64,000 nucleotides of DNA, taken from NCBI RefSeq assembly GCF_003044185.1, contig NZ_PYYB01000001.1, positions 2,686,978 to 2,750,977 of the forward strand, written 5' to 3'. The notes under the pieces were generated by a model. It had not been told where the DNA came from, ran no database searches, and saw only the letters and a program-made list of their open reading frames with translations. This document shows positions 1 to 64,000 of the stretch, piece by piece. The DNA is from Paraconexibacter algicola. Its GTDB lineage: Bacteria > Actinomycetota > Thermoleophilia > Solirubrobacterales > Solirubrobacteraceae. The translations under genes and the position numbers were made by a program. Numbering within the stretch: position 1 is the stretch's first letter; every line of letters starts with the position of its first letter.

Positions 1-1013
1 GCGACGTCGTGATCGGGTACCTCGAGCCGCACGACCGGCCGGCCACCTCGGCGCAGGCGGCCGGCCTGGAGGTCGTGCCGCGCCGCCGCGTGGTGCACGG
101 CGCGATCGAGCTGCAGGAGCTCGACGTCGACGCGGTGCTCGCCCGCGCCCCGGAGCTGTGCCTGATCGACGAGCTCGCGCACACCAACGCCGCGGGCTCG
201 GAGCGGCCCAAGCGCCACGAGGACGTGGCGGTCGTCCTGTCCGCCGGCATCGACGTGTTCTCGACGGTGAACGTCCAGCACCTCGAGTCGCTCAACGACC
301 AGATCGCCGACCTGACCGCGACCCGGGTGCGCGAGACGTTCCCCGACGCGGTCCTGCGCGACGCCGACGAGGTCGTGCTCGTCGACCTCACCCCCGAGGC
401 GCTGATCGCCCGCCTGCGCCGCGGCGAGGTCTACCCGGCCGAGCGGATCGAGGCGGCGCTGCGGGGCTTCTTCAAGATCGAGCAGCTCGCGTCGCTGCGC
501 GAGGTCGCGCTGCGGCAGGCGGCCGAGGTCGTCGAGGCGCGCCGTCGCGTGCCGGGCGCGGTCGTGCCCGACGCGCGCCGCGAGGACCGCATCGCCCGCA
601 CCGCCGGGCCGCAGTCGGTCGGCGAGCGGTGCCTGGCGCTCGTGCAGCCGCACCTGGGCGCGCAGCGGGTCGTGCGGCGCGCGTGGCGCAGCGCACGCCG
701 CCTGGGCGCCGAGCTCGACCTCCTCTACGTGCCCGCGCCCGGCCGGCCCCCGACGCCCGCCGAGCAGGAGGCGCTCGACGCGCTGCGGCGGCTGGCGAGC
801 GTGCTCGGCGCGCACCTGCTCGTCGAGCCCGGCGACGACCTCGTGGCGGTCTGCCGCCGGGTCGCCGACGAGCGCGGCACGACCTACCTGCTGCTCGGGG
901 TGCCGGACCCGCCGCGCGGGCTGCGACGCCTGCGACCGAGCCTGCTCGACCGGCTGGTGGTCGCGCTGCCGGGGATCGACGTCCGGGTCGTCGCGGATCG
1001 GGCGCGCCGATGA
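1..1013 (+). CDS. kdpD: KdpD-type sensor lacking a kinase domain (5' partial)
   Basis: The 5' end lies outside the window: the frame is open from base 3 and the first visible residues (DVVIGYLE) are internal to the KdpD sensor domain. The visible part carries the Walker-B-like LCLIDELAHTN, then GIDVFSTVNVQHLESLND, both hallmarks of the N-terminal KdpD (PF02702) domain, followed by a UspA-like domain over about the last 130 residues. It then stops. The four membrane helices, GAF and histidine-kinase domains of full-length KdpD are absent, so this is the short KdpD form known from some cyanobacteria and Deinococcus. Those are thought to work with a separate kinase or on the Kdp K+-ATPase directly. 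The stop overlaps the next gene by ATGA, implying translational coupling. Upstream kdp genes are expected but not visible. Confidence 0.9.
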   Translation, partial: DVVIGYLEPHDRPATSAQAAGLEVVPRRRVVHGAIELQELDVDAVLARAPELCLIDELAHTNAAGSERPKRHEDVAVVLSAGIDVFSTVNVQHLESLNDQIADLTATRVRETFPDAVLRDADEVVLVDLTPEALIARLRRGEVYPAERIEAALRGFFKIEQLASLREVALRQAAEVVEARRRVPGAVVPDARREDRIARTAGPQSVGERCLALVQPHLGAQRVVRRAWRSARRLGAELDLLYVPAPGRPPTPAEQEALDALRRLASVLGAHLLVEPGDDLVAVCRRVADERGTTYLLLGVPDPPRGLRRLRPSLLDRLVVALPGIDVRVVADRARR

Positions 1014-1636
1014 TCGGGATGACCGTCGACGTCGAGATCGTCGTCCTGCTCGTCCTCGCCGCCGCGGTGGCGGGGGTCGCGGCGGGCGTGCACCGCCGCC
1101 GCACGCAGACCGCGGAGGCGCTCGGCCGCGCGCCGCGCCGGATCCTCTTCCCGTTCGTCGGGACGACGCTGTCGGAGCGGGCGCTGGAGGCCGCGCTGCG
1201 GCTCGCGCACGGGGAGGGAGCGGTGCTCGTGCCCGTCTACCTCGCAGAGCTGCCGCGCCACCTCGCGCTGGACGCGCCGATCGAGCGACGCGCCGAGACG
1301 GCGGTGGCGCTGCTGGAGGCGGTGGAGATCCGCGGGAGCCGGGCCGGGGTGCCGGTCGACGGGCGGATCGTGCGCGGTCGCACCGTGCGGCACGCCTGCC
1401 GCCTGCTGTTCGAGGACGAGCGGTTCGACCGGATGCTCGTGGCGGCCGCGACCGCCGGTCAGGACGACGGGCTCGACGCCGACGACGTCGCCTGGCTGCT
1501 GCGCTGCGCGCCCGGGGAGGTGCTCGTCGTCCGGCCCGGGGACGCGCCCGCGCCCGACCGCCCGGCGGACGGCCGCGCCGCGGTCCCGGCGAACCGGCGC
1601 AGCACCGCCTCCGCGCTCGTCCCGCGCGGCGTGTAG
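1010..1636 (+). CDS. Membrane-anchored UspA-domain protein
   Basis: This 208-residue protein starts at the ATG overlapping the kdpD stop (ATGA). An N-terminal hydrophobic helix (about residues 7-28) is followed by Arg-rich residues (HRRR), which predicts a cytoplasmic C-terminal domain. Residues about 42-165 resemble a universal stress protein fold (RILFPFVGTTLSERALEAAL at the first strand, GEVLVVRPG at the last). I do not see a clean ATP-binding G-2x-G-9x-G(S/T) motif, so nucleotide binding is doubtful. The last 40 residues are Pro/Ala/Arg-rich. Coupling to kdpD suggests a role in K+ or osmotic stress sensing. The 3' end overlaps the convergent GH113-like gene by 178 bases. Confidence 0.75.
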   Translation: MIGMTVDVEIVVLLVLAAAVAGVAAGVHRRRTQTAEALGRAPRRILFPFVGTTLSERALEAALRLAHGEGAVLVPVYLAELPRHLALDAPIERRAETAVALLEAVEIRGSRAGVPVDGRIVRGRTVRHACRLLFEDERFDRMLVAAATAGQDDGLDADDVAWLLRCAPGEVLVVRPGDAPAPDRPADGRAAVPANRRSTASALVPRGV

Positions 1637-2631
1637 CCGCCGGTCGCGCCGTCGCCGTGGCGGCCGTCCAGCGACCAGTCCCACCACCAGATCCCGACGA
1701 ACCACGGCACGCGGCGGAAGGCGCGCAGCGCCGCCGTGTACGCGATCGACTGGATCCCGGGATCGACCGGGGCGTCGCGGTCCTCGCGCGAGGGCTCGGC
1801 GGTCGCGCCGCGGCGGGCCGCGTAGCCGAGCTCGGTGAAGCGGACGGGCTTGTCGCCGCCGACGCGGCGGCGCAGCGCGGCGAGGCGCCGTTCCCACGGC
1901 CGCCACGCCCGGACGAGCTCCGCGGTGGTCGGTGTCCGGTCGCGGTCGGCGGTGAGCGGCATGTAGGCGTCGATGCCGATGCTGTCCAGGTCGTCCCAGA
2001 AGCCGATCCGCTCGGCGTCCTGCACCCAGTTGGCGGCGTAGGTGAGCTCGCCGTCGTAGACCCGGCGGACCGCGGCGATCAGGGTCCGGAAGCGGTCGGT
2101 CTCGCGCGCCATCGTGACGAGCTCGGTCCCGACGACGAACGTGTCGGCCCGGACCCGGTCGGCGAGCCGCGCGTAGTGGAGGACCATCCGCGTGTAGGAG
2201 GCGAACCAGGCGTCGACGTCGACCGGGGTGAGCTCGCCGCGGAAGCCCTCGTCGAGGCGGTCGACGTGCGGCTTGACGACGACGCGCAGCCCGAGCGAGC
2301 GCGCCGTCCGGGCGGCCTGCAGGAGCCCGGCGTCGTCGGGGGACTTCAGCGGGGACGGGTCGATGTCGGCGCTGAACGCGTTCTCCTGGTACCAGACCGG
2401 GACCAGCACGGCGTGGGTGGTCCCGGTGTCGCGCAGCGCCCGGAGCGCGTCGCCGGCGCGGGTGCCGGAGAAGCCGTCGGGCACGTACGCGGTGAGGTTC
2501 ATGCCCTGCTCCCAGCGCGGGCCGAGCAGGGGACCCTCGCGGACGGTCACGTCGATCCGCTCGGTCGTCGTGCCGCAGCCGCCGAGCGCCACGAGCAGCA
2601 CCGCCACGAGGGCGGCGGGACGCGGACGCAC
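1459..2631 (-). CDS. GH113-like glycosidase lipoprotein
   Basis: This 390-residue protein has a lipoprotein signal peptide with lipobox LGGC (acylated Cys at residue 19). The TIM-barrel-like body resembles glycoside hydrolase family 113 (beta-mannanase type). Candidate catalytic residues are Glu170 in VVGTELV and Glu267 in RFTELGY, with an aromatic barrel end (WFVGIWWWDWS). GH113 enzymes cleave beta-1,4-mannans, but many actinobacterial relatives are uncharacterised, so the substrate is inferred. The domain ends near VLRRFAG. The final 50 or so residues are a Ser/Ala/Thr-rich tail that lies opposite the Usp gene, and the tail may be real or the product of a lost stop codon. Confidence 0.75.
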   Translation of the reverse strand: MRPRPAALVAVLLVALGGCGTTTERIDVTVREGPLLGPRWEQGMNLTAYVPDGFSGTRAGDALRALRDTGTTHAVLVPVWYQENAFSADIDPSPLKSPDDAGLLQAARTARSLGLRVVVKPHVDRLDEGFRGELTPVDVDAWFASYTRMVLHYARLADRVRADTFVVGTELVTMARETDRFRTLIAAVRRVYDGELTYAANWVQDAERIGFWDDLDSIGIDAYMPLTADRDRTPTTAELVRAWRPWERRLAALRRRVGGDKPVRFTELGYAARRGATAEPSREDRDAPVDPGIQSIAYTAALRAFRRVPWFVGIWWWDWSLDGRHGDGATGGYTPRGTSAEAVLRRFAGTAARPSAGRSGAGASPGRTTSTSPGAQRSSQATSSASSPSS

Positions 2632-2647
2632 GCGCGGGCGCCGACGG

Positions 2648-2998
2648 TCAGTGGTCGGCGACCGTGCCGCCCTCGGGCTGCAGCGGCCGGCCCTCGTCGT
2701 GCCACTGCTGGATGCCGCCGGCCATCGAGTACGCCTCGAACCCGGCGCGGCGGAACGCCTGAGCGGCCATCAGCGAGCGCACGCCGCCGCGGCACTGGAA
2801 CACGATCGGCGTGTCCTTGTCGAAGCTGTCGGCCGAGGAGGCCAGCCGCTCCAGCTCGACGTGCCGGGACCCCTCGATGTAGCCCGCGTCGACCTCGTAC
2901 TGCTCGCGCACGTCGACGAGGACGGCGCCCTGGGCGATCTTCTCGACCGCGCCCTCGGGCGTGACCTCGATGTCCGGGTCGGAGAGGGGATGGCTCAT
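2648..2998 (-). CDS. Single-domain rhodanese
   Basis: This 116-residue protein is one rhodanese domain. It has the family signature VLVDVREQYEVDAGYIEGS and the six-residue active-site loop CRGGVR beginning with catalytic Cys69, so sulfurtransferase activity is plausible. It is cytoplasmic, with no signal peptide. I chose ATG 2998 because a TATCCT hexamer (3006-3011) ends 7 nt upstream, giving a leaderless transcript. A longer GTG start at 3034 is possible but would put that promoter inside the gene. It lies 16 nt upstream of the GH113-like gene on the same strand, so the two may be cotranscribed. Confidence 0.88.
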   Translation of the reverse strand: MSHPLSDPDIEVTPEGAVEKIAQGAVLVDVREQYEVDAGYIEGSRHVELERLASSADSFDKDTPIVFQCRGGVRSLMAAQAFRRAGFEAYSMAGGIQQWHDEGRPLQPEGGTVADH

Positions 2999-3078
2999 GC
3001 GCCGAAGGATACGGGCCGCCCGCGGGGCCGTCACCGGACGTTCACGAGCTGCGACTCGTCGCGCGATTGGGTTGGGGC

Positions 3079-4200
3079 ATGACCAGGATCCCCACCCGCG
3101 TCGCCGGCCTGCTGGCCGCGGCGACCCTCATCATCACCGGCGTGACCGTCGGCTCCTCGATCGCCGCCCCCGGCGACGCCGATCGCGGCGACCGCGGCCC
3201 CGACCGCGGCGACCGCCGGCCGCTGGTCATCGGCCACCGCGGCGCCTCCGGCTACCGGCCCGAGCACACGCTCGCCGCCTACGAGCTCGCCGCGCGCCAG
3301 GGCGCCGACTCCATCGAGCCCGACCTCGTCTCCACGAAGGACGGCGTGCTCGTCGCCCGGCACGAGAACGAGATCGGCGGCACCACCGACGTCGCCGACC
3401 ACCCGGAGTTCGCGGGCCGCCGCACGACGAAGACGATCGACGGCGTGTCGCTCACCGGCTGGTTCACCGAGGACTTCACGCTGCGTGAGCTCAAGACGCT
3501 GCGCGCGAAGGAGCGCATCCCCGCGGTCCGCCAGGAGAACACGATCTTCGACGGCCGCTTCGAGGTCCCGACGCTCCAGGAGGTGCTGACGCTGCGCGCC
3601 CGCCTGTCGCGCGAGCTCGGCCGCGAGATCGGCGTCTACCCCGAGACGAAGCACCCGACGTACTTCCGCTCGATCGGCCTGCCGCTCGAGGAGCCGCTCG
3701 TGCGCACGCTGCGCGCGAACCGGCTCGACGGCCGCCGCGCCCCGGTGTTCCTGCAGTCCTTCGAGGTCGGCAACCTGCAGCGGCTCGACCGCATGATCGA
3801 CGTGCCGCTCGTCCAGCTGCTCGGTGGCGCCACGTCGCGGCCGGCGGACGTCGGCGCCGACGGCCCGACCTACGGGCAGCTCGCGACCGCCGAGGGCCTG
3901 CGCGGCGTCGCCCGCTACGCCGACGGCGTCGGCCCGTCGAAGGACTACGTGATCCCGCGGGACGCCGCCGGGCGCTCGCTCCCGGCGACCGGCTTCGTGC
4001 GCGACGCGCACCGCGTCGGCCTGCTCGTGCACCCGTACACGTTCCGCGCCGAGAACCAGTTCCTGCCGGTCGAGCTGCGCCGCGGCACCGACCCGGCGGC
4101 CTACGGGGACGTGCTCGCCGAGCTCGCCGCGTTCTACGCGGCCGGGGTCGACGGCGTGTTCGCCGACCAGCCGGACCTCGCGGTCGAGGCGCGCCCGTAG
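3079..4200 (+). CDS. Secreted glycerophosphodiester phosphodiesterase
   Basis: This 373-residue protein has a signal peptide (hydrophobic run about residues 8-29, then APGDADRG). The GDPD barrel starts at IGHRGASGYRPEHT and carries the expected His53, Glu80/Asp82 (SIEPDL) and His95. This is the GlpQ type that hydrolyses glycerophosphodiesters to glycerol-3-phosphate and an alcohol outside the cytoplasm. The insertion after His95 and the phrase VYPETKHP also fit GlpQ-like enzymes. ATG 3079 gives a normal signal peptide. An in-frame TTG at 3067 would add four residues. No glycerol-3-phosphate uptake genes are adjacent. Confidence 0.9.
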   Translation: MTRIPTRVAGLLAAATLIITGVTVGSSIAAPGDADRGDRGPDRGDRRPLVIGHRGASGYRPEHTLAAYELAARQGADSIEPDLVSTKDGVLVARHENEIGGTTDVADHPEFAGRRTTKTIDGVSLTGWFTEDFTLRELKTLRAKERIPAVRQENTIFDGRFEVPTLQEVLTLRARLSRELGREIGVYPETKHPTYFRSIGLPLEEPLVRTLRANRLDGRRAPVFLQSFEVGNLQRLDRMIDVPLVQLLGGATSRPADVGADGPTYGQLATAEGLRGVARYADGVGPSKDYVIPRDAAGRSLPATGFVRDAHRVGLLVHPYTFRAENQFLPVELRRGTDPAAYGDVLAELAAFYAAGVDGVFADQPDLAVEARP

Positions 4201-4219
4201 CGCGGGCTCGGGCTCGGGC

Positions 4220-5431
4220 TCACGCGAACGTGCGGCCCTCGCCCCGGTAGGTCGGCACGCTGCGCTCCACCACGTCCCCGCGGACGAGGTGGAGCGTGTC
4301 GAACCGCTCGCACAGCTCGCCCGCCTTCGTGTGGCGGAACCAGACCCGGTCGCCGACCGCCAGCCGGTCGGCGACCGCGCCGAGCAGCGGGGTCTGCACC
4401 TCGCCCGCGCCCTCGCGGCCGTCGAGCCGCAAGCCGGCGGGCAGCACCGGGGTGGGGAGCCGATCGGCACCCGCCGCCCCGGAGGCGTGGTAGCCGCCGC
4501 CGAGCACCGTCGCGATCCCCGGGGCGGGACGGCGCACGACCGGCAGCGCGAACAGCGCCGCGGGCCGGCCGACCCAGCCCGCGTAGGTGTCGAAGAGCGT
4601 CGGGGCGTAGAGGCCGCTGCCGGCGGCGAGCTCGGTGACGGCGGTCTCGCGCGCGGTCCGCTCCAGGGAGCCGGTGCCGCCGCCGTTGACGAACTCCAGC
4701 GGGGCCACCGCCCGGACGGCGGCGACGACCGCGGCCCGGCGGCGGGCGAGCTCGCGTGCGCTGCCGCGCTGCATCAGCTGGATCGCCGCGGCGGCGAGGC
4801 GGCTCGGCGGCGCGTCGCCGACCCCGGCGATCTGCGCCTCGTAGCTCATGAGGCCGACGAGGCGCGCCCCCGGATGGGCGACGACCGCCCGGGCGAGCGC
4901 GGTCGCCGCGCCGGCGTCGTGGACCGGGGAGCGGCGCACCCCGAGGTGCACGCGCCCGCCGAGCGGCCGCCAGGACGCGTCGAGGTCCAGGGCCACCCGG
5001 ATCGGGTGCGCGCCGTCGACGGGCAGCAGTCCCAGCTGCGCGACGTCGTCGACCATGATCGTCACCCGTTGCGCCGCGACCGGGTCGGCGGCGAGCGCGG
5101 CGAGCGCGTGGCGGTCCGCGGTCGGGTAGGCGACGAGGACGTCGTCGTGTCCCGCGCCTGCGAGCCACAGCGCCTCGGGCAGCGTGAACGCCATGACGCC
5201 CGCGAAGCCGTCGCGGGCGAGCACGTCGTCGAGGATCGCGCGACAGCGCACGGACTTGCTCGCCACGCGGATCGGCCGGCCGGCCGCGCGCGCGACGAGA
5301 TCGCGGGCGTTGGCCTCCAGGGCGTCGAGGTCGACGATCGCCAGCGGCGGCTCGAGCCCGGCGGTCGCCCGGTCGTAGCGGGCGCGCAGCGCGTCGGGGG
5401 ATGGCGCGGGGACGGTCGGGGAGGAGCTCAC
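4220..5431 (-). CDS. D-threonine-aldolase/D-serine-dehydratase-like PLP enzyme
   Basis: This 403-residue protein has an alanine-racemase-type N-terminal barrel with the PLP lysine in ASKSVR (Lys59). The C-terminal domain is of the D-serine-dehydratase type, ending in the metal site FRHTKAGELC (His and Cys ligands). Families of this fold are annotated as amino-acid deaminase/aldolase and act on D-3-hydroxy amino acids. The exact substrate cannot be read from sequence. The start is GTG 5431, and an AATGAT hexamer lies 8 nt upstream. The divergent lipoprotein starts only 22 bases away, so the two promoters must overlap. Confidence 0.85.
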   Translation of the reverse strand: MSSSPTVPAPSPDALRARYDRATAGLEPPLAIVDLDALEANARDLVARAAGRPIRVASKSVRCRAILDDVLARDGFAGVMAFTLPEALWLAGAGHDDVLVAYPTADRHALAALAADPVAAQRVTIMVDDVAQLGLLPVDGAHPIRVALDLDASWRPLGGRVHLGVRRSPVHDAGAATALARAVVAHPGARLVGLMSYEAQIAGVGDAPPSRLAAAAIQLMQRGSARELARRRAAVVAAVRAVAPLEFVNGGGTGSLERTARETAVTELAAGSGLYAPTLFDTYAGWVGRPAALFALPVVRRPAPGIATVLGGGYHASGAAGADRLPTPVLPAGLRLDGREGAGEVQTPLLGAVADRLAVGDRVWFRHTKAGELCERFDTLHLVRGDVVERSVPTYRGEGRTFA

Positions 5432-5453
5432 CGCCTGCGATCATTCCAGGGGC

Positions 5454-6065
5454 ATGCGCCGCTCGCCCGCCCTGCTCGCCGTGGCCCTGAGCCTGACGCT
5501 CGTCGCGTGCGGCGGGGACGAGGACGACGGCGGGCGCGCCGCCGCCCCGCCCGCCGCGGCCGCGACGCCGACGCCCGACCCGGGCACCACGACACCGCGC
5601 GCGCCGCGCGGGCGCAGCCCGCTGGAGCTGCCGCCGGGCGTGCCGAGCACGCCGCGCAGGCCGCGGACCTCCCAGGAGGACCGGGACGTCATCACCGGCT
5701 GGGCGCGCGCGCTCGCCGCGGGCGACGTCGCCGGGGCCGCCCGCTTCTTCGCGCGGCCGTCGCTGGTGCAGAACGGGACGCCGGTCGTGCGGCTGGACTC
5801 GTTCCGCTCGCGCGTCGCGTTCAACCTCGCGCTGCCGTGCGGCGCCCGCCCCGTCCGCTTCGGGTCGGGGGACGGCTACAGCATCGTCGAGTTCGCGCTC
5901 TCCGACCGGCCGGGCGGGGACTGCGGGGGCGCCACCGGGCAGCGCGCCCGGTGCGCCATCAAGGTCGACGACGGGCGCATCACCGAGTGGTACCGGCTCC
6001 CCGACGACCCCGCCGACGACGCGCCGGCGCTGCCGGAGTTCGACGGGGACGTCAGCGAGGCCTGA
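5454..6065 (+). CDS. Lipoprotein of unknown function
   Basis: This 203-residue protein has a clear lipoprotein signal (LTLVACGG, acylated Cys at about residue 19). A Pro/Ala/Thr-rich linker follows to about residue 70, then a compact globular domain of about 120 residues. The segment DVITGWARALAAGDVAGAARFFA resembles the first helices of SnoaL/NTF2-like folds, and the domain contains paired cysteines (LPCGARP, DCGG, RCAIK). The likely location is the outer face of the membrane. The function is unknown, and the NTF2-like call is tentative. Confidence 0.7.
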   Translation: MRRSPALLAVALSLTLVACGGDEDDGGRAAAPPAAAATPTPDPGTTTPRAPRGRSPLELPPGVPSTPRRPRTSQEDRDVITGWARALAAGDVAGAARFFARPSLVQNGTPVVRLDSFRSRVAFNLALPCGARPVRFGSGDGYSIVEFALSDRPGGDCGGATGQRARCAIKVDDGRITEWYRLPDDPADDAPALPEFDGDVSEA

Positions 6066-6089
6066 GCGGCCACGCGCCCGGACGAGCGG

Positions 6090-6293
6090 TCAGTACACGT
6101 CGCGACGGTCGCGCACGACGACGGCGTCGCGGCGACGTCCCATGTCGAAGAGCGCGAGGAGGATCCCGAGCACGCCGACGGCGGTGAGGATCGTGCCGAC
6201 GGTCGTCAGGTCGACGCCGTCGATCCGGTCGGTGACCGCGAAGCGCAGGATCAGGCCGGCGGTGAGGAGGAAGAGGGCGGGTCCGAGAGGCAT
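6090..6293 (-). CDS. Small two-helix membrane protein (DUF6458-like)
   Basis: This 67-residue protein begins MPLGPALFLLTAGLILRFAV, continues with a short loop (TDRIDGVDL) and a second helix (TVGTILTAVGVLGILLALF), and ends in a basic tail (GRRRDAVVVRDRRD). The layout and N-terminal motif match the small actinobacterial family annotated DUF6458. I chose ATG 6293 because it starts exactly at that conserved motif. Upstream in-frame codons run into the acyl-CoA dehydrogenase promoter. The function is unknown. Confidence 0.72.
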   Translation of the reverse strand: MPLGPALFLLTAGLILRFAVTDRIDGVDLTTVGTILTAVGVLGILLALFDMGRRRDAVVVRDRRDVY

Positions 6294-6333
6294 GTGGGCG
6301 GGATTGCCCGGATCCTCCCCGTACCATGCAGGG

Positions 6334-7488
6334 ATGACCGCCACCGCGTTCCCCGATCTCTACGACATCCCGCAGGAGCTCCTGGACTTCCGGGATCTCG
6401 TCCGGCAGCTGGCGCAGGAGCAGATCGCGCCGCGCGCGGGGGACATCGATCGCACCGGCGAGTACCCGTGGGACATCCGCAAGCTCCTGGGCGAGCAGGA
6501 CGTCCTGGGCCTCCCGTTCGAGGCCGAGTACGGCGGCACCGGCACCGGCACCCTGATGCTGCAGATGGCGGTCGAGGAGATCGCGAAGGTCTGCGCGTCG
6601 AGCTCGCTCATCCTCATGATCCAGGAGCTCGGCTCGCTCCCGATCACGCTGTTCGGCAACGAGGAGCAGAAGCAGCGCTTCCTGCCGCGGCTGGCCACCG
6701 GCGAGATCTCCCCGGCGTTCGCGCTGTCGGAGCCCGAGGCGGGCTCGGACCCGGCGTCGATGCGCACGTTCGCCAAGCGCGACGGCGACGACTGGATCCT
6801 CAACGGCACGAAGAACTGGATCACCAACGCCGGGATCGCCGACTACTACGTCGTGTTCGCGAAGACCGACCGCGACAACAACCGGATCAGCGCCTTCATC
6901 GTCGAGTCCGACCGCGACGGCGTCGACCCCGGCAAGAAGGAGCACAAGCTCGGCATCAAGGGCTCGCCGACCGGCTCCCCGACCTTCACCGACGTCCGCA
7001 TCCCGGCCGAGAACCTGCTCGGCGTCGAGGGCAAGGGCCTGTCGGTGGCGCTCGGCACGCTGGAGCGCACGCGGCTGGGTGCGGCGGCGCAGGCGGTGGG
7101 GATCGCGCAGGGTGCGACGGACTACGCCAACGAGTACGCGAAGGAGCGGATCGCGTTCGGCAAGCCGATCAACCAGCTGCAGGGCCTGCAGTTCAAGCTC
7201 GCCGACATGGAGACCGGGACCGCCGCGGCGCGTGAGCTGCTCTACAAGGCGTGCACGATGGTCGACCGGGGCGTCCCGGGCGTGGGGAAGTACACGTCGA
7301 TGGCGAAGCTGTTCGCGTCCGACAACGCGATGAAGGTCACGGTCGAGGCGATCCAGGTGCTGGGCGGCTACGGCTACGTGAACGAGTACCCCGTCGAGCG
7401 GATGATGCGAGATGCGAAGATCACGCAGATCTACGAGGGGACCAACGAGATCCAGCGCGTCGTCATCGCCCGCGCGATGGCGAAGTGA
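6334..7488 (+). CDS. Acyl-CoA dehydrogenase
   Basis: This 384-residue flavoenzyme has the full family architecture: an N-terminal helical domain, the beta-domain signature ALSEPEAGSD, the WITNAG substrate region and the C-terminal helical domain. The catalytic base is Glu368 in IYEGTNEIQR. It catalyses FAD-dependent alpha,beta-dehydrogenation of acyl-CoA in beta-oxidation. The position of the Glu is that of short/medium-chain (SCAD-type) enzymes. The start is ATG 6334, because a TACCAT hexamer (6322-6327) ends 6 nt before it. A zinc-protease gene follows after 22 nt and may be cotranscribed. Confidence 0.95.
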   Translation: MTATAFPDLYDIPQELLDFRDLVRQLAQEQIAPRAGDIDRTGEYPWDIRKLLGEQDVLGLPFEAEYGGTGTGTLMLQMAVEEIAKVCASSSLILMIQELGSLPITLFGNEEQKQRFLPRLATGEISPAFALSEPEAGSDPASMRTFAKRDGDDWILNGTKNWITNAGIADYYVVFAKTDRDNNRISAFIVESDRDGVDPGKKEHKLGIKGSPTGSPTFTDVRIPAENLLGVEGKGLSVALGTLERTRLGAAAQAVGIAQGATDYANEYAKERIAFGKPINQLQGLQFKLADMETGTAAARELLYKACTMVDRGVPGVGKYTSMAKLFASDNAMKVTVEAIQVLGGYGYVNEYPVERMMRDAKITQIYEGTNEIQRVVIARAMAK

Positions 7489-7510
7489 CGAGCCAGGGAG
7501 CGAGAGTGCC

Positions 7511-8164
7511 GTGAAGTTCCGCCGACCGTCAGAGCTGTTCCCCGTCCAGCGGACGCTGCTGGCGGCCGGTGTCGCCCTGTCGCTGGGCCTGACCGCGATC
7601 GTGCTGCTCGACGGGTGGCACCCCAACGGGGCGATCCGTCTCGTCGAGGGGATCGCGGTCGTGGTCGTCCTCGCCTCGGCGCTGTTCGGCGCGATGGGCA
7701 TGATCGGCCTGAAGCTCGCCGACTGGCAGGAGCCCGCCGACGAGGACGAGTTCGAGCGGGTCGTCCAGGAGGCCGAGCGGCTCGCCCGCCAGGGCACGGC
7801 CGCCGAGCCCGACGAGTCGGAGTTCCTCGACCTCGACCCGTACGACGACCAGGACTTCGAGGAGCTCGTCCGCGACGCCCTGGACGACCTGCCCGACCTG
7901 CTGCGCCCGCTGCTGGAGAACCACAACGTCGCGGTGGTCATCTCCGACGGTGGCCGGCGCAACAAGGCGTACGGCCTCTACCACGGGGACGGGGCGACCC
8001 GCGACGAGGTCCCGGACCGCATCGTCATCTACCGCGACACGCTGCGCCGGGACTTCGGGCACGACGCGGACCTGCTGCGCGAGCAGGTGACGATCACCGT
8101 CCGGCACGAGCTCGCCCACCACGTCGGCTTCGACGAGCTCGGCGTCCGCGACCTCGGCCTCTAG
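7511..8164 (+). CDS. Membrane-anchored minimal zinc metallopeptidase
   Basis: This 217-residue protein has two N-terminal membrane helices (about residues 16-36 and 45-70). An acidic linker follows, then a C-terminal domain of the zincin_1/DUF1025 type (PF06262) with the zinc motif HELAHH (His199, Glu200, His203) followed by GFDE. These minimal metallopeptidases are typically cytosolic and about 120 residues long, so the membrane anchor here is an addition. The start is GTG 7511, 22 nt after the dehydrogenase stop. The substrate is unknown. Confidence 0.82.
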   Translation: MKFRRPSELFPVQRTLLAAGVALSLGLTAIVLLDGWHPNGAIRLVEGIAVVVVLASALFGAMGMIGLKLADWQEPADEDEFERVVQEAERLARQGTAAEPDESEFLDLDPYDDQDFEELVRDALDDLPDLLRPLLENHNVAVVISDGGRRNKAYGLYHGDGATRDEVPDRIVIYRDTLRRDFGHDADLLREQVTITVRHELAHHVGFDELGVRDLGL

Positions 8165-8192
8165 CGCCCCCCGCCCGCCCGCGCCCGCCGCC

Positions 8193-8242
8193 GTCGAACA
8201 GGGAGTTCTTCGGCCCAGGGGGGAGCAACTCCCTGTTCGGCG
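8193..8242. repeat. Palindromic repeat, left copy
   Basis: The arms GTCGAACAGGGAG and CTCCCTGTTCGGC pair into a long hairpin; pairing extends to 8190-8207 against 8227-8244 with one mismatch. The loop contains TTCGGCC. A second copy with the same arms, spacing and orientation lies at 9119-9168, exactly 926 bases away. Together they bracket the DUF559 gene. Confidence 0.9.
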
Positions 8243-8247
8243 GCCTA

Positions 8248-8267
8248 GAGGGGTCATGGATCCCCTC
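8248..8267 (+). promoter_or_regulatory. Start-codon hairpin of the DUF559 gene
   Basis: GAGGGG (8248-8253) is the only Shine-Dalgarno-like sequence before ATG 8256. It is complementary to CCCCTC (8262-8267) in codons 3-4, so the start codon sits in the loop. This could mask ribosome entry. Confidence 0.5.
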
Positions 8268-9110
8268 AGGGCACGCGCGTCGAGGCAGCTCGGACTCGTC
8301 GCGCGCTGGCAGCTGCTCGCCGACGGCGTCCCGCGGAGCACGATCGACGGCCGGGTGGCGGAGCTGCGGGCGCTGCACGCCGGGGTCTACCTGACCGGTT
8401 GGGCGCCGGCGACCCCCGAGCAGCGCCGGTGGGCGGCGACGCTCACCGCGCCGTGGACGGTGCTCAGCCACGAGTCCGCCTGCCTGCAGTGGCGCCTGCT
8501 CGACCGTCTCGCGGGGCGGGACGTCGTCACGCGGCCGGGCGCGCACGGCGTCGAGCTCCACGACGGCCTGCGTGTCCACTACTCGACGCTGCTGCGCGGC
8601 AACGTCGCGCGGGTCGCGGGCTTCGCGATCACGACGCCGGAGCGGACGATCATCGACTGCTGGCCCCGCCTGGGGGCCTGGCAGCGCCGCACGATGCTGC
8701 GCGAGGCGCTGCGGACGCGCAGGACCACGGTCGCGCGGCTGCAGCTCGTGCTGCGCGGGCACCGGGGCCGCCGGGGCGTCGGGCAGCTGCGGCGGCTGCT
8801 GCGGGAGTGGTCGGCGCTCCCGTTCGATCGCTGCCGGTCCGACGCCGAGGCGTACGCCCTGACCGTGTTCGCCAGGCACGGGATCCCGATCCCGCTCGTC
8901 AACACCCGCGTCGCCGGGGAGGAGGCGGACTTCCACTGGCCGGAGCGCAGGCTGATCCTCGAGCTCGACGGCCCGCAGTGGCACCGCTTCAAGGAGCTCG
9001 ACGCGCGCAAGACCGCGGCCTGGGTCCGTGCGGGTCAGACCGTCCGCCGCCTCCCGACCGACCTCGTCTTCGCCCCCGACGAGGCACCCCTCCTCGCCGC
9101 CGCCAGCTGA
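8256..9110 (+). CDS. Lone AbiEi-like/DUF559 (Vsr-fold) protein
   Basis: This 284-residue protein has two parts. Residues 1-90 are an AbiEi-type winged-helix domain (LGLVARWQLLADGV, then LHAGVYLTG). Residues about 190-284 are a DUF559/Vsr-like PD-(D/E)XK nuclease fold, with Asp225 in EADFHWPE and the pair Glu236/Asp238 in LILELDGPQWH. A nuclease core with its acidic residues intact suggests DNA cleavage or nicking. No AbiEii toxin or methylase is adjacent. Both neighbours are housekeeping genes on unrelated pathways, and the gene is framed by matched palindromes. ATG 8256 has only a masked Shine-Dalgarno, so expression may be low. It could be an antitoxin-like regulator, a nuclease, or part of a selfish element. 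Confidence 0.82.
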   Translation: MDPLRARASRQLGLVARWQLLADGVPRSTIDGRVAELRALHAGVYLTGWAPATPEQRRWAATLTAPWTVLSHESACLQWRLLDRLAGRDVVTRPGAHGVELHDGLRVHYSTLLRGNVARVAGFAITTPERTIIDCWPRLGAWQRRTMLREALRTRRTTVARLQLVLRGHRGRRGVGQLRRLLREWSALPFDRCRSDAEAYALTVFARHGIPIPLVNTRVAGEEADFHWPERRLILELDGPQWHRFKELDARKTAAWVRAGQTVRRLPTDLVFAPDEAPLLAAAS

Positions 9111-9118
9111 CCCCACCC

Positions 9119-9168
9119 GTCGAACAGGGAGATGTTCGGCCTCACGGCGCAGAACTCCCTGTTCGGCG
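9119..9168. repeat. Palindromic repeat, right copy
   Basis: The same arms as the left copy (GTCGAACAGGGAG and CTCCCTGTTCGGC), again with TTCGGCC in the loop and the same total length. Most other loop bases differ, so arm sequence and spacing are what is conserved. It lies 8 bases after the DUF559 stop and 13 bases from the end of the convergent DAHP synthase gene. It could double as a transcription terminator, although no T-run follows. Confidence 0.9.
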
Positions 9169-9181
9169 CGTGGACCGACCG

Positions 9182-14680
<5,499 letters not shown>

Positions 14681-14692
14681 TCCGCGCCCGAC

Positions 14693-14723
14693 CGGCCGGG
14701 CCCGGCATCGCCGGGTCCGGCCG
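14693..14723 (+). terminator. Hairpin after the thiolase gene
   Basis: The 14-bp arms CGGCCGGGCCCGGC and GCCGGGTCCGGCCG pair with one G-T wobble around a 3-base loop, 12 bases after the stop. No T-run follows. Confidence 0.6.
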
Positions 14724-14741
14724 CGGGTAGGGTGGCGGGCG

Positions 14742-15647
14742 GTGTCCTCCCCGTCCGCCATCCACCTCCGCGGCGTCGTCAAGACCTTCGGCCCGATCCG
14801 CGCGGTCGACGGCCTCGACCTCGACGTCCCCGCCGGCACCTGCGTCGGCCTGCTCGGCCCCAACGGCGCCGGCAAGTCCACGACGATGAAGCTGCTCACC
14901 GCGCAGGCGATCGCCGACGCGGGCGAGCTGCGGATCCTCGACCACGTGCTGCCCGGCGACTCGAAGCTCGCCCGGGCCGAGATGGGCGTCGTGCCGCAGC
15001 TCGACAACCTCGACACGACGCTGACGGTCGAGCAGAACCTCCGCGTCTTCACGCACCTCTACCGCGTCCCGCGCGGCGAGCGTCAGGCGGCGATCGCCCG
15101 GGCGCTCGAGATCGCGAACCTCACGCAGCGGGCGGGCGCGAAGGTCACCGAGCTGTCGGGCGGCATGCGCCGGCGGCTGCTCGTCGCCCGCGCGCTCGTG
15201 CACCGCCCGCGCGTCGTGCTGCTCGACGAGCCGACCGTCGGCCTGGACCCGCAGATCCGGCAGGAGCTGTGGGCGCTGATCGACCGGCTGCGGAGCGAGG
15301 GCGTCTCGATCCTCATGAGCACGCACTACATCGAGGAGGCGGAGCGGCTCGCCGACACCGTCGTGGTGATGGCCGCGGGCCGCGCCGTCGACGCCGGGAT
15401 CCCGCGCGACCTCGTCGCCAAGCACGCGGGCCGCGAGGCCGTCGAGGTCTACGGCCCGCCGGACCGGCTGACCGCCGTCGAGCGCGCCGCGCGCGAGGCG
15501 GGCGTCGCCACGCGCCGCACCGGCACGAGCGTGTCGCTGCTGCGCGCCGAGGACGCGCCCGCCGGGGTCGTGCCGCCGGAGGGGATCCGCCGCGCGACCG
15601 CCCTGGAGGACGTGTTCGTGATGCTGACCGGGGAGGAGGTCGAATGA
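14742..15647 (+). CDS. ABC exporter ATP-binding subunit (NodI/DrrA-like)
   Basis: This 301-residue ATPase has Walker A (GPNGAGKST), the ABC signature LSGGM with the drug/NodI-type RRRLLVARAL context, Walker B (VVLLDEPTVGLDP) and the switch His in MSTHYIEEAE. A C-terminal extension after residue 215 is typical of DrrA/NodI subunits. It powers the ABC-2 permease encoded next, with ATGA overlap. The start is GTG 14742: TAGGGT (14728-14733) ends 8 nt upstream, so this is probably the leaderless first gene of a three-gene operon. The substrate is unknown. Related systems export lipids, oligosaccharides or drugs. Confidence 0.9.
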   Translation: MSSPSAIHLRGVVKTFGPIRAVDGLDLDVPAGTCVGLLGPNGAGKSTTMKLLTAQAIADAGELRILDHVLPGDSKLARAEMGVVPQLDNLDTTLTVEQNLRVFTHLYRVPRGERQAAIARALEIANLTQRAGAKVTELSGGMRRRLLVARALVHRPRVVLLDEPTVGLDPQIRQELWALIDRLRSEGVSILMSTHYIEEAERLADTVVVMAAGRAVDAGIPRDLVAKHAGREAVEVYGPPDRLTAVERAAREAGVATRRTGTSVSLLRAEDAPAGVVPPEGIRRATALEDVFVMLTGEEVE

Positions 15648-16417
15648 GGACCCGCCGACTGGAGTGGGCGGCCCTGTCGGGCGTGCTCGTGCGCGAGACC
15701 ATCAACTTCCGCTCGTACTGGCGCAGCGCGACGTTCAGCGCCACCGTCGAGCCGACCGTGTACCTGCTCGCCTTCGGGCTGGGCTTCGGGGCGCTCGTCG
15801 ACGAGGTCGGCGGCCTCGAGTACATCCAGTTCGTCGGGACCGGCTCGGTCGCCACCGCCGTGCTGTTCAGCGCCGCGTTCGGCGCGATGTACGGCTCGTT
15901 CATCAAGCGCGAGTTCCAGCGGACCTACGACGCGATCCTGTCGACGCCGGTCGACACCGAGGAGCTCGTCACCGCCGAGATCCTCTGGACGGGGGCGCGG
16001 GCCGGGATCTACGGCTGCGTGCCGGTGCTCGTCGCGATGCTGTTCGGGCTCGACCCGGCGTTCGGGATGCTGCTGATCCCGATCATCGGCATGGTCGCGG
16101 GCTTCGGCTGGGCGGCGTTCGGCACCACGATCAGCGCGTCGGCCTCGTCGATCGAGAACTTCAGCTACGTGCAGAGCGCCGTGCTCACGCCCCTGTTCCT
16201 CACCGCGGGCACGTTCTTCCCGCTCGACGAGCTGCCGCGGGGCATCGAGATCGCCGCGTACTTCAACCCGCTCTACCACTGCGTCGAGCTCGTGCGCGAC
16301 GTGACCTTCGGCATCGACCTCGGCCCCGACCTCCTGCACTTCGGCGCGCTGCTGCTGTTCGGCACCGTCTGCTGGCGCCTGGCGGTCCGCCAGACGGAGA
16401 AGCGCCTCGTCTCGTGA
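15644..16417 (+). CDS. ABC-2 type permease (NodJ-like)
   Basis: This 257-residue integral membrane protein has about six hydrophobic segments and the ABC-2 pattern. There is an amphipathic N-terminus (RETINFRSYWRSATFSATVEPT), a cytoplasmic coupling stretch (FQRTYDAILSTPVDTEELV) and the late-loop motif GTFFPLDELP followed by FNPLYHCVELVRD. These are characteristic of NodJ/DrrB permeases. Its start overlaps the ATPase stop (ATGA) and its stop overlaps the FAD oxidoreductase start (GTGA). The three proteins are therefore probably made in fixed ratio. Confidence 0.88.
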   Translation: MRTRRLEWAALSGVLVRETINFRSYWRSATFSATVEPTVYLLAFGLGFGALVDEVGGLEYIQFVGTGSVATAVLFSAAFGAMYGSFIKREFQRTYDAILSTPVDTEELVTAEILWTGARAGIYGCVPVLVAMLFGLDPAFGMLLIPIIGMVAGFGWAAFGTTISASASSIENFSYVQSAVLTPLFLTAGTFFPLDELPRGIEIAAYFNPLYHCVELVRDVTFGIDLGPDLLHFGALLLFGTVCWRLAVRQTEKRLVS

Positions 16418-18006
16418 CCGCCCGCTACGACGCCGTGATCGTCGGCGGCGGGCACAACGGGCTCGTCGCCGCCGCGTACCTGGCCCGTGCCGGCCGCTCG
16501 GTGCTCGTGCTCGAGCGCGGCCGCGAGGTCGGGGGCGCCGCCGTCAGCGTGCGCGCGTTCCCCGGGCTCGACGCGCGTCTGTCGCGGTACTCCTACCTGG
16601 TCAGCCTCCTGCCCGGGCGGATCGTCGACGAGCTCGACCTCGACTTCGCGGTGCGGCGGCGGCGGATCAGCTCCTACACGCCGGTCGCGGGTACCGACCG
16701 CGGACTGCTCGTCGACGCGCAGGACGCGGCCCGCACGCGCGCGTCGATGCGCGCGCTCACCGGCGGGGACGCCGACCACGACGGCTGGACGGCGCTGGCG
16801 CGCGACACGGTCCGGCTCGCCGAGGCCGTCTGGCCGACGCTGCTCGAGCCGCTGCCGACCCGCGAGGCGGTCCGCGCGGCGGTCGGCGACGACGCCGTCT
16901 GGGACGCGTTCGTGGAGCGGCCGCTGGGCGAGACGCTCGCCGCCCGGCTGCCCCACGACCTCGTGCGCGGCGTCGCGCTCACCGACGGGCTGATCGGCAC
17001 GTTCGCCACCGCCGACGAGCCGTCGCTGCGGCAGAACCGCTGCTTCCTCTACCACGTGATCGGCGGCGGGACCGGCGACTGGGACGTGCCCGTCGGCGGC
17101 ATGGGCGCGCTCACCGGCGCGCTCGCGCACGCCGCCCGGCGCGCCGGCGCCGCGCTCTTCCCCGGCGCGGAGGTCGCCGCGATCGCGGTCGACGACGACG
17201 GTGGCGAGGTGACCTACCGTGGCGCCGACGGCACCGTGCGGACCGTCGCGGCGGGGGCGGTGCTCGGTGGCTGTGCGCCCGCGGTCCTGGACCGGCTCCT
17301 GGAGGCCGGTGGCACGGCGGTGCGCGCGACGCGGGCCGGGGACCCGGCGCCCGAGGGCGCCCAGCTGAAGATCAACCTGCTGCTGTCGCGCCTTCCCCCG
17401 CTGCGCGACACCGCGGTCGACCCGCGCGACGCGTTCTCCGGCACGTTCCACGTCGGCGAGTCCGCGAGCGCGCTGCAGACCGCCTACGAGGAGGCCGCAC
17501 GCGGCGCGGTGCCGGCGCGGCCGCCGAGCGAGATCTACTGCCACTCGCTGACCGACCCGTCGATCCTCGGGCCCGAGCTGCTCGCCTCCGGCGCGCAGAC
17601 GCTGACGCTGTTCGGCCTGCACCTGCCCGCCCGCCTGTTCGCCGATCCGGCGACGCACGACGAGCGCAAGGCCCTGGCCGTCCGGCGCACGCTCGACGAG
17701 CTCGACCGCCACCTCGCCGAGCCGCTCGCCGACTGCCTGCTCACCGACGCCGACGGCGCCCCGTGCGTCGAGGCGAAGACCCCGCAGGAGCTCGACCGCG
17801 ACCTCGGCCTGCCCGCCGGCAACATCTTCCACCGCGACCTGCAGTGGCCGTGGGCCGACCCCGGTCGCGGCATCGCCCCCGGCTCGTGGGGGGTCGAGAC
17901 CGACTGTGCCGCCCTCCTGCTCTGCGGGGCCGGGGCGGTGCGTGGCGGCGGCGTCTCCGGCGTGCCCGGGCACAACGCGGCACGGGCCCTGCTGCAGCGC
18001 GGCTGA
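16414..18006 (+). CDS. FAD-dependent oxidoreductase (phytoene-desaturase/PYROXD2-like)
   Basis: This 530-residue protein has an N-terminal Rossmann FAD-binding motif (AVIVGGGHNGLVAAAYLARAG), LERGREVGGAA, and a C-terminal FAD-contact region (GGVSGVPGHNAAR). It belongs to the CrtI-like amine-oxidase superfamily branch that includes PYROXD2. No carotenoid genes are nearby, so carotenoid desaturation is not supported. It is translationally coupled by GTGA to the ABC permease, hinting that it modifies the molecule the transporter exports, perhaps a lipid or isoprenoid. That link is inference from operon structure. Confidence 0.85.
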   Translation: MTARYDAVIVGGGHNGLVAAAYLARAGRSVLVLERGREVGGAAVSVRAFPGLDARLSRYSYLVSLLPGRIVDELDLDFAVRRRRISSYTPVAGTDRGLLVDAQDAARTRASMRALTGGDADHDGWTALARDTVRLAEAVWPTLLEPLPTREAVRAAVGDDAVWDAFVERPLGETLAARLPHDLVRGVALTDGLIGTFATADEPSLRQNRCFLYHVIGGGTGDWDVPVGGMGALTGALAHAARRAGAALFPGAEVAAIAVDDDGGEVTYRGADGTVRTVAAGAVLGGCAPAVLDRLLEAGGTAVRATRAGDPAPEGAQLKINLLLSRLPPLRDTAVDPRDAFSGTFHVGESASALQTAYEEAARGAVPARPPSEIYCHSLTDPSILGPELLASGAQTLTLFGLHLPARLFADPATHDERKALAVRRTLDELDRHLAEPLADCLLTDADGAPCVEAKTPQELDRDLGLPAGNIFHRDLQWPWADPGRGIAPGSWGVETDCAALLLCGAGAVRGGGVSGVPGHNAARALLQRG

Positions 18007-18064
18007 GCGCCGCACGCGCGCCGTCGCGCCCGGTCCGGCGACGGGGGCGCGTCGGCGCTCCGGA

Positions 18065-18089
18065 GCACCGCCGACGGCCCCGGCGGTGC
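18065..18089 (+). terminator. Hairpin upstream of the 208-residue unknown
   Basis: The perfect 9-bp arms GCACCGCCG (18065-18073) and CGGCGGTGC (18081-18089) pair around a 7-base loop. It ends 6 bases before ATG 18096, so it may terminate the oxidoreductase operon or block ribosome access to the next gene. Confidence 0.5.
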
Positions 18090-18095
18090 GCTTCC

Positions 18096-18722
18096 ATGGA
18101 GCACGTGGACGACGGGACCCTCGTCGGCGTGATCAGCCCCGCCTCCGGGCGGCGCCGGGTCGTGCTCCGCGACGCGGCCGGGGAGGAGCGTCCGCTCGGC
18201 GTGCCCGGGGTCTGGTGGGGCTGGGAATCCTCCGCCACCCGGGTGCTCGCCGATGCCGTGCTGGAGCTGCTCGCCGGCCAGGTCCCGCTGCCGCAGATGG
18301 CGTGGGACCTCGGCGCCGAGGTGTTCGGCAACGCGGCCGTCTGCCCGCCGCAGGACGACTGGGAGCTGCCGCTCGCCGAGCTCGACGCGTGGCGGCGCGG
18401 CTGGCTGCGCCGCCCGTCCTCCCGGATCCCGCTGGAGCGCGCGCTCGCCGGGATCCTGCTGCGCCGCCCCGCCGCCGTGGAGCTCGACCCGGCCACCGTC
18501 CGGGACCGCCGCGAGCGGCTCGCCTGCGTGCACGCGATCGCCGCTGCCCACGACGGCCGGCCGGTCGACCTCGTCGCCGTGCAGCTCGCGGTCGAGGCGC
18601 TCGGCCTCGGCGACCCGCCCGACTACGTGCGCCGGCTCGTCGACGAGGCGCCCGCCGGCCCCGGCCCGCACTGGTGGGCTGCGCAGCTCGCCGCGCTGAC
18701 CCGCGCTCCCGCGGCGCGCTGA
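18096..18722 (+). CDS. Uncharacterised protein, weakly DUF6166-like
   Basis: I do not recognise this 208-residue protein with certainty. It begins with a short beta-rich segment (LVGVISPASGRRRVVLRD). The central stretch WGWESSATRVLADAVLELL, followed by WELPLAELDAWRRG, recalls DUF6166 proteins, where a WG-type motif precedes an LA-AIL helix. The C-terminal half is helical and Arg/Ala-rich. There is no signal peptide or membrane helix. ATG 18096 has no Shine-Dalgarno and is preceded directly by a hairpin, so the start is uncertain. It lies downstream of the ABC/FAD operon on the same strand but is separated by the hairpin. Confidence 0.6.
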   Translation: MEHVDDGTLVGVISPASGRRRVVLRDAAGEERPLGVPGVWWGWESSATRVLADAVLELLAGQVPLPQMAWDLGAEVFGNAAVCPPQDDWELPLAELDAWRRGWLRRPSSRIPLERALAGILLRRPAAVELDPATVRDRRERLACVHAIAAAHDGRPVDLVAVQLAVEALGLGDPPDYVRRLVDEAPAGPGPHWWAAQLAALTRAPAAR

Positions 18723-18737
18723 CCCGCGTCGACCCGG

Positions 18738-20129
18738 CTACGGGGCCAGCGCGAGGAGCTCGTCGACGGCCTCGCGCAGCGCAGCGGCGGCCACCGGCAG
18801 GCCCGGCTCCAGGCCGGCGTGCGCGGTCAGGCCGAAGCAGACGCCCCCGTCGTAGCTCAGCACCCCGACGTTCAGGCCCTGGGTCGAGGGGTTCAGCGGC
18901 ACCGACGGGTGCACCGCCAGCAGGCGCCGCCCGTGCAGGTAGAACGGCATCTGCGGGCCCGGGACGTTGGAGACGACGAGGTTGAAGGCCCGCACGCCGC
19001 TCATCGCCCGCGCCAGCTGCGAGGACAGCAGCGGCGGCGCGAGACCGCCCGCGTGGACCATCAGCGCCCCGGCGCGCACGGCCGCCGAGTCCTTGATGCG
19101 GGTCATCGTGTCGTGGACCTGCGCGATCCGCTCCGCCGGGTCCGGCACGTCGCCGGGCAGGTCGACGAGCACCGTGGAGATCCGGTTGCCGCCCTCGTCG
19201 CCGTCGCGGCGGACGCTGACCGGGACGAGCGCGACCGGGTCCCCGTCGGGCACGAACCCGGCGGCCGCGAAGTACCGCGAGAGCATCCCGGCGACGATCG
19301 CGAGGATCGCGTCGTTGACGGTGCCCCCGGACGCCCTGGCGGCCGCCTTCAGCGGCGCGAGCTCGGCGCGCAGCAGCGTGTAGCGGCGGTTGCGGCCGAT
19401 CGGGTGGTTCAGCGGCGTCATCGGCGCCGCGGGGCGCTGGCGGGCGAGCTCGGTCAGCAGCTCGGTCGCGCGTCGCAGGTCCGACGCGGCCTCGCTGACC
19501 GCCCGGACGGGCTGCACGAGCCGCGTCGAGCGGCGCGTGCCCTCGCGCAGCACCCGGCCGGTGGTGTCGCGGGTGAGGTCCAGCGGGAGCCGCGCGAGGT
19601 GCCGGCGGCGGTCGTAGCGGCGCGGCGACCAGGGCTCTCCCGGCGCGAGGTCCAGCGGCTCGGGGGACGGGTCGAGGATCACGGTGCCGATGTCGACCGC
19701 GGCCATCCCGTCCACCAGCGCGTGGTGCATCTTCGGGATCAGCGCGGTGCGCCCGCCCTCCAGGCCGGTGACGAGCGTCATCTCCCACAGCGGCCGCTCG
19801 CGGTCGAGCTTGCGCGACATCTCGTGCCCGACGACCTCCCCGAGCTCCTCCGTCGTGCCGGTCGCGAGCGCCACCTGCTTGACGTGCCAGCCGGTGTCGT
19901 AGTGCTCGTCGTCGACCCACACCGGGTTCGTCAGCCCGGGGGCGGGCGACGCGAGCCGCTGGCGGTAGCGGGGGATCAGGTGCAGCCGCTCGTCCAGCCG
20001 CGCGATCAGCGACGCCCGGTCGATCCCCGGGCCCGCCTCGAAGACGAGGACGCCGCCGACGGCCATGTTGATCGGGCCCTGCTCGGCGGCGAGGGACGAG
20101 CGGTCCGCGGGGGAGAGCGCGTCGGCCAT
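18738..20129 (-). CDS. Wax ester synthase/diacylglycerol acyltransferase (WS/DGAT)
   Basis: This 463-residue protein has the condensing-domain active site HHALVDG (His135-His136, Asp140) and PLWEMTLV ahead of it. The later family motifs NDAILAIVAGMLSRY and NVPGP are also present. WS/DGAT enzymes esterify fatty alcohols or diacylglycerol with acyl-CoA to make storage wax esters and triacylglycerol at the membrane and lipid-body surface. The length is standard. ATG 20129 is supported by TAGGGT (20136-20141) ending 6 nt upstream. It is convergent with the unknown gene before it. Confidence 0.93.
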   Translation of the reverse strand: MADALSPADRSSLAAEQGPINMAVGGVLVFEAGPGIDRASLIARLDERLHLIPRYRQRLASPAPGLTNPVWVDDEHYDTGWHVKQVALATGTTEELGEVVGHEMSRKLDRERPLWEMTLVTGLEGGRTALIPKMHHALVDGMAAVDIGTVILDPSPEPLDLAPGEPWSPRRYDRRRHLARLPLDLTRDTTGRVLREGTRRSTRLVQPVRAVSEAASDLRRATELLTELARQRPAAPMTPLNHPIGRNRRYTLLRAELAPLKAAARASGGTVNDAILAIVAGMLSRYFAAAGFVPDGDPVALVPVSVRRDGDEGGNRISTVLVDLPGDVPDPAERIAQVHDTMTRIKDSAAVRAGALMVHAGGLAPPLLSSQLARAMSGVRAFNLVVSNVPGPQMPFYLHGRRLLAVHPSVPLNPSTQGLNVGVLSYDGGVCFGLTAHAGLEPGLPVAAAALREAVDELLALAP

Positions 20130-20190
20130 GGCGCCACCCTAACCACGAACGCGGTCGGGGTGGCGCCCGGCCCGGGGCGGGCGGCTCAGC

Positions 20191-20961
20191 TCACTTCGGG
20201 GCCATGCGGATGGCGCCGTCGAGGCGGATGACCTCGCCGTTGAGCATCTGGTTCTCGGCGATGTGCGCGACGAGCGCCGCGTACTCGGCCGGGTCGCCCA
20301 GGCGCGACGGGAACGGCACCGAGGCGCCGAGCGACTGGCGGGCGTTCTCCGGCAGCGCGGCGAGCAGCGGCGTGTCGAACAGGCCCGGCGCGATCGTCAC
20401 GACGCGGACGCCGACGGTCGAGAGGTCGCGCGCCGCGGGCAGCGTCATGCCGACGACGCCGCCCTTGGAGGCGGAGTAGGCGATCTGGCCGATCTGCCCG
20501 TCGAACGCGGCGACCGAGGCGGTGTTGACGACGACCCCGCGCTCCCCGGACTCGCCGGGCTCGTTGGCGACCATCGCCTGCGCGGCGTGGCGCAGCACGT
20601 TGAAGGTGCCGATGAGGTTGACCTGGATGACGGTCTCGAACGGGCGCAGCGGATGCATGCCCTTCGTGCCCGCGACCTTCTGCGCCCAGCCGATCCCGGC
20701 GCACGCGGCGGCGATCCGCAGCCCGCCGTCGTCCTTGCTGGCCTCGACGGCCGCCGCGACGGCGGCCTCGACCTGCTCCTCCTTGGTGACGTCCGTGAGG
20801 ACGAAGCCGACGCCGAGCTCGTCGGCGAGCTGCTTGCCCTTCTCCTCGTTGATGTCCGCGATCGTCACGATCGCGCCGGCGCTCGCGAGCCGCCGCGAGG
20901 TCGCCTCGCCGAGCCCGGAGGCGCCGCCGACGACGAGTGCTCCACTGCCTTCGATGTTCAT
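20191..20961 (-). CDS. Short-chain dehydrogenase, 3-hydroxyacyl-CoA dehydrogenase type
   Basis: This 256-residue classical SDR has the cofactor motif GGASGLGEA, Ser149 (NTASVAAF) and Tyr162-x3-Lys166 (YSASK). Asp at the end of the second strand (TIADIN) favours NAD(H). The segments [20 protein letters not shown] and [10 protein letters not shown] are typical of HSD17B10-like 3-hydroxyacyl-CoA dehydrogenases, so oxidation of 3-hydroxyacyl-CoA in fatty-acid breakdown is likely. ATG 20961 has TAGGGT (20969-20974) 7 nt upstream, predicting a leaderless mRNA of its own. Confidence 0.9.
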
Positions 20962-21046
20962 GTCCGCGACCCTAGTGCGCGCCCGGCCGCGGAGGATGCC
21001 CCGCCCCTCGTTCGGGATGGGGCAATCCCCAGATCGTCGGGGTGGC

Positions 21047-22072
21047 TCAGCCGGGTCGGCGCGCCAGCGTCAGCGCGAACAGCCCGTCCGGGTCGGTGTA
21101 CTGCTCGGCCAGCTCGAGGCCGGAGGCGGCGAGGTCGGCGATCAGCCGCTCGCGCGTGAACTTCGCGCTGATCTCGGTGCGCAGCTCCTCGCGCGGGGCG
21201 AACTCGACCTCGAGGCCGAGCGCGCGGACCGCCACGGTCTGCTGGCGCACCGAGCGCAGCCGCATCTCGATCCACTCGTGCTCGCGGTCGTAGAACGCCA
21301 CGTGCTCGAACGCGTCGAGGTCGAAGTCGGCGTCGAGCTCGCGGTTGAGCACGCGCAGCACGTTGCGGTTGAACGCGGCGGTCACGCCCGCGGCGTCGTC
21401 GTAGGCGGCCTCGATGACCGCGGGGTCCTTCACGAGGTCGGTGCCGAGCAGCAGGTGATCGCCGGGCGCGAGCATCGCCGCGATGCGGCGGAGGAAGCGG
21501 CGGCGGCTGCCGGGCGTGAAGTTGCCGATCGTGCCGCCGAGGAACGCCACGACGCGGCGGTCCCCGGGGGTCGGGGCGGGCACGCGGTCGAGGTGGCGCT
21601 CGAAGTCGCCGACGATCCCGTGGACGCTGAGGTCCGCGTACTCGTCGAGCAGCGCGGCGGCGACGTCGCGGACCATCGACTCGGTCACGTCGAACGGCAC
21701 GTAGCGGCGCAGCGTCCCGGCGCGCTCCATGGCGTCGAGCAGCACCCGGGTCTTCGCCGCCGTGCCCGACCCGAGCTCGACGAGCTCGGTCGCCCCGGTC
21801 TCGGCGACGATCGCGTCCGCGTCGGCCTGGAGGATCGCCCGCTCGGTGCGGGTCGGGTAGTACTCCGGCTGCTCGCAGATGCGGTCGAACAGGACCGCGC
21901 CGTGGGCGTCGTAGAAGTGCTTGGGCGGCAGCTCCTTGAACGGCCGCGTCAGGCCGTCGAGCACGTCGTCGGCGAGCGCGCGCTCACCGCCGCTCGTGCC
22001 GTCCAGGAACGACTCGACGACCATCCGCCGGGTCGGCGGCGCGACGAGCGCCGGGTCGGTGATCGGCTCCAT
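21047..22072 (-). CDS. egtD: L-histidine N-alpha-methyltransferase EgtD
   Basis: This 341-residue protein is a SAM-dependent methyltransferase that trimethylates histidine to hercynine, the first committed step of ergothioneine synthesis. Diagnostic stretches are [27 protein letters not shown] near the start, the SAM motif [19 protein letters not shown] and [13 protein letters not shown] 22072 lies 7 nt after the egtB stop, so the pair is one transcript. An upstream alternative would extend into egtB. The length matches EgtD (about 320 residues). Confidence 0.95.
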
Positions 22073-22079
22073 GCGGGTC

Positions 22080-23216
22080 CTACCTCTCGTCCTGTGCCAG
22101 CCGGACGCCGGCGAAGATCTGCCTGCGCTCACGCAGGTCCCAGTTGCGGAACGTCGTCGTCGCGACCCGCGGGTCGGCGGCCCAGGAGCCGCCGCGCAGC
22201 ACGCGGTAGTCGCGGTCGAAGAAGACCTCGGAGTACTCCGGGTACGGGTGCGCCCGGAACCCCGGGTAGCCGTGGAAGACCGTCGACGTCCACTCCCAGA
22301 CGGAGCCGCGCCCGTCGAGCACGCCGTCCTGCCCCCAGGTCGCCGCCTGCTCCCACTCTGCCTCGGTCGGCAGGCGCGCTCCGTGCGCGCGGGCGTAGGC
22401 GTCGGCCTCGAACCAGGAGACGTGGCACACCGGTGCGTCGGGGTGCCCGTCCCTGATCGCCCGATGACACGTGGAGTCGTCGTCCTCCTTCCACGCCCAG
22501 CCCTCGTCGGACCACCACTCGCGCCGCTCGTAGCCGCCGCCCTCGGCGAAGCGCAGCCAGCTGGCGTTGGTGACGGGCCGCGAGGCGATCCGGAACGCGG
22601 GGACCTCGACGGCGTGGCGGGGACGCTCGTTGTCGTAGGCGAACGGCCCGTCGGCGGCGCCCTGGTGCAGGACGCCCGCGGGGACGGACACCCAGGTGCC
22701 CTCGCCGCCGGCGGCCGGGCCGGGGAGCCCGGGGGGCACGAGGCCCGCGTGGTGCATCGCCTGCAGCATCGTCTCGGTGTGCTGCAGCTCGTGGCGCAGG
22801 ACCATCTCGTGCAGGACGCCGTCGCCGATGCCGACGCGGTCGATGACCGCGAGGGTCCGGTCGCGGACGGCGGCCATCTCCGCCTCGGCGGCGTCGCGGC
22901 CGAGGATCTCGAGGTCGCCGCGGACGGCGCGCGGCGTCTCGAACGCGTCGTAGAGCGCGGCGAGGTCCGGGCGGCGCAGCGGCTCGCCGCCGTGGCGGTG
23001 CACGAGCCAGAGGTCCTCGTAGGCGGCGATGTGCCCGAGGTCCCAGGCCAGCGGCGAGAGGATCGGGTCGATCTGGCGCTCGCAGTCGGCGACCGACAGG
23101 TGCGCCACCAGGGAGAGGGTCCGCGCCCGGACCGCGGCCAGGTCGGCCGTCACGGACTCGGGGGTCGCGACCGCCGGGGCGACGGGTGCGTGCGCTGGGA
23201 TGCTGGGTGACGCCAT
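22080..23216 (-). CDS. egtB: Ergothioneine sulfoxide synthase EgtB
   Basis: This 378-residue protein joins a DinB-like N-terminal domain to a C-terminal formylglycine-enzyme (FGE)-sulfatase domain (VPAGVLHQGA... LPTEAEWEQAA... RVLRGGSW). The three iron ligands are visible: His62 in LGHIAAYE and His142/His146 in RHELQHTE. EgtB forms the C-S bond between hercynine and gamma-glutamylcysteine or cysteine using O2. It precedes egtD. EgtA, EgtC and EgtE are not in the window, so the sulfur donor is open. ATG 23216 is favoured. A TAGGCT-type -10 lies further upstream, so this transcript has a short leader. Confidence 0.94.
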   Translation of the reverse strand: MASPSIPAHAPVAPAVATPESVTADLAAVRARTLSLVAHLSVADCERQIDPILSPLAWDLGHIAAYEDLWLVHRHGGEPLRRPDLAALYDAFETPRAVRGDLEILGRDAAEAEMAAVRDRTLAVIDRVGIGDGVLHEMVLRHELQHTETMLQAMHHAGLVPPGLPGPAAGGEGTWVSVPAGVLHQGAADGPFAYDNERPRHAVEVPAFRIASRPVTNASWLRFAEGGGYERREWWSDEGWAWKEDDDSTCHRAIRDGHPDAPVCHVSWFEADAYARAHGARLPTEAEWEQAATWGQDGVLDGRGSVWEWTSTVFHGYPGFRAHPYPEYSEVFFDRDYRVLRGGSWAADPRVATTTFRNWDLRERRQIFAGVRLAQDER

Positions 23217-23451
23217 GGAGAACGCGGGCCGGAGCCCGTCGGGAAGCCTATGCCCGGATCCGGCGTCCGCCAACACTCCGCGGACCGCGTTCACCGGCTG
23301 TTCACCGATCGCCCGCGCCCGCGCGCCCGGTGCCGAGGCGCGCCGGGGGCAGGCGCCACGGGCGGTTTCGGTGCCCGCGGCTCGTCGGGCCGCGCCCGCC
23401 CGCCGGCGGCTGCCCCGCCCTGCCGCTTGGCGCGCGGGCGCTCGTGGGTGC

Positions 23452-25398
<1,947 letters not shown>

Positions 25399-25590
25399 GG
25401 CGCCGCGCCGCGGCGGGTGCGCGGCGGGGACATCGGCGCGCGGGACGCCGTTGGTGGCCGTCGGGTCGTCGGTGGCGGAGCGCTCGGGCGGTGCGGTCAC
25501 CTCCTGAAGGATGGCGAACGCGCCCGGCGGGCTCAAACGGCGGGTGGTCGCGTGCGCCGCCCGGCGGTCCGCCGCCGGGACGGTGGCGCC

Positions 25591-26961
25591 TCAGCGCACG
25601 AGCTGGTAGCGGCCGAGCGTCCCGGCGCCCGGGATGATCGGCGCGGCGTCGACGCCGAACCACTGCTCCAGCAGCGACGCGTAGACCGCGCGGAAGTCGC
25701 TGGTCGAGCGCAGGTTGTCCTGCGCGTCGAGCGTCGCGAGCCCGGGGAACTCGCCGACCATCGTGCCGCGCGCCCGGCTGCCGATGAGGAACCCGACGCC
25801 CGCGGCGCCGTGGTCGGTGCCGTCGCCGTTCTGCGCGGGCCGGCGGCCGAACTCCGACCAGACGTGCACGAGCACGCGGTCGGCGATCCCGCGCGCCTCG
25901 AGGTCGCGCTGGAACGCGAGCAGGCCGTCGCTGGTCGCGCGCAGGTCGTCCGGGAAGGTCTGCAGCTGCGAGGAGTGCGTGTCGTAGCCGCCCGGGGCGT
26001 CGAGCGCGACGCAGCGCAGCGGCAGGCCGCCCGCGATCCCCGCGGCGATGCCCTTCAGCCGGTCGCCGAAGTCGCCTGTCGGGTAGCTGACGCCGGTCGG
26101 CGGCGTGATGCCCGCCTGGTAGGGGCCCAGGGCGGTGCGGATCTGGTCGACCTGGGCGGCGACGGTGCGGGCGATCTGCTGCTGCGGGTCGGCGGTGGGC
26201 AGCCGGCCGAGCGTCCCGATCGTGTCGAACATCAGGTCGTCGACGCCGTCGTAGACGCCCGGGGCCCACATGCCGAAGTCGTCCAGGCGCCCGACCGCGG
26301 CGACCGGGTTGGTGGCGGCCGCCAGCGCGGGCGCGAGCGACCAGCCCAGCGACAGGCCCTGCAGCGGGTTCGTCGCGCTGCCGTGCCGGTCCAGGAAGCG
26401 GCCCATCCAGCCGTGCCGGGCGTGGACGTCGAGCGCGCCGACCTCCCAGTAGTGCTGGGAGGTGAAGTGCGACTGGTCGGGGCCCGCGTAGCCGACGGCG
26501 GGCAGCACCGCGACCTTGCCCTCCTGGTGCAGGGTGCGCAGCCCGGCCGCCTGCGGCGCCCACATGAGGCGCGTGTCCTCGGAGAACGTCGTCCCCTCGC
26601 CGGGCAGCAGCCGCAGCGTCGGGCGCAGCGACGCGTAGCGGCTGTCCCCGACCGGGGCCAGGACGCTGAGCGAGTCCACGCCGCCGGCCATGAAGACGCT
26701 GACGAGGACGCGGCCGTCCCCGGTGACCGCCGCCTCGGCGATGCCCTCCTCGAAGGCGCGGCCGCCGAGCCGGGAGGCCCCGTAGACCGCGAGGCCGGCC
26801 TGGAAGCCGCGCACGAGCACGGTGCGCCGGGTCAGGCCGGTGCCGGCGGGCTCGGGCATGCCGGGCTCGATCGCGGGCAGCCCGTCGCCCGCACGGGCGA
26901 CGGCGGAGCGGAGCATCTCGGCACGGGTGAAGCCGGAGCAGGCGTGGGAGCGCTGGGTCAT
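25591..26961 (-). CDS. DUF1501 family Tat-exported protein
   Basis: This 456-residue protein has an internal twin-arginine motif ([13 protein letters not shown], about residues 44-56) that predicts folded export. The body matches DUF1501, an alkaline-phosphatase-superfamily-like domain of unknown activity, with [29 protein letters not shown] and [23 protein letters not shown]1501 and DUF1800 genes are usually paired, as here: the DUF1800 gene ends 7 nt upstream. The long N-terminal region before the Tat motif is unusual, and a downstream start could be used. The pair probably acts in the cell envelope. Confidence 0.88.
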
Positions 26962-26968
26962 CTCGGGA

Positions 26969-28654
26969 TCAGGAGGTCTGGACGTCGCTGCTGGTCAGGA
27001 TCAGGAGCCGCAGGGCGTTCTGGCGCAGGCCGCGGCGCGGGCCGCGCGCCCAGGTCGCCAGGCCGAGCGGGATGCTCGTGGTGGCGAACGCCAGGAGCGC
27101 CGCGGTGGTCTCCGGCGTGAGCCGCGGACGACCGCAGTGCTCCAGCGCCCGGTCCAGCGCCGCCTGGGGCGTCTCCAGCGGGTCGTACGGGCTGGTCGCG
27201 CTCCACGGGTCGACGATCGACGGCATCAGCGCGGCGGCCGCGGTGTCCCAGCGGGCGCGCCAGCGCGAGGTGTCCAGCCAGTCGCTGCCCCAGCCCGCCA
27301 CGTTGGGCGGGTCGAACAGCTGCTGGCCCGCGTTCTCGCCGAGCCACGACCAGGCGATCGTGTCGACGCCGCGGCCCAGCGCGCGGAGCATCCCCGCCTG
27401 GTGCACGACGGGCGGCTTGACCATCGCGGGGCCGCGCAGCAGCGCGGGGTGGCGCAGGATCGCCTCGACGACCGGGGCGATCTCGTGGCCGCCGCCGACG
27501 TACAGCTCCTGCAGGGCGGCCTGGGTGGCGGCGTCTGGGGGCTCGGGCACGAAGTAGCCCCAGAGCTTCGTGACGAAGAAGCTCGCGTGCAGCGGGTGGT
27601 CGACGCAGAGGTCGGCGGCCTCCTGCCAGCCGAACGCCCCGGTGCGCCCGAAGATCGTCTTGCTGCCGGTCGCGTGGCGGTTGGGGTCGTAGCGGAACGT
27701 GTTCCAGCCGATCCCGTCGTCCCAGCGGCCGGTGAAGCCGGTGAAGGCGCGCGCGGCCTCGCGGACGTCCTGCTCGGTGTACGCCCCGCGGTTGGCGCCG
27801 AGCGTGAACAGCTCCATGACCTCGCGGGCGTAGTTCTCGTTCGGGTTCCAGCGGGTGTTGGAGACGCCGTCGAGGAACACGAGCATCGCCGGGTCGCGGG
27901 TGACCTCGCGCAGCAGCGTGCGGAAGTTGCCGAGCGCGTTGCGGCGCAGCAGTTCGTTCTGGTCGAGCATCAGCCGGGCGCTGCCGACCTTGCCGCGCGC
28001 GGTCGCGAACCAGTCGTGCCAGATCAGCGTCATCCGCTCGACGAGCGGCTGGTCGGAGCGGACCATGCGGTCCAGCCACCAGGCGTGGTCGTGCCCCCAG
28101 AGGTCCAGCGGCGCGAGCGCGTTGCCGTCGTCGTCGCGGGGAGCGGGGCCGACGAGCTGCGCGGTCCCGGAGGGCCGCACGAGCCGGTCGATCGCGGCGT
28201 CGAGGCCGGCGGCGGCGACCTGCTCGGCCTGCCCGGGGATGGGGCCGAACCCGGCCCGCCAGAGCAGGCGGTCGGCGTCGGCGACGGTGAAGTCGCGGGG
28301 GGTGGCGGGCACCGGGCCGGGCGCCGGGGTGGGGTCGGGGGTCGGCGCGACCGCGGGGGCGGGCAGGACGACCGGCGCGCCGGACGGCGTGGTCGGCAGC
28401 GGCGCGGCCGGGGTGGCCGTCGTCCCGGGGGAGGCGGTCGGCGTCGGCTTCGCCGGGCGGGTGCAGACCTTCACGGTCTTGCGCCGGCCGCTCTTGGTGC
28501 GGACGCGCTTGACCTTGCAGGTGGTGCCGGCGGGCTTCGTCAGCGGTGCCCGCTTCGGCGGCTTGGCGGCGGGCTTCTTCGCCGACGCGCGCTTCTTCGC
28601 CGCGGCCGTGCGGCGGGCCTTGGCCCGGGCCTTCTTCACGCTGCTGGACGCCAC
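26969..28654 (-). CDS. DUF1800 family protein with a basic N-terminal tail
   Basis: This 561-residue protein contains a DUF1800 domain over about residues 140-561 (ADRLLWRAGFGP, RMTLIWHDWFAT, NENYAREVMELFTLG, FNPPNVAGWGSD-like FDPPNVAGWGSD). DUF1800 proteins occur with DUF1501 proteins and their function is unknown. The N-terminus has no recognisable signal peptide. Residues 1-65 are Lys/Ala/Arg-rich, like a histone H1 tail, with two cysteines (TTCKVKRVR and VKVC), followed by a Pro/Thr linker. The start (GTG 28654) is provisional. The frame upstream is occupied by the phosphatase gene in another frame. Confidence 0.82.
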   Translation of the reverse strand: MASSSVKKARAKARRTAAAKKRASAKKPAAKPPKRAPLTKPAGTTCKVKRVRTKSGRRKTVKVCTRPAKPTPTASPGTTATPAAPLPTTPSGAPVVLPAPAVAPTPDPTPAPGPVPATPRDFTVADADRLLWRAGFGPIPGQAEQVAAAGLDAAIDRLVRPSGTAQLVGPAPRDDDGNALAPLDLWGHDHAWWLDRMVRSDQPLVERMTLIWHDWFATARGKVGSARLMLDQNELLRRNALGNFRTLLREVTRDPAMLVFLDGVSNTRWNPNENYAREVMELFTLGANRGAYTEQDVREAARAFTGFTGRWDDGIGWNTFRYDPNRHATGSKTIFGRTGAFGWQEAADLCVDHPLHASFFVTKLWGYFVPEPPDAATQAALQELYVGGGHEIAPVVEAILRHPALLRGPAMVKPPVVHQAGMLRALGRGVDTIAWSWLGENAGQQLFDPPNVAGWGSDWLDTSRWRARWDTAAAALMPSIVDPWSATSPYDPLETPQAALDRALEHCGRPRLTPETTAALLAFATTSIPLGLATWARGPRRGLRQNALRLLILTSSDVQTS

Positions 28655-28709
28655 GTCCGCGGCATCGACGGTCCGGGGGGCGCGGTTGAGGCGCCGCCCG
28701 GCCGCTGGG

Positions 28710-29303
28710 TCATCCGTCCAGCGCGGGCACCGGGCCGTTCCACCGCTGCAGCACCGGCGTGCCGCCGCGGTCGCGGCCGAGCACGCCGACGTGCGCGGTG
28801 TCGAGCGCGAGGCGGCGGCCGAGCTCCACCGGCGCGTCGAGCCAGCGGGCGGCGAGCGCGCGCAGCACGTGGCCGTGTGCGACGACGGCGGCGTGCGGAC
28901 CGCCCGCGTCCCCGTACGGCGCGAGCCGCGCGACGACGCGGTCGACGCGGGCACGGACGTCCTGCGGGCGCTCGCCGTCCGGGCCGCCGTCGGTCCACAG
29001 GTCCCAGCCGGGCAGCTCGGCCTGCACGTCCTCGCGGGTGCGGCCCTCCGCGCGGCCGTAGTCCCACTCCAGGAGGTCGTCGACGCGCTCGGCGCCGTCG
29101 ATGATCCCGGCGAGCTGCGCGGTGGTGACCGCACGGGTCAGGGGCGAGACGAGCACGAGCGCCAGCGGCCACGCGGCGAGCGGCGCGGCGAGCGCGGCGG
29201 CGTCGGCCCGGCCCGCCTCGGTGAGGGGGACGTCGGCGCGGCCGGTGTGGCGGTGCGCGACCGCCCAGGCGGTCTCGCCGTGGCGGACGACGAGGACGCT
29301 CAC
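28710..29303 (-). CDS. Histidine phosphatase (phosphoglycerate-mutase-like)
   Basis: This 197-residue protein belongs to the histidine-phosphatase superfamily, with the phosphoacceptor His8 in VVRHGETAW, the second catalytic His in VVAHGHVLRAL, and LLEWDYGRAEG between. The absence of the dPGM-specific insertions suggests a sugar-phosphate phosphatase or acid-phosphatase-like role, not a glycolytic mutase. It overlaps the pgl stop by GTGA, so it is the last coupled gene of the opcA-GH15-pgl operon, and it may act on a pentose-phosphate intermediate. Confidence 0.87.
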   Translation of the reverse strand: MSVLVVRHGETAWAVAHRHTGRADVPLTEAGRADAAALAAPLAAWPLALVLVSPLTRAVTTAQLAGIIDGAERVDDLLEWDYGRAEGRTREDVQAELPGWDLWTDGGPDGERPQDVRARVDRVVARLAPYGDAGGPHAAVVAHGHVLRALAARWLDAPVELGRRLALDTAHVGVLGRDRGGTPVLQRWNGPVPALDG

Positions 29304-30001
29304 GACGCGGGGCGCCCGAGCGCGTCGGCGTCGGCGAGCACGGTCAGCCGGTCGCGGCGCAGCAGCGACGCGGGCGTCGCCGGGGAGGCGGGGCCCAGGG
29401 CGCGGCGCAGCGCGTCGCGCTTGCCCTCGCCCGAGGCGGCGAGCACGAGCGCGCGGGCCTTGCCGAGCGTCTCGAGCGTCAGCGTCACGCGGTTGGGCGG
29501 CGGCTTCGGCGCGCCGCGGACGGCGAGCACGCGCGGCCCGCCGGTGAACGTGTCGAGCTCGGTGGAGTGGGGGAACAGCGAGGCGGTGTGCCCGTCCTCG
29601 CCGAGGCCGAGCAGGACGACGTCGAGGATCGTCGAGCGCAGCTCGGCGGCGTAGGCGCGGGCGGCCGCGTCGGGGTCGTCGAGCTCGCCCAGGACGCGGT
29701 GCTCGGTCACGCCCGCGGGGTCCTGCTCGAGCAGCGTCTGCTGCACGAGCAGGTGCGTGGACTCCGGGTCGTCGGGCGGCACGCAGCGCTCGTCGGCGTA
29801 CCAGACGTGCACGTCGCGCCAGCCCGCCGCCACGGGCGCGAGCAGCTCGTAGGCGCGCCGGAACGTGCGGCCGCCGCTGAGCGCGACGTGCGCGACCCCG
29901 CGGGCGGCGACGGCGGCGCCGACCTCCCGCTCGAGACGCTGCGCGACGGCCGCGGCGAGGGCTTCCGGGTCGGGGAACGGGGTGGGGACGATGCGGGACA
30001 C
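29300..30001 (-). CDS. pgl: 6-phosphogluconolactonase
   Basis: This 233-residue protein is of the DevB/SOL type, with VALSGGRTFRRAYELL near the start, the WYADERCVPPDDPES motif and LLGLGEDGHTASLFP. It hydrolyses 6-phosphogluconolactone between Zwf and Gnd. The start codon GTG 30001 begins immediately after the stop of the GH15 gene, and its own stop overlaps the phosphatase start. It is thus deep within an operon and depends on upstream translation. Confidence 0.93.
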   Translation of the reverse strand: MSRIVPTPFPDPEALAAAVAQRLEREVGAAVAARGVAHVALSGGRTFRRAYELLAPVAAGWRDVHVWYADERCVPPDDPESTHLLVQQTLLEQDPAGVTEHRVLGELDDPDAAARAYAAELRSTILDVVLLGLGEDGHTASLFPHSTELDTFTGGPRVLAVRGAPKPPPNRVTLTLETLGKARALVLAASGEGKRDALRRALGPASPATPASLLRRDRLTVLADADALGRPAS

Positions 30002-31921
30002 CTACTCCTCCCGGCCGGCGTCGAGGTGCGGGTTCTGGGCGGCGAGCTGCTGGTCGGCGCGGATGACGTGCAGCACCGCGTTGATGAGCGCGAGGTGCGT
30101 GAACGCCTGCGGGAAGTTGCCGAGGTGGCGGCCGCTGCCCGCGTCGATCTCCTCCGCGTACAGCAGCAGCGGGGACGCGTACCCGAGGAGCTTCTCGCAC
30201 AGCACGCGGGCGCGGTGCGCCTGCCCGATCTCGGCGAGCGCGCTGACCAGCCAGAACGAGCAGATGACGAACGCGCCCTCCTCGCCCTGCATGCCGTCGT
30301 CGGTCTCCCCGACCTTGTAGCGCAGCAGCAGCCCGTCGACCGCGAGCTCGTCGGCGATCGCCTCGACCGTGGCGACGATCCGCTCGTCGTCGGGCGGCAG
30401 GAAGCGCAGCAGCGGCAGCAGCAGGCAGCTCGCGTCGAGCGCGTCGGTGTCGTAGTGCTGGGTGAAGACGCCGCGCTCGTCGGTGCCGTGCTCGAGCACG
30501 TCGGCGCGGATCTCGTCGGCGGCGGCCTGCCAGCGCGCGGCGGTCTCCTCGTCCTCGCGCAGGCGCGCCAGGCGGGCGCCGCGGTCGCACGCGACCCAGC
30601 AGAACACCTTCGAGCTGACGAAGTGCTTCGGCTCGCCGCGGACCTCCCAGATGCCGCGGTCGGGCTCGCGCCAGTGCTCGATCGCGCACTCGACCTGCCG
30701 CGAGAGGATCGGCCACAGCGACTCGGGCAGCTGGTCGCGCGACTTCGTGTGGATGTACACCGAGTCGAGGTAGACGCCCCAGACGTCGTGCTGGCGCTGG
30801 TCGTAGGCGCCGTTGCCGATCCGCACCGGCCTGGCGCTCTCGTAGCCGTCGAGGTGGTCGAGGGTCGTCTCGGTCAGCGTGCGCTCGCCGCCGATCCCGT
30901 ACATGACCTGGAGGTCCTCGTCGCCGGAGGCGACATCCTTGATGAAGGCGAAGAAGTCGGAGGCCTCCCAGTCGAAGCCCAGCGAGTAGAGCGCCCACAG
31001 CGAGAACGTGGAGTCGCGGATCCACGCGTAGCGGTAGTCCCAGTTGCGCTCGCCGCCCGGGGTCTCGGGCAGCGACGTGGTGGTCGCCGCGGTCAGCGCG
31101 CCGGTCGGCGCGTAGGAGAGGCCCTTGAGCGTCAGCGCGCTGCGCTGCAGGTGCGCGCGCCACGGATGGTCGGGGAACTCGCCGCGCGAGAGCCAGTCGT
31201 GCCAGAAGTCCGCGGTGCCGACGAGCCGCCGGTACGCGTCCTCGTAGCTGGCGGGGGCCGCGTGCTCGGTCCAGGACAGTGCGATGAACCGCTCGTCGCC
31301 GTCGTGCAGCGTGGTGCGGGCGATCGCGTGCCCGCCCTCGATCCCGACGCGCAGGTCGGTCGTGAGCCGCAGCTGCAGGTCGTTGCCGGGGGCCCGGCCG
31401 ACGACGGTGGAGTAGCCGTCGCCGTCGTAGTCCCACTCCACGCGGGTGCGCCCGTAGTCGAGCTTGGGGTCGCAGTCGACGGTCATCTCGACCTGCCCGT
31501 TGACGCAGCGCATCGTGCGCAGGAGCACGTGGTCGGCGTCGTGGTCGTTGGGGGTGCGCCGGTGGGTGTGCGAGCGCTCGTGGTCGTGGTGCCAGGGCCC
31601 GATCAGCAGGACGTCCCGCACGACGACCCAGCCGGTGCGGGTCTGCCAGGTCGTCTCGAGGATCATCGTGCCGGGCACGTAGCGGCGGCCGGCCGGGACG
31701 CTCACGCCGGTCGGCGCGACGCGGAAGTAGCCGGCGTCGCGGTCGAGGATCGCGCCGAACACCGAGGGGCCGTCCATCCGCGGCAGGCACATCCACTCGA
31801 CGTTGCCGCCGGGGGCGACGAGCGCGGTGACCTCGCAGTCGGAGAGGAACGCGTAGTCGTTGATCGGGGGGAAGGGACTGCCGCCCAGCGGGACGTCGCC
31901 CCCGGTGACGAGCCGCCTCAT
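30002..31921 (-). CDS. GH15 family glucoamylase/trehalase (copy 2)
   Basis: This 639-residue paralogue of the GH15 protein at 23.5-25.4 kb shares long near-identical stretches ([48 protein letters not shown]). The general acid Glu (GIWEVRGEPKHFVSSK) and base Glu (LYAEEIDAGSGRH) are intact. There is no signal peptide. Its start overlaps the opcA stop by ATGA and its stop abuts pgl, so hydrolysis of trehalose or alpha-glucan to glucose is directly coupled to the oxidative pentose phosphate pathway. An ancestral tandem duplication followed by insertion of other genes between the copies is likely. Confidence 0.92.
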   Translation of the reverse strand: MRRLVTGGDVPLGGSPFPPINDYAFLSDCEVTALVAPGGNVEWMCLPRMDGPSVFGAILDRDAGYFRVAPTGVSVPAGRRYVPGTMILETTWQTRTGWVVVRDVLLIGPWHHDHERSHTHRRTPNDHDADHVLLRTMRCVNGQVEMTVDCDPKLDYGRTRVEWDYDGDGYSTVVGRAPGNDLQLRLTTDLRVGIEGGHAIARTTLHDGDERFIALSWTEHAAPASYEDAYRRLVGTADFWHDWLSRGEFPDHPWRAHLQRSALTLKGLSYAPTGALTAATTTSLPETPGGERNWDYRYAWIRDSTFSLWALYSLGFDWEASDFFAFIKDVASGDEDLQVMYGIGGERTLTETTLDHLDGYESARPVRIGNGAYDQRQHDVWGVYLDSVYIHTKSRDQLPESLWPILSRQVECAIEHWREPDRGIWEVRGEPKHFVSSKVFCWVACDRGARLARLREDEETAARWQAAADEIRADVLEHGTDERGVFTQHYDTDALDASCLLLPLLRFLPPDDERIVATVEAIADELAVDGLLLRYKVGETDDGMQGEEGAFVICSFWLVSALAEIGQAHRARVLCEKLLGYASPLLLYAEEIDAGSGRHLGNFPQAFTHLALINAVLHVIRADQQLAAQNPHLDAGREE

Positions 31922-32985
31922 CGCACGAGCGCCTCGGCGACGCGCAGCGCGGGCAGGTAGGTGCGGTCGCGCAGCAGCGCCTGGCGGACGCCCTCGCCGA
32001 GGATCCCGGACTCGCCGCGGGACGCGCCGAGCACCGTCCAGGACTGCGTGCTCCCGTCCTTGCGGGTGAGCGTCGCGTGCAGTCCGCCGGGTCCCCGGTC
32101 CAGCGTGCGGGTCTCGCCGCGGGCGGTCTCGATGGTCATCCCGGCGAGGCCGGGGACGGACTGCGCCCGGTCGGTCACGAGGTCGAGGGTCACGTCCTGG
32201 CGGCGGGCGTGGAGCTTGGCCCGCCAGCCGCCGTCGTGGCGGACCAGGGCGCTGGGCTCCCAGCCGAGCCGCGACGCGAGCCAGCCGGCGAGCAGCAGCC
32301 CGGAGGCGAGGGAGTCGGGGTGGTGGCGGATCTCCAGTCGCGTGAGCGCACCGAGGTCGCGGCGGCGGTTCAGCGGGTCGAAGGTGCCGGCGATGCGCTC
32401 GCGCCAGGGGGTGGAGCGCAGCCACGCGAGGTCGACGACGTACGTCTTCTCCGTCAGCGCGAGCGCGCGCCGGATCGCCTCGCCCGGGTCCGGCTCCTCG
32501 ACGGAGTCGACCAGGACGATCTGCGAGAGCTCCAGGAGCTGCTCGACGGCGTCGTGGTGGCCGTGGGGTGCCCAGACGAGCGTCGGGATGTCGGTCTTGA
32601 CCAGCGGGTCGACGATCGTGTCGATGCCCGGCACGTGGCGCTGCCCCATCTCGACGACGACGGTCTCGCGCGTCGGGACGATCTCGTGCTCGCGCAGCTC
32701 CCCGGGGGCGGCGACGGTGACGAGGGCGTCGAGCGTCGTGCGGCCGGACCCGATCGAGCACACGATCGTCCGCGACGGCTGGAACCGGCCGAGCCGCCGC
32801 AGCCGGTTGGCGATCTCGCCCGACCAGTCCTTGTCGACGACCAGGACCAGGTTCAGGACGCGGGACTGCACGTACCCCGGGTGCTCCTGGACGCGGTCGT
32901 GCTCGAGCTGGCGGATCGCCGCCTCGATCGCCGTGGGGGTCGTGTCCTGCTCCCGCCAGACGTTGTCGGTCGTGCTCGTCGCCAT
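31918..32985 (-). CDS. opcA: Glucose-6-phosphate dehydrogenase assembly protein OpcA
   Basis: This 355-residue protein matches OpcA, which assists assembly or activation of glucose-6-phosphate dehydrogenase in cyanobacteria and actinomycetes. Recognisable segments are TRVLNLVLVV-like SRVLNLVLVVDKD, RPSRTIV-like FQPSRTIVCSIG, and the C-terminal RVAEALVR. In most actinomycetes opcA directly follows zwf. Here a divergent ceramidase-like gene intervenes. ATG 32985 has TAGCCT (32994-32999) ending 8 nt upstream, so this half-operon has its own leaderless promoter. Confidence 0.92.
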   Translation of the reverse strand: MATSTTDNVWREQDTTPTAIEAAIRQLEHDRVQEHPGYVQSRVLNLVLVVDKDWSGEIANRLRRLGRFQPSRTIVCSIGSGRTTLDALVTVAAPGELREHEIVPTRETVVVEMGQRHVPGIDTIVDPLVKTDIPTLVWAPHGHHDAVEQLLELSQIVLVDSVEEPDPGEAIRRALALTEKTYVVDLAWLRSTPWRERIAGTFDPLNRRRDLGALTRLEIRHHPDSLASGLLLAGWLASRLGWEPSALVRHDGGWRAKLHARRQDVTLDLVTDRAQSVPGLAGMTIETARGETRTLDRGPGGLHATLTRKDGSTQSWTVLGASRGESGILGEGVRQALLRDRTYLPALRVAEALVR

Positions 32986-33029
32986 GTCCCCGGAGGCTAT
33001 CCACCGCCGGAAGTGGGAGCATCGGATGC

Positions 33030-34892
33030 ATGGGAGGAGCGTGCATCGGGCGCCGCGGGTCGCGGCGTGTCCTGACGATGACGGTGGCCGCGCTGGCGAC
33101 GGCAGGGCTGGCGCCCGCCGGGCCGGCGCACGGCGCGACCGTGCGCCTGGAGCCGCTGCGTCAGGCGGCGCTGCTGGACGGCGGGACGGCGACCGCCCGG
33201 GTGGACGTGCCGCGCGGCACCCGCTGGGAGCTGCGACTGCGGCCGCTCGGCCGCCCGGCCGCGACCCCGGACGCCCGGCGCACCGGCGCCGGCCCGCGGG
33301 CGCGCGTGGCGCTGCGCCTCACCGCCGCGGCGGCGGGACGGGTCAGCGCCTGCCGGCGGTCCCGCCTCGTGGCGGAGCTCCGGGTCCGCGGTCGCGTCGC
33401 CGGGCGCCGCGCGGTGCGACGCCTGCGGCTGGACCCGCTGCGCTGCGCCGGCGAGGGGCGGCCGCGCGGGGCGCCCGGGTACCGCGCGGGGGTCGGGGTC
33501 CGCTCGATCGCGCCGCGCGCGCAGGACGGGACGGTCTTCCTGGGCGGCTACGGGATCGGCGGCGGCAGCCCGTTCGCCGCGGGCCGCCGGGCCGACGGGA
33601 CGCTGGCCGACGGCATCGAGGTCCGCGCGGTCGCGATCGAGGCGGACGGTCGCGCGGTCCTCCTCGCCGACGCCGAGGTCCAGGGGTGGTTCGCCGCGGT
33701 CCAGGAGGGGCCGTACGGCCTGACCGACCTGCGTCGCGAGGTCGCCGCGCGCAGCGGCGGCCTCCTGGATCCCCAGCGGGTCGTCGTGCAGTCCAACCAC
33801 AGCCACAGCGCGCCGGACCTCCTGGGCGCCTGGGGCGGCGTGTCGCTGAGCTACCGCCGGCTCGTCTACGACCGCACCGTCGAGGCGGCGCTCGAGGCGC
33901 TCGCGCGCCTGCAGCCGGTCACGGTCGCGTACGGGACCGCGGACGCGGAGCCGCTCATCAGCAACCAGTTCGAGGGCGACCCGCAGAACCCCGACGCCGA
34001 CGACGAGATCCGCGTGCTGGAGGCCCGCGCGGCGCGGGACGGACGGACCGTGGTGACGGTCGTGAACCACAGCGCGCACGCGACCGTGCTGGGCCCGTCG
34101 AACCTCCGTGCCTCCGGGGACTGGACCACCTCGGCGAACCTCGAGCTCGAGCGCCGCACCGGCGCGCCGGCGGTGACCCTGATGGGCACGCTGGGCCGGA
34201 CGCAGCCGCGGGACCGCGGCTGTCCGGACGCGAAGGCGGGGGAGGAGCGGGACCTCTGTGCGGTCCGCGGCTACGCGGCGAAGGTCGTCGACCGGGTCGC
34301 GGACGCGCGGGCGGCGGCCGGGCCGGTCGGGGTCCGCCCGATCGTCGACGGCCGCAGCTTCCTCGTCCAGGACCTCTCCACCAACCCGCCCGTCCTCGGG
34401 CTCAACTACGTCGGGGCGCCGCTGGGCGCGCAGCTCTCCCGCTCGATCACGCCGCCGTGGCTGACCGGCACCTACGTCGGGACGACCACCGCCACGCTGC
34501 GGATCGGCGACGTGCTCCTGTCCGCCGTGCCCGGCGAGGCGTACCCGCAGATCGCCGAGCTCGTCCGCACGCTCACGCGGGGCGCGAAGGGGTGGATGAC
34601 GATGGGCCTCGCCGGCGACCAGCTCGGCTACCTGATCGCGCCGCGGGCCGCCTACCCCGAGCCGCTGCGGCGGACGCTGTTCAACGAGCGCGGCGACCAG
34701 ATCAGCCCGATCGACAACGACAACTACCTGTTCAACGTGTCGCTCACGGTCGGCGAGCGGGTGACCTGCTCGCTCCTGCGCGGCGCGGGCGAGCTGCTGG
34801 AGCGGGGCACCGCGCCGCGGGACGCCTACGATCGCTGCGCCTCCTACGACGACGACCTGCTGCGCGCGCCCGGGGCCGACATCGGCGGTTAG
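33030..34892 (+). CDS. Secreted neutral/alkaline ceramidase-like hydrolase
   Basis: This 620-residue protein has an N-terminal signal peptide (TMTVAALATAGLAPAGPAHG). A beta-rich domain of about 110 residues with a cysteine pair follows, then a region like the zinc-dependent neutral/alkaline non-lysosomal ceramidases. RAGVGVRSIAP, VVVQSNHSHSAPD (zinc-ligand type His) and AVPGEAYPQIAELV are characteristic. True ceramidases cleave the amide bond of ceramide, but bacterial relatives may act on other lipids. It lies on the opposite strand between zwf and opcA, probably as an insertion into an ancestral operon. ATG 33030 has a weak GAGCAT -10 seven nt upstream. Confidence 0.82.
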   Translation: MGGACIGRRGSRRVLTMTVAALATAGLAPAGPAHGATVRLEPLRQAALLDGGTATARVDVPRGTRWELRLRPLGRPAATPDARRTGAGPRARVALRLTAAAAGRVSACRRSRLVAELRVRGRVAGRRAVRRLRLDPLRCAGEGRPRGAPGYRAGVGVRSIAPRAQDGTVFLGGYGIGGGSPFAAGRRADGTLADGIEVRAVAIEADGRAVLLADAEVQGWFAAVQEGPYGLTDLRREVAARSGGLLDPQRVVVQSNHSHSAPDLLGAWGGVSLSYRRLVYDRTVEAALEALARLQPVTVAYGTADAEPLISNQFEGDPQNPDADDEIRVLEARAARDGRTVVTVVNHSAHATVLGPSNLRASGDWTTSANLELERRTGAPAVTLMGTLGRTQPRDRGCPDAKAGEERDLCAVRGYAAKVVDRVADARAAAGPVGVRPIVDGRSFLVQDLSTNPPVLGLNYVGAPLGAQLSRSITPPWLTGTYVGTTTATLRIGDVLLSAVPGEAYPQIAELVRTLTRGAKGWMTMGLAGDQLGYLIAPRAAYPEPLRRTLFNERGDQISPIDNDNYLFNVSLTVGERVTCSLLRGAGELLERGTAPRDAYDRCASYDDDLLRAPGADIGG

Positions 34893-34906
34893 GAGGGTCG
34901 CCCGAT

Positions 34907-34956
34907 GTTCGGCGCAGCCGAACTCGAAGCGATCGCTCCGCGATCGCCGCGATCGC
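34907..34956. terminator. Convergent hairpin region with three GCGATCGC octamers
   Basis: GTTCGGC-GCA-GCCGAAC (34907-34923) is a perfect 7-bp hairpin. It is followed by three copies of the self-complementary octamer GCGATCGC at 34929, 34940 and 34949, reaching the zwf stop. The position between convergent genes fits a bidirectional terminator. Confidence 0.6.
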
Positions 34957-36497
34957 CTAGATCCGGCGCCAGGTGTCGACGTCGCGCAGCAGCGACGCCG
35001 CCTCGGCGGGGCCCTGCGAACCGGCCTCGTACTGCGGTAGCGGGCCGGGGGTCTCCTCCCACGTCGAGACGATCGGATCCATGATCCGCCACTGCGCCTC
35101 GGCCTCGTCGTTGCGGGTGAAGAGCGTCGCGTCGCCCCGCATCGCGTCCATGATCAGCCGCTCGTAGGCCTCGGGGGACTGCGACACGAACGCGGTCCCG
35201 TACTGGAAGTCCATCTGCACGGGCCGGATCCGCATCCGCGTCCCGGGGATCTTCGCGCCGAGCGACAGCGACACGCCCTCGTTGGGCTGCATGGTCAGCA
35301 CGAGCTGGTTGGGCATGAGCGTGGTGGGGTGGGCGGGGTCCGATCCGCCGAACGCGACGTGCGGGACGGGCTTGAGCGTCACCGCGATCTCCGTCACCTT
35401 GCGCGCCAGCCGCTTGCCGGTCCGCAGGTAGAACGGCACGCCCGCCCAGCGCCAGTTCTGCACGTGCAGCCGCAAGGCCGCGTAGGTCTCGGTGTTGGAG
35501 TCCGCCGGGACGTCGGCCTCGTCGAGGTAGCCGGGCACGTCCTCGCCGCCGGCGCTGCCCTTCGCGTACTGCGCGCGGACCGCCATCTGGTCGACCTCGT
35601 CGGGCGCGGGCGGCCGGATCGCCTTGAGGACCTTGACCTTCTCGTTGCGGACCTCGTCGGCGCCGAGGTCGATCGGCGGCTCCATGCAGAGCAGGCAGAG
35701 CAGCTGCATCATGTGGTTCTGGACGAGGTCGCGCAGCGCACCCGCCTGGTCGTAGTACCCCGCCCGCGAGCCGATCCCGATGTCCTCCGACGCGGTGATC
35801 TGCACCGACTGGATGTGGTCGCGGTTCCAGACCGGCTCGAACATCCGGTTCGCGAACCGGAAGGCCAGCATGTTCTGGACCGTCTCCTTGCCGAGGTAGT
35901 GGTCGATCCGGAAGACCTGCTGCTCGGAGAACACCGACAGGACCTTCTGGTTCAGGTCGATCGCGCTGGCGAGCGTCGTGCCGAACGGCTTCTCGATGAT
36001 GATCCGCACCTCGCCCTCGTCGGGCAGCTCGTGCAGGCCATGGGCGCCGAGCTGCTCGACGATCACGGGGAAGAAGTCGGGCGCGGTCGACAGGTAGAAC
36101 GCGCGGTTCAGCGTCAGGGCGCCCGCGCCCTCGTCGAACTCGCCCAGGACCTTCGCGATGCCCTCGTAGACGGAGGCCGAGTCGAACGTGCCCGCGACCC
36201 AGCGGACGTCCGCGAGCAGCGCCTCGAGGACGGTCTCGTCCGGCTCGCGCCGCGAGTGCTCGCGGATCGCCTCCGCGGCCTCCTTGCGGAACTCCTCGTC
36301 GGTCATCTCGCTGCGCGAGGTCCCGACGAGGTGGAAGCGCTCGGGCAGCGCGCCCTCGTGCGCGAGGTTGTAGAGGGCGGGGAGGAGCTTGCGCTTGGCG
36401 AGGTCGCCGAGGCCGCCGAAGATGACGAGCGACGTGGGGTGGACCGGCAGGCGCTCCAGCCCCTCGACGAGCGGGTTCTCGTCCGGGCCGGGGGTGC

Positions 36498-36501
<4 letters not shown>
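34957..36501 (-). CDS. zwf: Glucose-6-phosphate 1-dehydrogenase
   Basis: This 514-residue enzyme oxidises glucose-6-phosphate to 6-phosphogluconolactone. It shows the cofactor-binding start VIFGGLGDLAKRKLLPALY, the EKPFG motif and the active site RIDHYLGKE. The length is normal. GTG 36501 overlaps the gnd stop (GTGA), so zwf is the third coupled gene of tal-pgi, gnd, zwf. The first cofactor glycine motif reads GGLGD where many enzymes have GASGD, a common variant. Its assembly factor OpcA is encoded 1.9 kb further on. Confidence 0.96.
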
Positions 36502-37430
<929 letters not shown>

Positions 37431-37432
37431 GG

Positions 37433-40201
37433 CTAGAGGAGCTCCTTCAGTCGTGCGGTGACGGCCCGCAGGGCGGCGACGGGATCGTCGCCCTCCAGGG
37501 TGAGACGTTCGGCCGGCCGGCCGTGGGCGCGCAGCGTGCGCAGGTCACCCAGCGCCTGCGCGTGCTTGAGCGTCGTGAAGCCGAAGGTCTGCCCGGGGAT
37601 CGCGACGTCCTCGCCGCGGTCGTGCACGAGCTGCAGGAACGACCCCACGGCCGGGCCGCCCTTGTGGAACTGGCCGGTGGAGTGCAGGAACCGGGGCCCG
37701 TAGCCGAAGGTCGTCGTGCGGGCCGTCGCGTCGCGGACCGTCGCGCGCAGCTCGGCGACGGCGTCGTCGAAGGCCGCGGACGGCTCGAGGTAGCCCATGA
37801 TCGCGAGGTACCCGCCGTCCTGGTCGCGCAGGCCCGCGAGCAGCGCGCCGAGGGCGGCGTCGTCGGCGTCGGCCTCGGGGGCGCCGTCGAGCCCGTCGGC
37901 GAGCACGGCCTTCGTCGCCTCCTTCGCCTCGGCGACGTTGGGCTGGTCGAACGGGTTGATCCCGAGCGCCCAGCCGGCGACGGCGGTCGCGAACTCCCAC
38001 AGCAGGAAGATGCGCCCGAGGTCCCCGGGCCCGTGGACGGGCATCGTCAGCACCGGGTGCCCGGCGGCGGCGAGCGCGGCGAGCCGCCCGTCGTGGGCGC
38101 CGTCACCGCCGTCGGCCCGCAGGTGCACGAGCACGCGGTCGGGCCCGTAGGCGTCGGTGGCGCCGAGCGGCTCGTCGGCGACCGGCAGGATGCCGCGCCC
38201 CTCCTTGCCGGTCGACTCGGCGATGAGCTGCTCGACCCACAGGCCGAACGCCTCCAGCGGCGGGTCGACGACGAACGTCAGCTTGTCGCGGCCGTGCCGG
38301 GCGAGCTCGCCGATCGCGCAGCCCAGCCAGCCGCCGCCGCCCGGCGCGGGCGGCGTGGCGCGGCAGTCGCGCGCCGCGGCGCTCGCGCCGTCCAGGAGCG
38401 CGGGCAGGTCGGCGCCCATCAGGGCGGCGGGCACGAGCCCGAAGTACGAGAGCGCGCTGTAGCGGCCGCCGATGTCGGGGTCGTTGAGGAACGTGCGGCG
38501 GAAGCCGCGCGCGGCCGCGAGGTCGACGAGCGAGGACCCCGGGTCGGTGATCGCGACGAAGTGCCGGCCGGCGGCCTCGGCGCCGACCGTGTCGTACATG
38601 ACCGCGTGGAAGTGCTCGAACGCGCTGAGCGTCTCGATCGTGCCGCCGGACTTCGTCGACACGACGAACAGCGTGCGGCGCAGGTCGACCGCGTCCTGCA
38701 CGCGGCGCACGGCGGTCGCGTCGGTGGAGTCGAGCATCAGCAGCGCGGGCCAGCCGGCCTGGTCGCCGAAGCTGCGGCGCACGACCTCGGGCGCCAGCGA
38801 CGAGCCGCCCATGCCGAGCAGCACGACGTGCTCGATGCCGTCGTCGCGCACGCTCCGCGCGAAGCCGACGAGCTCGCCGATCTCGTCGGTGAGCCGGTCG
38901 GCGATGGTCAGCCAGCCGAGCCGGTCGGCGACCTCCGGCTGTCCGGCGGGGCCGAAGACGGTGTCGTCGATCGCCCAGATCCGCGCGATGACGTCCGCCT
39001 CGACGGCCTGGGCGACGCGCTCCTCGACGGCCTGCGCCAGCGCGTCCGGCAGCTGCCCGCCGACGGCGGGGACGGGGTCGGCGGCCGCGGCGGCCCGCGC
39101 CTCCTCGATCCCGGCGAGCAGCTGCTCCATCGGCGTGACGAACGCGGCGATGCCCTCGCGCAGGAGCGTGTCGGTGACGTCGTCGAGGTCGATCCCGGCC
39201 TCGGCGAGGGCGGCGAGGTCGGCGCTGGGGTCCAGCGCGGCGGTCGGCGTCCCGTCGACGGCGAACGCGGCCGGGTCCGAGCGCTCCGCGGCCGCCTCGA
39301 GCGTCGCGAGCGGCATCGTGTTGACGGTGTCGGGGCCGACGAGCCCGTCGACGTACAGGGTGTCGGGGTAGGCGGGGTCCTTGACGCCGGTCGACGCCCA
39401 CAGCGGCCGCTGGACCGCGGCGCCCGCCGCCCGCAGCGGGGCGAAGCGGTCCCCGTCGAAGAGCGCGCGGAAGCGGTGGTAGGCGGCGCGGGCGTTGGCC
39501 AGGCCGGCCCGTCCGGCGAGGTCCTCGCGGCCGCGCTCGCGCAGGCGGCGGTCGACCTCGGTGTCGACGCGGGAGACGAAGAAGGAGGCGACCGAGTGCA
39601 CGTCGAGCGGCAGGCCCTCGGCGTGGCGGCGCTCGAGGCCGCGCAGGTACGCGTCGGCGACGCGCTCGTAGGCGGCGACGCTGAAGAGCAGCGTGACGTT
39701 GACGTTGATGCCCTCGTAGATCGCCTGCTCGATCGCGGGCACGCACGCGTCGGTCCCCGGGATCTTGATCATCGCGTTGGGGCGGTCCAGCGCCTCCCAG
39801 TAGGCGCGGGCCTGCACGATCGTGCCGTCGGCGTCGTGGGCGAGCCCGGGGTCGACCTCGAGCGACACGAAGCCGTCGGCGCCGCCGCTGGCGGCGTGCA
39901 CGGGGCCCAGGACGTCGCAGGCGTCCCGCACGTCCTGGAGGGCGATCGCCTCGTAGATCGCGTGCGCGTCGGCGCCGTCCCGGGCCAGCGACCGGATCTG
40001 CCCGTCGTAGTCGTCGGAGCCGAGGATCGCCTTCTCGAAGATCGCCGGGTTGGAGGTGACGCCGCGCAGCGAGTAGGCCTGCGCCATCCGCCCGAGCTCC
40101 CCGTCGGTGAGGAGGTCCCGCCGGATCTGGTCGAGCCACGCGCTCGTCCCGGCGGCGGTCAGGGCGGAGAGTCGTTCGTTGGCGGGCACCGTCTGGCTCA
40201 T
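37433..40201 (-). CDS. Bifunctional transaldolase/glucose-6-phosphate isomerase
   Basis: This 922-residue fusion has a transaldolase domain at about residues 1-370, with Schiff-base Lys146 in NAMIKIPGT and GVTSNPAIFEKAI near the start. A phosphoglucose isomerase domain follows at about residues 390-920, with VLLGMGGSSLAPEV, VVSTKSGGTIET and a C-terminal GQTFGF/QALGD region. The fused form is known in several bacteria and links the non-oxidative pentose pathway to glycolysis. It is the first gene of the operon and carries an AAGGGT hexamer 6 nt before ATG 40201. Confidence 0.95.
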   Translation of the reverse strand: MSQTVPANERLSALTAAGTSAWLDQIRRDLLTDGELGRMAQAYSLRGVTSNPAIFEKAILGSDDYDGQIRSLARDGADAHAIYEAIALQDVRDACDVLGPVHAASGGADGFVSLEVDPGLAHDADGTIVQARAYWEALDRPNAMIKIPGTDACVPAIEQAIYEGINVNVTLLFSVAAYERVADAYLRGLERRHAEGLPLDVHSVASFFVSRVDTEVDRRLRERGREDLAGRAGLANARAAYHRFRALFDGDRFAPLRAAGAAVQRPLWASTGVKDPAYPDTLYVDGLVGPDTVNTMPLATLEAAAERSDPAAFAVDGTPTAALDPSADLAALAEAGIDLDDVTDTLLREGIAAFVTPMEQLLAGIEEARAAAAADPVPAVGGQLPDALAQAVEERVAQAVEADVIARIWAIDDTVFGPAGQPEVADRLGWLTIADRLTDEIGELVGFARSVRDDGIEHVVLLGMGGSSLAPEVVRRSFGDQAGWPALLMLDSTDATAVRRVQDAVDLRRTLFVVSTKSGGTIETLSAFEHFHAVMYDTVGAEAAGRHFVAITDPGSSLVDLAAARGFRRTFLNDPDIGGRYSALSYFGLVPAALMGADLPALLDGASAAARDCRATPPAPGGGGWLGCAIGELARHGRDKLTFVVDPPLEAFGLWVEQLIAESTGKEGRGILPVADEPLGATDAYGPDRVLVHLRADGGDGAHDGRLAALAAAGHPVLTMPVHGPGDLGRIFLLWEFATAVAGWALGINPFDQPNVAEAKEATKAVLADGLDGAPEADADDAALGALLAGLRDQDGGYLAIMGYLEPSAAFDDAVAELRATVRDATARTTTFGYGPRFLHSTGQFHKGGPAVGSFLQLVHDRGEDVAIPGQTFGFTTLKHAQALGDLRTLRAHGRPAERLTLEGDDPVAALRAVTARLKELL

Positions 40202-40270
40202 GGCGCAACCCTTTCATGCGCGGCAAGGCGGGTCTTCGGACCGGGGGGCGGTGGGGTAGCGTCCGCCTCC

Positions 40271-41260
40271 ATGAAGGCCGTCCAGATCGTCGAGTTGACC
40301 GGACCCTCGACCGCGCTGCGCGTGGTCGACGTCCCCGAGCCGGAGCCCTCCCACTTCATGACGCCGGGCGCGGGCGTCGTGATCGACGTGCGCGCCGCCG
40401 GGGTGTCGTTCCCGGAGCTGCTGCAGACCCGCGGCCAGTACCAGATGAAGCCCGACCTGCCGTTCGTGCCGGGCAGCGAGGTCGGTGGCGTGGTGCGCAG
40501 CGCGCCCGAGGGCAGCGGCTTCGCGCCGGGTGACCGGGTCGCGGGGTTCTGCGTGCTCGGCGGCTGGGCGGAGGTGGCGGTCGCGCCGGTCGCGATGACG
40601 TTCGCACTGCCCGACGCGCTCGACTTCGCGCAGGGCGCGGCGCTCGTCCTGAACTACCACACGGCCTACTTCTCGCTCGTGACCCGCGGGCGGCTGGCGG
40701 CGGGCGAGACGGTGCTCGTCCACGGCGCCGCGGGCGGCGTCGGCACCGCGACGCTCCAGGTCGCCAAGGGCCTCGGAGCGCGGACGATCGCGGTCGTCTC
40801 CAGCGACGAGAAGGAGCGCGTCGCCCGCGAGGCGGGCGCCGACGAGGTCGTGCGCTCCGACGGGGCCTGGAAGGACGAGGCGCTCGCGCTCACCGAGGGC
40901 CGCGGGGTCGACGTCGTCATCGACCCGGTCGGCGGGGACCGCTTCACCGACAGCCTGCGGTCGCTGGCGCGGACCGGCCGGGCCGTGGTCGTCGGCTTCA
41001 CCGCCGGCTCGATCCCGGAGGTGAAGGTCAACCGGCTGCTGCTGCGCAACACCGAGGTCGTCGGTGCGGGCTGGGGCGAGTACCTGTTCTCGGGCGGGAT
41101 GGCCTACGCGGCCGAGGCGGGCGACGTGCTCGCGCGGCTGATGGACGAGGGGCACGTGCGCCCGCCGGTCGGCGCCCGCTTCGGCCTGGACGAGGCCGGC
41201 CGCGCGCTGGAGCTGCTCGAGGGGCGGGGCGCGCTGGGCAAGGTCGTCCTCGAGCTCTGA
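40271..41260 (+). CDS. NADPH:quinone oxidoreductase-like MDR protein
   Basis: This 329-residue medium-chain dehydrogenase/reductase is of the zinc-free quinone oxidoreductase type. The GroES-like half contains VRAAGVSFPELLQTRGQYQ and FVPGSEVGG, and the Rossmann half has VLVHGAAGGVGTATLQVAKG. No zinc-ligand cysteine clusters are present. It probably reduces quinones or enoyl compounds with NADPH. ATG 40271 is set by TAGCGT (40257-40262) ending 8 nt upstream. It is divergent from the tal-pgi operon, and an NADPH user next to NADPH-producing genes is plausible. Confidence 0.9.
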   Translation: MKAVQIVELTGPSTALRVVDVPEPEPSHFMTPGAGVVIDVRAAGVSFPELLQTRGQYQMKPDLPFVPGSEVGGVVRSAPEGSGFAPGDRVAGFCVLGGWAEVAVAPVAMTFALPDALDFAQGAALVLNYHTAYFSLVTRGRLAAGETVLVHGAAGGVGTATLQVAKGLGARTIAVVSSDEKERVAREAGADEVVRSDGAWKDEALALTEGRGVDVVIDPVGGDRFTDSLRSLARTGRAVVVGFTAGSIPEVKVNRLLLRNTEVVGAGWGEYLFSGGMAYAAEAGDVLARLMDEGHVRPPVGARFGLDEAGRALELLEGRGALGKVVLEL

Positions 41261-41269
41261 GTCCCGCGG

Positions 41270-41298
41270 CCGGACGTCCCTGCGGGTGGGACGTCCGG
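41270..41298 (+). terminator. Hairpin after the quinone oxidoreductase gene
   Basis: The perfect 11-bp arms CCGGACGTCCC and GGGACGTCCGG pair around the loop TGCGGGT, 9 bases after the stop. Confidence 0.7.
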
Positions 41299-41331
41299 CG
41301 ACCGGCGGGCGGGCAGGACTAGGGTGGGGGG

Positions 41332-41760
41332 ATGGAGCTCCTCTCCGGGATCGCCGAGGCGGACGCCGCCCTCGGTCGCCGCTTCCCCCTGCCGACGGCG
41401 GCGCTGCCGCTGGCGCGCTGGGTCGAGGTGCGCCGCCTCCCGGGTGCGGGCGTCGAGATCGAGTGGAACCTCGACGACACCCGCGAGGGCAGCCCCGGCC
41501 GGCTGGCGCTCTACGCGGGCCACGAGCCGCCCCCGGGGCAGCTGCCCGACGACGAGGTCGACGCGACCCGGATCGAGCTCGCCGGCCGGCACGTCACCGT
41601 GCGCCGCGCGCCGCTGCCGGAGGCGATCGTGTCGCTGCGCCCGGTCTGGGAGCTGCGCTGGCGCACCACGAGCCTGCACCTGCGGCTGACGGCGCAGGGA
41701 CCGTGGGAGCTGCCCGCGGTCCTGGCGATCGCCGCGTCCGTCGATCTCGAAACCGGCTGA
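41332..41760 (+). CDS. Conserved-looking small protein of unknown function
   Basis: This 142-residue protein is one beta-rich domain with alternating hydrophobic strands (WVEVRRLPGAGVEIEWNLDD, ATRIELAGRHVTVRRAPLP, WRTTSLHLRLTAQG). It has no cysteines, signal peptide or membrane segment. I do not recognise the family. Its promoter is the clearest argument that it is a real gene: TAGGGT (41320-41325) ends 6 nt before ATG 41332. The membrane-protein gene downstream has a TAGGGT of its own. Confidence 0.65.
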   Translation: MELLSGIAEADAALGRRFPLPTAALPLARWVEVRRLPGAGVEIEWNLDDTREGSPGRLALYAGHEPPPGQLPDDEVDATRIELAGRHVTVRRAPLPEAIVSLRPVWELRWRTTSLHLRLTAQGPWELPAVLAIAASVDLETG

Positions 41761-41800
41761 TCGACGCGGGACGGTCGGGCGCTCGGATAGGGTCGCCCGC

Positions 41801-42259
41801 ATGGATCTCAAGCGGGTCAGCCGGGGCGAGTACATCGCGGTCGCGGGAGGGCTGCTGCTCCTGCTGGGCGTGTTCCTCAAGTGGTACGCGGGCGGCAACG
41901 AGAATGCGGAGCTCGCCGGGCGCACCGGCATGTTCGAGCTGTCGGCGTGGCAGACCTTCGGGATCCTCAAGTGGCTGTTCCTCGCCGCCGCGGTCGCCCC
42001 GCTGGTGCTCGCCTACATCATCGCCCGCGACCACGAGCTGTCGTGGCCGCGCGGCCAGGTGACCTCGATCGTCGGGATCGCGGCGATCGGCATCCTCGCC
42101 TACATCGGCCTGATCGACCGACCGGGGCAGCCCTCGGGGCAGATCGACCTGAAGTTCGGCTGGTTCGTGGCCTTCCTCGGGGCGGTCCTGATGCTCGCCG
42201 GGTCGGTGATGCGCCAGCAGGAGAGCGAGATGCGGCGCAAGCCGCCCGGCACGCTCTGA
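41801..42259 (+). CDS. Four-helix membrane protein of unknown function
   Basis: This 152-residue integral membrane protein has four predicted helices: about residues 11-28, 52-71, 83-101 and 118-138. The first loop (KWYAGGNENAELAGRTGMFELSAWQ) is probably extracellular, and the tail is basic (MRRKPP). The family is not recognised. ATG 41801 has TAGGGT (41788-41793) ending 7 nt upstream. glpX follows after 24 nt and has its own -10. Confidence 0.75.
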   Translation: MDLKRVSRGEYIAVAGGLLLLLGVFLKWYAGGNENAELAGRTGMFELSAWQTFGILKWLFLAAAVAPLVLAYIIARDHELSWPRGQVTSIVGIAAIGILAYIGLIDRPGQPSGQIDLKFGWFVAFLGAVLMLAGSVMRQQESEMRRKPPGTL

Positions 42260-42283
42260 GCGTCACCCCATAGGCTCCGCGTC

Positions 42284-43282
42284 GTGACCACGACGACGAA
42301 CCGTCCCGACAGAAACCTCGCCCTCGAGCTGGTCCGCGTGACCGAGGCCGGTGCGCTCGCCGCCGCGAAGCTCGCCGGCAAGGGCGACAAGATCGCCGCC
42401 GACCAGGCCGCCGTCGACGCCATGCGCGGCGTGCTCGACGGGGTCGCGATGAACGGCGTCGTCGTCATCGGCGAGGGCGAGAAGGACGAGGCCCCGATGC
42501 TGTTCAACGGCGAGTCCGTGGGCGACGGGACCGGTCCCGAGATGGAGATCGCGGTCGACCCGCTGGAGGGCACGACCCTGTGCGCGAAGGGCATGCCCAA
42601 CGCGCTGTCGGTGATCGCGCTGTCGCCGAAGGGCACGATGTTCGACCCGGGCCCGTGCGTCTACATGGAGAAGCTCGCGGCGGGCGCGGACGTGGCCGAC
42701 CTGCTCGACCTCGACCGGCCGATCGGCGAGACGCTGAAGCTCATGGCGCAGCGCCGCGCGTGCGCGGTGAACGACCTGACGGTGATCGTCCTGGACCGTC
42801 CGCGCCACGAGGACGGCATCAAGGAGATCCGCGACGCGGGTGCGCGCGTGCGCCTGATCTCCGACGGCGACGTCAGCGCGGTGCTCGTCGCGGTCAGCCC
42901 CGACCGCCCGATCGACCTCCTCTGGGGCGTCGGCGGCACGCCCGAGGGCGTCCTGGCGGCGGCCGCGGTGAAGTGCATCGGCGGCGGGCTCATCGGTCGC
43001 CTGTGGCCGCGCGACGAGGGCGAGAAGCAGGCGGCGATCGACGCCGGCTACGACCTCGACCGCCAGCTCAGCCAGGACGACCTGGTGACCGGGGACGACT
43101 GCTTCTTCAGCGCCACCGGCGTGACCGACGGCGACCTGCTGCAGGGCGTGCGCTCCCAGGGCGCGGGCTCGTGGACGACGGAGTCGCTGGTGATGCGCTC
43201 CCGCTCGGGCACGGTGCGGCGGATCATGGCCCAGCACAACCGGGCCAAGCTGCGCGAGCTCAACCCGGAGATGTACGGCTAG
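42284..43282 (+). CDS. glpX: Fructose-1,6-bisphosphatase class II
   Basis: This 332-residue GlpX-type enzyme hydrolyses fructose-1,6-bisphosphate to fructose-6-phosphate in gluconeogenesis. Key segments are VIGEGEKDEAPMLFNGE, VDPLEGTTLCAKGMPNA (metal and phosphate contacts) and WGVGGTPEGVLAAAA. The length is normal. GTG 42284 has TAGGCT (42271-42276) ending 7 nt upstream. Together with pgi and tal on the neighbouring operon it can recycle triose and fructose phosphates into the oxidative pentose pathway. The 3' end overlaps the next, convergent gene by 23 nt. Confidence 0.95.
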   Translation: MTTTTNRPDRNLALELVRVTEAGALAAAKLAGKGDKIAADQAAVDAMRGVLDGVAMNGVVVIGEGEKDEAPMLFNGESVGDGTGPEMEIAVDPLEGTTLCAKGMPNALSVIALSPKGTMFDPGPCVYMEKLAAGADVADLLDLDRPIGETLKLMAQRRACAVNDLTVIVLDRPRHEDGIKEIRDAGARVRLISDGDVSAVLVAVSPDRPIDLLWGVGGTPEGVLAAAAVKCIGGGLIGRLWPRDEGEKQAAIDAGYDLDRQLSQDDLVTGDDCFFSATGVTDGDLLQGVRSQGAGSWTTESLVMRSRSGTVRRIMAQHNRAKLRELNPEMYG

Positions 43283-43823
43283 GCGGACGGTCGCGGTCGG
43301 CGCCGGGGAAGAGCACGTAGCTCAGCGCGATCACGCCCCAGACACCGACGACCGTCCCGACGCGCGGGAACCAGGACTCGAGCCCCTCGGTGCGGGCGGC
43401 GTCGCCGACGAGCGCGATCGCACCGGCGATCAGCGCGCAGGTGATCGCCCCCGCGAGGACGGCGTGCAGCCACAGCCGCCACTCGTACGCGGCCCGCGCG
43501 GGGCCGCCGCGCGGCGGCTTCGGCGGCTTCGGGCCGTCGGCCAGGCGGTGGGCGGCGTGCGCGTCGGCGCGCCGCACGAGCCGGTGCCCGAAGGCGATCG
43601 AGAAGCCGATGTAGGCGGCGGCGAGCCCGTGGGAGGCGTTCGCGGTGGCGCCGCCGCGCAGGTCGGCGACGGTGGCGGCCAGGAGGACGACGTCGACGAG
43701 CGGGGCGGCGACGAGCAGCGCGGTGGAGAGCCGGCGGCGGCGCAGCACGTAGCGGGCGAGGAGTCCGGCGGCGAGGACGACCCAGAAGCCGATCTCGCAG
43801 GCGATGATGACGGCGTAGAGCAC
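43260..43823 (-). CDS. YmcC-like membrane protein
   Basis: This 187-residue protein has about five membrane helices. The N-terminus (IIACEIGFWVVLAAGLLARYVLRRRRLS) and the central AADLRGGATANASHGLAAAYIGFSIAFGHR-like segment resemble the Bacillus YmcC family of unknown function. A Pro/Lys linker (PKPPKPPRGG) separates the two halves. GTG 43823 is preceded by TAGAAC (43830-43835), 6 nt upstream. It is divergent from a TetR regulator with a palindrome between them, so it is the likely target of that regulator. Confidence 0.75.
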   Translation of the reverse strand: MLYAVIIACEIGFWVVLAAGLLARYVLRRRRLSTALLVAAPLVDVVLLAATVADLRGGATANASHGLAAAYIGFSIAFGHRLVRRADAHAAHRLADGPKPPKPPRGGPARAAYEWRLWLHAVLAGAITCALIAGAIALVGDAARTEGLESWFPRVGTVVGVWGVIALSYVLFPGADRDRPPSRTSPG

Positions 43824-43833
43824 TCCCCTGTTC

Positions 43834-43849
43834 TAGCACGACTGCGCTA
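43834..43849. promoter_or_regulatory. Candidate TetR operator
   Basis: The imperfect palindrome TAGCACGACTGCGCTA lies between divergent starts 43823 and 43863. It overlaps the minus-strand -10 (TAGAAC) and abuts the plus-strand TAAAAA. Binding there would block both promoters. Confidence 0.55.
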
Positions 43850-43862
43850 AAAAGAAACCCGG

Positions 43863-44408
43863 ATGCCGAAGATCGTCGACCACGACGCCCGCCGCCGCGA
43901 GATCGCGCAGGCGCTCTGGGCGCTCCTGCGCCGCGAGGGACCCGCCGCCGTGACGCTGCGGCGCGTCGCCGCCGAGGCGGGCTGGTCGCTGGGCGCCGTG
44001 CGCCACTACTTCGCCTCCCACGACGCGCTGCTCGTCCACGCGATGGAGCTCGTCATCACCCGCGTGGGGGAGCGGATCGCCGCGCTCGGGCCCGACCCCG
44101 AACCGCTCGCGATCCTCGAGGAGACGCTGCCGCTGGACGACGAGCGTCGAGCGGAGGCGCAGGTCTGGCTGGCCTTCACCGCGGTCGCGCTGAGCGACCC
44201 CGACCTGCGGGCGCTCCGCGACCGCACCCACGTCGCGCTGCGCGGGCTGTGCGTCCGCGTCGCGGGTGGCGACGCGGCCCGCGGAGAGCTGCTGCACGCC
44301 GCCGTCGACGGGCTCGCCCTGCACGCCCTGCTCGACCCGGCGGTGACCACGCCGGACCGCCAGCGAGCGCTGCTGCGCGCCGCCGTCGCCCGCGCGCAGG
44401 AGGCCTAG
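43863..44408 (+). CDS. TetR family transcriptional regulator
   Basis: This 181-residue regulator has a classic N-terminal TetR helix-turn-helix (ALWALLRREGPAAVTLRRVAAEAGWSLGAVRHYFASHDALL) and a helical ligand-binding C-terminal half. The C-terminal pattern (AQVWLAFTAVALSDPDLRALRD) resembles the BetI/TetR_C_6 type. It is divergent from the YmcC-like gene, and the 39-base gap holds a palindrome suited to autoregulation. The ligand is unknown. Its stop overlaps the convergent gene by 4 nt. Confidence 0.9.
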   Translation: MPKIVDHDARRREIAQALWALLRREGPAAVTLRRVAAEAGWSLGAVRHYFASHDALLVHAMELVITRVGERIAALGPDPEPLAILEETLPLDDERRAEAQVWLAFTAVALSDPDLRALRDRTHVALRGLCVRVAGGDAARGELLHAAVDGLALHALLDPAVTTPDRQRALLRAAVARAQEA

Positions 44409-45160
44409 ACGGCCGAGGTCGCCTTCTCGCGCTCGGGCACGGGGTCCGGCGTCTCCTCCGGCGTCGCGGGCACCGCGAACCGCCCGGCGACCGACTCCGA
44501 GAGCTTCCCCTTCGCGAGCGAACGCAGGAAGCCGTGCGTGACGATCACGTGGATCCGCGACTGCGTGTTGGCGTACAGGAACTTGCTGAGGCTGTGGGCG
44601 ATCGCCGGGTAGAAGTTCGCGACCTCGACGTCGACGTGCATCATCGACTTCCCCGGCAGGACCGACGGCAGTCGCTGGACGTCGAGCTCGAGGTAGCCGT
44701 CGCCGCCGCGGCCGCCCGGCGCGACGAGGATGCCCTTCTCGATGCGCCACCGCACGATCCCGCGGTTGCTGTCCATCTCGTACTCGGGGGCGCAGAAGCT
44801 CAGCAGCCGCAGCGGCGAGCGCACGAGCACGACGTGCCGCTCGCGCTCGGTGTACTCGACGCGGATCAGGCCGAGCGACACGCGCGTGAGGAACGCCCAG
44901 TAGGTGCGGGCGAGCCGCTCGAGGTGCACCGGGTTCCACAGCCGCGCGAAGTCCTCGTCGCTGAGGGTGACGTCGGCGCCCTGGATCGAACGCACGGCGC
45001 CGGACGGCGCGATCTCGGTGCGGTCGTAGGGCCGGCCGATCACCGTGCTGCCGAACCGCTTCTCCCGGTTGAGGATGCGGCTGGCGCCGAGCACGAAGAC
45101 GACGAAGGCCCCGACGAGGGAGCCGACGAGGGCGAGCAGGACCGCGTACGGGCGTCGCAT
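44405..45160 (-). CDS. Membrane-anchored protein of unknown function
   Basis: This 251-residue protein has a single N-terminal membrane anchor (residues about 6-26, then SRILNREKRFG). A soluble mixed alpha/beta domain of about 200 residues follows (DFARLWNPVHLERLARTYWAFLTRVSLGLI, FYPAIAHSLSKFLYANTQSRIHVIVTHGFLRSLAKG). The family is not recognised. The C-terminus is charged and probably disordered. ATG 45160 has TAGCCT (45169-45174) ending 8 nt upstream. Confidence 0.72.
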   Translation of the reverse strand: MRRPYAVLLALVGSLVGAFVVFVLGASRILNREKRFGSTVIGRPYDRTEIAPSGAVRSIQGADVTLSDEDFARLWNPVHLERLARTYWAFLTRVSLGLIRVEYTERERHVVLVRSPLRLLSFCAPEYEMDSNRGIVRWRIEKGILVAPGGRGGDGYLELDVQRLPSVLPGKSMMHVDVEVANFYPAIAHSLSKFLYANTQSRIHVIVTHGFLRSLAKGKLSESVAGRFAVPATPEETPDPVPEREKATSAV

Positions 45161-45183
45161 CGCTCTCGAGGCTACAACGCCCC

Positions 45184-46098
45184 TCACGCCTCCTGCAGTG
45201 CCGCCCGGACCGCGGCGTCGAACCCGAGCGGCGCGTCGTTGAGCCCGGCGGGGGGCGGTCGCCGCACGACCGTCTCCGCGCTGAGGCCGTCGACGAGCGG
45301 CCGGACGAGCCCGGTCTCGATCGGCGTGAACAGGCTCACCCAGTAGGAGGAGAGCCGTGGGGTCATCACCGGGATCGGCACGATCGTCGGCGGACGCCGG
45401 TCCGCGACGTCGGCGAAGCGGCGCATCATCTCCCGGTAGCTGAGCACGTCGGCGCCGCCGAGCTCGACCTCGGCGGGCGGGTCCTCCCAGGTGGCGAGGC
45501 GCGCGAGCGTCGCGGTGACGTCGGCGATCGCGACGGGCTGCGAGCGCGTCTCGACCCAGCGCGGGGTGAGCATCACCGGCAGGCGGCGCGCGAGGTGGCT
45601 GAGGATCTCGAACGACGCGCTGCCCGCCCCGATGACCATCGCGGCGCGCACGTGCACGACGCCCGGCACGTGGCGGCGCAGGGCGACGGCGGTGTCGGCG
45701 CGGCTGCGGAGGTGCTCGGAGTCCTCGGTGTCCCCGCCCTCCAGCCCTCCGAGGTAGACGACCCGATCGACGCCCGCCTGCGCGGCGGCGCGGCCGAAGG
45801 TGTCGGCGGCGCGCTTGTCGCGGTCGGCGAACGAGCTCGTGGAGCCGCTGCCGCGGCCCATCGAGTGCACGAGGTAGTAGGCGGCGTCGACCCCGTCCAG
45901 CGCGGCGTCGAGGCCGGTCCCGGTGAGGACGTCGCCCTCGACGACCTCGACCTGCTCGGGGAACCGCGAGCGGCGCTGCGGTGACGCGTCGCGCACAAGG
46001 CAGCGGACGTGGTGGCCCGCCTCGAGGAGGACGGGCAGCAGCTGTCCGCCGACGTAGCCGGTGGCGCCGGTGAGGAGGATGGTCAGGGGAGGGGTCAC
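45184..46098 (-). CDS. NAD(P)-binding protein, NmrA/atypical SDR family
   Basis: This 304-residue protein starts with the atypical SDR cofactor motif ILLTGATGYVGGQLLPVLLEAGH. It then has VEVVEGDVL, AAYYLVHSMG and VVYLGGLEG, a pattern of proteins related to NmrA and complex-I subunit NDUFA9. These often act as redox sensors or epimerase-like enzymes. The catalytic YxxxK is not obvious. GTG 46098 is preceded by a perfect 8-bp hairpin (46108-46126) only 9 nt upstream, which could control expression. It is divergent from a MerR-DICT regulator, a likely controller. Confidence 0.85.
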   Translation of the reverse strand: MTPPLTILLTGATGYVGGQLLPVLLEAGHHVRCLVRDASPQRRSRFPEQVEVVEGDVLTGTGLDAALDGVDAAYYLVHSMGRGSGSTSSFADRDKRAADTFGRAAAQAGVDRVVYLGGLEGGDTEDSEHLRSRADTAVALRRHVPGVVHVRAAMVIGAGSASFEILSHLARRLPVMLTPRWVETRSQPVAIADVTATLARLATWEDPPAEVELGGADVLSYREMMRRFADVADRRPPTIVPIPVMTPRLSSYWVSLFTPIETGLVRPLVDGLSAETVVRRPPPAGLNDAPLGFDAAVRAALQEA

Positions 46099-46107
46099 AG
46101 GGGCGGT

Positions 46108-46126
46108 ACGTGGCGGGGCGCCACGT
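46108..46126. promoter_or_regulatory. Palindrome between the NmrA-like and MerR-DICT genes
   Basis: ACGTGGCG and CGCCACGT pair perfectly around GGG, 9 bases before GTG 46098 on the minus strand. It could be a MerR-type operator or an RNA hairpin. Confidence 0.5.
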
Positions 46127-46228
46127 CGATGACCCCGGTTCCCGGAGTGCGCGTATCGCAATCACGAGGTGGATCGGTACGCTGACCTTCCACGTCGCGT
46201 TGAAGCTTTCGTTGATGTCTGAGGAGCC

Positions 46229-47119
46229 ATGACGCACGCCCGCACAGCCCAGGACGACGAGTCGCCCGTCGAGATCGGCCACGGTCTCGCCATCAAGGAC
46301 GTGGCCGAGGCCACCGGACTCGCCGCGGGCACCATCCGGATGTGGGAGCAGCGCTACGACTTCCCGGTCCCGCGGCGCACCGCCTCCGGCTACCGCCGCT
46401 ACAGCACCGCGGACGTCGAGACCCTGAAGACGGTCGTCGCGCTGCGCCAGCGCGGCCTGTCGGTGCCGGCCGCGATCGCGCGGGCCCGGGACACGGGGGG
46501 ACCGTCCGACCGGCCGTCGATCTACGCGGCGGTCGCCGGCAGCGACCCGTCCGCCCGGCCGCAGACCCTGCGCAAGTCGACCCTGATCGCGCTCTCGCGG
46601 GCGATCGAGCACGAGGCGCTCGCCCGCGCGGCCGGCCCGATCCTCGTCGGCGCGTTCCAGCGCACCCCGTTCTACCGGGACGTCGAGCCGCGCTACTCGC
46701 GGATCGCCGGCCAGGCCGACGCCGCGTTCGTGTTCGCCGACTTCGACGAGGTCCGTCACGAGCAGGGCCGGCCGTCGGAGATCCCGATCGACCCCCAGGA
46801 CGCCCTGGGCAACGAGTGGGCGGTCATCGTCGACTCGCCCGGCTACGCGGCGTGCCTGCTGGCCTGGGAGATCCCGGGCGACACGCAGCCCGGCGGGCCG
46901 CACGACCTCGGTCGCCGCTACGAGTCGCTGTGGACCGTCGACCCGGAGGTCACGCGGCGCGCGACGCACGTCGCCGCCCGGCTGGCGGGCCGCGCCGACC
47001 CGGCGTACGGGGCGCGGCTGGAGGAGCTCCTGCACGACCGGCCGATGGCGGTCGAGCAGCCCGCGCCGGCGCTCACGTCGCTGACCAACCGCGTGGTCGC
47101 GTACCTCGAGGAGGCCTGA
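46229..47119 (+). CDS. MerR-type regulator with DICT sensory domain
   Basis: This 296-residue protein has a MerR winged-helix domain at about residues 18-90 (AIKDVAEATGLAAGTIRMWEQRYDFPVPRRTASGYRRYS). The C-terminal region (LRKSTLIALSRAIEHEALARA, LVGAFQRTPFYRDVEPRYSRIA, AFVFADFDE) matches the DICT domain, a sensory module predicted to take part in light or two-component signalling. ATG 46229 has a GAGGAG Shine-Dalgarno at close spacing, so unlike many neighbours this transcript has a leader. It may regulate the divergent NmrA-like gene. Confidence 0.88.
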   Translation: MTHARTAQDDESPVEIGHGLAIKDVAEATGLAAGTIRMWEQRYDFPVPRRTASGYRRYSTADVETLKTVVALRQRGLSVPAAIARARDTGGPSDRPSIYAAVAGSDPSARPQTLRKSTLIALSRAIEHEALARAAGPILVGAFQRTPFYRDVEPRYSRIAGQADAAFVFADFDEVRHEQGRPSEIPIDPQDALGNEWAVIVDSPGYAACLLAWEIPGDTQPGGPHDLGRRYESLWTVDPEVTRRATHVAARLAGRADPAYGARLEELLHDRPMAVEQPAPALTSLTNRVVAYLEEA

Positions 47120-47124
47120 GCGCC

Positions 47125-48306
47125 CTAGAGGCGCTCGACGGCCACCTCCGCGCCCGCGGGCAGCTCCCCCTCGCCCATCGGCACGAGCGCGAGCGCGTCC
47201 GCGGCGAGCATCGACGTCATCACGTGCGATCCCTGCGGCCCGGTCGGGGTCGCGCGGTCGCCGTCGAGCGTCACGCGCACCATCTCGTCGCGGACCGCGT
47301 GCCGGGGCACCGCCCGGGTCAGGACCGCGGTGTCGCGCGGCGCCAGGGCCGGAGCCCCCTGGAGAACCAGCAGCGCCGGCCGTGCGAACAGCAGGAACGT
47401 GACCATCGCCGAGACCGGGTTGCCCGGCAGCCCGAGCACCAGCTGCTCCCCGCGCACGCCGAACCACGTGGGCTTGCCGGGACGGAGCGCCACGCGCCAG
47501 AACCGCTCCTCGACGCCGGCGGCGGCGAGCGCGTCCTTGACGTGGTCGTGCGCGCCGACCGACACGCCCCCGGTCGAGATCAGCACGTCGGCGTCGGCGA
47601 GCGCCTCGCGGATCGCGGCGCGCGTCGCCTCCGCGGTGTCCGGGGTGCGGGTGCGGGAGACGACCTCGCCGCCCGCCAGGGCGACGTACCCGGCCAGGGC
47701 GACGGCGTTGGAGTCGTGGATGCCGCCGGGCGGGAGCGGCTCGCCGATCGGGACGAGCTCGTCCCCGGTCGCGAGCAGCGCGACGCGCGGCCGCCGCGCG
47801 CACGTGACGTGCGCGACGCCCGCGGTGGCCGCGACGCCGAGCGCGGCCGGACCGAGCGTCGTGCCGGCCGGCACCGCGACGGTCCCGGCGCGCAGGTCCT
47901 CGCCGACGCCGCGGACGTTGCGGTCGGGGGTCGCCTCGTCGTGGACGGTCACGGTGCCGTCCGGGTGCTCCTCGGTGCGCTCGACCATGACGACGGCGTC
48001 GGCGCCGTCGGGGACCGCCGCACCGGTGGAGATCCGCACGGCGTCCCCGGGCCCGAGGGCGACCGCGGCGGGCGAGCCGGCGCGCGACTCGCCGACGATG
48101 CGCAGCCGGCGGTCGGCGGGCCCGGCGGCGACCGCGAAGCCGTCCATGGCGCTGTTGCGGAACGGCGGGACGTCCCCGCCGGCGCGCACGTCCCGGGCGA
48201 GCACGCGTCCGAGCGCCTGCGCGAGCGGCACCTCCTCGGTGCCCAGCGGGGTGACGGCGGCGAGCACCGCGGCGCGCGCCGCGTCGACGGGCAGGAGCGA
48301 GGTCAT
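47125..48306 (-). CDS. moeA: Molybdopterin molybdenumtransferase MoeA
   Basis: This 393-residue protein has the MoeA domains in order: VPPFRNSAMDGFAV at the start, ISTGAAVPDGADAVVMVE, then the MoCF-like domain with LLATGDELV, DSNAVALAGY, ISTGGVSVGAHDHV and LGLPGNPVSAMVTF. It inserts molybdenum into adenylylated molybdopterin. No other moa/mob gene is in the window. ATG 48306 has TAGATT (48313-48318) ending 6 nt upstream. Its promoter is back to back with that of the GGDEF-like gene. Confidence 0.95.
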   Translation of the reverse strand: MTSLLPVDAARAAVLAAVTPLGTEEVPLAQALGRVLARDVRAGGDVPPFRNSAMDGFAVAAGPADRRLRIVGESRAGSPAAVALGPGDAVRISTGAAVPDGADAVVMVERTEEHPDGTVTVHDEATPDRNVRGVGEDLRAGTVAVPAGTTLGPAALGVAATAGVAHVTCARRPRVALLATGDELVPIGEPLPPGGIHDSNAVALAGYVALAGGEVVSRTRTPDTAEATRAAIREALADADVLISTGGVSVGAHDHVKDALAAAGVEERFWRVALRPGKPTWFGVRGEQLVLGLPGNPVSAMVTFLLFARPALLVLQGAPALAPRDTAVLTRAVPRHAVRDEMVRVTLDGDRATPTGPQGSHVMTSMLAADALALVPMGEGELPAGAEVAVERL

Positions 48307-48356
48307 CTGCGCAATCTAGTGGCGCTCCGACCGCCCAGGCCGGTAGAACCCCGGCG

Positions 48357-49346
48357 ATGCGCGACGCGGACGCGAGCACCCGACGGCGTCCCCGCCCGGT
48401 CCCGGAAGCGCCCGTCGCACCGTACGCGCGCGGGACCGGCCTCGCGAAGGCGTGGCTGCTGGCGCTGGTGCAGGCGCTGCCGCTGCAGGACGCGGGCCGC
48501 GTCCCCGCCGCGACGCTCGGGGACGAGGCGCCCGCGCTGTGCCGGGCGATCTGCGCGGCGGTCACGGGCGACGAGGGCCTGCGCCGCCTCGACCTCGCCG
48601 GCGCCGACGCGGGGCTCGCCGCGCGCGTCCCCGCGATGACGGGCGCGCGGACGCCCGCCGCGCTGCACGAGGCGGTCGACGTGCTGCGGGAGGTGGTCCT
48701 GGGCGCGCTGCTCGGCGAGCTGCGCTCGCCGTCGGGCGCGGAGGTCGCGGCGCTCGCCGAGCGCGTGGCGCACGTCACCGCGGTCGTGACCGCCGGTGCG
48801 CTGGAGGCGCTCGAGGCGCCGGTCGCGCCGACGCAGGAGGCCGAGGACCCGGTCGCCGCCGCGCCGCCGGAGGGGGTCGTCTCGCTCCAGGACGTGCGGG
48901 GCGCGCGCTCCTCGTGGCGCGCGGCGGTCGAGCGGCGGCTCGAGCACCACGTCCGGGATCGCCGCCCGTTCACGCTGCTGCTGCTGGAGCTCGACGACCT
49001 GCACGTGCTGCTGGCGGCCCACGAGGCGGACGAGCTCGTCGGCGTCATCCACGAGCTGGAGCGCACGGTGCAGGCGCGCCTGTCACCGGGCGACCAGCTG
49101 GTCCGGGAGGAGCCGGGCCGCTACTGGGTGCTGCTGGGCGAGCCGGACGAGGCCGCGGCCCGCGAGATCGCGCGCGAGCTCGCCGCGGCGATCCGCGTCG
49201 GCGCCGTCCTGCAGGGTGCGGGGCTGACGGTGTCGGTCGGGGTGGCGGCGTGCCCGCGCGACGGCACGGCGGTCGACGCGCTGGCCGAGCGGGCCGACGA
49301 GGGCGTGTTCCTGGCCCGCGCCGCGGGCCTGCCCGTCACGGGCTGA
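48357..49346 (+). CDS. Degenerate GGDEF-domain protein
   Basis: This 329-residue soluble protein has an Ala-rich helical N-terminal half. The C-terminal half is built like a diguanylate-cyclase domain: RRPFTLLLLELDDLHVLL at the metal-binding strand, QLVREEPGRYWVLLGE where GG(D/E)EF should be, and LTVSVGVAACPRDGTAVDALAERAD at the end. The signature is replaced by EEPGR, so cyclase activity is unlikely and the domain may bind c-di-GMP or a protein partner. ATG 48357 has TAGAAC (48343-48348) ending 8 nt upstream. The 3' end overlaps the RlpA-like gene by 11 nt. Confidence 0.78.
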   Translation: MRDADASTRRRPRPVPEAPVAPYARGTGLAKAWLLALVQALPLQDAGRVPAATLGDEAPALCRAICAAVTGDEGLRRLDLAGADAGLAARVPAMTGARTPAALHEAVDVLREVVLGALLGELRSPSGAEVAALAERVAHVTAVVTAGALEALEAPVAPTQEAEDPVAAAPPEGVVSLQDVRGARSSWRAAVERRLEHHVRDRRPFTLLLLELDDLHVLLAAHEADELVGVIHELERTVQARLSPGDQLVREEPGRYWVLLGEPDEAAAREIARELAAAIRVGAVLQGAGLTVSVGVAACPRDGTAVDALAERADEGVFLARAAGLPVTG

Positions 49347-50043
49347 CGGGCGGCTCGTCGCGGACGCGGACCGCGCCGATGGTGTCGCTGGTGGTGAAGC
49401 CGAGCTCGCGCGCGGTGGCCGCGGTGAGGTCCCATGAGTGGCCGGCCCGGAACGGCCCGCGGTCGACGACCGGCACGGTGGCGGTCCGGCCGGCGTACAG
49501 GAGGTCGACGAGCGTCCCGCAGGGCAGCGTCCGGTGCGCGACCCCGGCCAGGCGTGGGGTGAGCGTCTGCCCGCACGCGGTCTGCCGGCCGTAGAGGCCG
49601 GGCCCGAAGAACGTCGCGCGTGCCGGCCGGTAGACGGTGATGCGCCGCGGGGCGGTGGCGGGGGAGGGCGCGCCGTCGGCGGCGATCGGCAGGGCGCGGA
49701 CGTCGAGGCGGCCGATGCGGTCGGTTCGCCAGCCGGTGCGGAACGCCGCGGAGGCGTCGGCGACCGTGCGGGTGAGCTCGATCCAGCCGCCCTCGGGCAG
49801 GCGGCGCTGCAGCACGACGGTGCGGCCGGCGAACCGCTCCTCGAGCGTGCCCTTGAACGTGAGGCGCCCGCCGAGCAGCTCGCTGCGGCGGGAGAGCAGG
49901 ACGCCCGCGGTGACCCCCTCGAGTGCCGGCGGGGCGGGCTCGTAGGAGACGCCGCCGGCGGGCTCCTGGGCGCGGGCGGGGGACGGCGTCGCGGCGACGG
50001 CCGCGAGGGCGAGGCAGGACGACAGGGTGCGACGGCGTGGCAT
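49336..50043 (-). CDS. Secreted RlpA-like double-psi beta-barrel protein
   Basis: This 235-residue protein has a signal peptide (SSCLALAAVAATPSPARAQ). A middle domain of about 100 residues is rich in beta strands, and the C-terminal RlpA-like double-psi beta barrel contains ATFFGPGLYGRQTACGQTLTP, LPCGTLVDLL and VPVVDRGPF with the conserved Asp. RlpA barrels bind or cleave denuded peptidoglycan at division sites. Two cysteines in the barrel may form a disulfide. A TAGGCT hexamer about 45 nt upstream implies a leadered transcript. Confidence 0.87.
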   Translation of the reverse strand: MPRRRTLSSCLALAAVAATPSPARAQEPAGGVSYEPAPPALEGVTAGVLLSRRSELLGGRLTFKGTLEERFAGRTVVLQRRLPEGGWIELTRTVADASAAFRTGWRTDRIGRLDVRALPIAADGAPSPATAPRRITVYRPARATFFGPGLYGRQTACGQTLTPRLAGVAHRTLPCGTLVDLLYAGRTATVPVVDRGPFRAGHSWDLTAATARELGFTTSDTIGAVRVRDEPPVSP

Positions 50044-50118
50044 GGGTCCCCGCGGACGCGCCCGCGGGGGCGGGTCCGACCGGGCCAGCCTATCGACGCC
50101 GCGGACGGCGCCGGTGGC

Positions 50119-50832
50119 TCAGGGGCGCGGGAGGCGGGACAGCACGCCCTTGGCGACCTGCCGCCCGATCCCGACGCCGAGCGTGGCGACCTCGCCGGCG
50201 GCCTGGATCGCCTGCGCGACGAGCTCGACGCCGCTCGGCGGCTCGGCGCGCTCGGGGGCGGGCGGCGGCGCGTCCTTCGGCGCGGGTGCGGGCTCCGGGC
50301 GGGCCATGACCGGCTCGACGCGCTTCGGGGTCGCGGTGGCGCGACCGGGCGCCGCGGTGGCGCGGCGGGCGGCCGGGGCGGGCTTGGGCTTCGCGGCCGT
50401 GCTCGGGCTGGCCTTCGCGGTGGTGGCGGGCGTGGGCTTCGCGGCGCCGACGGGCTTGGCCTTGGCGGCGCCTGCGGCCGGCTTGGTCTTCGCGGCCGGC
50501 TTGGCCTTCGCGGTGGGGGCGGGCTTGGCCTTCGCGGTGGCGGCCGGCCTGGCCTTGGCGGTCGGGGCGGTCTTGGCCTTCGCAGCAGCGGCCGGCTTGG
50601 CCTTCCCGGCGGCCGCCGGCTTGGCCTTCGCGGCGCCGGCGGCGGGCTTGGTCGTCGCCGCGCGCGCCGGGCGGCGGGCGGCGGGCGCGGCGGCCGGCTC
50701 CGCGGCGTCCTGCGCCGGACCGGACCCCGGGCGCTTGGTGCTGCGCCGCTGCGGACGCGTCCGGGAGAGCCCGGACAGGACGCCCGGCTGATCGTCGGGA
50801 CTCGGGGTCTTCGGCGGGGTCACGCGGTGCAT
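50119..50832 (-). CDS. Ala/Lys/Pro-rich repeat protein (histone-H1-like)
   Basis: This 237-residue protein is dominated by more than ten irregular repeats of an AKAKPA-type unit (residues about 60-150), strongly basic and disordered. The N-terminal part is Arg/Pro-rich. The only ordered-looking segment is the C-terminus (GVELVAQAIQAAGEVATLGVGIGRQVAKGVLSRL), an amphipathic or membrane-active helix. Such tails bind nucleic acid in other bacterial H1-like proteins. The C-terminal helix also recalls phasin-type tails, so a storage-granule role is possible. The start (ATG 50832) is provisional, with GTG 50823 as an alternative. Confidence 0.65.
   Translation of the reverse strand: MHRVTPPKTPSPDDQPGVLSGLSRTRPQRRSTKRPGSGPAQDAAEPAAAPAARRPARAATTKPAAGAAKAKPAAAGKAKPAAAAKAKTAPTAKARPAATAKAKPAPTAKAKPAAKTKPAAGAAKAKPVGAAKPTPATTAKASPSTAAKPKPAPAARRATAAPGRATATPKRVEPVMARPEPAPAPKDAPPPAPERAEPPSGVELVAQAIQAAGEVATLGVGIGRQVAKGVLSRLPRP
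50376..50640. repeat. Short tandem nucleotide repeats within the Ala/Lys-rich gene
   Basis: Irregular units containing GGCTTGGCCTTCGC recur on the plus strand and encode the AKAKP-type repeats on the minus strand. The region is prone to length variation. Confidence 0.7.
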
Positions 50833-50986
50833 GTTCCCATGCGAAGCGGGTATCCGCACGGCTCAAGACGCAGCGGCGCGGTGCCGAAACCGCGGGAAGG
50901 GCAGAACTCGTCCCCGCAACCTGAAACGAACCCGCGCGTTGGACGTAGAAGTCGATGAGGACGTGCGCGGCCAGGGCCGCGACGCC

Positions 50987-51014
50987 TTGACTTCACAAAG
51001 TAAAGCGGTACCAT
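50987..51014 (+). promoter_or_regulatory. Promoter of the principal sigma factor gene
   Basis: TTGACT (50987-50992), a 16-base spacer and TACCAT (51009-51014) form a near-consensus promoter within an unusually AT-rich patch. It predicts a leader of about 110 nt before the start at 51130. The remainder of the 297-base gap from 50833 holds only a small 6-bp hairpin (CGCGGT/ACCGCG). Confidence 0.7.
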
Positions 51015-51129
51015 GGAACATACGTTTGAGGTCTACGTTGGGCCACGTGACGGCCGAGCCGCCCTCGAACCAGTCGCACAGAGCACCATCCCGGGTCTCG
51101 CAGGACCCCGGTGAACGAAACGGACACTC

Positions 51130-52233
51130 ATGTCAGTAGTGGAACTGCAGGAACTCGAAGAGATCAAGAACCTCCTGGCCAAGGGCCAGCAGGTCGGCGT
51201 GCTCACGTTCGCCGAGATCGCCAAGGCGGTCGCGGAGATCGACCTCGACGAGTCCGACGTCGAGGAGCTCCACAACTTCCTCGAGAAGTCGGAGATCGAG
51301 CTGGTCGAGGAGATCGACCCCGCGACGACCGCGGCGAACGCCGTCGAGCGCGCGCCCGACAAGCGGCGCGGCCGCAAGAAGTCGACGGCGCTCGACCTCA
51401 AGCCGGACATGACGACGGACTCGCTGCAGCTGTTCCTCAAGGACATCGGCAAGGTCCGCCTGCTCACCGCCCAGGAGGAGGTCGACCTCGCCAAGCGCAT
51501 CGAGCGCGGTGACCTCGACGCGAAGCAGAAGATGGTCGAGTCCAACCTGCGACTCGTCGTCTCGATCGCGAAGAACTACCGCAACCAGGGCCTGCCGTTC
51601 CTGGACCTCATCCAGGAGGGCACGCTCGGCCTCGTCCGCGCGGCGGAGAAGTTCGACTACCGCAAGGGCTTCAAGTTCTCCACCTACGCCACCTGGTGGA
51701 TCCGCCAGGCGATCGCCCGCGCGCTCGCCGACAAGGCGCGCACGATCCGCATCCCGGTGCACGTCGTCGAGAAGCTGAACAAGATCGGCCGCGCCGAGCG
51801 CAAGCTCGTCACGGAGCTCGGTCGCGAGCCCACGGCGGACGAGATCGCCGAGGTCACCGGCATCGATCCCGAGGAGGTGGAGTCGATCAAGCGCTCGGCG
51901 CAGGCTCCCGTCTCGCTCGAGAAGCCGGTCGGCGACGAGGAGGAGTCGGAGTTCGGCCAGTTCATCGCCGACGAGCGTGCGGAGTCCCCGTACGAGCGCG
52001 CGGCGGAGATCCTGACCAAGGAGGCGCTGCGCGAGGCGCTGGAGAACCTCTCCTACCGCGAGCGTCGCGTCCTCGAGCTCCGCTACGGCCTCGGCGGCGA
52101 GCACCCCCGCACGCTCGACGAGGTCGGCCGCACGTTCAACGTGACGCGCGAGCGGATCCGCCAGATCGAGAACCAGTCGCTGAAGAAGCTCCAGTCGCTC
52201 GCGGAGGCCCAGAAGCTCCGCGACGTCGCGTAG
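51130..52233 (+). CDS. sigA: RNA polymerase principal sigma factor (RpoD/SigA)
   Basis: This 367-residue group-1 sigma-70 factor has a short region 1.1 (residues 1-60, [20 protein letters not shown]) and a basic linker. Region 1.2 follows ([21 protein letters not shown]), then region 2 with the -10-reading helix ([18 protein letters not shown]), region 3, and region 4.2 ([27 protein letters not shown]). Full conservation of regions 2.4 and 4.2 marks it as the housekeeping factor. It has its own strong promoter, a leader of about 110 nt and a GC-rich terminator, so it is monocistronic. Confidence 0.96.
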
Positions 52234-52256
52234 CCGAAGCGACACCAGCTGTGACC

Positions 52257-52285
52257 GAGGGGCCCCGGGAGAAGCGGGGCCCCTC
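52257..52285 (+). terminator. Terminator of sigA
   Basis: The perfect 11-bp arms GAGGGGCCCCG and CGGGGCCCCTC pair around GGAGAAG, 24 bases after the stop. Only a weak T content follows. Confidence 0.8.
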
Positions 52286-52323
52286 GTCGTTCCCGGCGCG
52301 CGGCCGGCCGAGCCGAGCCGAGA

Positions 52324-52329
52324 TATGTT
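52324..52329 (+). promoter_or_regulatory. -10 element fixing the start at 52337
   Basis: TATGTT ends 7 nt before ATG 52337. It contains an in-frame ATG (52325) that would lie inside the promoter, which argues against the longer reading frame. Confidence 0.6.
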
Positions 52330-52336
52330 GCCGCGC

Positions 52337-52714
52337 ATGAACGGCCCAGTTCCCGTCATGCGTCCTGCTCTCGGCTTGACGCTCCTCGCGCTGCTCGCGG
52401 TTCCGGCCGCCACCCACGCGGCGAAGGACCCCGCGCCCAAGACGGGCAAGTACGGCTGCTCGGAGTCGGTGTTCTCCGTCGACGGCTACCGGATCGAGCC
52501 CCGCGGGTTCGTCACCCTCTACACGGGCGGCACCTACCGCCAGGGCACCGGCAAGAAGGGCACGTACTCGTTCTCCGGCGGGACCACGAGGTTCAAGGGC
52601 GGCGGCCTCGACAGGTCCACCGCGAGGGCGATCGACGGGAAGAGCACCCGCTTCCAGATCACCGTGCGGTTCTCGGGCGGCAAGACCGCCAAGTGGGCGT
52701 GCTCGCACGTCTGA
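52337..52714 (+). CDS. Small secreted protein of unknown function
   Basis: This protein has 125 residues. The signal peptide (PALGLTLLALLAVPAATHAAKD) is followed by a mature domain of about 95 residues, rich in Gly, Lys and beta strands (GKYGCSESVFSV, RGFVTLYTGGTYRQG, GKKGTYSFSGGTTRFKGG, KWACSHV). The two cysteines near the ends of the mature part probably form a disulfide. The family is not recognised, but the Gly/Tyr-Ser strand pattern suggests a small beta-sandwich. The start is fixed by the leaderless promoter at 52324-52329, with ATG 52358 as an alternative that still gives a good signal peptide. Confidence 0.72.
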   Translation: MNGPVPVMRPALGLTLLALLAVPAATHAAKDPAPKTGKYGCSESVFSVDGYRIEPRGFVTLYTGGTYRQGTGKKGTYSFSGGTTRFKGGGLDRSTARAIDGKSTRFQITVRFSGGKTAKWACSHV

Positions 52715-52735
52715 CCGGCGCCCACGCGCCCACCG

Positions 52736-52764
52736 TGAACGTCACCGTTCATTCCAGTTAGGCT
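52736..52764 (+). promoter_or_regulatory. Promoter and palindrome before the secreted hydrolase
   Basis: TAGGCT (52759-52764) ends 7 nt before ATG 52772. The palindrome TGAACG-TCAC-CGTTCA (52736-52751) covers the expected -35 position, so it is a candidate operator. Confidence 0.5.
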
Positions 52765-52771
52765 CCCGGTC

Positions 52772-54691
52772 ATGGGTACGTGGAGAAGGGTGCTCGCGGT
52801 CTTCGCGGGCGCGATGATGCTGGCCGCTGCGCCGTCCGCGCAGGCGCAGACGGAGATGCGCCAGTCGTTCGACCTCGGCTACGAGCTGCGCAACTTCGCC
52901 AAGACGAACGAGCGCGCGCTCGCGCTCACGCTCCTGCCCGACTACCAGGTCCCGCTGCGGACGATCGGGCTGCGCAAGCAGGCCGAGGGCACGCAGATCC
53001 TGCTCGAGGACGGCCCGGGCCGTCCGTTCGGCCGCAACTTCCTCGGCAACCTCTGCGGCAACCACATGGACGGCTGCGCCGGCGACGTGCGCCTGGACGA
53101 CTGGGAGGCCCAGGGCCATGGCACGGTCGAGCCGGTCCTGTGGACGGCGCGCAACGGCTCGACGATCTCCGGGCACGTCTGGGCCACGAAGGCCGGCCCG
53201 GCGAAGCGGCCCGGCGTCGTCATCACCAACGGCTCGGTGCAGGCGCCCGAGGAGCTCTACTGGTTCGCCGCCCAGACCCTCGCCAAGGCGGGCTACGTCG
53301 TCCTCACCTGGGACCCGCAGGGGCAGGGCTACTCCGACACCTTCGGCGAGGGCGCCGACGCCCGCGACGGCTTCCCCTCCCAGGAGGGGCGGCCGTTCTT
53401 CGACGGCACCGAGGACGCCCTCGACTTCTTCGTCTCCGGACCGGCCGCGCCGTACCGTCCGCGCCCGTCCTGCACCACCGGCACCGACCACGGACCCAAG
53501 CAGCAGGCGCGGGTCGCCGACGGTCGCAACCCGGCGTTCAACCCGTACCACGCGCTGCTGGACACCAGCCGCATCGGCCTGCTCGGCCAGTCGCTCGGTG
53601 CCGGCGCCGTGTCCTACGTCGGCCAGATCGACCCGCGCGTCTCGGCGATCGTCGCGATGGACAACCTCCGCGCCCCGACCAGCGGCCCGGTCTGCGCGTC
53701 GGCCCCGCAGACGCGCCCGAAGGACCCGCCGCTGACGAAGCCCGCGCTCGGCCTCACCAACGACTACGCGCTGTTCGAGCAGGCCAAGACGAAGCTGCCC
53801 GACCCGCGCGCCAAACAGCAGGCTTCCGAGAAGCTCAGCGCGCTCGGCGTCGACACCGGGTCGCTCGTCGTCCGCGGCGGCACGCACTTCGAGGGCGCGT
53901 TCATCCCGAACGCCGCGTTCACCGCGACCCTGCGCGGCAACGACCTCTACGCCTGGTACCTGCGGGCCTGGTTCGACCGCTACCTCAAGGGCGCCCCCGC
54001 GGCGGAGCGCGCGCTGACCACCGACCGCTGGCGCGCCGACCCGCTCGCCGCGGCGGTCGACGGGGTCCGCGACGGCAACCAGTTCAGCCAGTACTACTTC
54101 AGCCGGCTCGACATCGCCGCGCTCGACGGCCGCGGCCGGATCGCCTGCGAGAACCTCCGCGACGGCTGCGCGACGATCACGCCCGACGGGCTCGCCCCGC
54201 GTGACTGGGGCTTCCTGCGCGCCGTGAAGACCCCCGACGGGACCACGGCCCCGGACGCGCCGGTCGACGCCCTCCCGGACGCCGGCGGCCCGCGCGCCGC
54301 GAGCAGCTGCCGCGACACCCGGGCGCCGGTGGCCCGGATCACCGCGTCGCGGACGACCGTCACCCGCCGCGGCGTGACCGTGCGCGGCACCGCCCGCGAC
54401 CGCGGCTGCGGCCCGCGCGGGGCCGGCACGGTCGCGATCGTCCGCGTCAGCGTCGCGCGCGTCGTCGGCTCGCGCTGCCGCTCGCTGCGCCAGAACGGCA
54501 GCTTCGGCCCGGCCGCCCCGTGCGCCCGCGCGACGTTCCTGCCCGCGACCGGCACCACCAGCTGGCGGTTCGTGCGCCGCGGCCGGCTGCCGCGCGGCAG
54601 CTACCGGATCGCGGTGCAGGCGACGGACGCTGCCGGGCGCACCCGGCGCGCCGCCGACCGCGGCAGCGTCCGGCGCCTGCGCGTGCGCTGA
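52772..54691 (+). CDS. Secreted alpha/beta-hydrolase with Cys-rich C-terminal module
   Basis: This 639-residue protein has a signal peptide (AVFAGAMMLAAAPSAQAQ). The alpha/beta-hydrolase core contains VVLTWDPQGQGYSD, the nucleophile elbow GLLGQSLGAGA (Ser) and a late GGTHFEG His. A catalytic triad is therefore plausible and the enzyme is probably an esterase or lipase. Residues about 513-639 are a four-Cys module matching the C-terminus of the GH31 protein. ATG 52772 follows TAGGCT by 7 nt, and an exact 6-bp palindrome overlies the -35 region, hinting at repression. The substrate is unknown. Confidence 0.85.
   Translation: MGTWRRVLAVFAGAMMLAAAPSAQAQTEMRQSFDLGYELRNFAKTNERALALTLLPDYQVPLRTIGLRKQAEGTQILLEDGPGRPFGRNFLGNLCGNHMDGCAGDVRLDDWEAQGHGTVEPVLWTARNGSTISGHVWATKAGPAKRPGVVITNGSVQAPEELYWFAAQTLAKAGYVVLTWDPQGQGYSDTFGEGADARDGFPSQEGRPFFDGTEDALDFFVSGPAAPYRPRPSCTTGTDHGPKQQARVADGRNPAFNPYHALLDTSRIGLLGQSLGAGAVSYVGQIDPRVSAIVAMDNLRAPTSGPVCASAPQTRPKDPPLTKPALGLTNDYALFEQAKTKLPDPRAKQQASEKLSALGVDTGSLVVRGGTHFEGAFIPNAAFTATLRGNDLYAWYLRAWFDRYLKGAPAAERALTTDRWRADPLAAAVDGVRDGNQFSQYYFSRLDIAALDGRGRIACENLRDGCATITPDGLAPRDWGFLRAVKTPDGTTAPDAPVDALPDAGGPRAASSCRDTRAPVARITASRTTVTRRGVTVRGTARDRGCGPRGAGTVAIVRVSVARVVGSRCRSLRQNGSFGPAAPCARATFLPATGTTSWRFVRRGRLPRGSYRIAVQATDAAGRTRRAADRGSVRRLRVR
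54308..54688 (+). other. Four-Cys C-terminal module (hydrolase copy)
   Basis: This is a protein-domain segment of 127 residues. It begins CRDTRAP, contains VRGTARDRGC, SRCRSL, PC and FLPATGTTSWRF, and ends with LPRGSYRIAVQATDAAG. It corresponds to the module encoded at 12995-13384. Confidence 0.8.
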
Positions 54692-54713
54692 GCGCGCCGG
54701 CCGCGGGCCTCAA

Positions 54714-54737
54714 GGATCGGTGCACGCGCGCCGATCC
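54714..54737 (+). promoter_or_regulatory. Hairpin before pilT
   Basis: GGATCGG (54714-54720) and CCGATCC (54731-54737) pair perfectly around 10 bases and end 7 nt before GTG 54745. It could terminate the hydrolase transcript or hinder pilT translation. Confidence 0.4.
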
Positions 54738-54744
54738 CTGACCC

Positions 54745-55905
54745 GTGGCCTTCGACATCGACACCGCCCTCGTCCGTCTCGTGGAGTCCGGGGGGTCGGA
54801 CCTGCACCTGAAGGTGCCCTCGGCCCCGATGGTCCGCGTCGACGGCGACCTGCGCCCCCTCGAGGGCCTCCCGGCGCTGGCCGAGGCGGACACGCTCGCC
54901 GCGGTCGACCACATGCTCGGCGCCGACGAGACCCGCCGCGCCGAGTTCGCCGCCGACGGCGAGGTCGACTTCTCCTACGCGATCCCGGGCCTCGCGCGGT
55001 TCCGCGTCAACGCCTTCCGCCAGCGCGGCTGGTGCTCGATCGTCTGCCGCGCGATCCCGGTCTCGATCCGCACGATCGACGAGCTCGACCTGCCGCCGGT
55101 CATCCGCGAGCTCGCCGAGGAGGAGCGCGGGATCGTCCTGCTCACCGGCACGACCGGCTCGGGCAAGTCGACGACGCTCGCGGCGATGATCGACCACATC
55201 AACGCCACCCGCCACCGGCACGTGGTGACGATCGAGGACCCGATCGAGTTCCTGCACCAGGACAAGCGGTCGGTCATCAACCAGCGCGAGGTCGGCGTCG
55301 ACACCGCCTCCTTCAAGCGCGCGCTGCGGCGCGTGCTGCGCCAGGACCCCGACGTGATCCTCATCGGCGAGATGCGCGACGAGGAGACCGTCCAGACCGC
55401 GCTGAGCGCCGCGGAGACCGGGCACCTCGTGTTCTCGACGGTCCACACCGTCGACGCCCCGGAGACGGTCAACCGCCTGATCGAGTTCTTCCCGCCGCAC
55501 ATGCACCAGCAGGTCCGGGCGATGATCGCCTCGACGCTGAAGGGCGCGGTGTCGCAGCGGCTCGTCCCCGCCGCGGACGGTCGCGGCCGCGTCGCGGTCT
55601 GCGAGGTGCTGCGGATGACCGGGCGCGTGCGCGACATGATCATGGACCCGACCCAGACCGGGAAGCTCGGGGAGGTCATCGCCGACGGCGGCTACTACGG
55701 GATGCAGACCTTCGACCAGGCGCTGTTCCACCACCTGCAGGCCGGGCGCATCACGATGGACCAGGCGATGGCGGCGGCCAGCGCCCCGCACGACTTCAAG
55801 CTGCTCGTCGCCTCCGACGGGCGCCGCGGAACGACGATGGACGACCTCGCCCAGGCGCAGGCGGCGCGCGACACGCCCGTGGACGCCGCCGCCTCGTTGC
55901 GGTGA
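54745..55905 (+). CDS. pilT: Type IV pilus retraction ATPase PilT
   Basis: This 386-residue secretion ATPase has an N-terminal PAS-like domain (GGSDLHLKVPSAPMVRVDGDL), Walker A GTTGSGKST (Lys141), the Asp box IEDPIEFLH, Walker B ILIGEMRDEETV and the His box FSTVHT. The AIRNLIRE motif typical of proteobacterial PilT is not seen; the matching stretch reads GRVRDMIMD. PilT hydrolyses ATP to depolymerise pili. No other pil genes are adjacent, so it works with machinery encoded elsewhere. Confidence 0.93.
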   Translation: MAFDIDTALVRLVESGGSDLHLKVPSAPMVRVDGDLRPLEGLPALAEADTLAAVDHMLGADETRRAEFAADGEVDFSYAIPGLARFRVNAFRQRGWCSIVCRAIPVSIRTIDELDLPPVIRELAEEERGIVLLTGTTGSGKSTTLAAMIDHINATRHRHVVTIEDPIEFLHQDKRSVINQREVGVDTASFKRALRRVLRQDPDVILIGEMRDEETVQTALSAAETGHLVFSTVHTVDAPETVNRLIEFFPPHMHQQVRAMIASTLKGAVSQRLVPAADGRGRVAVCEVLRMTGRVRDMIMDPTQTGKLGEVIADGGYYGMQTFDQALFHHLQAGRITMDQAMAAASAPHDFKLLVASDGRRGTTMDDLAQAQAARDTPVDAAASLR

Positions 55906-55927
55906 TGTGATCGAGACCGGATCGAGC

Positions 55928-55956
55928 TTGACCCGGGGACCGCGCCGCGCCACGCT
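55928..55956 (+). promoter_or_regulatory. Leaderless promoter of the AIM24 gene
   Basis: TTGACC (55928-55933), a 17-base spacer and CACGCT (55951-55956) end 6 nt before ATG 55963. This is the best -35/-10 pair among the leaderless genes. Confidence 0.65.
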
Positions 55957-55962
55957 GCGGGC

Positions 55963-56673
55963 ATGAAGACGACGCTGTCGCAGTTCAACGAGATCGAGTC
56001 CACGGAGTCCTTCCACCTCCAGAACAGCAAGCTGCTGAAGGTGGAGCTCAACCAGGTGACGATCCAGGCCAAGCTCGGCTCCATGGTCGCCTACCAGGGC
56101 GACGTGAGCTTCGAGCACGCCGGGTCCGGTGGCCTGGGCAAGTTCATGAAGAAGGCCGTCACCGGCGAGGGCCAGAGCCTCATGAAGATGAGCGGCAGCG
56201 GTGAGGTGTTCCTCGCCGACACCGCCCAGGACATCCACCTGCTCTACCTCGAGAACGACAAGATCACGGTCAACGGCCCGAACCTCCTGGCGTTCGACTC
56301 CGGCATCGACTGGGACATCGAGCGGGTCCAAGGCGCCGGCAGCATGATGGGCGGCGGCCTCTTCAACACGTCGCTGAAGGGCACCGGCTGGGTCGCGGTC
56401 CTGACCGACGGGCCGCCGGTGCTGCTCGACGTCTCCGCCGCGCCGACGTTCGCCGACGCGCAGGCGGTCGTCACCTGGTCCAGCGGCGTCAGCACGTCGA
56501 TGAAGACCGACTTCAAGATGAAGAACCTCATCGGCAAGGGCTCGGGCGAGACCGTGCAGATGGCGTTCAGCGGCCAGGGCTGGGTGCTGGTGCAGCCCTC
56601 GGAGGGCCGGATCTACGCGCCGCCGACCAGCGGCGGGAGCAACAGCCCGCTCGGCAACCTGCTGGGCAACTAG
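55963..56673 (+). CDS. AIM24 family protein
   Basis: This 236-residue protein matches the AIM24 (TRAP-like beta-fold) family, whose members include yeast Aim24, which is needed for mitochondrial organisation. The bacterial role is unknown. Repeating beta strands with Gly turns are visible (GDVSFEHAGSGGLGKFMKKAVTGEGQSLMKMSGSGEVFLAD, GSMMGGGLFNTSLKGTGWVAVLTDGPP, FSGQGWVLVQPSEG). It lacks a signal peptide. Compared with its neighbours it is richer in Lys, Met and Asn, which may reflect strong expression. Confidence 0.88.
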   Translation: MKTTLSQFNEIESTESFHLQNSKLLKVELNQVTIQAKLGSMVAYQGDVSFEHAGSGGLGKFMKKAVTGEGQSLMKMSGSGEVFLADTAQDIHLLYLENDKITVNGPNLLAFDSGIDWDIERVQGAGSMMGGGLFNTSLKGTGWVAVLTDGPPVLLDVSAAPTFADAQAVVTWSSGVSTSMKTDFKMKNLIGKGSGETVQMAFSGQGWVLVQPSEGRIYAPPTSGGSNSPLGNLLGN

Positions 56674-56686
56674 GCGCGTCCGCGGC

Positions 56687-57055
56687 TCACGCCGTCGCCG
56701 GGGTCACGTCGAGCGTGAACTCCCCGGCGTCGGCGCCGCAGTCGCCGGCGTCCAGCCACGTGGTGCCGTACTCGCGCATCCCCTCGATGATGGGGAGCAG
56801 CGCGCGGCCCTTCTCGGTCAGCGCGTACTCGACGCGCGGCGGCACCTCGGGGAACGTGCAGCGCTCGACGATCCCCTCCTCCTCGAGCGCCCGCAGGCGC
56901 AGTGAGAGGGTCCGCGGGCTGATGCCCGCGAGCGAGCGCTCGAGCTCGCAGAACCGGGAGCGCCCCTCGGACAGGTCACGCACGAGCAGGAGGGTCCACT
57001 TCCCGCAGACGATCTCCGCGGTACGGCAGACGGGACAGGTCTCGTCGACGGCCAT
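56687..57055 (-). CDS. HxlR-type transcriptional regulator
   Basis: This 122-residue protein has a single HxlR winged-helix domain (CPVCRTAEIVCGKWTLLLVRDLSEGRSRFCELERSL, GISPRTLSLRLRALEEEGIVER). Cysteines near the N-terminus (CPVC and one further on) could allow redox sensing, as in HypR/QorR-type members. ATG 57055 is preceded by an operator-like palindrome (57066-57082) that overlaps its -10 (TAAAGT), consistent with autorepression. It is divergent from the Tat-exported amidase, which may be a second target. Confidence 0.9.
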   Translation of the reverse strand: MAVDETCPVCRTAEIVCGKWTLLLVRDLSEGRSRFCELERSLAGISPRTLSLRLRALEEEGIVERCTFPEVPPRVEYALTEKGRALLPIIEGMREYGTTWLDAGDCGADAGEFTLDVTPATA

Positions 57056-57065
57056 GACACCTAAG

Positions 57066-57082
57066 ACTTTACCAAGTGAAGT
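57066..57082. promoter_or_regulatory. Candidate HxlR operator
   Basis: ACTTTACCAAGTGAAGT is an imperfect palindrome (ACTTxACxxxGTxAAGT) in an AT-rich patch between the divergent genes. It covers the -10 of the HxlR gene. Confidence 0.6.
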
Positions 57083-57159
57083 GGCGCGCCGGGCCGCGCA
57101 GCCTTCGTTGCAGGGGTGGGGAACGCAACCCCGGTCGTCGAAGCGGGTTGGAGGCACTG

Positions 57160-58974
57160 ATGCCGGACCGCCTGACACGCCGACGCCTGCTCGCCACCGG
57201 TGCTCTCGCCGGGGCCGCCGCCGTCGTGCCGTCGTTCGGGGCGCCCGGTCCGCTGTGGGCGGCCATGCGCGGCCGCCCGTCGAGCTTCTCGATGGACGTG
57301 ACCGGTGCCGCCTTCGCCGGCGGCCGCACGACCCGCGTGCTGCGCGCCCCGCACCGCTTCGACCTGCTGGGCGTCCGCGGCGCCGGCGTGCGCGGGGCGG
57401 GGCTCGAGGTGCGCGCGCGGCCCCTCGGCGGCGCGTGGTCGCGCTGGGCGCCGCTGGACGTCGCCCGGCACGGCCCCGACGACCGCGGCCCGCTCGCGGC
57501 CACCGAGCCGGTCTGGGTCGGTGGCGCGCAGGAGCTGCAGCTGCGCGCCCGCCGGCCGCTCGGCGGCCTGACCGTGTCGTTCGTCGCCGTGCCCGCGGCG
57601 GCGCGCTCGGCCGCGACGGCCCGCGTCGCGCGCGTGTCGGCCACCGCCAGCCAGGCCTCCGGCGCGCCGCCGATCATCGGCCGTGACGTCTGGGAGGCGG
57701 GCCGCTGCCCGCCGCGCACCGACCCGAGCTACGGCGAGGTCCAGCTGGCGTTCGTGCACCACACGGTCTCCGCGAACGAGTACACCGCCGCGGACTCCGC
57801 CGGGATCGTCCTGTCGATCTGCAAGTACCACCGCGATACCAACGGCTGGAACGACCTCGGCTACAACTTCATCGTCGACCGCTTCGGCCAGATCTTCGAG
57901 GGCCGCGCCGGCGGGGTCGACCAGGCGGTCATCGGCGCGCAGGCCGAGGGCTACAACCGCGTCTCGACCGGGATCGCGAACCTCGGGACGTTCAGCGACG
58001 TGCCGCAGTCCCCGGCGGCGCTCGACGCCATGGCCCGGCTGATCGGCTGGAAGCTCGCGATCCACGGCGCTCCCGTCTCGGGGACCGTGACGGTGACCAG
58101 CGGCGGCGGGCGCACCAACCGCTTCCCCAGCGGGCGCGCGGTGACGTTCCAGCGGATCGCGGGCCACCGCGACGGCTGCTCGACCGCCTGCCCGGGCAAC
58201 GCGCTGTACGCGCAGCTGCCGGAGATCCGCTCGCGCGCCGCGAAGGTCGCACCCAGCCCAGCCGCCGCGGCCGCCGCGCAGCTGACCGTCGCCGCGGCCA
58301 CCCGGCAGGTCCCGTACGGGCGCAGCGCGCAGTTCTCCGGGCGGCTGCTGGGAGCGGACGGCCGGCCGGTCTCCGGCGTGCGGGTCAACCTGCAGAAGCA
58401 GGGGGGCTCCGGGTCGTTCACCACGATCGCGCGGGCGACCACGGACGGCGACGGGCGCTGGCAGGCCAGCGCCCCGTGGCGCGCCTCGGGTGCCGTGCGG
58501 GCCACCGCGCGGCCGGCGCCCGGCGCCGCGTCGGTGCGCTCGCCGCAGACGACGGTGACGGTCGGGGCGCTCGTGACCGCGAAGGCGGCGACGACCCGCA
58601 TCCAGGCCGGGCGCGCGGTCGCGATCGCCGGGCAGGTCCGGCCGCAGGCGCCGGCGCGCGTCCTGGTCGAGCGGGACGCCGGCAACGGCCGTTACGTCCG
58701 CGTCGCCGAGACCGCCCTGCGGGTCCGCCGCGGACGCTTCGCGCAGGCCGTGCGGCTGGCGAAGCCCGGCCTCTACCGGCTCACGGTCCGGACGGGGCCC
58801 GCGCGCACCCCGACGAGCGCCGAGCCGCTGTTCGTGCGGGCGGTGCGCGACATCCGCCGGACGCCCGCGCCGACCTCCACGGGCGGCACGGGGGCGACGG
58901 CGGGCGGCGCGACCGGGCCGTCGACGGGCGCCGGGACGCCGGGCAGCTCCGGCGGGGTCAGCCCGAGCCGCTGA
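57160..58974 (+). CDS. Tat-exported N-acetylmuramoyl-L-alanine amidase (PGRP type)
   Basis: This 604-residue protein has a twin-arginine signal (LTRRRLLATGALAGAAAVV). A beta-rich region follows, then an amidase_2/PGRP domain at about residues 165-370. Zinc-ligand candidates are His in FVHHTVS, His in GHRDGCST and the following Cys. YNFIVDRFGQIFEGRAGG is the family core. The C-terminal 230 residues are Ig-like repeats rich in Arg and Thr, with a Gly/Thr tail. It should cleave the bond between muramic acid and the peptide stem in the cell wall. ATG 57160 has a GGAGG Shine-Dalgarno. Confidence 0.9.
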   Translation: MPDRLTRRRLLATGALAGAAAVVPSFGAPGPLWAAMRGRPSSFSMDVTGAAFAGGRTTRVLRAPHRFDLLGVRGAGVRGAGLEVRARPLGGAWSRWAPLDVARHGPDDRGPLAATEPVWVGGAQELQLRARRPLGGLTVSFVAVPAAARSAATARVARVSATASQASGAPPIIGRDVWEAGRCPPRTDPSYGEVQLAFVHHTVSANEYTAADSAGIVLSICKYHRDTNGWNDLGYNFIVDRFGQIFEGRAGGVDQAVIGAQAEGYNRVSTGIANLGTFSDVPQSPAALDAMARLIGWKLAIHGAPVSGTVTVTSGGGRTNRFPSGRAVTFQRIAGHRDGCSTACPGNALYAQLPEIRSRAAKVAPSPAAAAAAQLTVAAATRQVPYGRSAQFSGRLLGADGRPVSGVRVNLQKQGGSGSFTTIARATTDGDGRWQASAPWRASGAVRATARPAPGAASVRSPQTTVTVGALVTAKAATTRIQAGRAVAIAGQVRPQAPARVLVERDAGNGRYVRVAETALRVRRGRFAQAVRLAKPGLYRLTVRTGPARTPTSAEPLFVRAVRDIRRTPAPTSTGGTGATAGGATGPSTGAGTPGSSGGVSPSR

Positions 58975-59137
58975 CCAGCAGGGCGGAGGCCAGCAGGCCG
59001 CTGCCGAGCAGCACGACGGTGACGCGGTGCAGCCGCTCCCGCGTCAGCCACGACCAGCGACGCGTCGCGAGCCACGACCGCATGCCGGTCGCTGCCGTCG
59101 CGGCCGTCGCCGCTCCCATCATGCACTGGGCGCACAT
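58958..59137 (-). CDS. 59-residue CxxC membrane microprotein
   Basis: This small protein begins MCAQCMMGAATAATAATGMR and continues SWLATRRWSWLTRERLHR, ending in one hydrophobic helix (VTVVLLGSGLLASALLVSG). It therefore has an N-terminal CxxC plus a single membrane span. Small actinobacterial proteins with the same M-C-x-x-C start and a conserved SWL-R-W-SWLT core exist, and their role is unknown. The 3' end overlaps the convergent amidase gene by 17 nt, and the gene precedes the YibE/F gene's 3' end by 26 nt on the same strand. AATACT lies 9 nt before the ATG. A metal or redox role is possible given the adjacent metal locus. Confidence 0.7.
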   Translation of the reverse strand: MCAQCMMGAATAATAATGMRSWLATRRWSWLTRERLHRVTVVLLGSGLLASALLVSGSG

Positions 59138-59163
59138 CGTCGCCCGAGTATTCCAGGCCCGTC

Positions 59164-60345
59164 TCAGTGGGCGTGGTGGTGGTGCCCGCCGCCCGCGGGC
59201 AGGGCGTCGACCGGCATCCGCGCCACGAGGACGCTGCTCAGCGCGGTGGTGAGCGGCACGCTGAGGAGCAGGGCGATCGAGCCGACGAGCGTGGCGACGA
59301 CCGGCTCGGCGATCTCCGGGCTGTTGAGCAGGTCGGCGCCCGAGACCCCGCCCGCGTCGAGCAGCAGCAGCAGCGGCAGCGAGGCGCCGACGTAGGCGAG
59401 GACGAGCGTGTGGGTCGTCGCGACGAGGTGGTCACGGCCGACCGAGAAGGCCCCGGCGTACAGGCCGCGCGCGGTCAGGTCCGGGTTGGCGCGCCGCAGC
59501 GCGAGCACGGCGGAGGCCTGGGTGACGGCGGTGTCGGCCAGGACGCCCAGGGCGCCGAGCACCATGCCCGCCAGCACGATCCCCTGGAGCGAGACGCCGC
59601 CGGCGGCGAACGCCAGCGCGTTGGCGGTGTCGCCGCCGCGACCGTCGAGGCCGGTGAGGTCGACGAGCAGCTGCCCGAGCAGCGCGGCGACGGCGAGCGA
59701 GGCGGCGATCCCGAGGATCGCCGCGAGGCTCTGCGCGGCGAGGCCGTAGGTGAGCAGCACGGTGAGGAACATCACCGCCAGTGCGCCGACGAGGGCGACG
59801 AGCAGCGGGGCGGTCCCCTCGAGCATCGCGGGGACGAGGAACTCGACGACGAGCGCGAGGCTCGCGGCGAAGCCGAGCAGCGCCCACAGGCCCTGCACGC
59901 GGGCCATGCCGACGAGCAGGACGGCGAAGACGATCGCCAGCCACAGCTGCGGGCCACGGCGCTCCCGGTCGACGTAGGCGTAGGCCTCGGCGGTCGCGCC
60001 CTCCGGGATCTCGGCGCGGCTGACGCGGATCCCGTCGCCGGGGTCGAGGTCCGGGGTGACCTCGACCGGGCCGAGCGTGATCCGCGTGCGCTCGCCGCGG
60101 TCGGGGCCCTCGTCGACGCGCGCGACGATCGAGCGGCAGGCCTGCTGCGTGCCGGGGCACGCCTCCTCGCGGACCGACACGACCTCGGCCGCGAGCGTCG
60201 TGACGCGCTGCACGCGCGGGTCGCCGCCGCGGTCGTCGGGCGCCCACAGCGCGACGAGCCCGACGAGGGTCGCGAGGAACAGCACGAGGACCGCGCCGGC
60301 CATCAGCCGGCCCGGACGGGTGTGCAGGAGCAGGCGCCGGGACAC
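59164..60345 (-). CDS. YibE/F family membrane protein with a His-rich tail
   Basis: This 393-residue protein begins with a membrane anchor (GRLMAGAVLVLFLATLVGLVALW). An extracytoplasmic beta domain of about 100 residues with a Cys pair (EEACPGTQQACRSI) follows, then about seven further helices matching YibE/F (PF07907), a family of unknown function. The C-terminus ends GGGHHHHAH, a likely metal site. GTG 60345 is chosen because the upstream ATG 60402 lies inside the operator palindrome. The gene is divergent from a metal ABC transporter and shares its regulatory region, so a role in metal movement is probable. Confidence 0.85.
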   Translation of the reverse strand: MSRRLLLHTRPGRLMAGAVLVLFLATLVGLVALWAPDDRGGDPRVQRVTTLAAEVVSVREEACPGTQQACRSIVARVDEGPDRGERTRITLGPVEVTPDLDPGDGIRVSRAEIPEGATAEAYAYVDRERRGPQLWLAIVFAVLLVGMARVQGLWALLGFAASLALVVEFLVPAMLEGTAPLLVALVGALAVMFLTVLLTYGLAAQSLAAILGIAASLAVAALLGQLLVDLTGLDGRGGDTANALAFAAGGVSLQGIVLAGMVLGALGVLADTAVTQASAVLALRRANPDLTARGLYAGAFSVGRDHLVATTHTLVLAYVGASLPLLLLLDAGGVSGADLLNSPEIAEPVVATLVGSIALLLSVPLTTALSSVLVARMPVDALPAGGGHHHHAH

Positions 60346-60387
60346 GGATCCGTCTTCGCGGTCGGTGGACCCGCCCCTGCATAAAGC

Positions 60388-60400
60388 GAGAACCGTTCTC
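60388..60400. promoter_or_regulatory. Fur/Zur-type palindromic operator
   Basis: GAGAACCGTTCTC is perfectly symmetric apart from the central base, in the style of Fur-family (Zur) boxes. It lies upstream of the plus-strand -10 (60409-60414) in the -35/spacer region, and beside a minus-strand TTTATG (60380-60385). A bound repressor would control both the ABC operon and the YibE/F gene. Confidence 0.68.
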
Positions 60401-60408
60401 ATTCCCGC

Positions 60409-60414
60409 TACGAT
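60409..60414 (+). promoter_or_regulatory. -10 element of the metal ABC operon
   Basis: TACGAT ends 7 nt before GTG 60422 and overlaps the alternative ATG 60413. This favours GTG 60422 as a leaderless start. Confidence 0.55.
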
Positions 60415-60421
60415 GGTCGGC

Positions 60422-61288
60422 GTGTTCGAGGTCTTCGAGCTGCCGTTCGTGCAGCGTGGCGTCTGGGAGGTCCTGCTCCTCGCTGTCGGCGCCGGGCTCA
60501 TCGGCACCTGGGTCGTCCTGCGCGGGCTGGCGTTCTACGCCCACGCCGTCGGCACCGCCACCTTCCCCGGCCTCGTGCTCGCCGACGGGCTCGGCTTCGC
60601 CGCGACGCTCGGCGCCGCCGGGACCGGGCTGCTCGTCGCCCTGGGCGTCGGCGCCCTCGGCCGCCAGGCGGCCCGCAGCGGCCGCGACGCCGAGCGCCAC
60701 GACGCCACCACCGCGCTCGTGCTCTGCGGTGCGCTCGCCATCGGCGTGCTGCTCGCCTCCGACGTCTTCGGCTCCGCCGCGAGCGTCGAGACACTGCTGT
60801 TCGGCAGCCTCCTCGTCATCGACGACGGCGACCTCGTCCTCGCCGGGGTCACGAGCGCCGTCGTGCTCCTCGCCACCGTGCTGCTCGAGCCGCGCTGGCT
60901 GGCCACCGGCTTCGACCCCGCGTCCGCCCGCGCCCTCGGCGTCCGCTCCGCGCTGCCCGACGTGCTGCTGCTCGCGCTCGTCGGGCTCGTCGCGCTGTCC
61001 GTGCTCTCCGCGGTCGGCGCGCTGCTCGCCACCGCGCTGATCGTCGTCCCGGCCGCCACCACGCGGCTGCTCGTCCGGCGGGTGCGGGCCTGGCAGGTCG
61101 CCACCGTGCTGCTCGTCGCCGTCGAGGGGGTCGCCGGACTCTGGCTCTCGGTCGAGACCAACGCGCCCCCCGGTGCGACCATCGCCGTCCTGTCCGGCGG
61201 CGCGTTCGTCCTCGCCGCCCTGCTGCGCGCCGGGCTGCGCCGCGGCGTCGTCCGCGCCCGCCCGCTCCCGGAGGTCGCCCGCGCATGA
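60422..61288 (+). CDS. Metal ABC transporter permease (ZnuB/MntB-like, first)
   Basis: This 288-residue permease of the ABC-3 family (PF00950) has about eight helices. The family motif region AFYAHAVGTATFPGLVLADGLG and the later ARALGVRSALPDVLLLALVGLVALSVLSAVGALLATALIVVPAATTRLL are diagnostic. It imports divalent metal (zinc or manganese). GTG 60422 is set by TACGAT 7 nt upstream, and ATG 60413 is the alternative. It overlaps the ATPase gene by ATGA. A second, different permease follows, so the channel is probably a heterodimer. No binding protein is visible. Confidence 0.9.
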   Translation: MFEVFELPFVQRGVWEVLLLAVGAGLIGTWVVLRGLAFYAHAVGTATFPGLVLADGLGFAATLGAAGTGLLVALGVGALGRQAARSGRDAERHDATTALVLCGALAIGVLLASDVFGSAASVETLLFGSLLVIDDGDLVLAGVTSAVVLLATVLLEPRWLATGFDPASARALGVRSALPDVLLLALVGLVALSVLSAVGALLATALIVVPAATTRLLVRRVRAWQVATVLLVAVEGVAGLWLSVETNAPPGATIAVLSGGAFVLAALLRAGLRRGVVRARPLPEVARA

Positions 61289-62112
61289 GCACCGTCAGCC
61301 CCGCCGAGCCCACCGTCGGCGCCGATCCCGGCGTGCCGCTGCTGGCCGTCCGCGGCGTCACCGCGGGCTACCGACCCGCGCCGGCGCCCCCGATCCTCGA
61401 CGGGATCGACTTCACCGTCGGGGCCGGGAGGCGCGTCGCCGTGCTCGGCCCCAACGGCGGCGGCAAGACCACGCTGTTCCGCGTCCTGCTCGGCGAGCTC
61501 GCGCCCCGGGCGGGCACCGTCGAGCTCGCCCGCGCCGCCGTCGTGCCCCAGACCGAGCGCTCGCGGCTGGACTTCCCGGTCAGCGCGCTCGACGTCGCGC
61601 TCATGGGCGCGATCTCCCGGCTGCCCTGGTGGCGGCGCCCGGGCCGCGCCGAGCGCGCCCAGGCCCGCGAGGCGCTCGCCGCCGTCGGGCTCGGCGAGCA
61701 CGTCGACCGGACCTTCGGCGACCTCTCCGGCGGGCAGCGCCAACGCGTGCTCGTCGCGCGCGCCCTCGTCCAGGACGCGCCGGTGATCCTGCTCGACGAG
61801 CCGTTCAGCGGGCTCGACGCCACGAGCGCCGCCCTGCTGGAGGACGTCCTCGCCCGGCTCGCCGCCGAGGGCCGCACGCTCCTCATCGCCACCCACGACG
61901 TGCAGCAGGCGCGCGGCTGGAACGACCTCGTGCTCTGCCTCAACCAGCAGCAGATCGCGTTCGGCGCCCCGTCGCTGCTGACCCGCGAGGTGCTCGAGCG
62001 CACCTACGGCGCCGACCTCGTGGACATCGACTGCGCCCAGCACGGGCCGGAGCGGACCGTCCTGCCCGCACACCACTGCGACCACGACCACGGGCACGAC
62101 CACCGGCCGTGA
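61285..62112 (+). CDS. Metal ABC transporter ATP-binding protein with His-rich tail
   Basis: This 275-residue ATPase has Walker A GPNGGGKTT, the signature LSGGQRQRVLVARAL, Walker B VILLDEPFSGLD and switch His in ATHDVQQ. It is of the ZnuC/MntA type. The C-terminus (about the last 20 residues) is HHCDHDHGHDHRP-like, a metal-binding tail that could sense cytosolic zinc and slow transport. It is coupled to both permeases by 4-base overlaps (ATGA in, GTGA out). Confidence 0.93.
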   Translation: MSTVSPAEPTVGADPGVPLLAVRGVTAGYRPAPAPPILDGIDFTVGAGRRVAVLGPNGGGKTTLFRVLLGELAPRAGTVELARAAVVPQTERSRLDFPVSALDVALMGAISRLPWWRRPGRAERAQAREALAAVGLGEHVDRTFGDLSGGQRQRVLVARALVQDAPVILLDEPFSGLDATSAALLEDVLARLAAEGRTLLIATHDVQQARGWNDLVLCLNQQQIAFGAPSLLTREVLERTYGADLVDIDCAQHGPERTVLPAHHCDHDHGHDHRP

Positions 62113-62936
62113 TCGAGCCGTGGCAGGACCCGCTGATGCAGCGGGCGTTCCTCGAGGTCGTCCTGCTCGGCATCGCCGGCGGGCTGCTCGGCTGCTGGGT
62201 CATCCAGTACGAGCTGTCCTACAGCGCCGAGTCGCTGGCGCACGCCCTGCTGCCCGGGCTCGTCCTGTCCGCGCTGACCGGCCTGCCGCTGCTGCTCGGC
62301 GGGGCCGCCGGACTCGCGGCCGCCGCGCTCGCCGTCGCGCTCGCCGGCCGGATCCCCGAGCTCGGCCGCGACACCGCGGTCGCGGTCGTCGTGACCGCGA
62401 TGCTCGGGCTCGGGGTCCTGCTCGCCCTGTCCCCGGACGCGCCCCCGCGCCTGCAGGACCTCCTCTTCGGCGACGTCCTGGGCGTGTCCGACACCGACCT
62501 CCTCCTCGCCGGCGTGCTCGTCCTCGGGGCGGTGCTCGCGCTCGTCCTCCTGCACGGGCGGCTGCTGGCCGTGGGCTTCGACCGCCTCAGCGCCTCCGCG
62601 CTCGGCGTCCGGCCGCTGGCCGTGGACGCGGCGCTGCTGCTGCTGCTCGCCGTCGTGCTGCTCGTCGCCGTGCAGGGCCTGGGCAACCTGCTCGTCATCA
62701 GCATCCTCATCGCGCCCGCCACCGCGGCGCGCGCCGTCGGCCGCCGGATGGCGCCGATGATGCTCGCCTCCGCCGCGGTCGCCGTCGTCGGCGGGATCGC
62801 CGGCCTGTACGTCAGCTACTACGCGGAGACCGCGGCGGGCGCGTCGATCACCGCCTGCCTCGTGCTCCTCGCCCTCGGCGCCTCCGCGGCCCGGGCCCTG
62901 CGCCGCGTGACGGTCGCGCGACCACGCGCCGTCTAG
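62109..62936 (+). CDS. Metal ABC transporter permease (second)
   Basis: This 275-residue ABC-3 permease has about eight helices (VVLLGIAGGLLGCWVIQYELSYSAESLAHALLPGLVLSAL, ASALGVRPLAVDAALLLLLAVVLLVAVQGLGNLLVISILIAPA). It is clearly homologous to the first permease but diverged. GTG 62109 overlaps the ATPase stop (GTGA). The TAG stop at 62934-62936 is also the start of the -10 hexamer TAGCAT of the next gene. Confidence 0.92.
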   Translation: MIEPWQDPLMQRAFLEVVLLGIAGGLLGCWVIQYELSYSAESLAHALLPGLVLSALTGLPLLLGGAAGLAAAALAVALAGRIPELGRDTAVAVVVTAMLGLGVLLALSPDAPPRLQDLLFGDVLGVSDTDLLLAGVLVLGAVLALVLLHGRLLAVGFDRLSASALGVRPLAVDAALLLLLAVVLLVAVQGLGNLLVISILIAPATAARAVGRRMAPMMLASAAVAVVGGIAGLYVSYYAETAAGASITACLVLLALGASAARALRRVTVARPRAV

Positions 62937-62939
62937 CAT
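62934..62939 (+). promoter_or_regulatory. -10 element of the last gene, overlapping a stop codon
   Basis: TAGCAT begins with the TAG stop of the permease and ends 7 nt before GTG 62947. Stop codon and promoter share bases. Confidence 0.5.
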
Positions 62940-62946
62940 CCAGTCG

Positions 62947-64000
62947 GTGATGTGCCGACGCCGCGCCGCCCTGGGCGCCGGGCTGCTCGCCGCGGTCCTG
63001 CTCCCCGCCACCCCCGCCGTCGCGCACGGCATCGACGCCGCCCCGGACCTGCCGGTCCCGTCGTGGCTCTTCGGCTGGGCGGCCGCCATCGTGCTCGTCG
63101 TCTCGTTCGTCTGGCTGGGGACCGCCTGGCGCACCCCCAGGCTGCGGCCCGCCGGCCCCGACGCCCCGGGCGCCGACCGCGCGCCGGACGCCGCGGACCC
63201 CGTGCCGCTCGCCGTGCAGATCCCGGTCGGGGCGCTCGCCGTCGTGCTGTGGCTGGCGACGATGTGGGCGGGCTGGTCGGGCACCGAGGTCCCGGAGGCG
63301 AACCTCGCGCCGACGCTCGTCTTCGTCGTCTTCTGGGTCGGGGTCGCGGTCGCCTCGATCCTGTTCGGCGACGTCTGGTCGACGCTCAGCCCGTTCCGCG
63401 CCCTCGGCCGCGGGGTCGGCGCGCTGACCCGCCGGCTCGGGGTGGAGGGCCCGCCCGCCGTCGACTACCCGCAGCGCCTCGGCGCGTGGCCGGCGGCGCT
63501 GGGGGTGCTCGCGTTCGCCTGGCTGGAGCTCGTCGCGTCCTCCGGGGACCGGCCCGCGAACATCGCGACCGCGACCGCGATCTACTCCGGCGTGACGTTC
63601 GTCGGCATGGCGGTCTACGGCGTCGAGACCTGGCACCGGCGGGCGGAGGCATTCTCGGTCCTCTTCGGGCTGCTCGCGCGCATCCGCCGGCGCCCCGTGC
63701 TGCGCGGCCTGGGCGGCTACGACGCCACCCCGGGCATCACCGCCGTCGTGCTCGTCGCGATCGGGACGACGACCTACGACGGGCTCTCGGGCGGCTCGAT
63801 CTACGCCGACACCGCCCCCGACGTCACGCGCTGGCTCGTGCGCCGCGGGCTCTCCAGCGACTTCTCGTACACGGTCTACGCCGCCGCGCTGATCGTCGTC
63901 TGCATCGCGCTGATCAGCGGCCTGTACTGGCTGGCCTGCCGGTCGGCGGAGCGCACCCGCGGCTGGCCGGCCGGGCGCTCCGCCTGGGACGCGTTCTCGC
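62947..64000 (+). CDS. Multi-span membrane protein (3' partial)
   Basis: The reading frame runs off the window after 351 residues. A signal-like N-terminus (RRRAALGAGLLAAVLLPATPAVAHG) is followed by at least seven hydrophobic segments, separated by loops such as LFGDVWSTLSPFRALGR and GLGGYDATPGITAVV. The VAHG-D-LP-P-WLFGWAA start and overall plan resemble an actinobacterial membrane family that databases sometimes label fenitrothion hydrolase. That name should not be taken as function. GTG 62947 is set by TAGCAT 7 nt upstream, and ATG 62950 is the alternative. It follows the metal ABC operon by 10 nt and may belong to it functionally, possibly in metal handling. Confidence 0.75.
   Translation, partial: MMCRRRAALGAGLLAAVLLPATPAVAHGIDAAPDLPVPSWLFGWAAAIVLVVSFVWLGTAWRTPRLRPAGPDAPGADRAPDAADPVPLAVQIPVGALAVVLWLATMWAGWSGTEVPEANLAPTLVFVVFWVGVAVASILFGDVWSTLSPFRALGRGVGALTRRLGVEGPPAVDYPQRLGAWPAALGVLAFAWLELVASSGDRPANIATATAIYSGVTFVGMAVYGVETWHRRAEAFSVLFGLLARIRRRPVLRGLGGYDATPGITAVVLVAIGTTTYDGLSGGSIYADTAPDVTRWLVRRGLSSDFSYTVYAAALIVVCIALISGLYWLACRSAERTRGWPAGRSAWDAFS

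Follow-up and report, generated by a model that had tools for sequence, protein, structure and literature searches.

A DUF559 gene between matched palindromes in Paraconexibacter algicola, and the association of its protein family with REP-like palindromes

The flanked gene and its protein

The window analyzed here, a stretch of 64,000 nucleotides of Paraconexibacter algicola contig NZ_PYYB01000001.1, contains a gene of the DUF559 family that is enclosed by two copies of one imperfect palindrome and lies between two genes of other functions. The features of the locus are as follows.

7412..8164, + strand: zincin-like metallopeptidase gene (Zincin_1), the left neighbor and conserved left flank of the insertion site
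8193..8241, + strand: upstream 49-bp imperfect palindrome, GTC GAACAGGGAG N23 CTCCCTGTTC GGC, one of 9 genomic copies
8256..9110, + strand: AbiEi–Vsr-like (DUF559) fusion gene, 284 aa, between the two 49-bp palindromes
8256..8813, + strand: AbiEi module, residues 1–186 (winged helix and AbiEi C-terminal domain), the predicted palindrome-binding part
8826..9107, + strand: Vsr/EDxHD-type nuclease module, residues 191–284, assigned from fold and profile matches
9119..9167, + strand: downstream 49-bp imperfect palindrome in the same orientation, GTC GAACAGGGAG N23 CTCCCTGTTC GGC
9182..10583, − strand: class II DAHP synthase gene, the right neighbor, convergent with the DUF559 gene

The upstream palindrome ends 14 bp before the ATG of the gene, and the downstream copy is located 8 bp past the stop codon, between convergent gene ends. 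The two are 81% identical over 52 bp. An initial annotation, based on the letters of the window alone, had described two matched palindromes in the same orientation, 926 bp apart from start to start, that flank a single gene, a description that is borne out at 8193–8241 and 9119–9167. It had also read the preservation of arms and length as a sign of selection for structure or recognition. Selection for structure is not supported: no covariation was found in the palindrome arms, whose outer pairs show little variation and whose inner half is often unpaired, and it is the arm sequence that is conserved. The arms are kept as sequence rather than by covariation. The palindrome has no match in Rfam.

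The window protein yielded a structure model with a mean pLDDT of 94.7. Residues 1–186 match the fold of Streptococcus agalactiae AbiEi (6y8q_A, Z 13.0), and the PADLOC AbiEi profile aligns with residues 2–171 (E=3.7e-15); among 34 homologues, AbiEi_4 is present in 19. For residues 191–284, the fold matches are the homing endonuclease I-Bth0305I (3r3p, Z 10.8), NGO0050 (3hrl, 10.4), and Vsr (1cw0, 9.6), and an alignment profile of the homologues retrieves 3hrl with E=5.9e-12. The Pfam DUF559 model scores the window protein at 19.9 bits, slightly under its cut-off of 20.6, and matches 32 of the 34 aligned homologues. Seven residues are invariant in the 34 homologues (E198, D225, E236, D238, H243, D249, and R265). 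Sequence and model together predict an AbiEi antitoxin (1–186) joined to a Vsr/EDxHD nuclease (191–284). There is no AbiEii (DUF1814) nucleotidyltransferase toxin gene beside it, the neighbors being the metallopeptidase and DAHP synthase genes. The earlier assignment of a winged helix and a Vsr-like nuclease with intact acidic residues and no adjacent toxin thus agrees with both sequence and fold.

AbiEi–DUF559 homologues are numerous in the sampled order, with up to ~11 per genome (E<=0.001), most of them 30–40% identical to the window protein; no relatives were found in phage and plasmid records. The other DUF559 paralogues of the window genome are diverged, and of the window unit only the palindrome is multicopy.

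Palindrome families and their DUF559 genes

The two-arm pattern of the window palindrome, with up to 3 mismatches, occurs at 9 places in the 4.74-Mb genome and at none with the reversed control, which rules out chance. All nine copies are 49 bp long with identical spacing, and both 10-bp outer arms are exact in eight of them. When the copies are aligned in a common orientation, 25 of the 49 columns are invariant, and the DNA that flanks them shows no relation beyond ~3 bp outside the 49 bp. Seven copies lie far from any DUF559 gene, of which the genome has five besides that of the window. By mechanical ORF calls, each of these seven is intergenic or at gene ends and adjoins at least one gene 3' end; the genes concerned are unrelated, several copies lie between convergent genes, and the copy at C5:56571 contains the stop codons of two convergent ORFs. 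The family was not found in 7 congeners (up to 3 mismatches) or, as an exact match, in 60 relatives. A search of 84,980 species genomes with the exact two-arm pattern returned 51 scattered matches of varied taxa and spacing and no multi-copy genome, the window's own genome possibly being excluded from that set.

One of the nine copies abuts the 3' end of a gene for a small, SMR transporter-like membrane protein (L054, 5271–5597). Just upstream of this gene, a Guanidine-III riboswitch (Rfam RF01763, 59.9 bits) is found on the minus strand at L054 5617–5680, corresponding to C5 ~166.6 kb in the window genome.

The congener G007 encodes a homologue with 51% identity to the window protein, and its gene likewise adjoins the metallopeptidase gene, on the opposite strand. 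It is flanked by 4 + 3 copies of a different palindrome, CCGTCCATTTCCCCCG-N7-TCGGGGGAAATGGACGG. The G007 genome holds 34 copies of this palindrome at 14 places, with the largest cluster at the DUF559 gene, and 16 other genomes, the window's included, have none. In several clusters the copies repeat in tandem every ~62 or 76 bp, and identical neighbors in some of these arrays point to local amplification. Within the window genome, a third palindrome, GTTCTGGGTGATC...GATCACCCAGAAC, accompanies the DUF559 gene near C1:1,945,800. In the 1.66 Mb scanned, this family comprises 29 copies in 16 clusters, with 28 copies outside called ORFs and none with the reversed control. A fourth palindrome, ACCGCCGTACGAAC...GTTCGTACGGCGGT, with ~6 copies, belongs to the DUF559 gene near C1:1,891,000, and the remaining three DUF559 genes have at most a weak or undispersed hairpin.

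The same three window-genome families, and otherwise only GC-only or low-complexity motifs, emerged from a position-blind scan of the 1.66 Mb for inverted 10-mer pairs dispersed over at least 3 places; the scan took in four short loci fetched for window-family copies, without which the window family counts five places. The palindromes at DUF559 loci are mostly ~43–54 nt long despite their unrelated sequences, and their flanking orientation is mixed, not always inverted. The pairing is one gene to one palindrome family. The idea that palindromes flank other DUF559 genes is thus supported, with a sequence that differs from gene to gene. A further palindrome of 60 bp, composed of nested TGCGACGGGGTCTGACCCCGTCGCA copies, is present in G014 (L205, 10378–10437) with no known adjacent DUF559 gene.

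The association was compared with that of other genes from the same DNA by taking the best local alignment between the 300-bp 5' flank and the 3' flank of each gene. A repeat score of at least 25 was reached by 17 of 38 DUF559 genes and 14 of 207 control genes, and a score of at least 30 by 13 of 38 versus 1 of 207, with the qualification that the counts are not fully independent because genes share genomes. Many distant DUF559 homologues have no 5'/3' repeat. Palindromes scoring at least 14 within ~120 bp upstream of the start codon were found at 9 of 36 DUF559 genes and 4 of 232 controls. Enrichment downstream, taken alone, was weaker than upstream, and in a wider 350-bp downstream flank it was not significant. 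In a stricter count of remote BLAST hits, the flanks of the six DUF559 genes (0–13) could not be told as a group from those of controls (median 1, maximum 16), and the top-ranked control sites in this test were mostly copies of the L060-family palindrome. A permissive BLAST version of the flank-dispersal test was uninformative in this GC-rich genome.

The insertion site in related genomes

An orthologue of the metallopeptidase is present in nearly all family members, mostly as a single copy, and its gene is the conserved left border of the site. In the sequence of G003 and G014, it is followed by ~140 bp and then a thiolase gene, with no such palindrome and no DUF559 gene. These are empty sites, the orthologous loci lacking the unit that the initial annotation had proposed to look for. 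In G007, a palindrome–DUF559–palindrome unit is located exactly between the metallopeptidase and thiolase genes. The order in the window genome is metallopeptidase, DUF559 unit, DAHP synthase, glycosyl hydrolase gene, and thiolase. Comparison of G003 and G014 with G007 and the window therefore indicates that the unit is missing in some relatives and present in two congeners, which differ in its orientation and in its palindrome. A single insertion that was later inverted and given a new palindrome could account for this history, as could two insertions.

In the window, the DUF559 unit is separated from the thiolase gene by a segment (9182–13387) with the DAHP synthase gene and a gene resembling those of family-31 glycosyl hydrolases; this segment is missing from the same place in G007, G003, and G014. 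A DAHP synthase of the window type was found in only 8 of 41 genomes searched, and in G007 its gene is not adjacent to a DUF559 gene. Just upstream of the thiolase gene, window positions 13436–13484 contain two exact direct repeats, GTGGAGTGAGACCGCCG. The thiolase orthologue of G007 (L195) is preceded by the same pair, and that of G014 (L205) by a version that differs at one base; the pair is a conserved operator-like site.

No movement was observed, neither a target-site duplication nor, for a solo palindrome, a clean before/after pair, in a comparison that included no close strain. At L253, the sole collinear site compared, the corresponding stretch of the window genome has no G007 palindrome, and divergence of the intergenic sequence there obscures any ends. 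At another pair of sites, L249 in G007 (C1 ~4.0037 Mb) and L054 5203–5245 in the window genome, each genome has its own unrelated palindrome just 3' of orthologous-looking genes with 75% DNA identity, reflecting either a landing site common to both or the replacement of one palindrome by another in situ.

A model for the gene–palindrome pairs

The arrangement is reminiscent of REP sequences and their RAYT/TnpA-REP proteins (REPtrons, REPINs), in which short, species-specific intergenic palindromes, single or clustered, flank the gene of the cognate protein (PMC2817692, PMC8266576). Palindromes of the window type are likewise short, imperfect, species-specific, and intergenic, mostly at 3' ends, and they appear to co-diverge with the cognate protein. 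A gene flanked by members of a dispersed family is found in the window, in G007, and at two more genes of the window genome. The proposal that a PD-(D/E)XK protein can occupy the place of the transposase in a REP/RAYT-like arrangement is supported by this association at several DUF559 loci. The protein is an AbiEi–Vsr fusion rather than a Y1/HUH transposase; the window family ends in CGTC/GGCG, with no GTAG tag, and the other families have no unpaired tag. The palindromes are also longer (~43–54 nt), their copy numbers are lower (~6 to a few dozen), and their orientation is mixed. No match to the Y1 transposase/RAYT family (PF01797) was found in the window genome, whereas 10 of 14 control genomes have one. 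Hence, the arrangement works like a REP/RAYT pair, yet it lies outside REP/RAYT, having neither a Y1 transposase nor a GTAG tag.

Other known systems match in part. CGTC-tagged REPs, which are listed for five phyla, Actinobacteria not among them, reportedly lack a dedicated transposase and have stems of 8–9 bp and loops of 4–5 nt (Di Nocera et al., PMC3733652). They resemble the palindromes described here as dispersed 3'-end palindromes without a RAYT, and CGTC is by coincidence also found at the end of the window family, but the other DUF559 palindrome families have no CGTC tag. The AbiEi repressor of type IV toxin–antitoxin systems occupies a pair of 23-bp inverted repeats, separated by 3 bp, in its own promoter (PMC7319586). 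Residues 1–186 resemble it in sequence and fold, and the 49 bp of the window palindrome equal the operator size of 23+3+23. In contrast to AbiEi, the window protein has no adjacent AbiEii toxin gene and carries an extra nuclease domain, and its site is dispersed genome-wide. Similarly, residues 191–284 share their fold and conserved acidic and histidine residues with Vsr and the EDxHD homing endonuclease I-Bth0305I; unlike those genes, the window gene lies in no intron or intein, has no methylase partner, is fused to AbiEi, and is flanked by palindromes. No link between DUF559 and palindromic repeats was found in the literature covered, a scope that leaves out preprints and most subscription papers.

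Based on these data, gene and palindromes probably constitute a REP/RAYT-like system in which the AbiEi–nuclease fusion recognizes its own palindromes. In this model, the two halves of a palindrome would be read in duplex form by two AbiEi modules, each monomer taking one ~23-bp half-site in the way that AbiEi occupies its operator. This mode of recognition is proposed mainly because the AbiEi operator and the palindrome are equal in size (49 bp), and it fits arms that are conserved as sequence and lack covariation. If half-sites are recognized in the AbiEi manner, the upstream palindrome probably doubles as the operator of the DUF559 gene. The attached Vsr/EDxHD nuclease, held at the palindrome, would nick or cut there or nearby. 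Strand joining is not expected of a PD-(D/E)XK nuclease, which thus could not insert DNA in the manner of a RAYT; any copying would need break repair. Tandem arrays would arise where such repair copies the palindrome locally. On rare occasions a copy would reach a new intergenic site, and in this way each gene would accumulate its own species-specific family. Binding of the protein to its palindrome is strongly suggested. Cleavage at the palindrome and a causal role of the protein in palindrome spread are suggested less firmly, and the unit as a whole may be selfish and mobile.

Alternatively, the palindromes could have spread by other means, with a homing endonuclease–like gene settling between copies of its target. 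The homing endonuclease I-Bth0305I as the closest fold match of the nuclease domain and the empty sites in G003 and G014 are compatible with homing, and REPs are known targets of other mobile elements (PMC1525189). Homing of the gene, however, predicts the reverse of the one gene copy and many solo palindromes seen in each family, and no alternative palindrome enzyme has emerged, Y1 transposases included, making this explanation unlikely.

It is similarly unlikely that nothing in the system is mobile, the upstream palindrome serving only as an AbiEi-type autoregulatory operator and the others as regulon sites, decoys, or relics. The peak of palindrome enrichment just upstream of the start codon is consistent with an operator, as is the 49-bp pair of 23-bp inverted repeats bound by AbiEi in its own promoter. 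However, an operator function leaves unexplained the downstream copy, the arrays of up to four copies, and the complete replacement of the palindrome between congeners, and control of initiation is improbable for copies at 3' ends or between convergent genes.

A coincidental flanking of the gene by ordinary terminators or host intergenic hairpins is very improbable. The palindromes are strong hairpins located at gene 3' ends, in several cases where two genes converge, and in agreement with one possibility raised at the outset, seven of the nine follow unrelated genes. They do so as one of a few small dispersed families, and because there are only nine copies, with no T-tract and no terminator-like site, the palindrome is not the ordinary terminator of the genome. 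Nine copies in 4.7 Mb and none in congeners also argue against a terminator, as does the placement of two in neighboring gaps (p ~0.016 for 9 copies placed randomly in 4000 gaps) and the recurrence of the pattern with unrelated sequences at many DUF559 genes. Least probable is an integron-like gene cassette, for although two hairpins in the same orientation surround one ORF and their ends, GTCGAAC...GTTCGGC, resemble R boxes, each being one base off the attC core box consensus RYYYAAC/GTTRRRY, these boxes are missing from the other palindrome families of the protein family, and the copies are scattered as single hairpins or as tandem hairpins that enclose no gene.

The REP/RAYT-like reading bears on a wider question. 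REP-like palindromes are common, and some large groups, such as the CGTC REPs, have no known enzyme (PMC3733652). As a tentative extension, AbiEi–Vsr (DUF559) proteins may be an independent, non-transposase class of enzymes that creates and maintains dispersed palindromes. Such a class would be widespread in the sampled order, the palindrome being set by the individual protein, and might supply the enzyme that RAYT-less REP families elsewhere lack. More generally, a protein family annotated so far only as DUF559 or AbiEi antitoxin is now tied one-to-one to REP-like palindromes. If the protein spreads the palindromes, REP-like elements would have a second route of origin with a different chemistry; if its role is limited to binding, the pairs would provide natural, matched proteins and sites for the study of AbiEi-type DNA recognition. 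Either way, a very common uncharacterized protein family gains a testable role.
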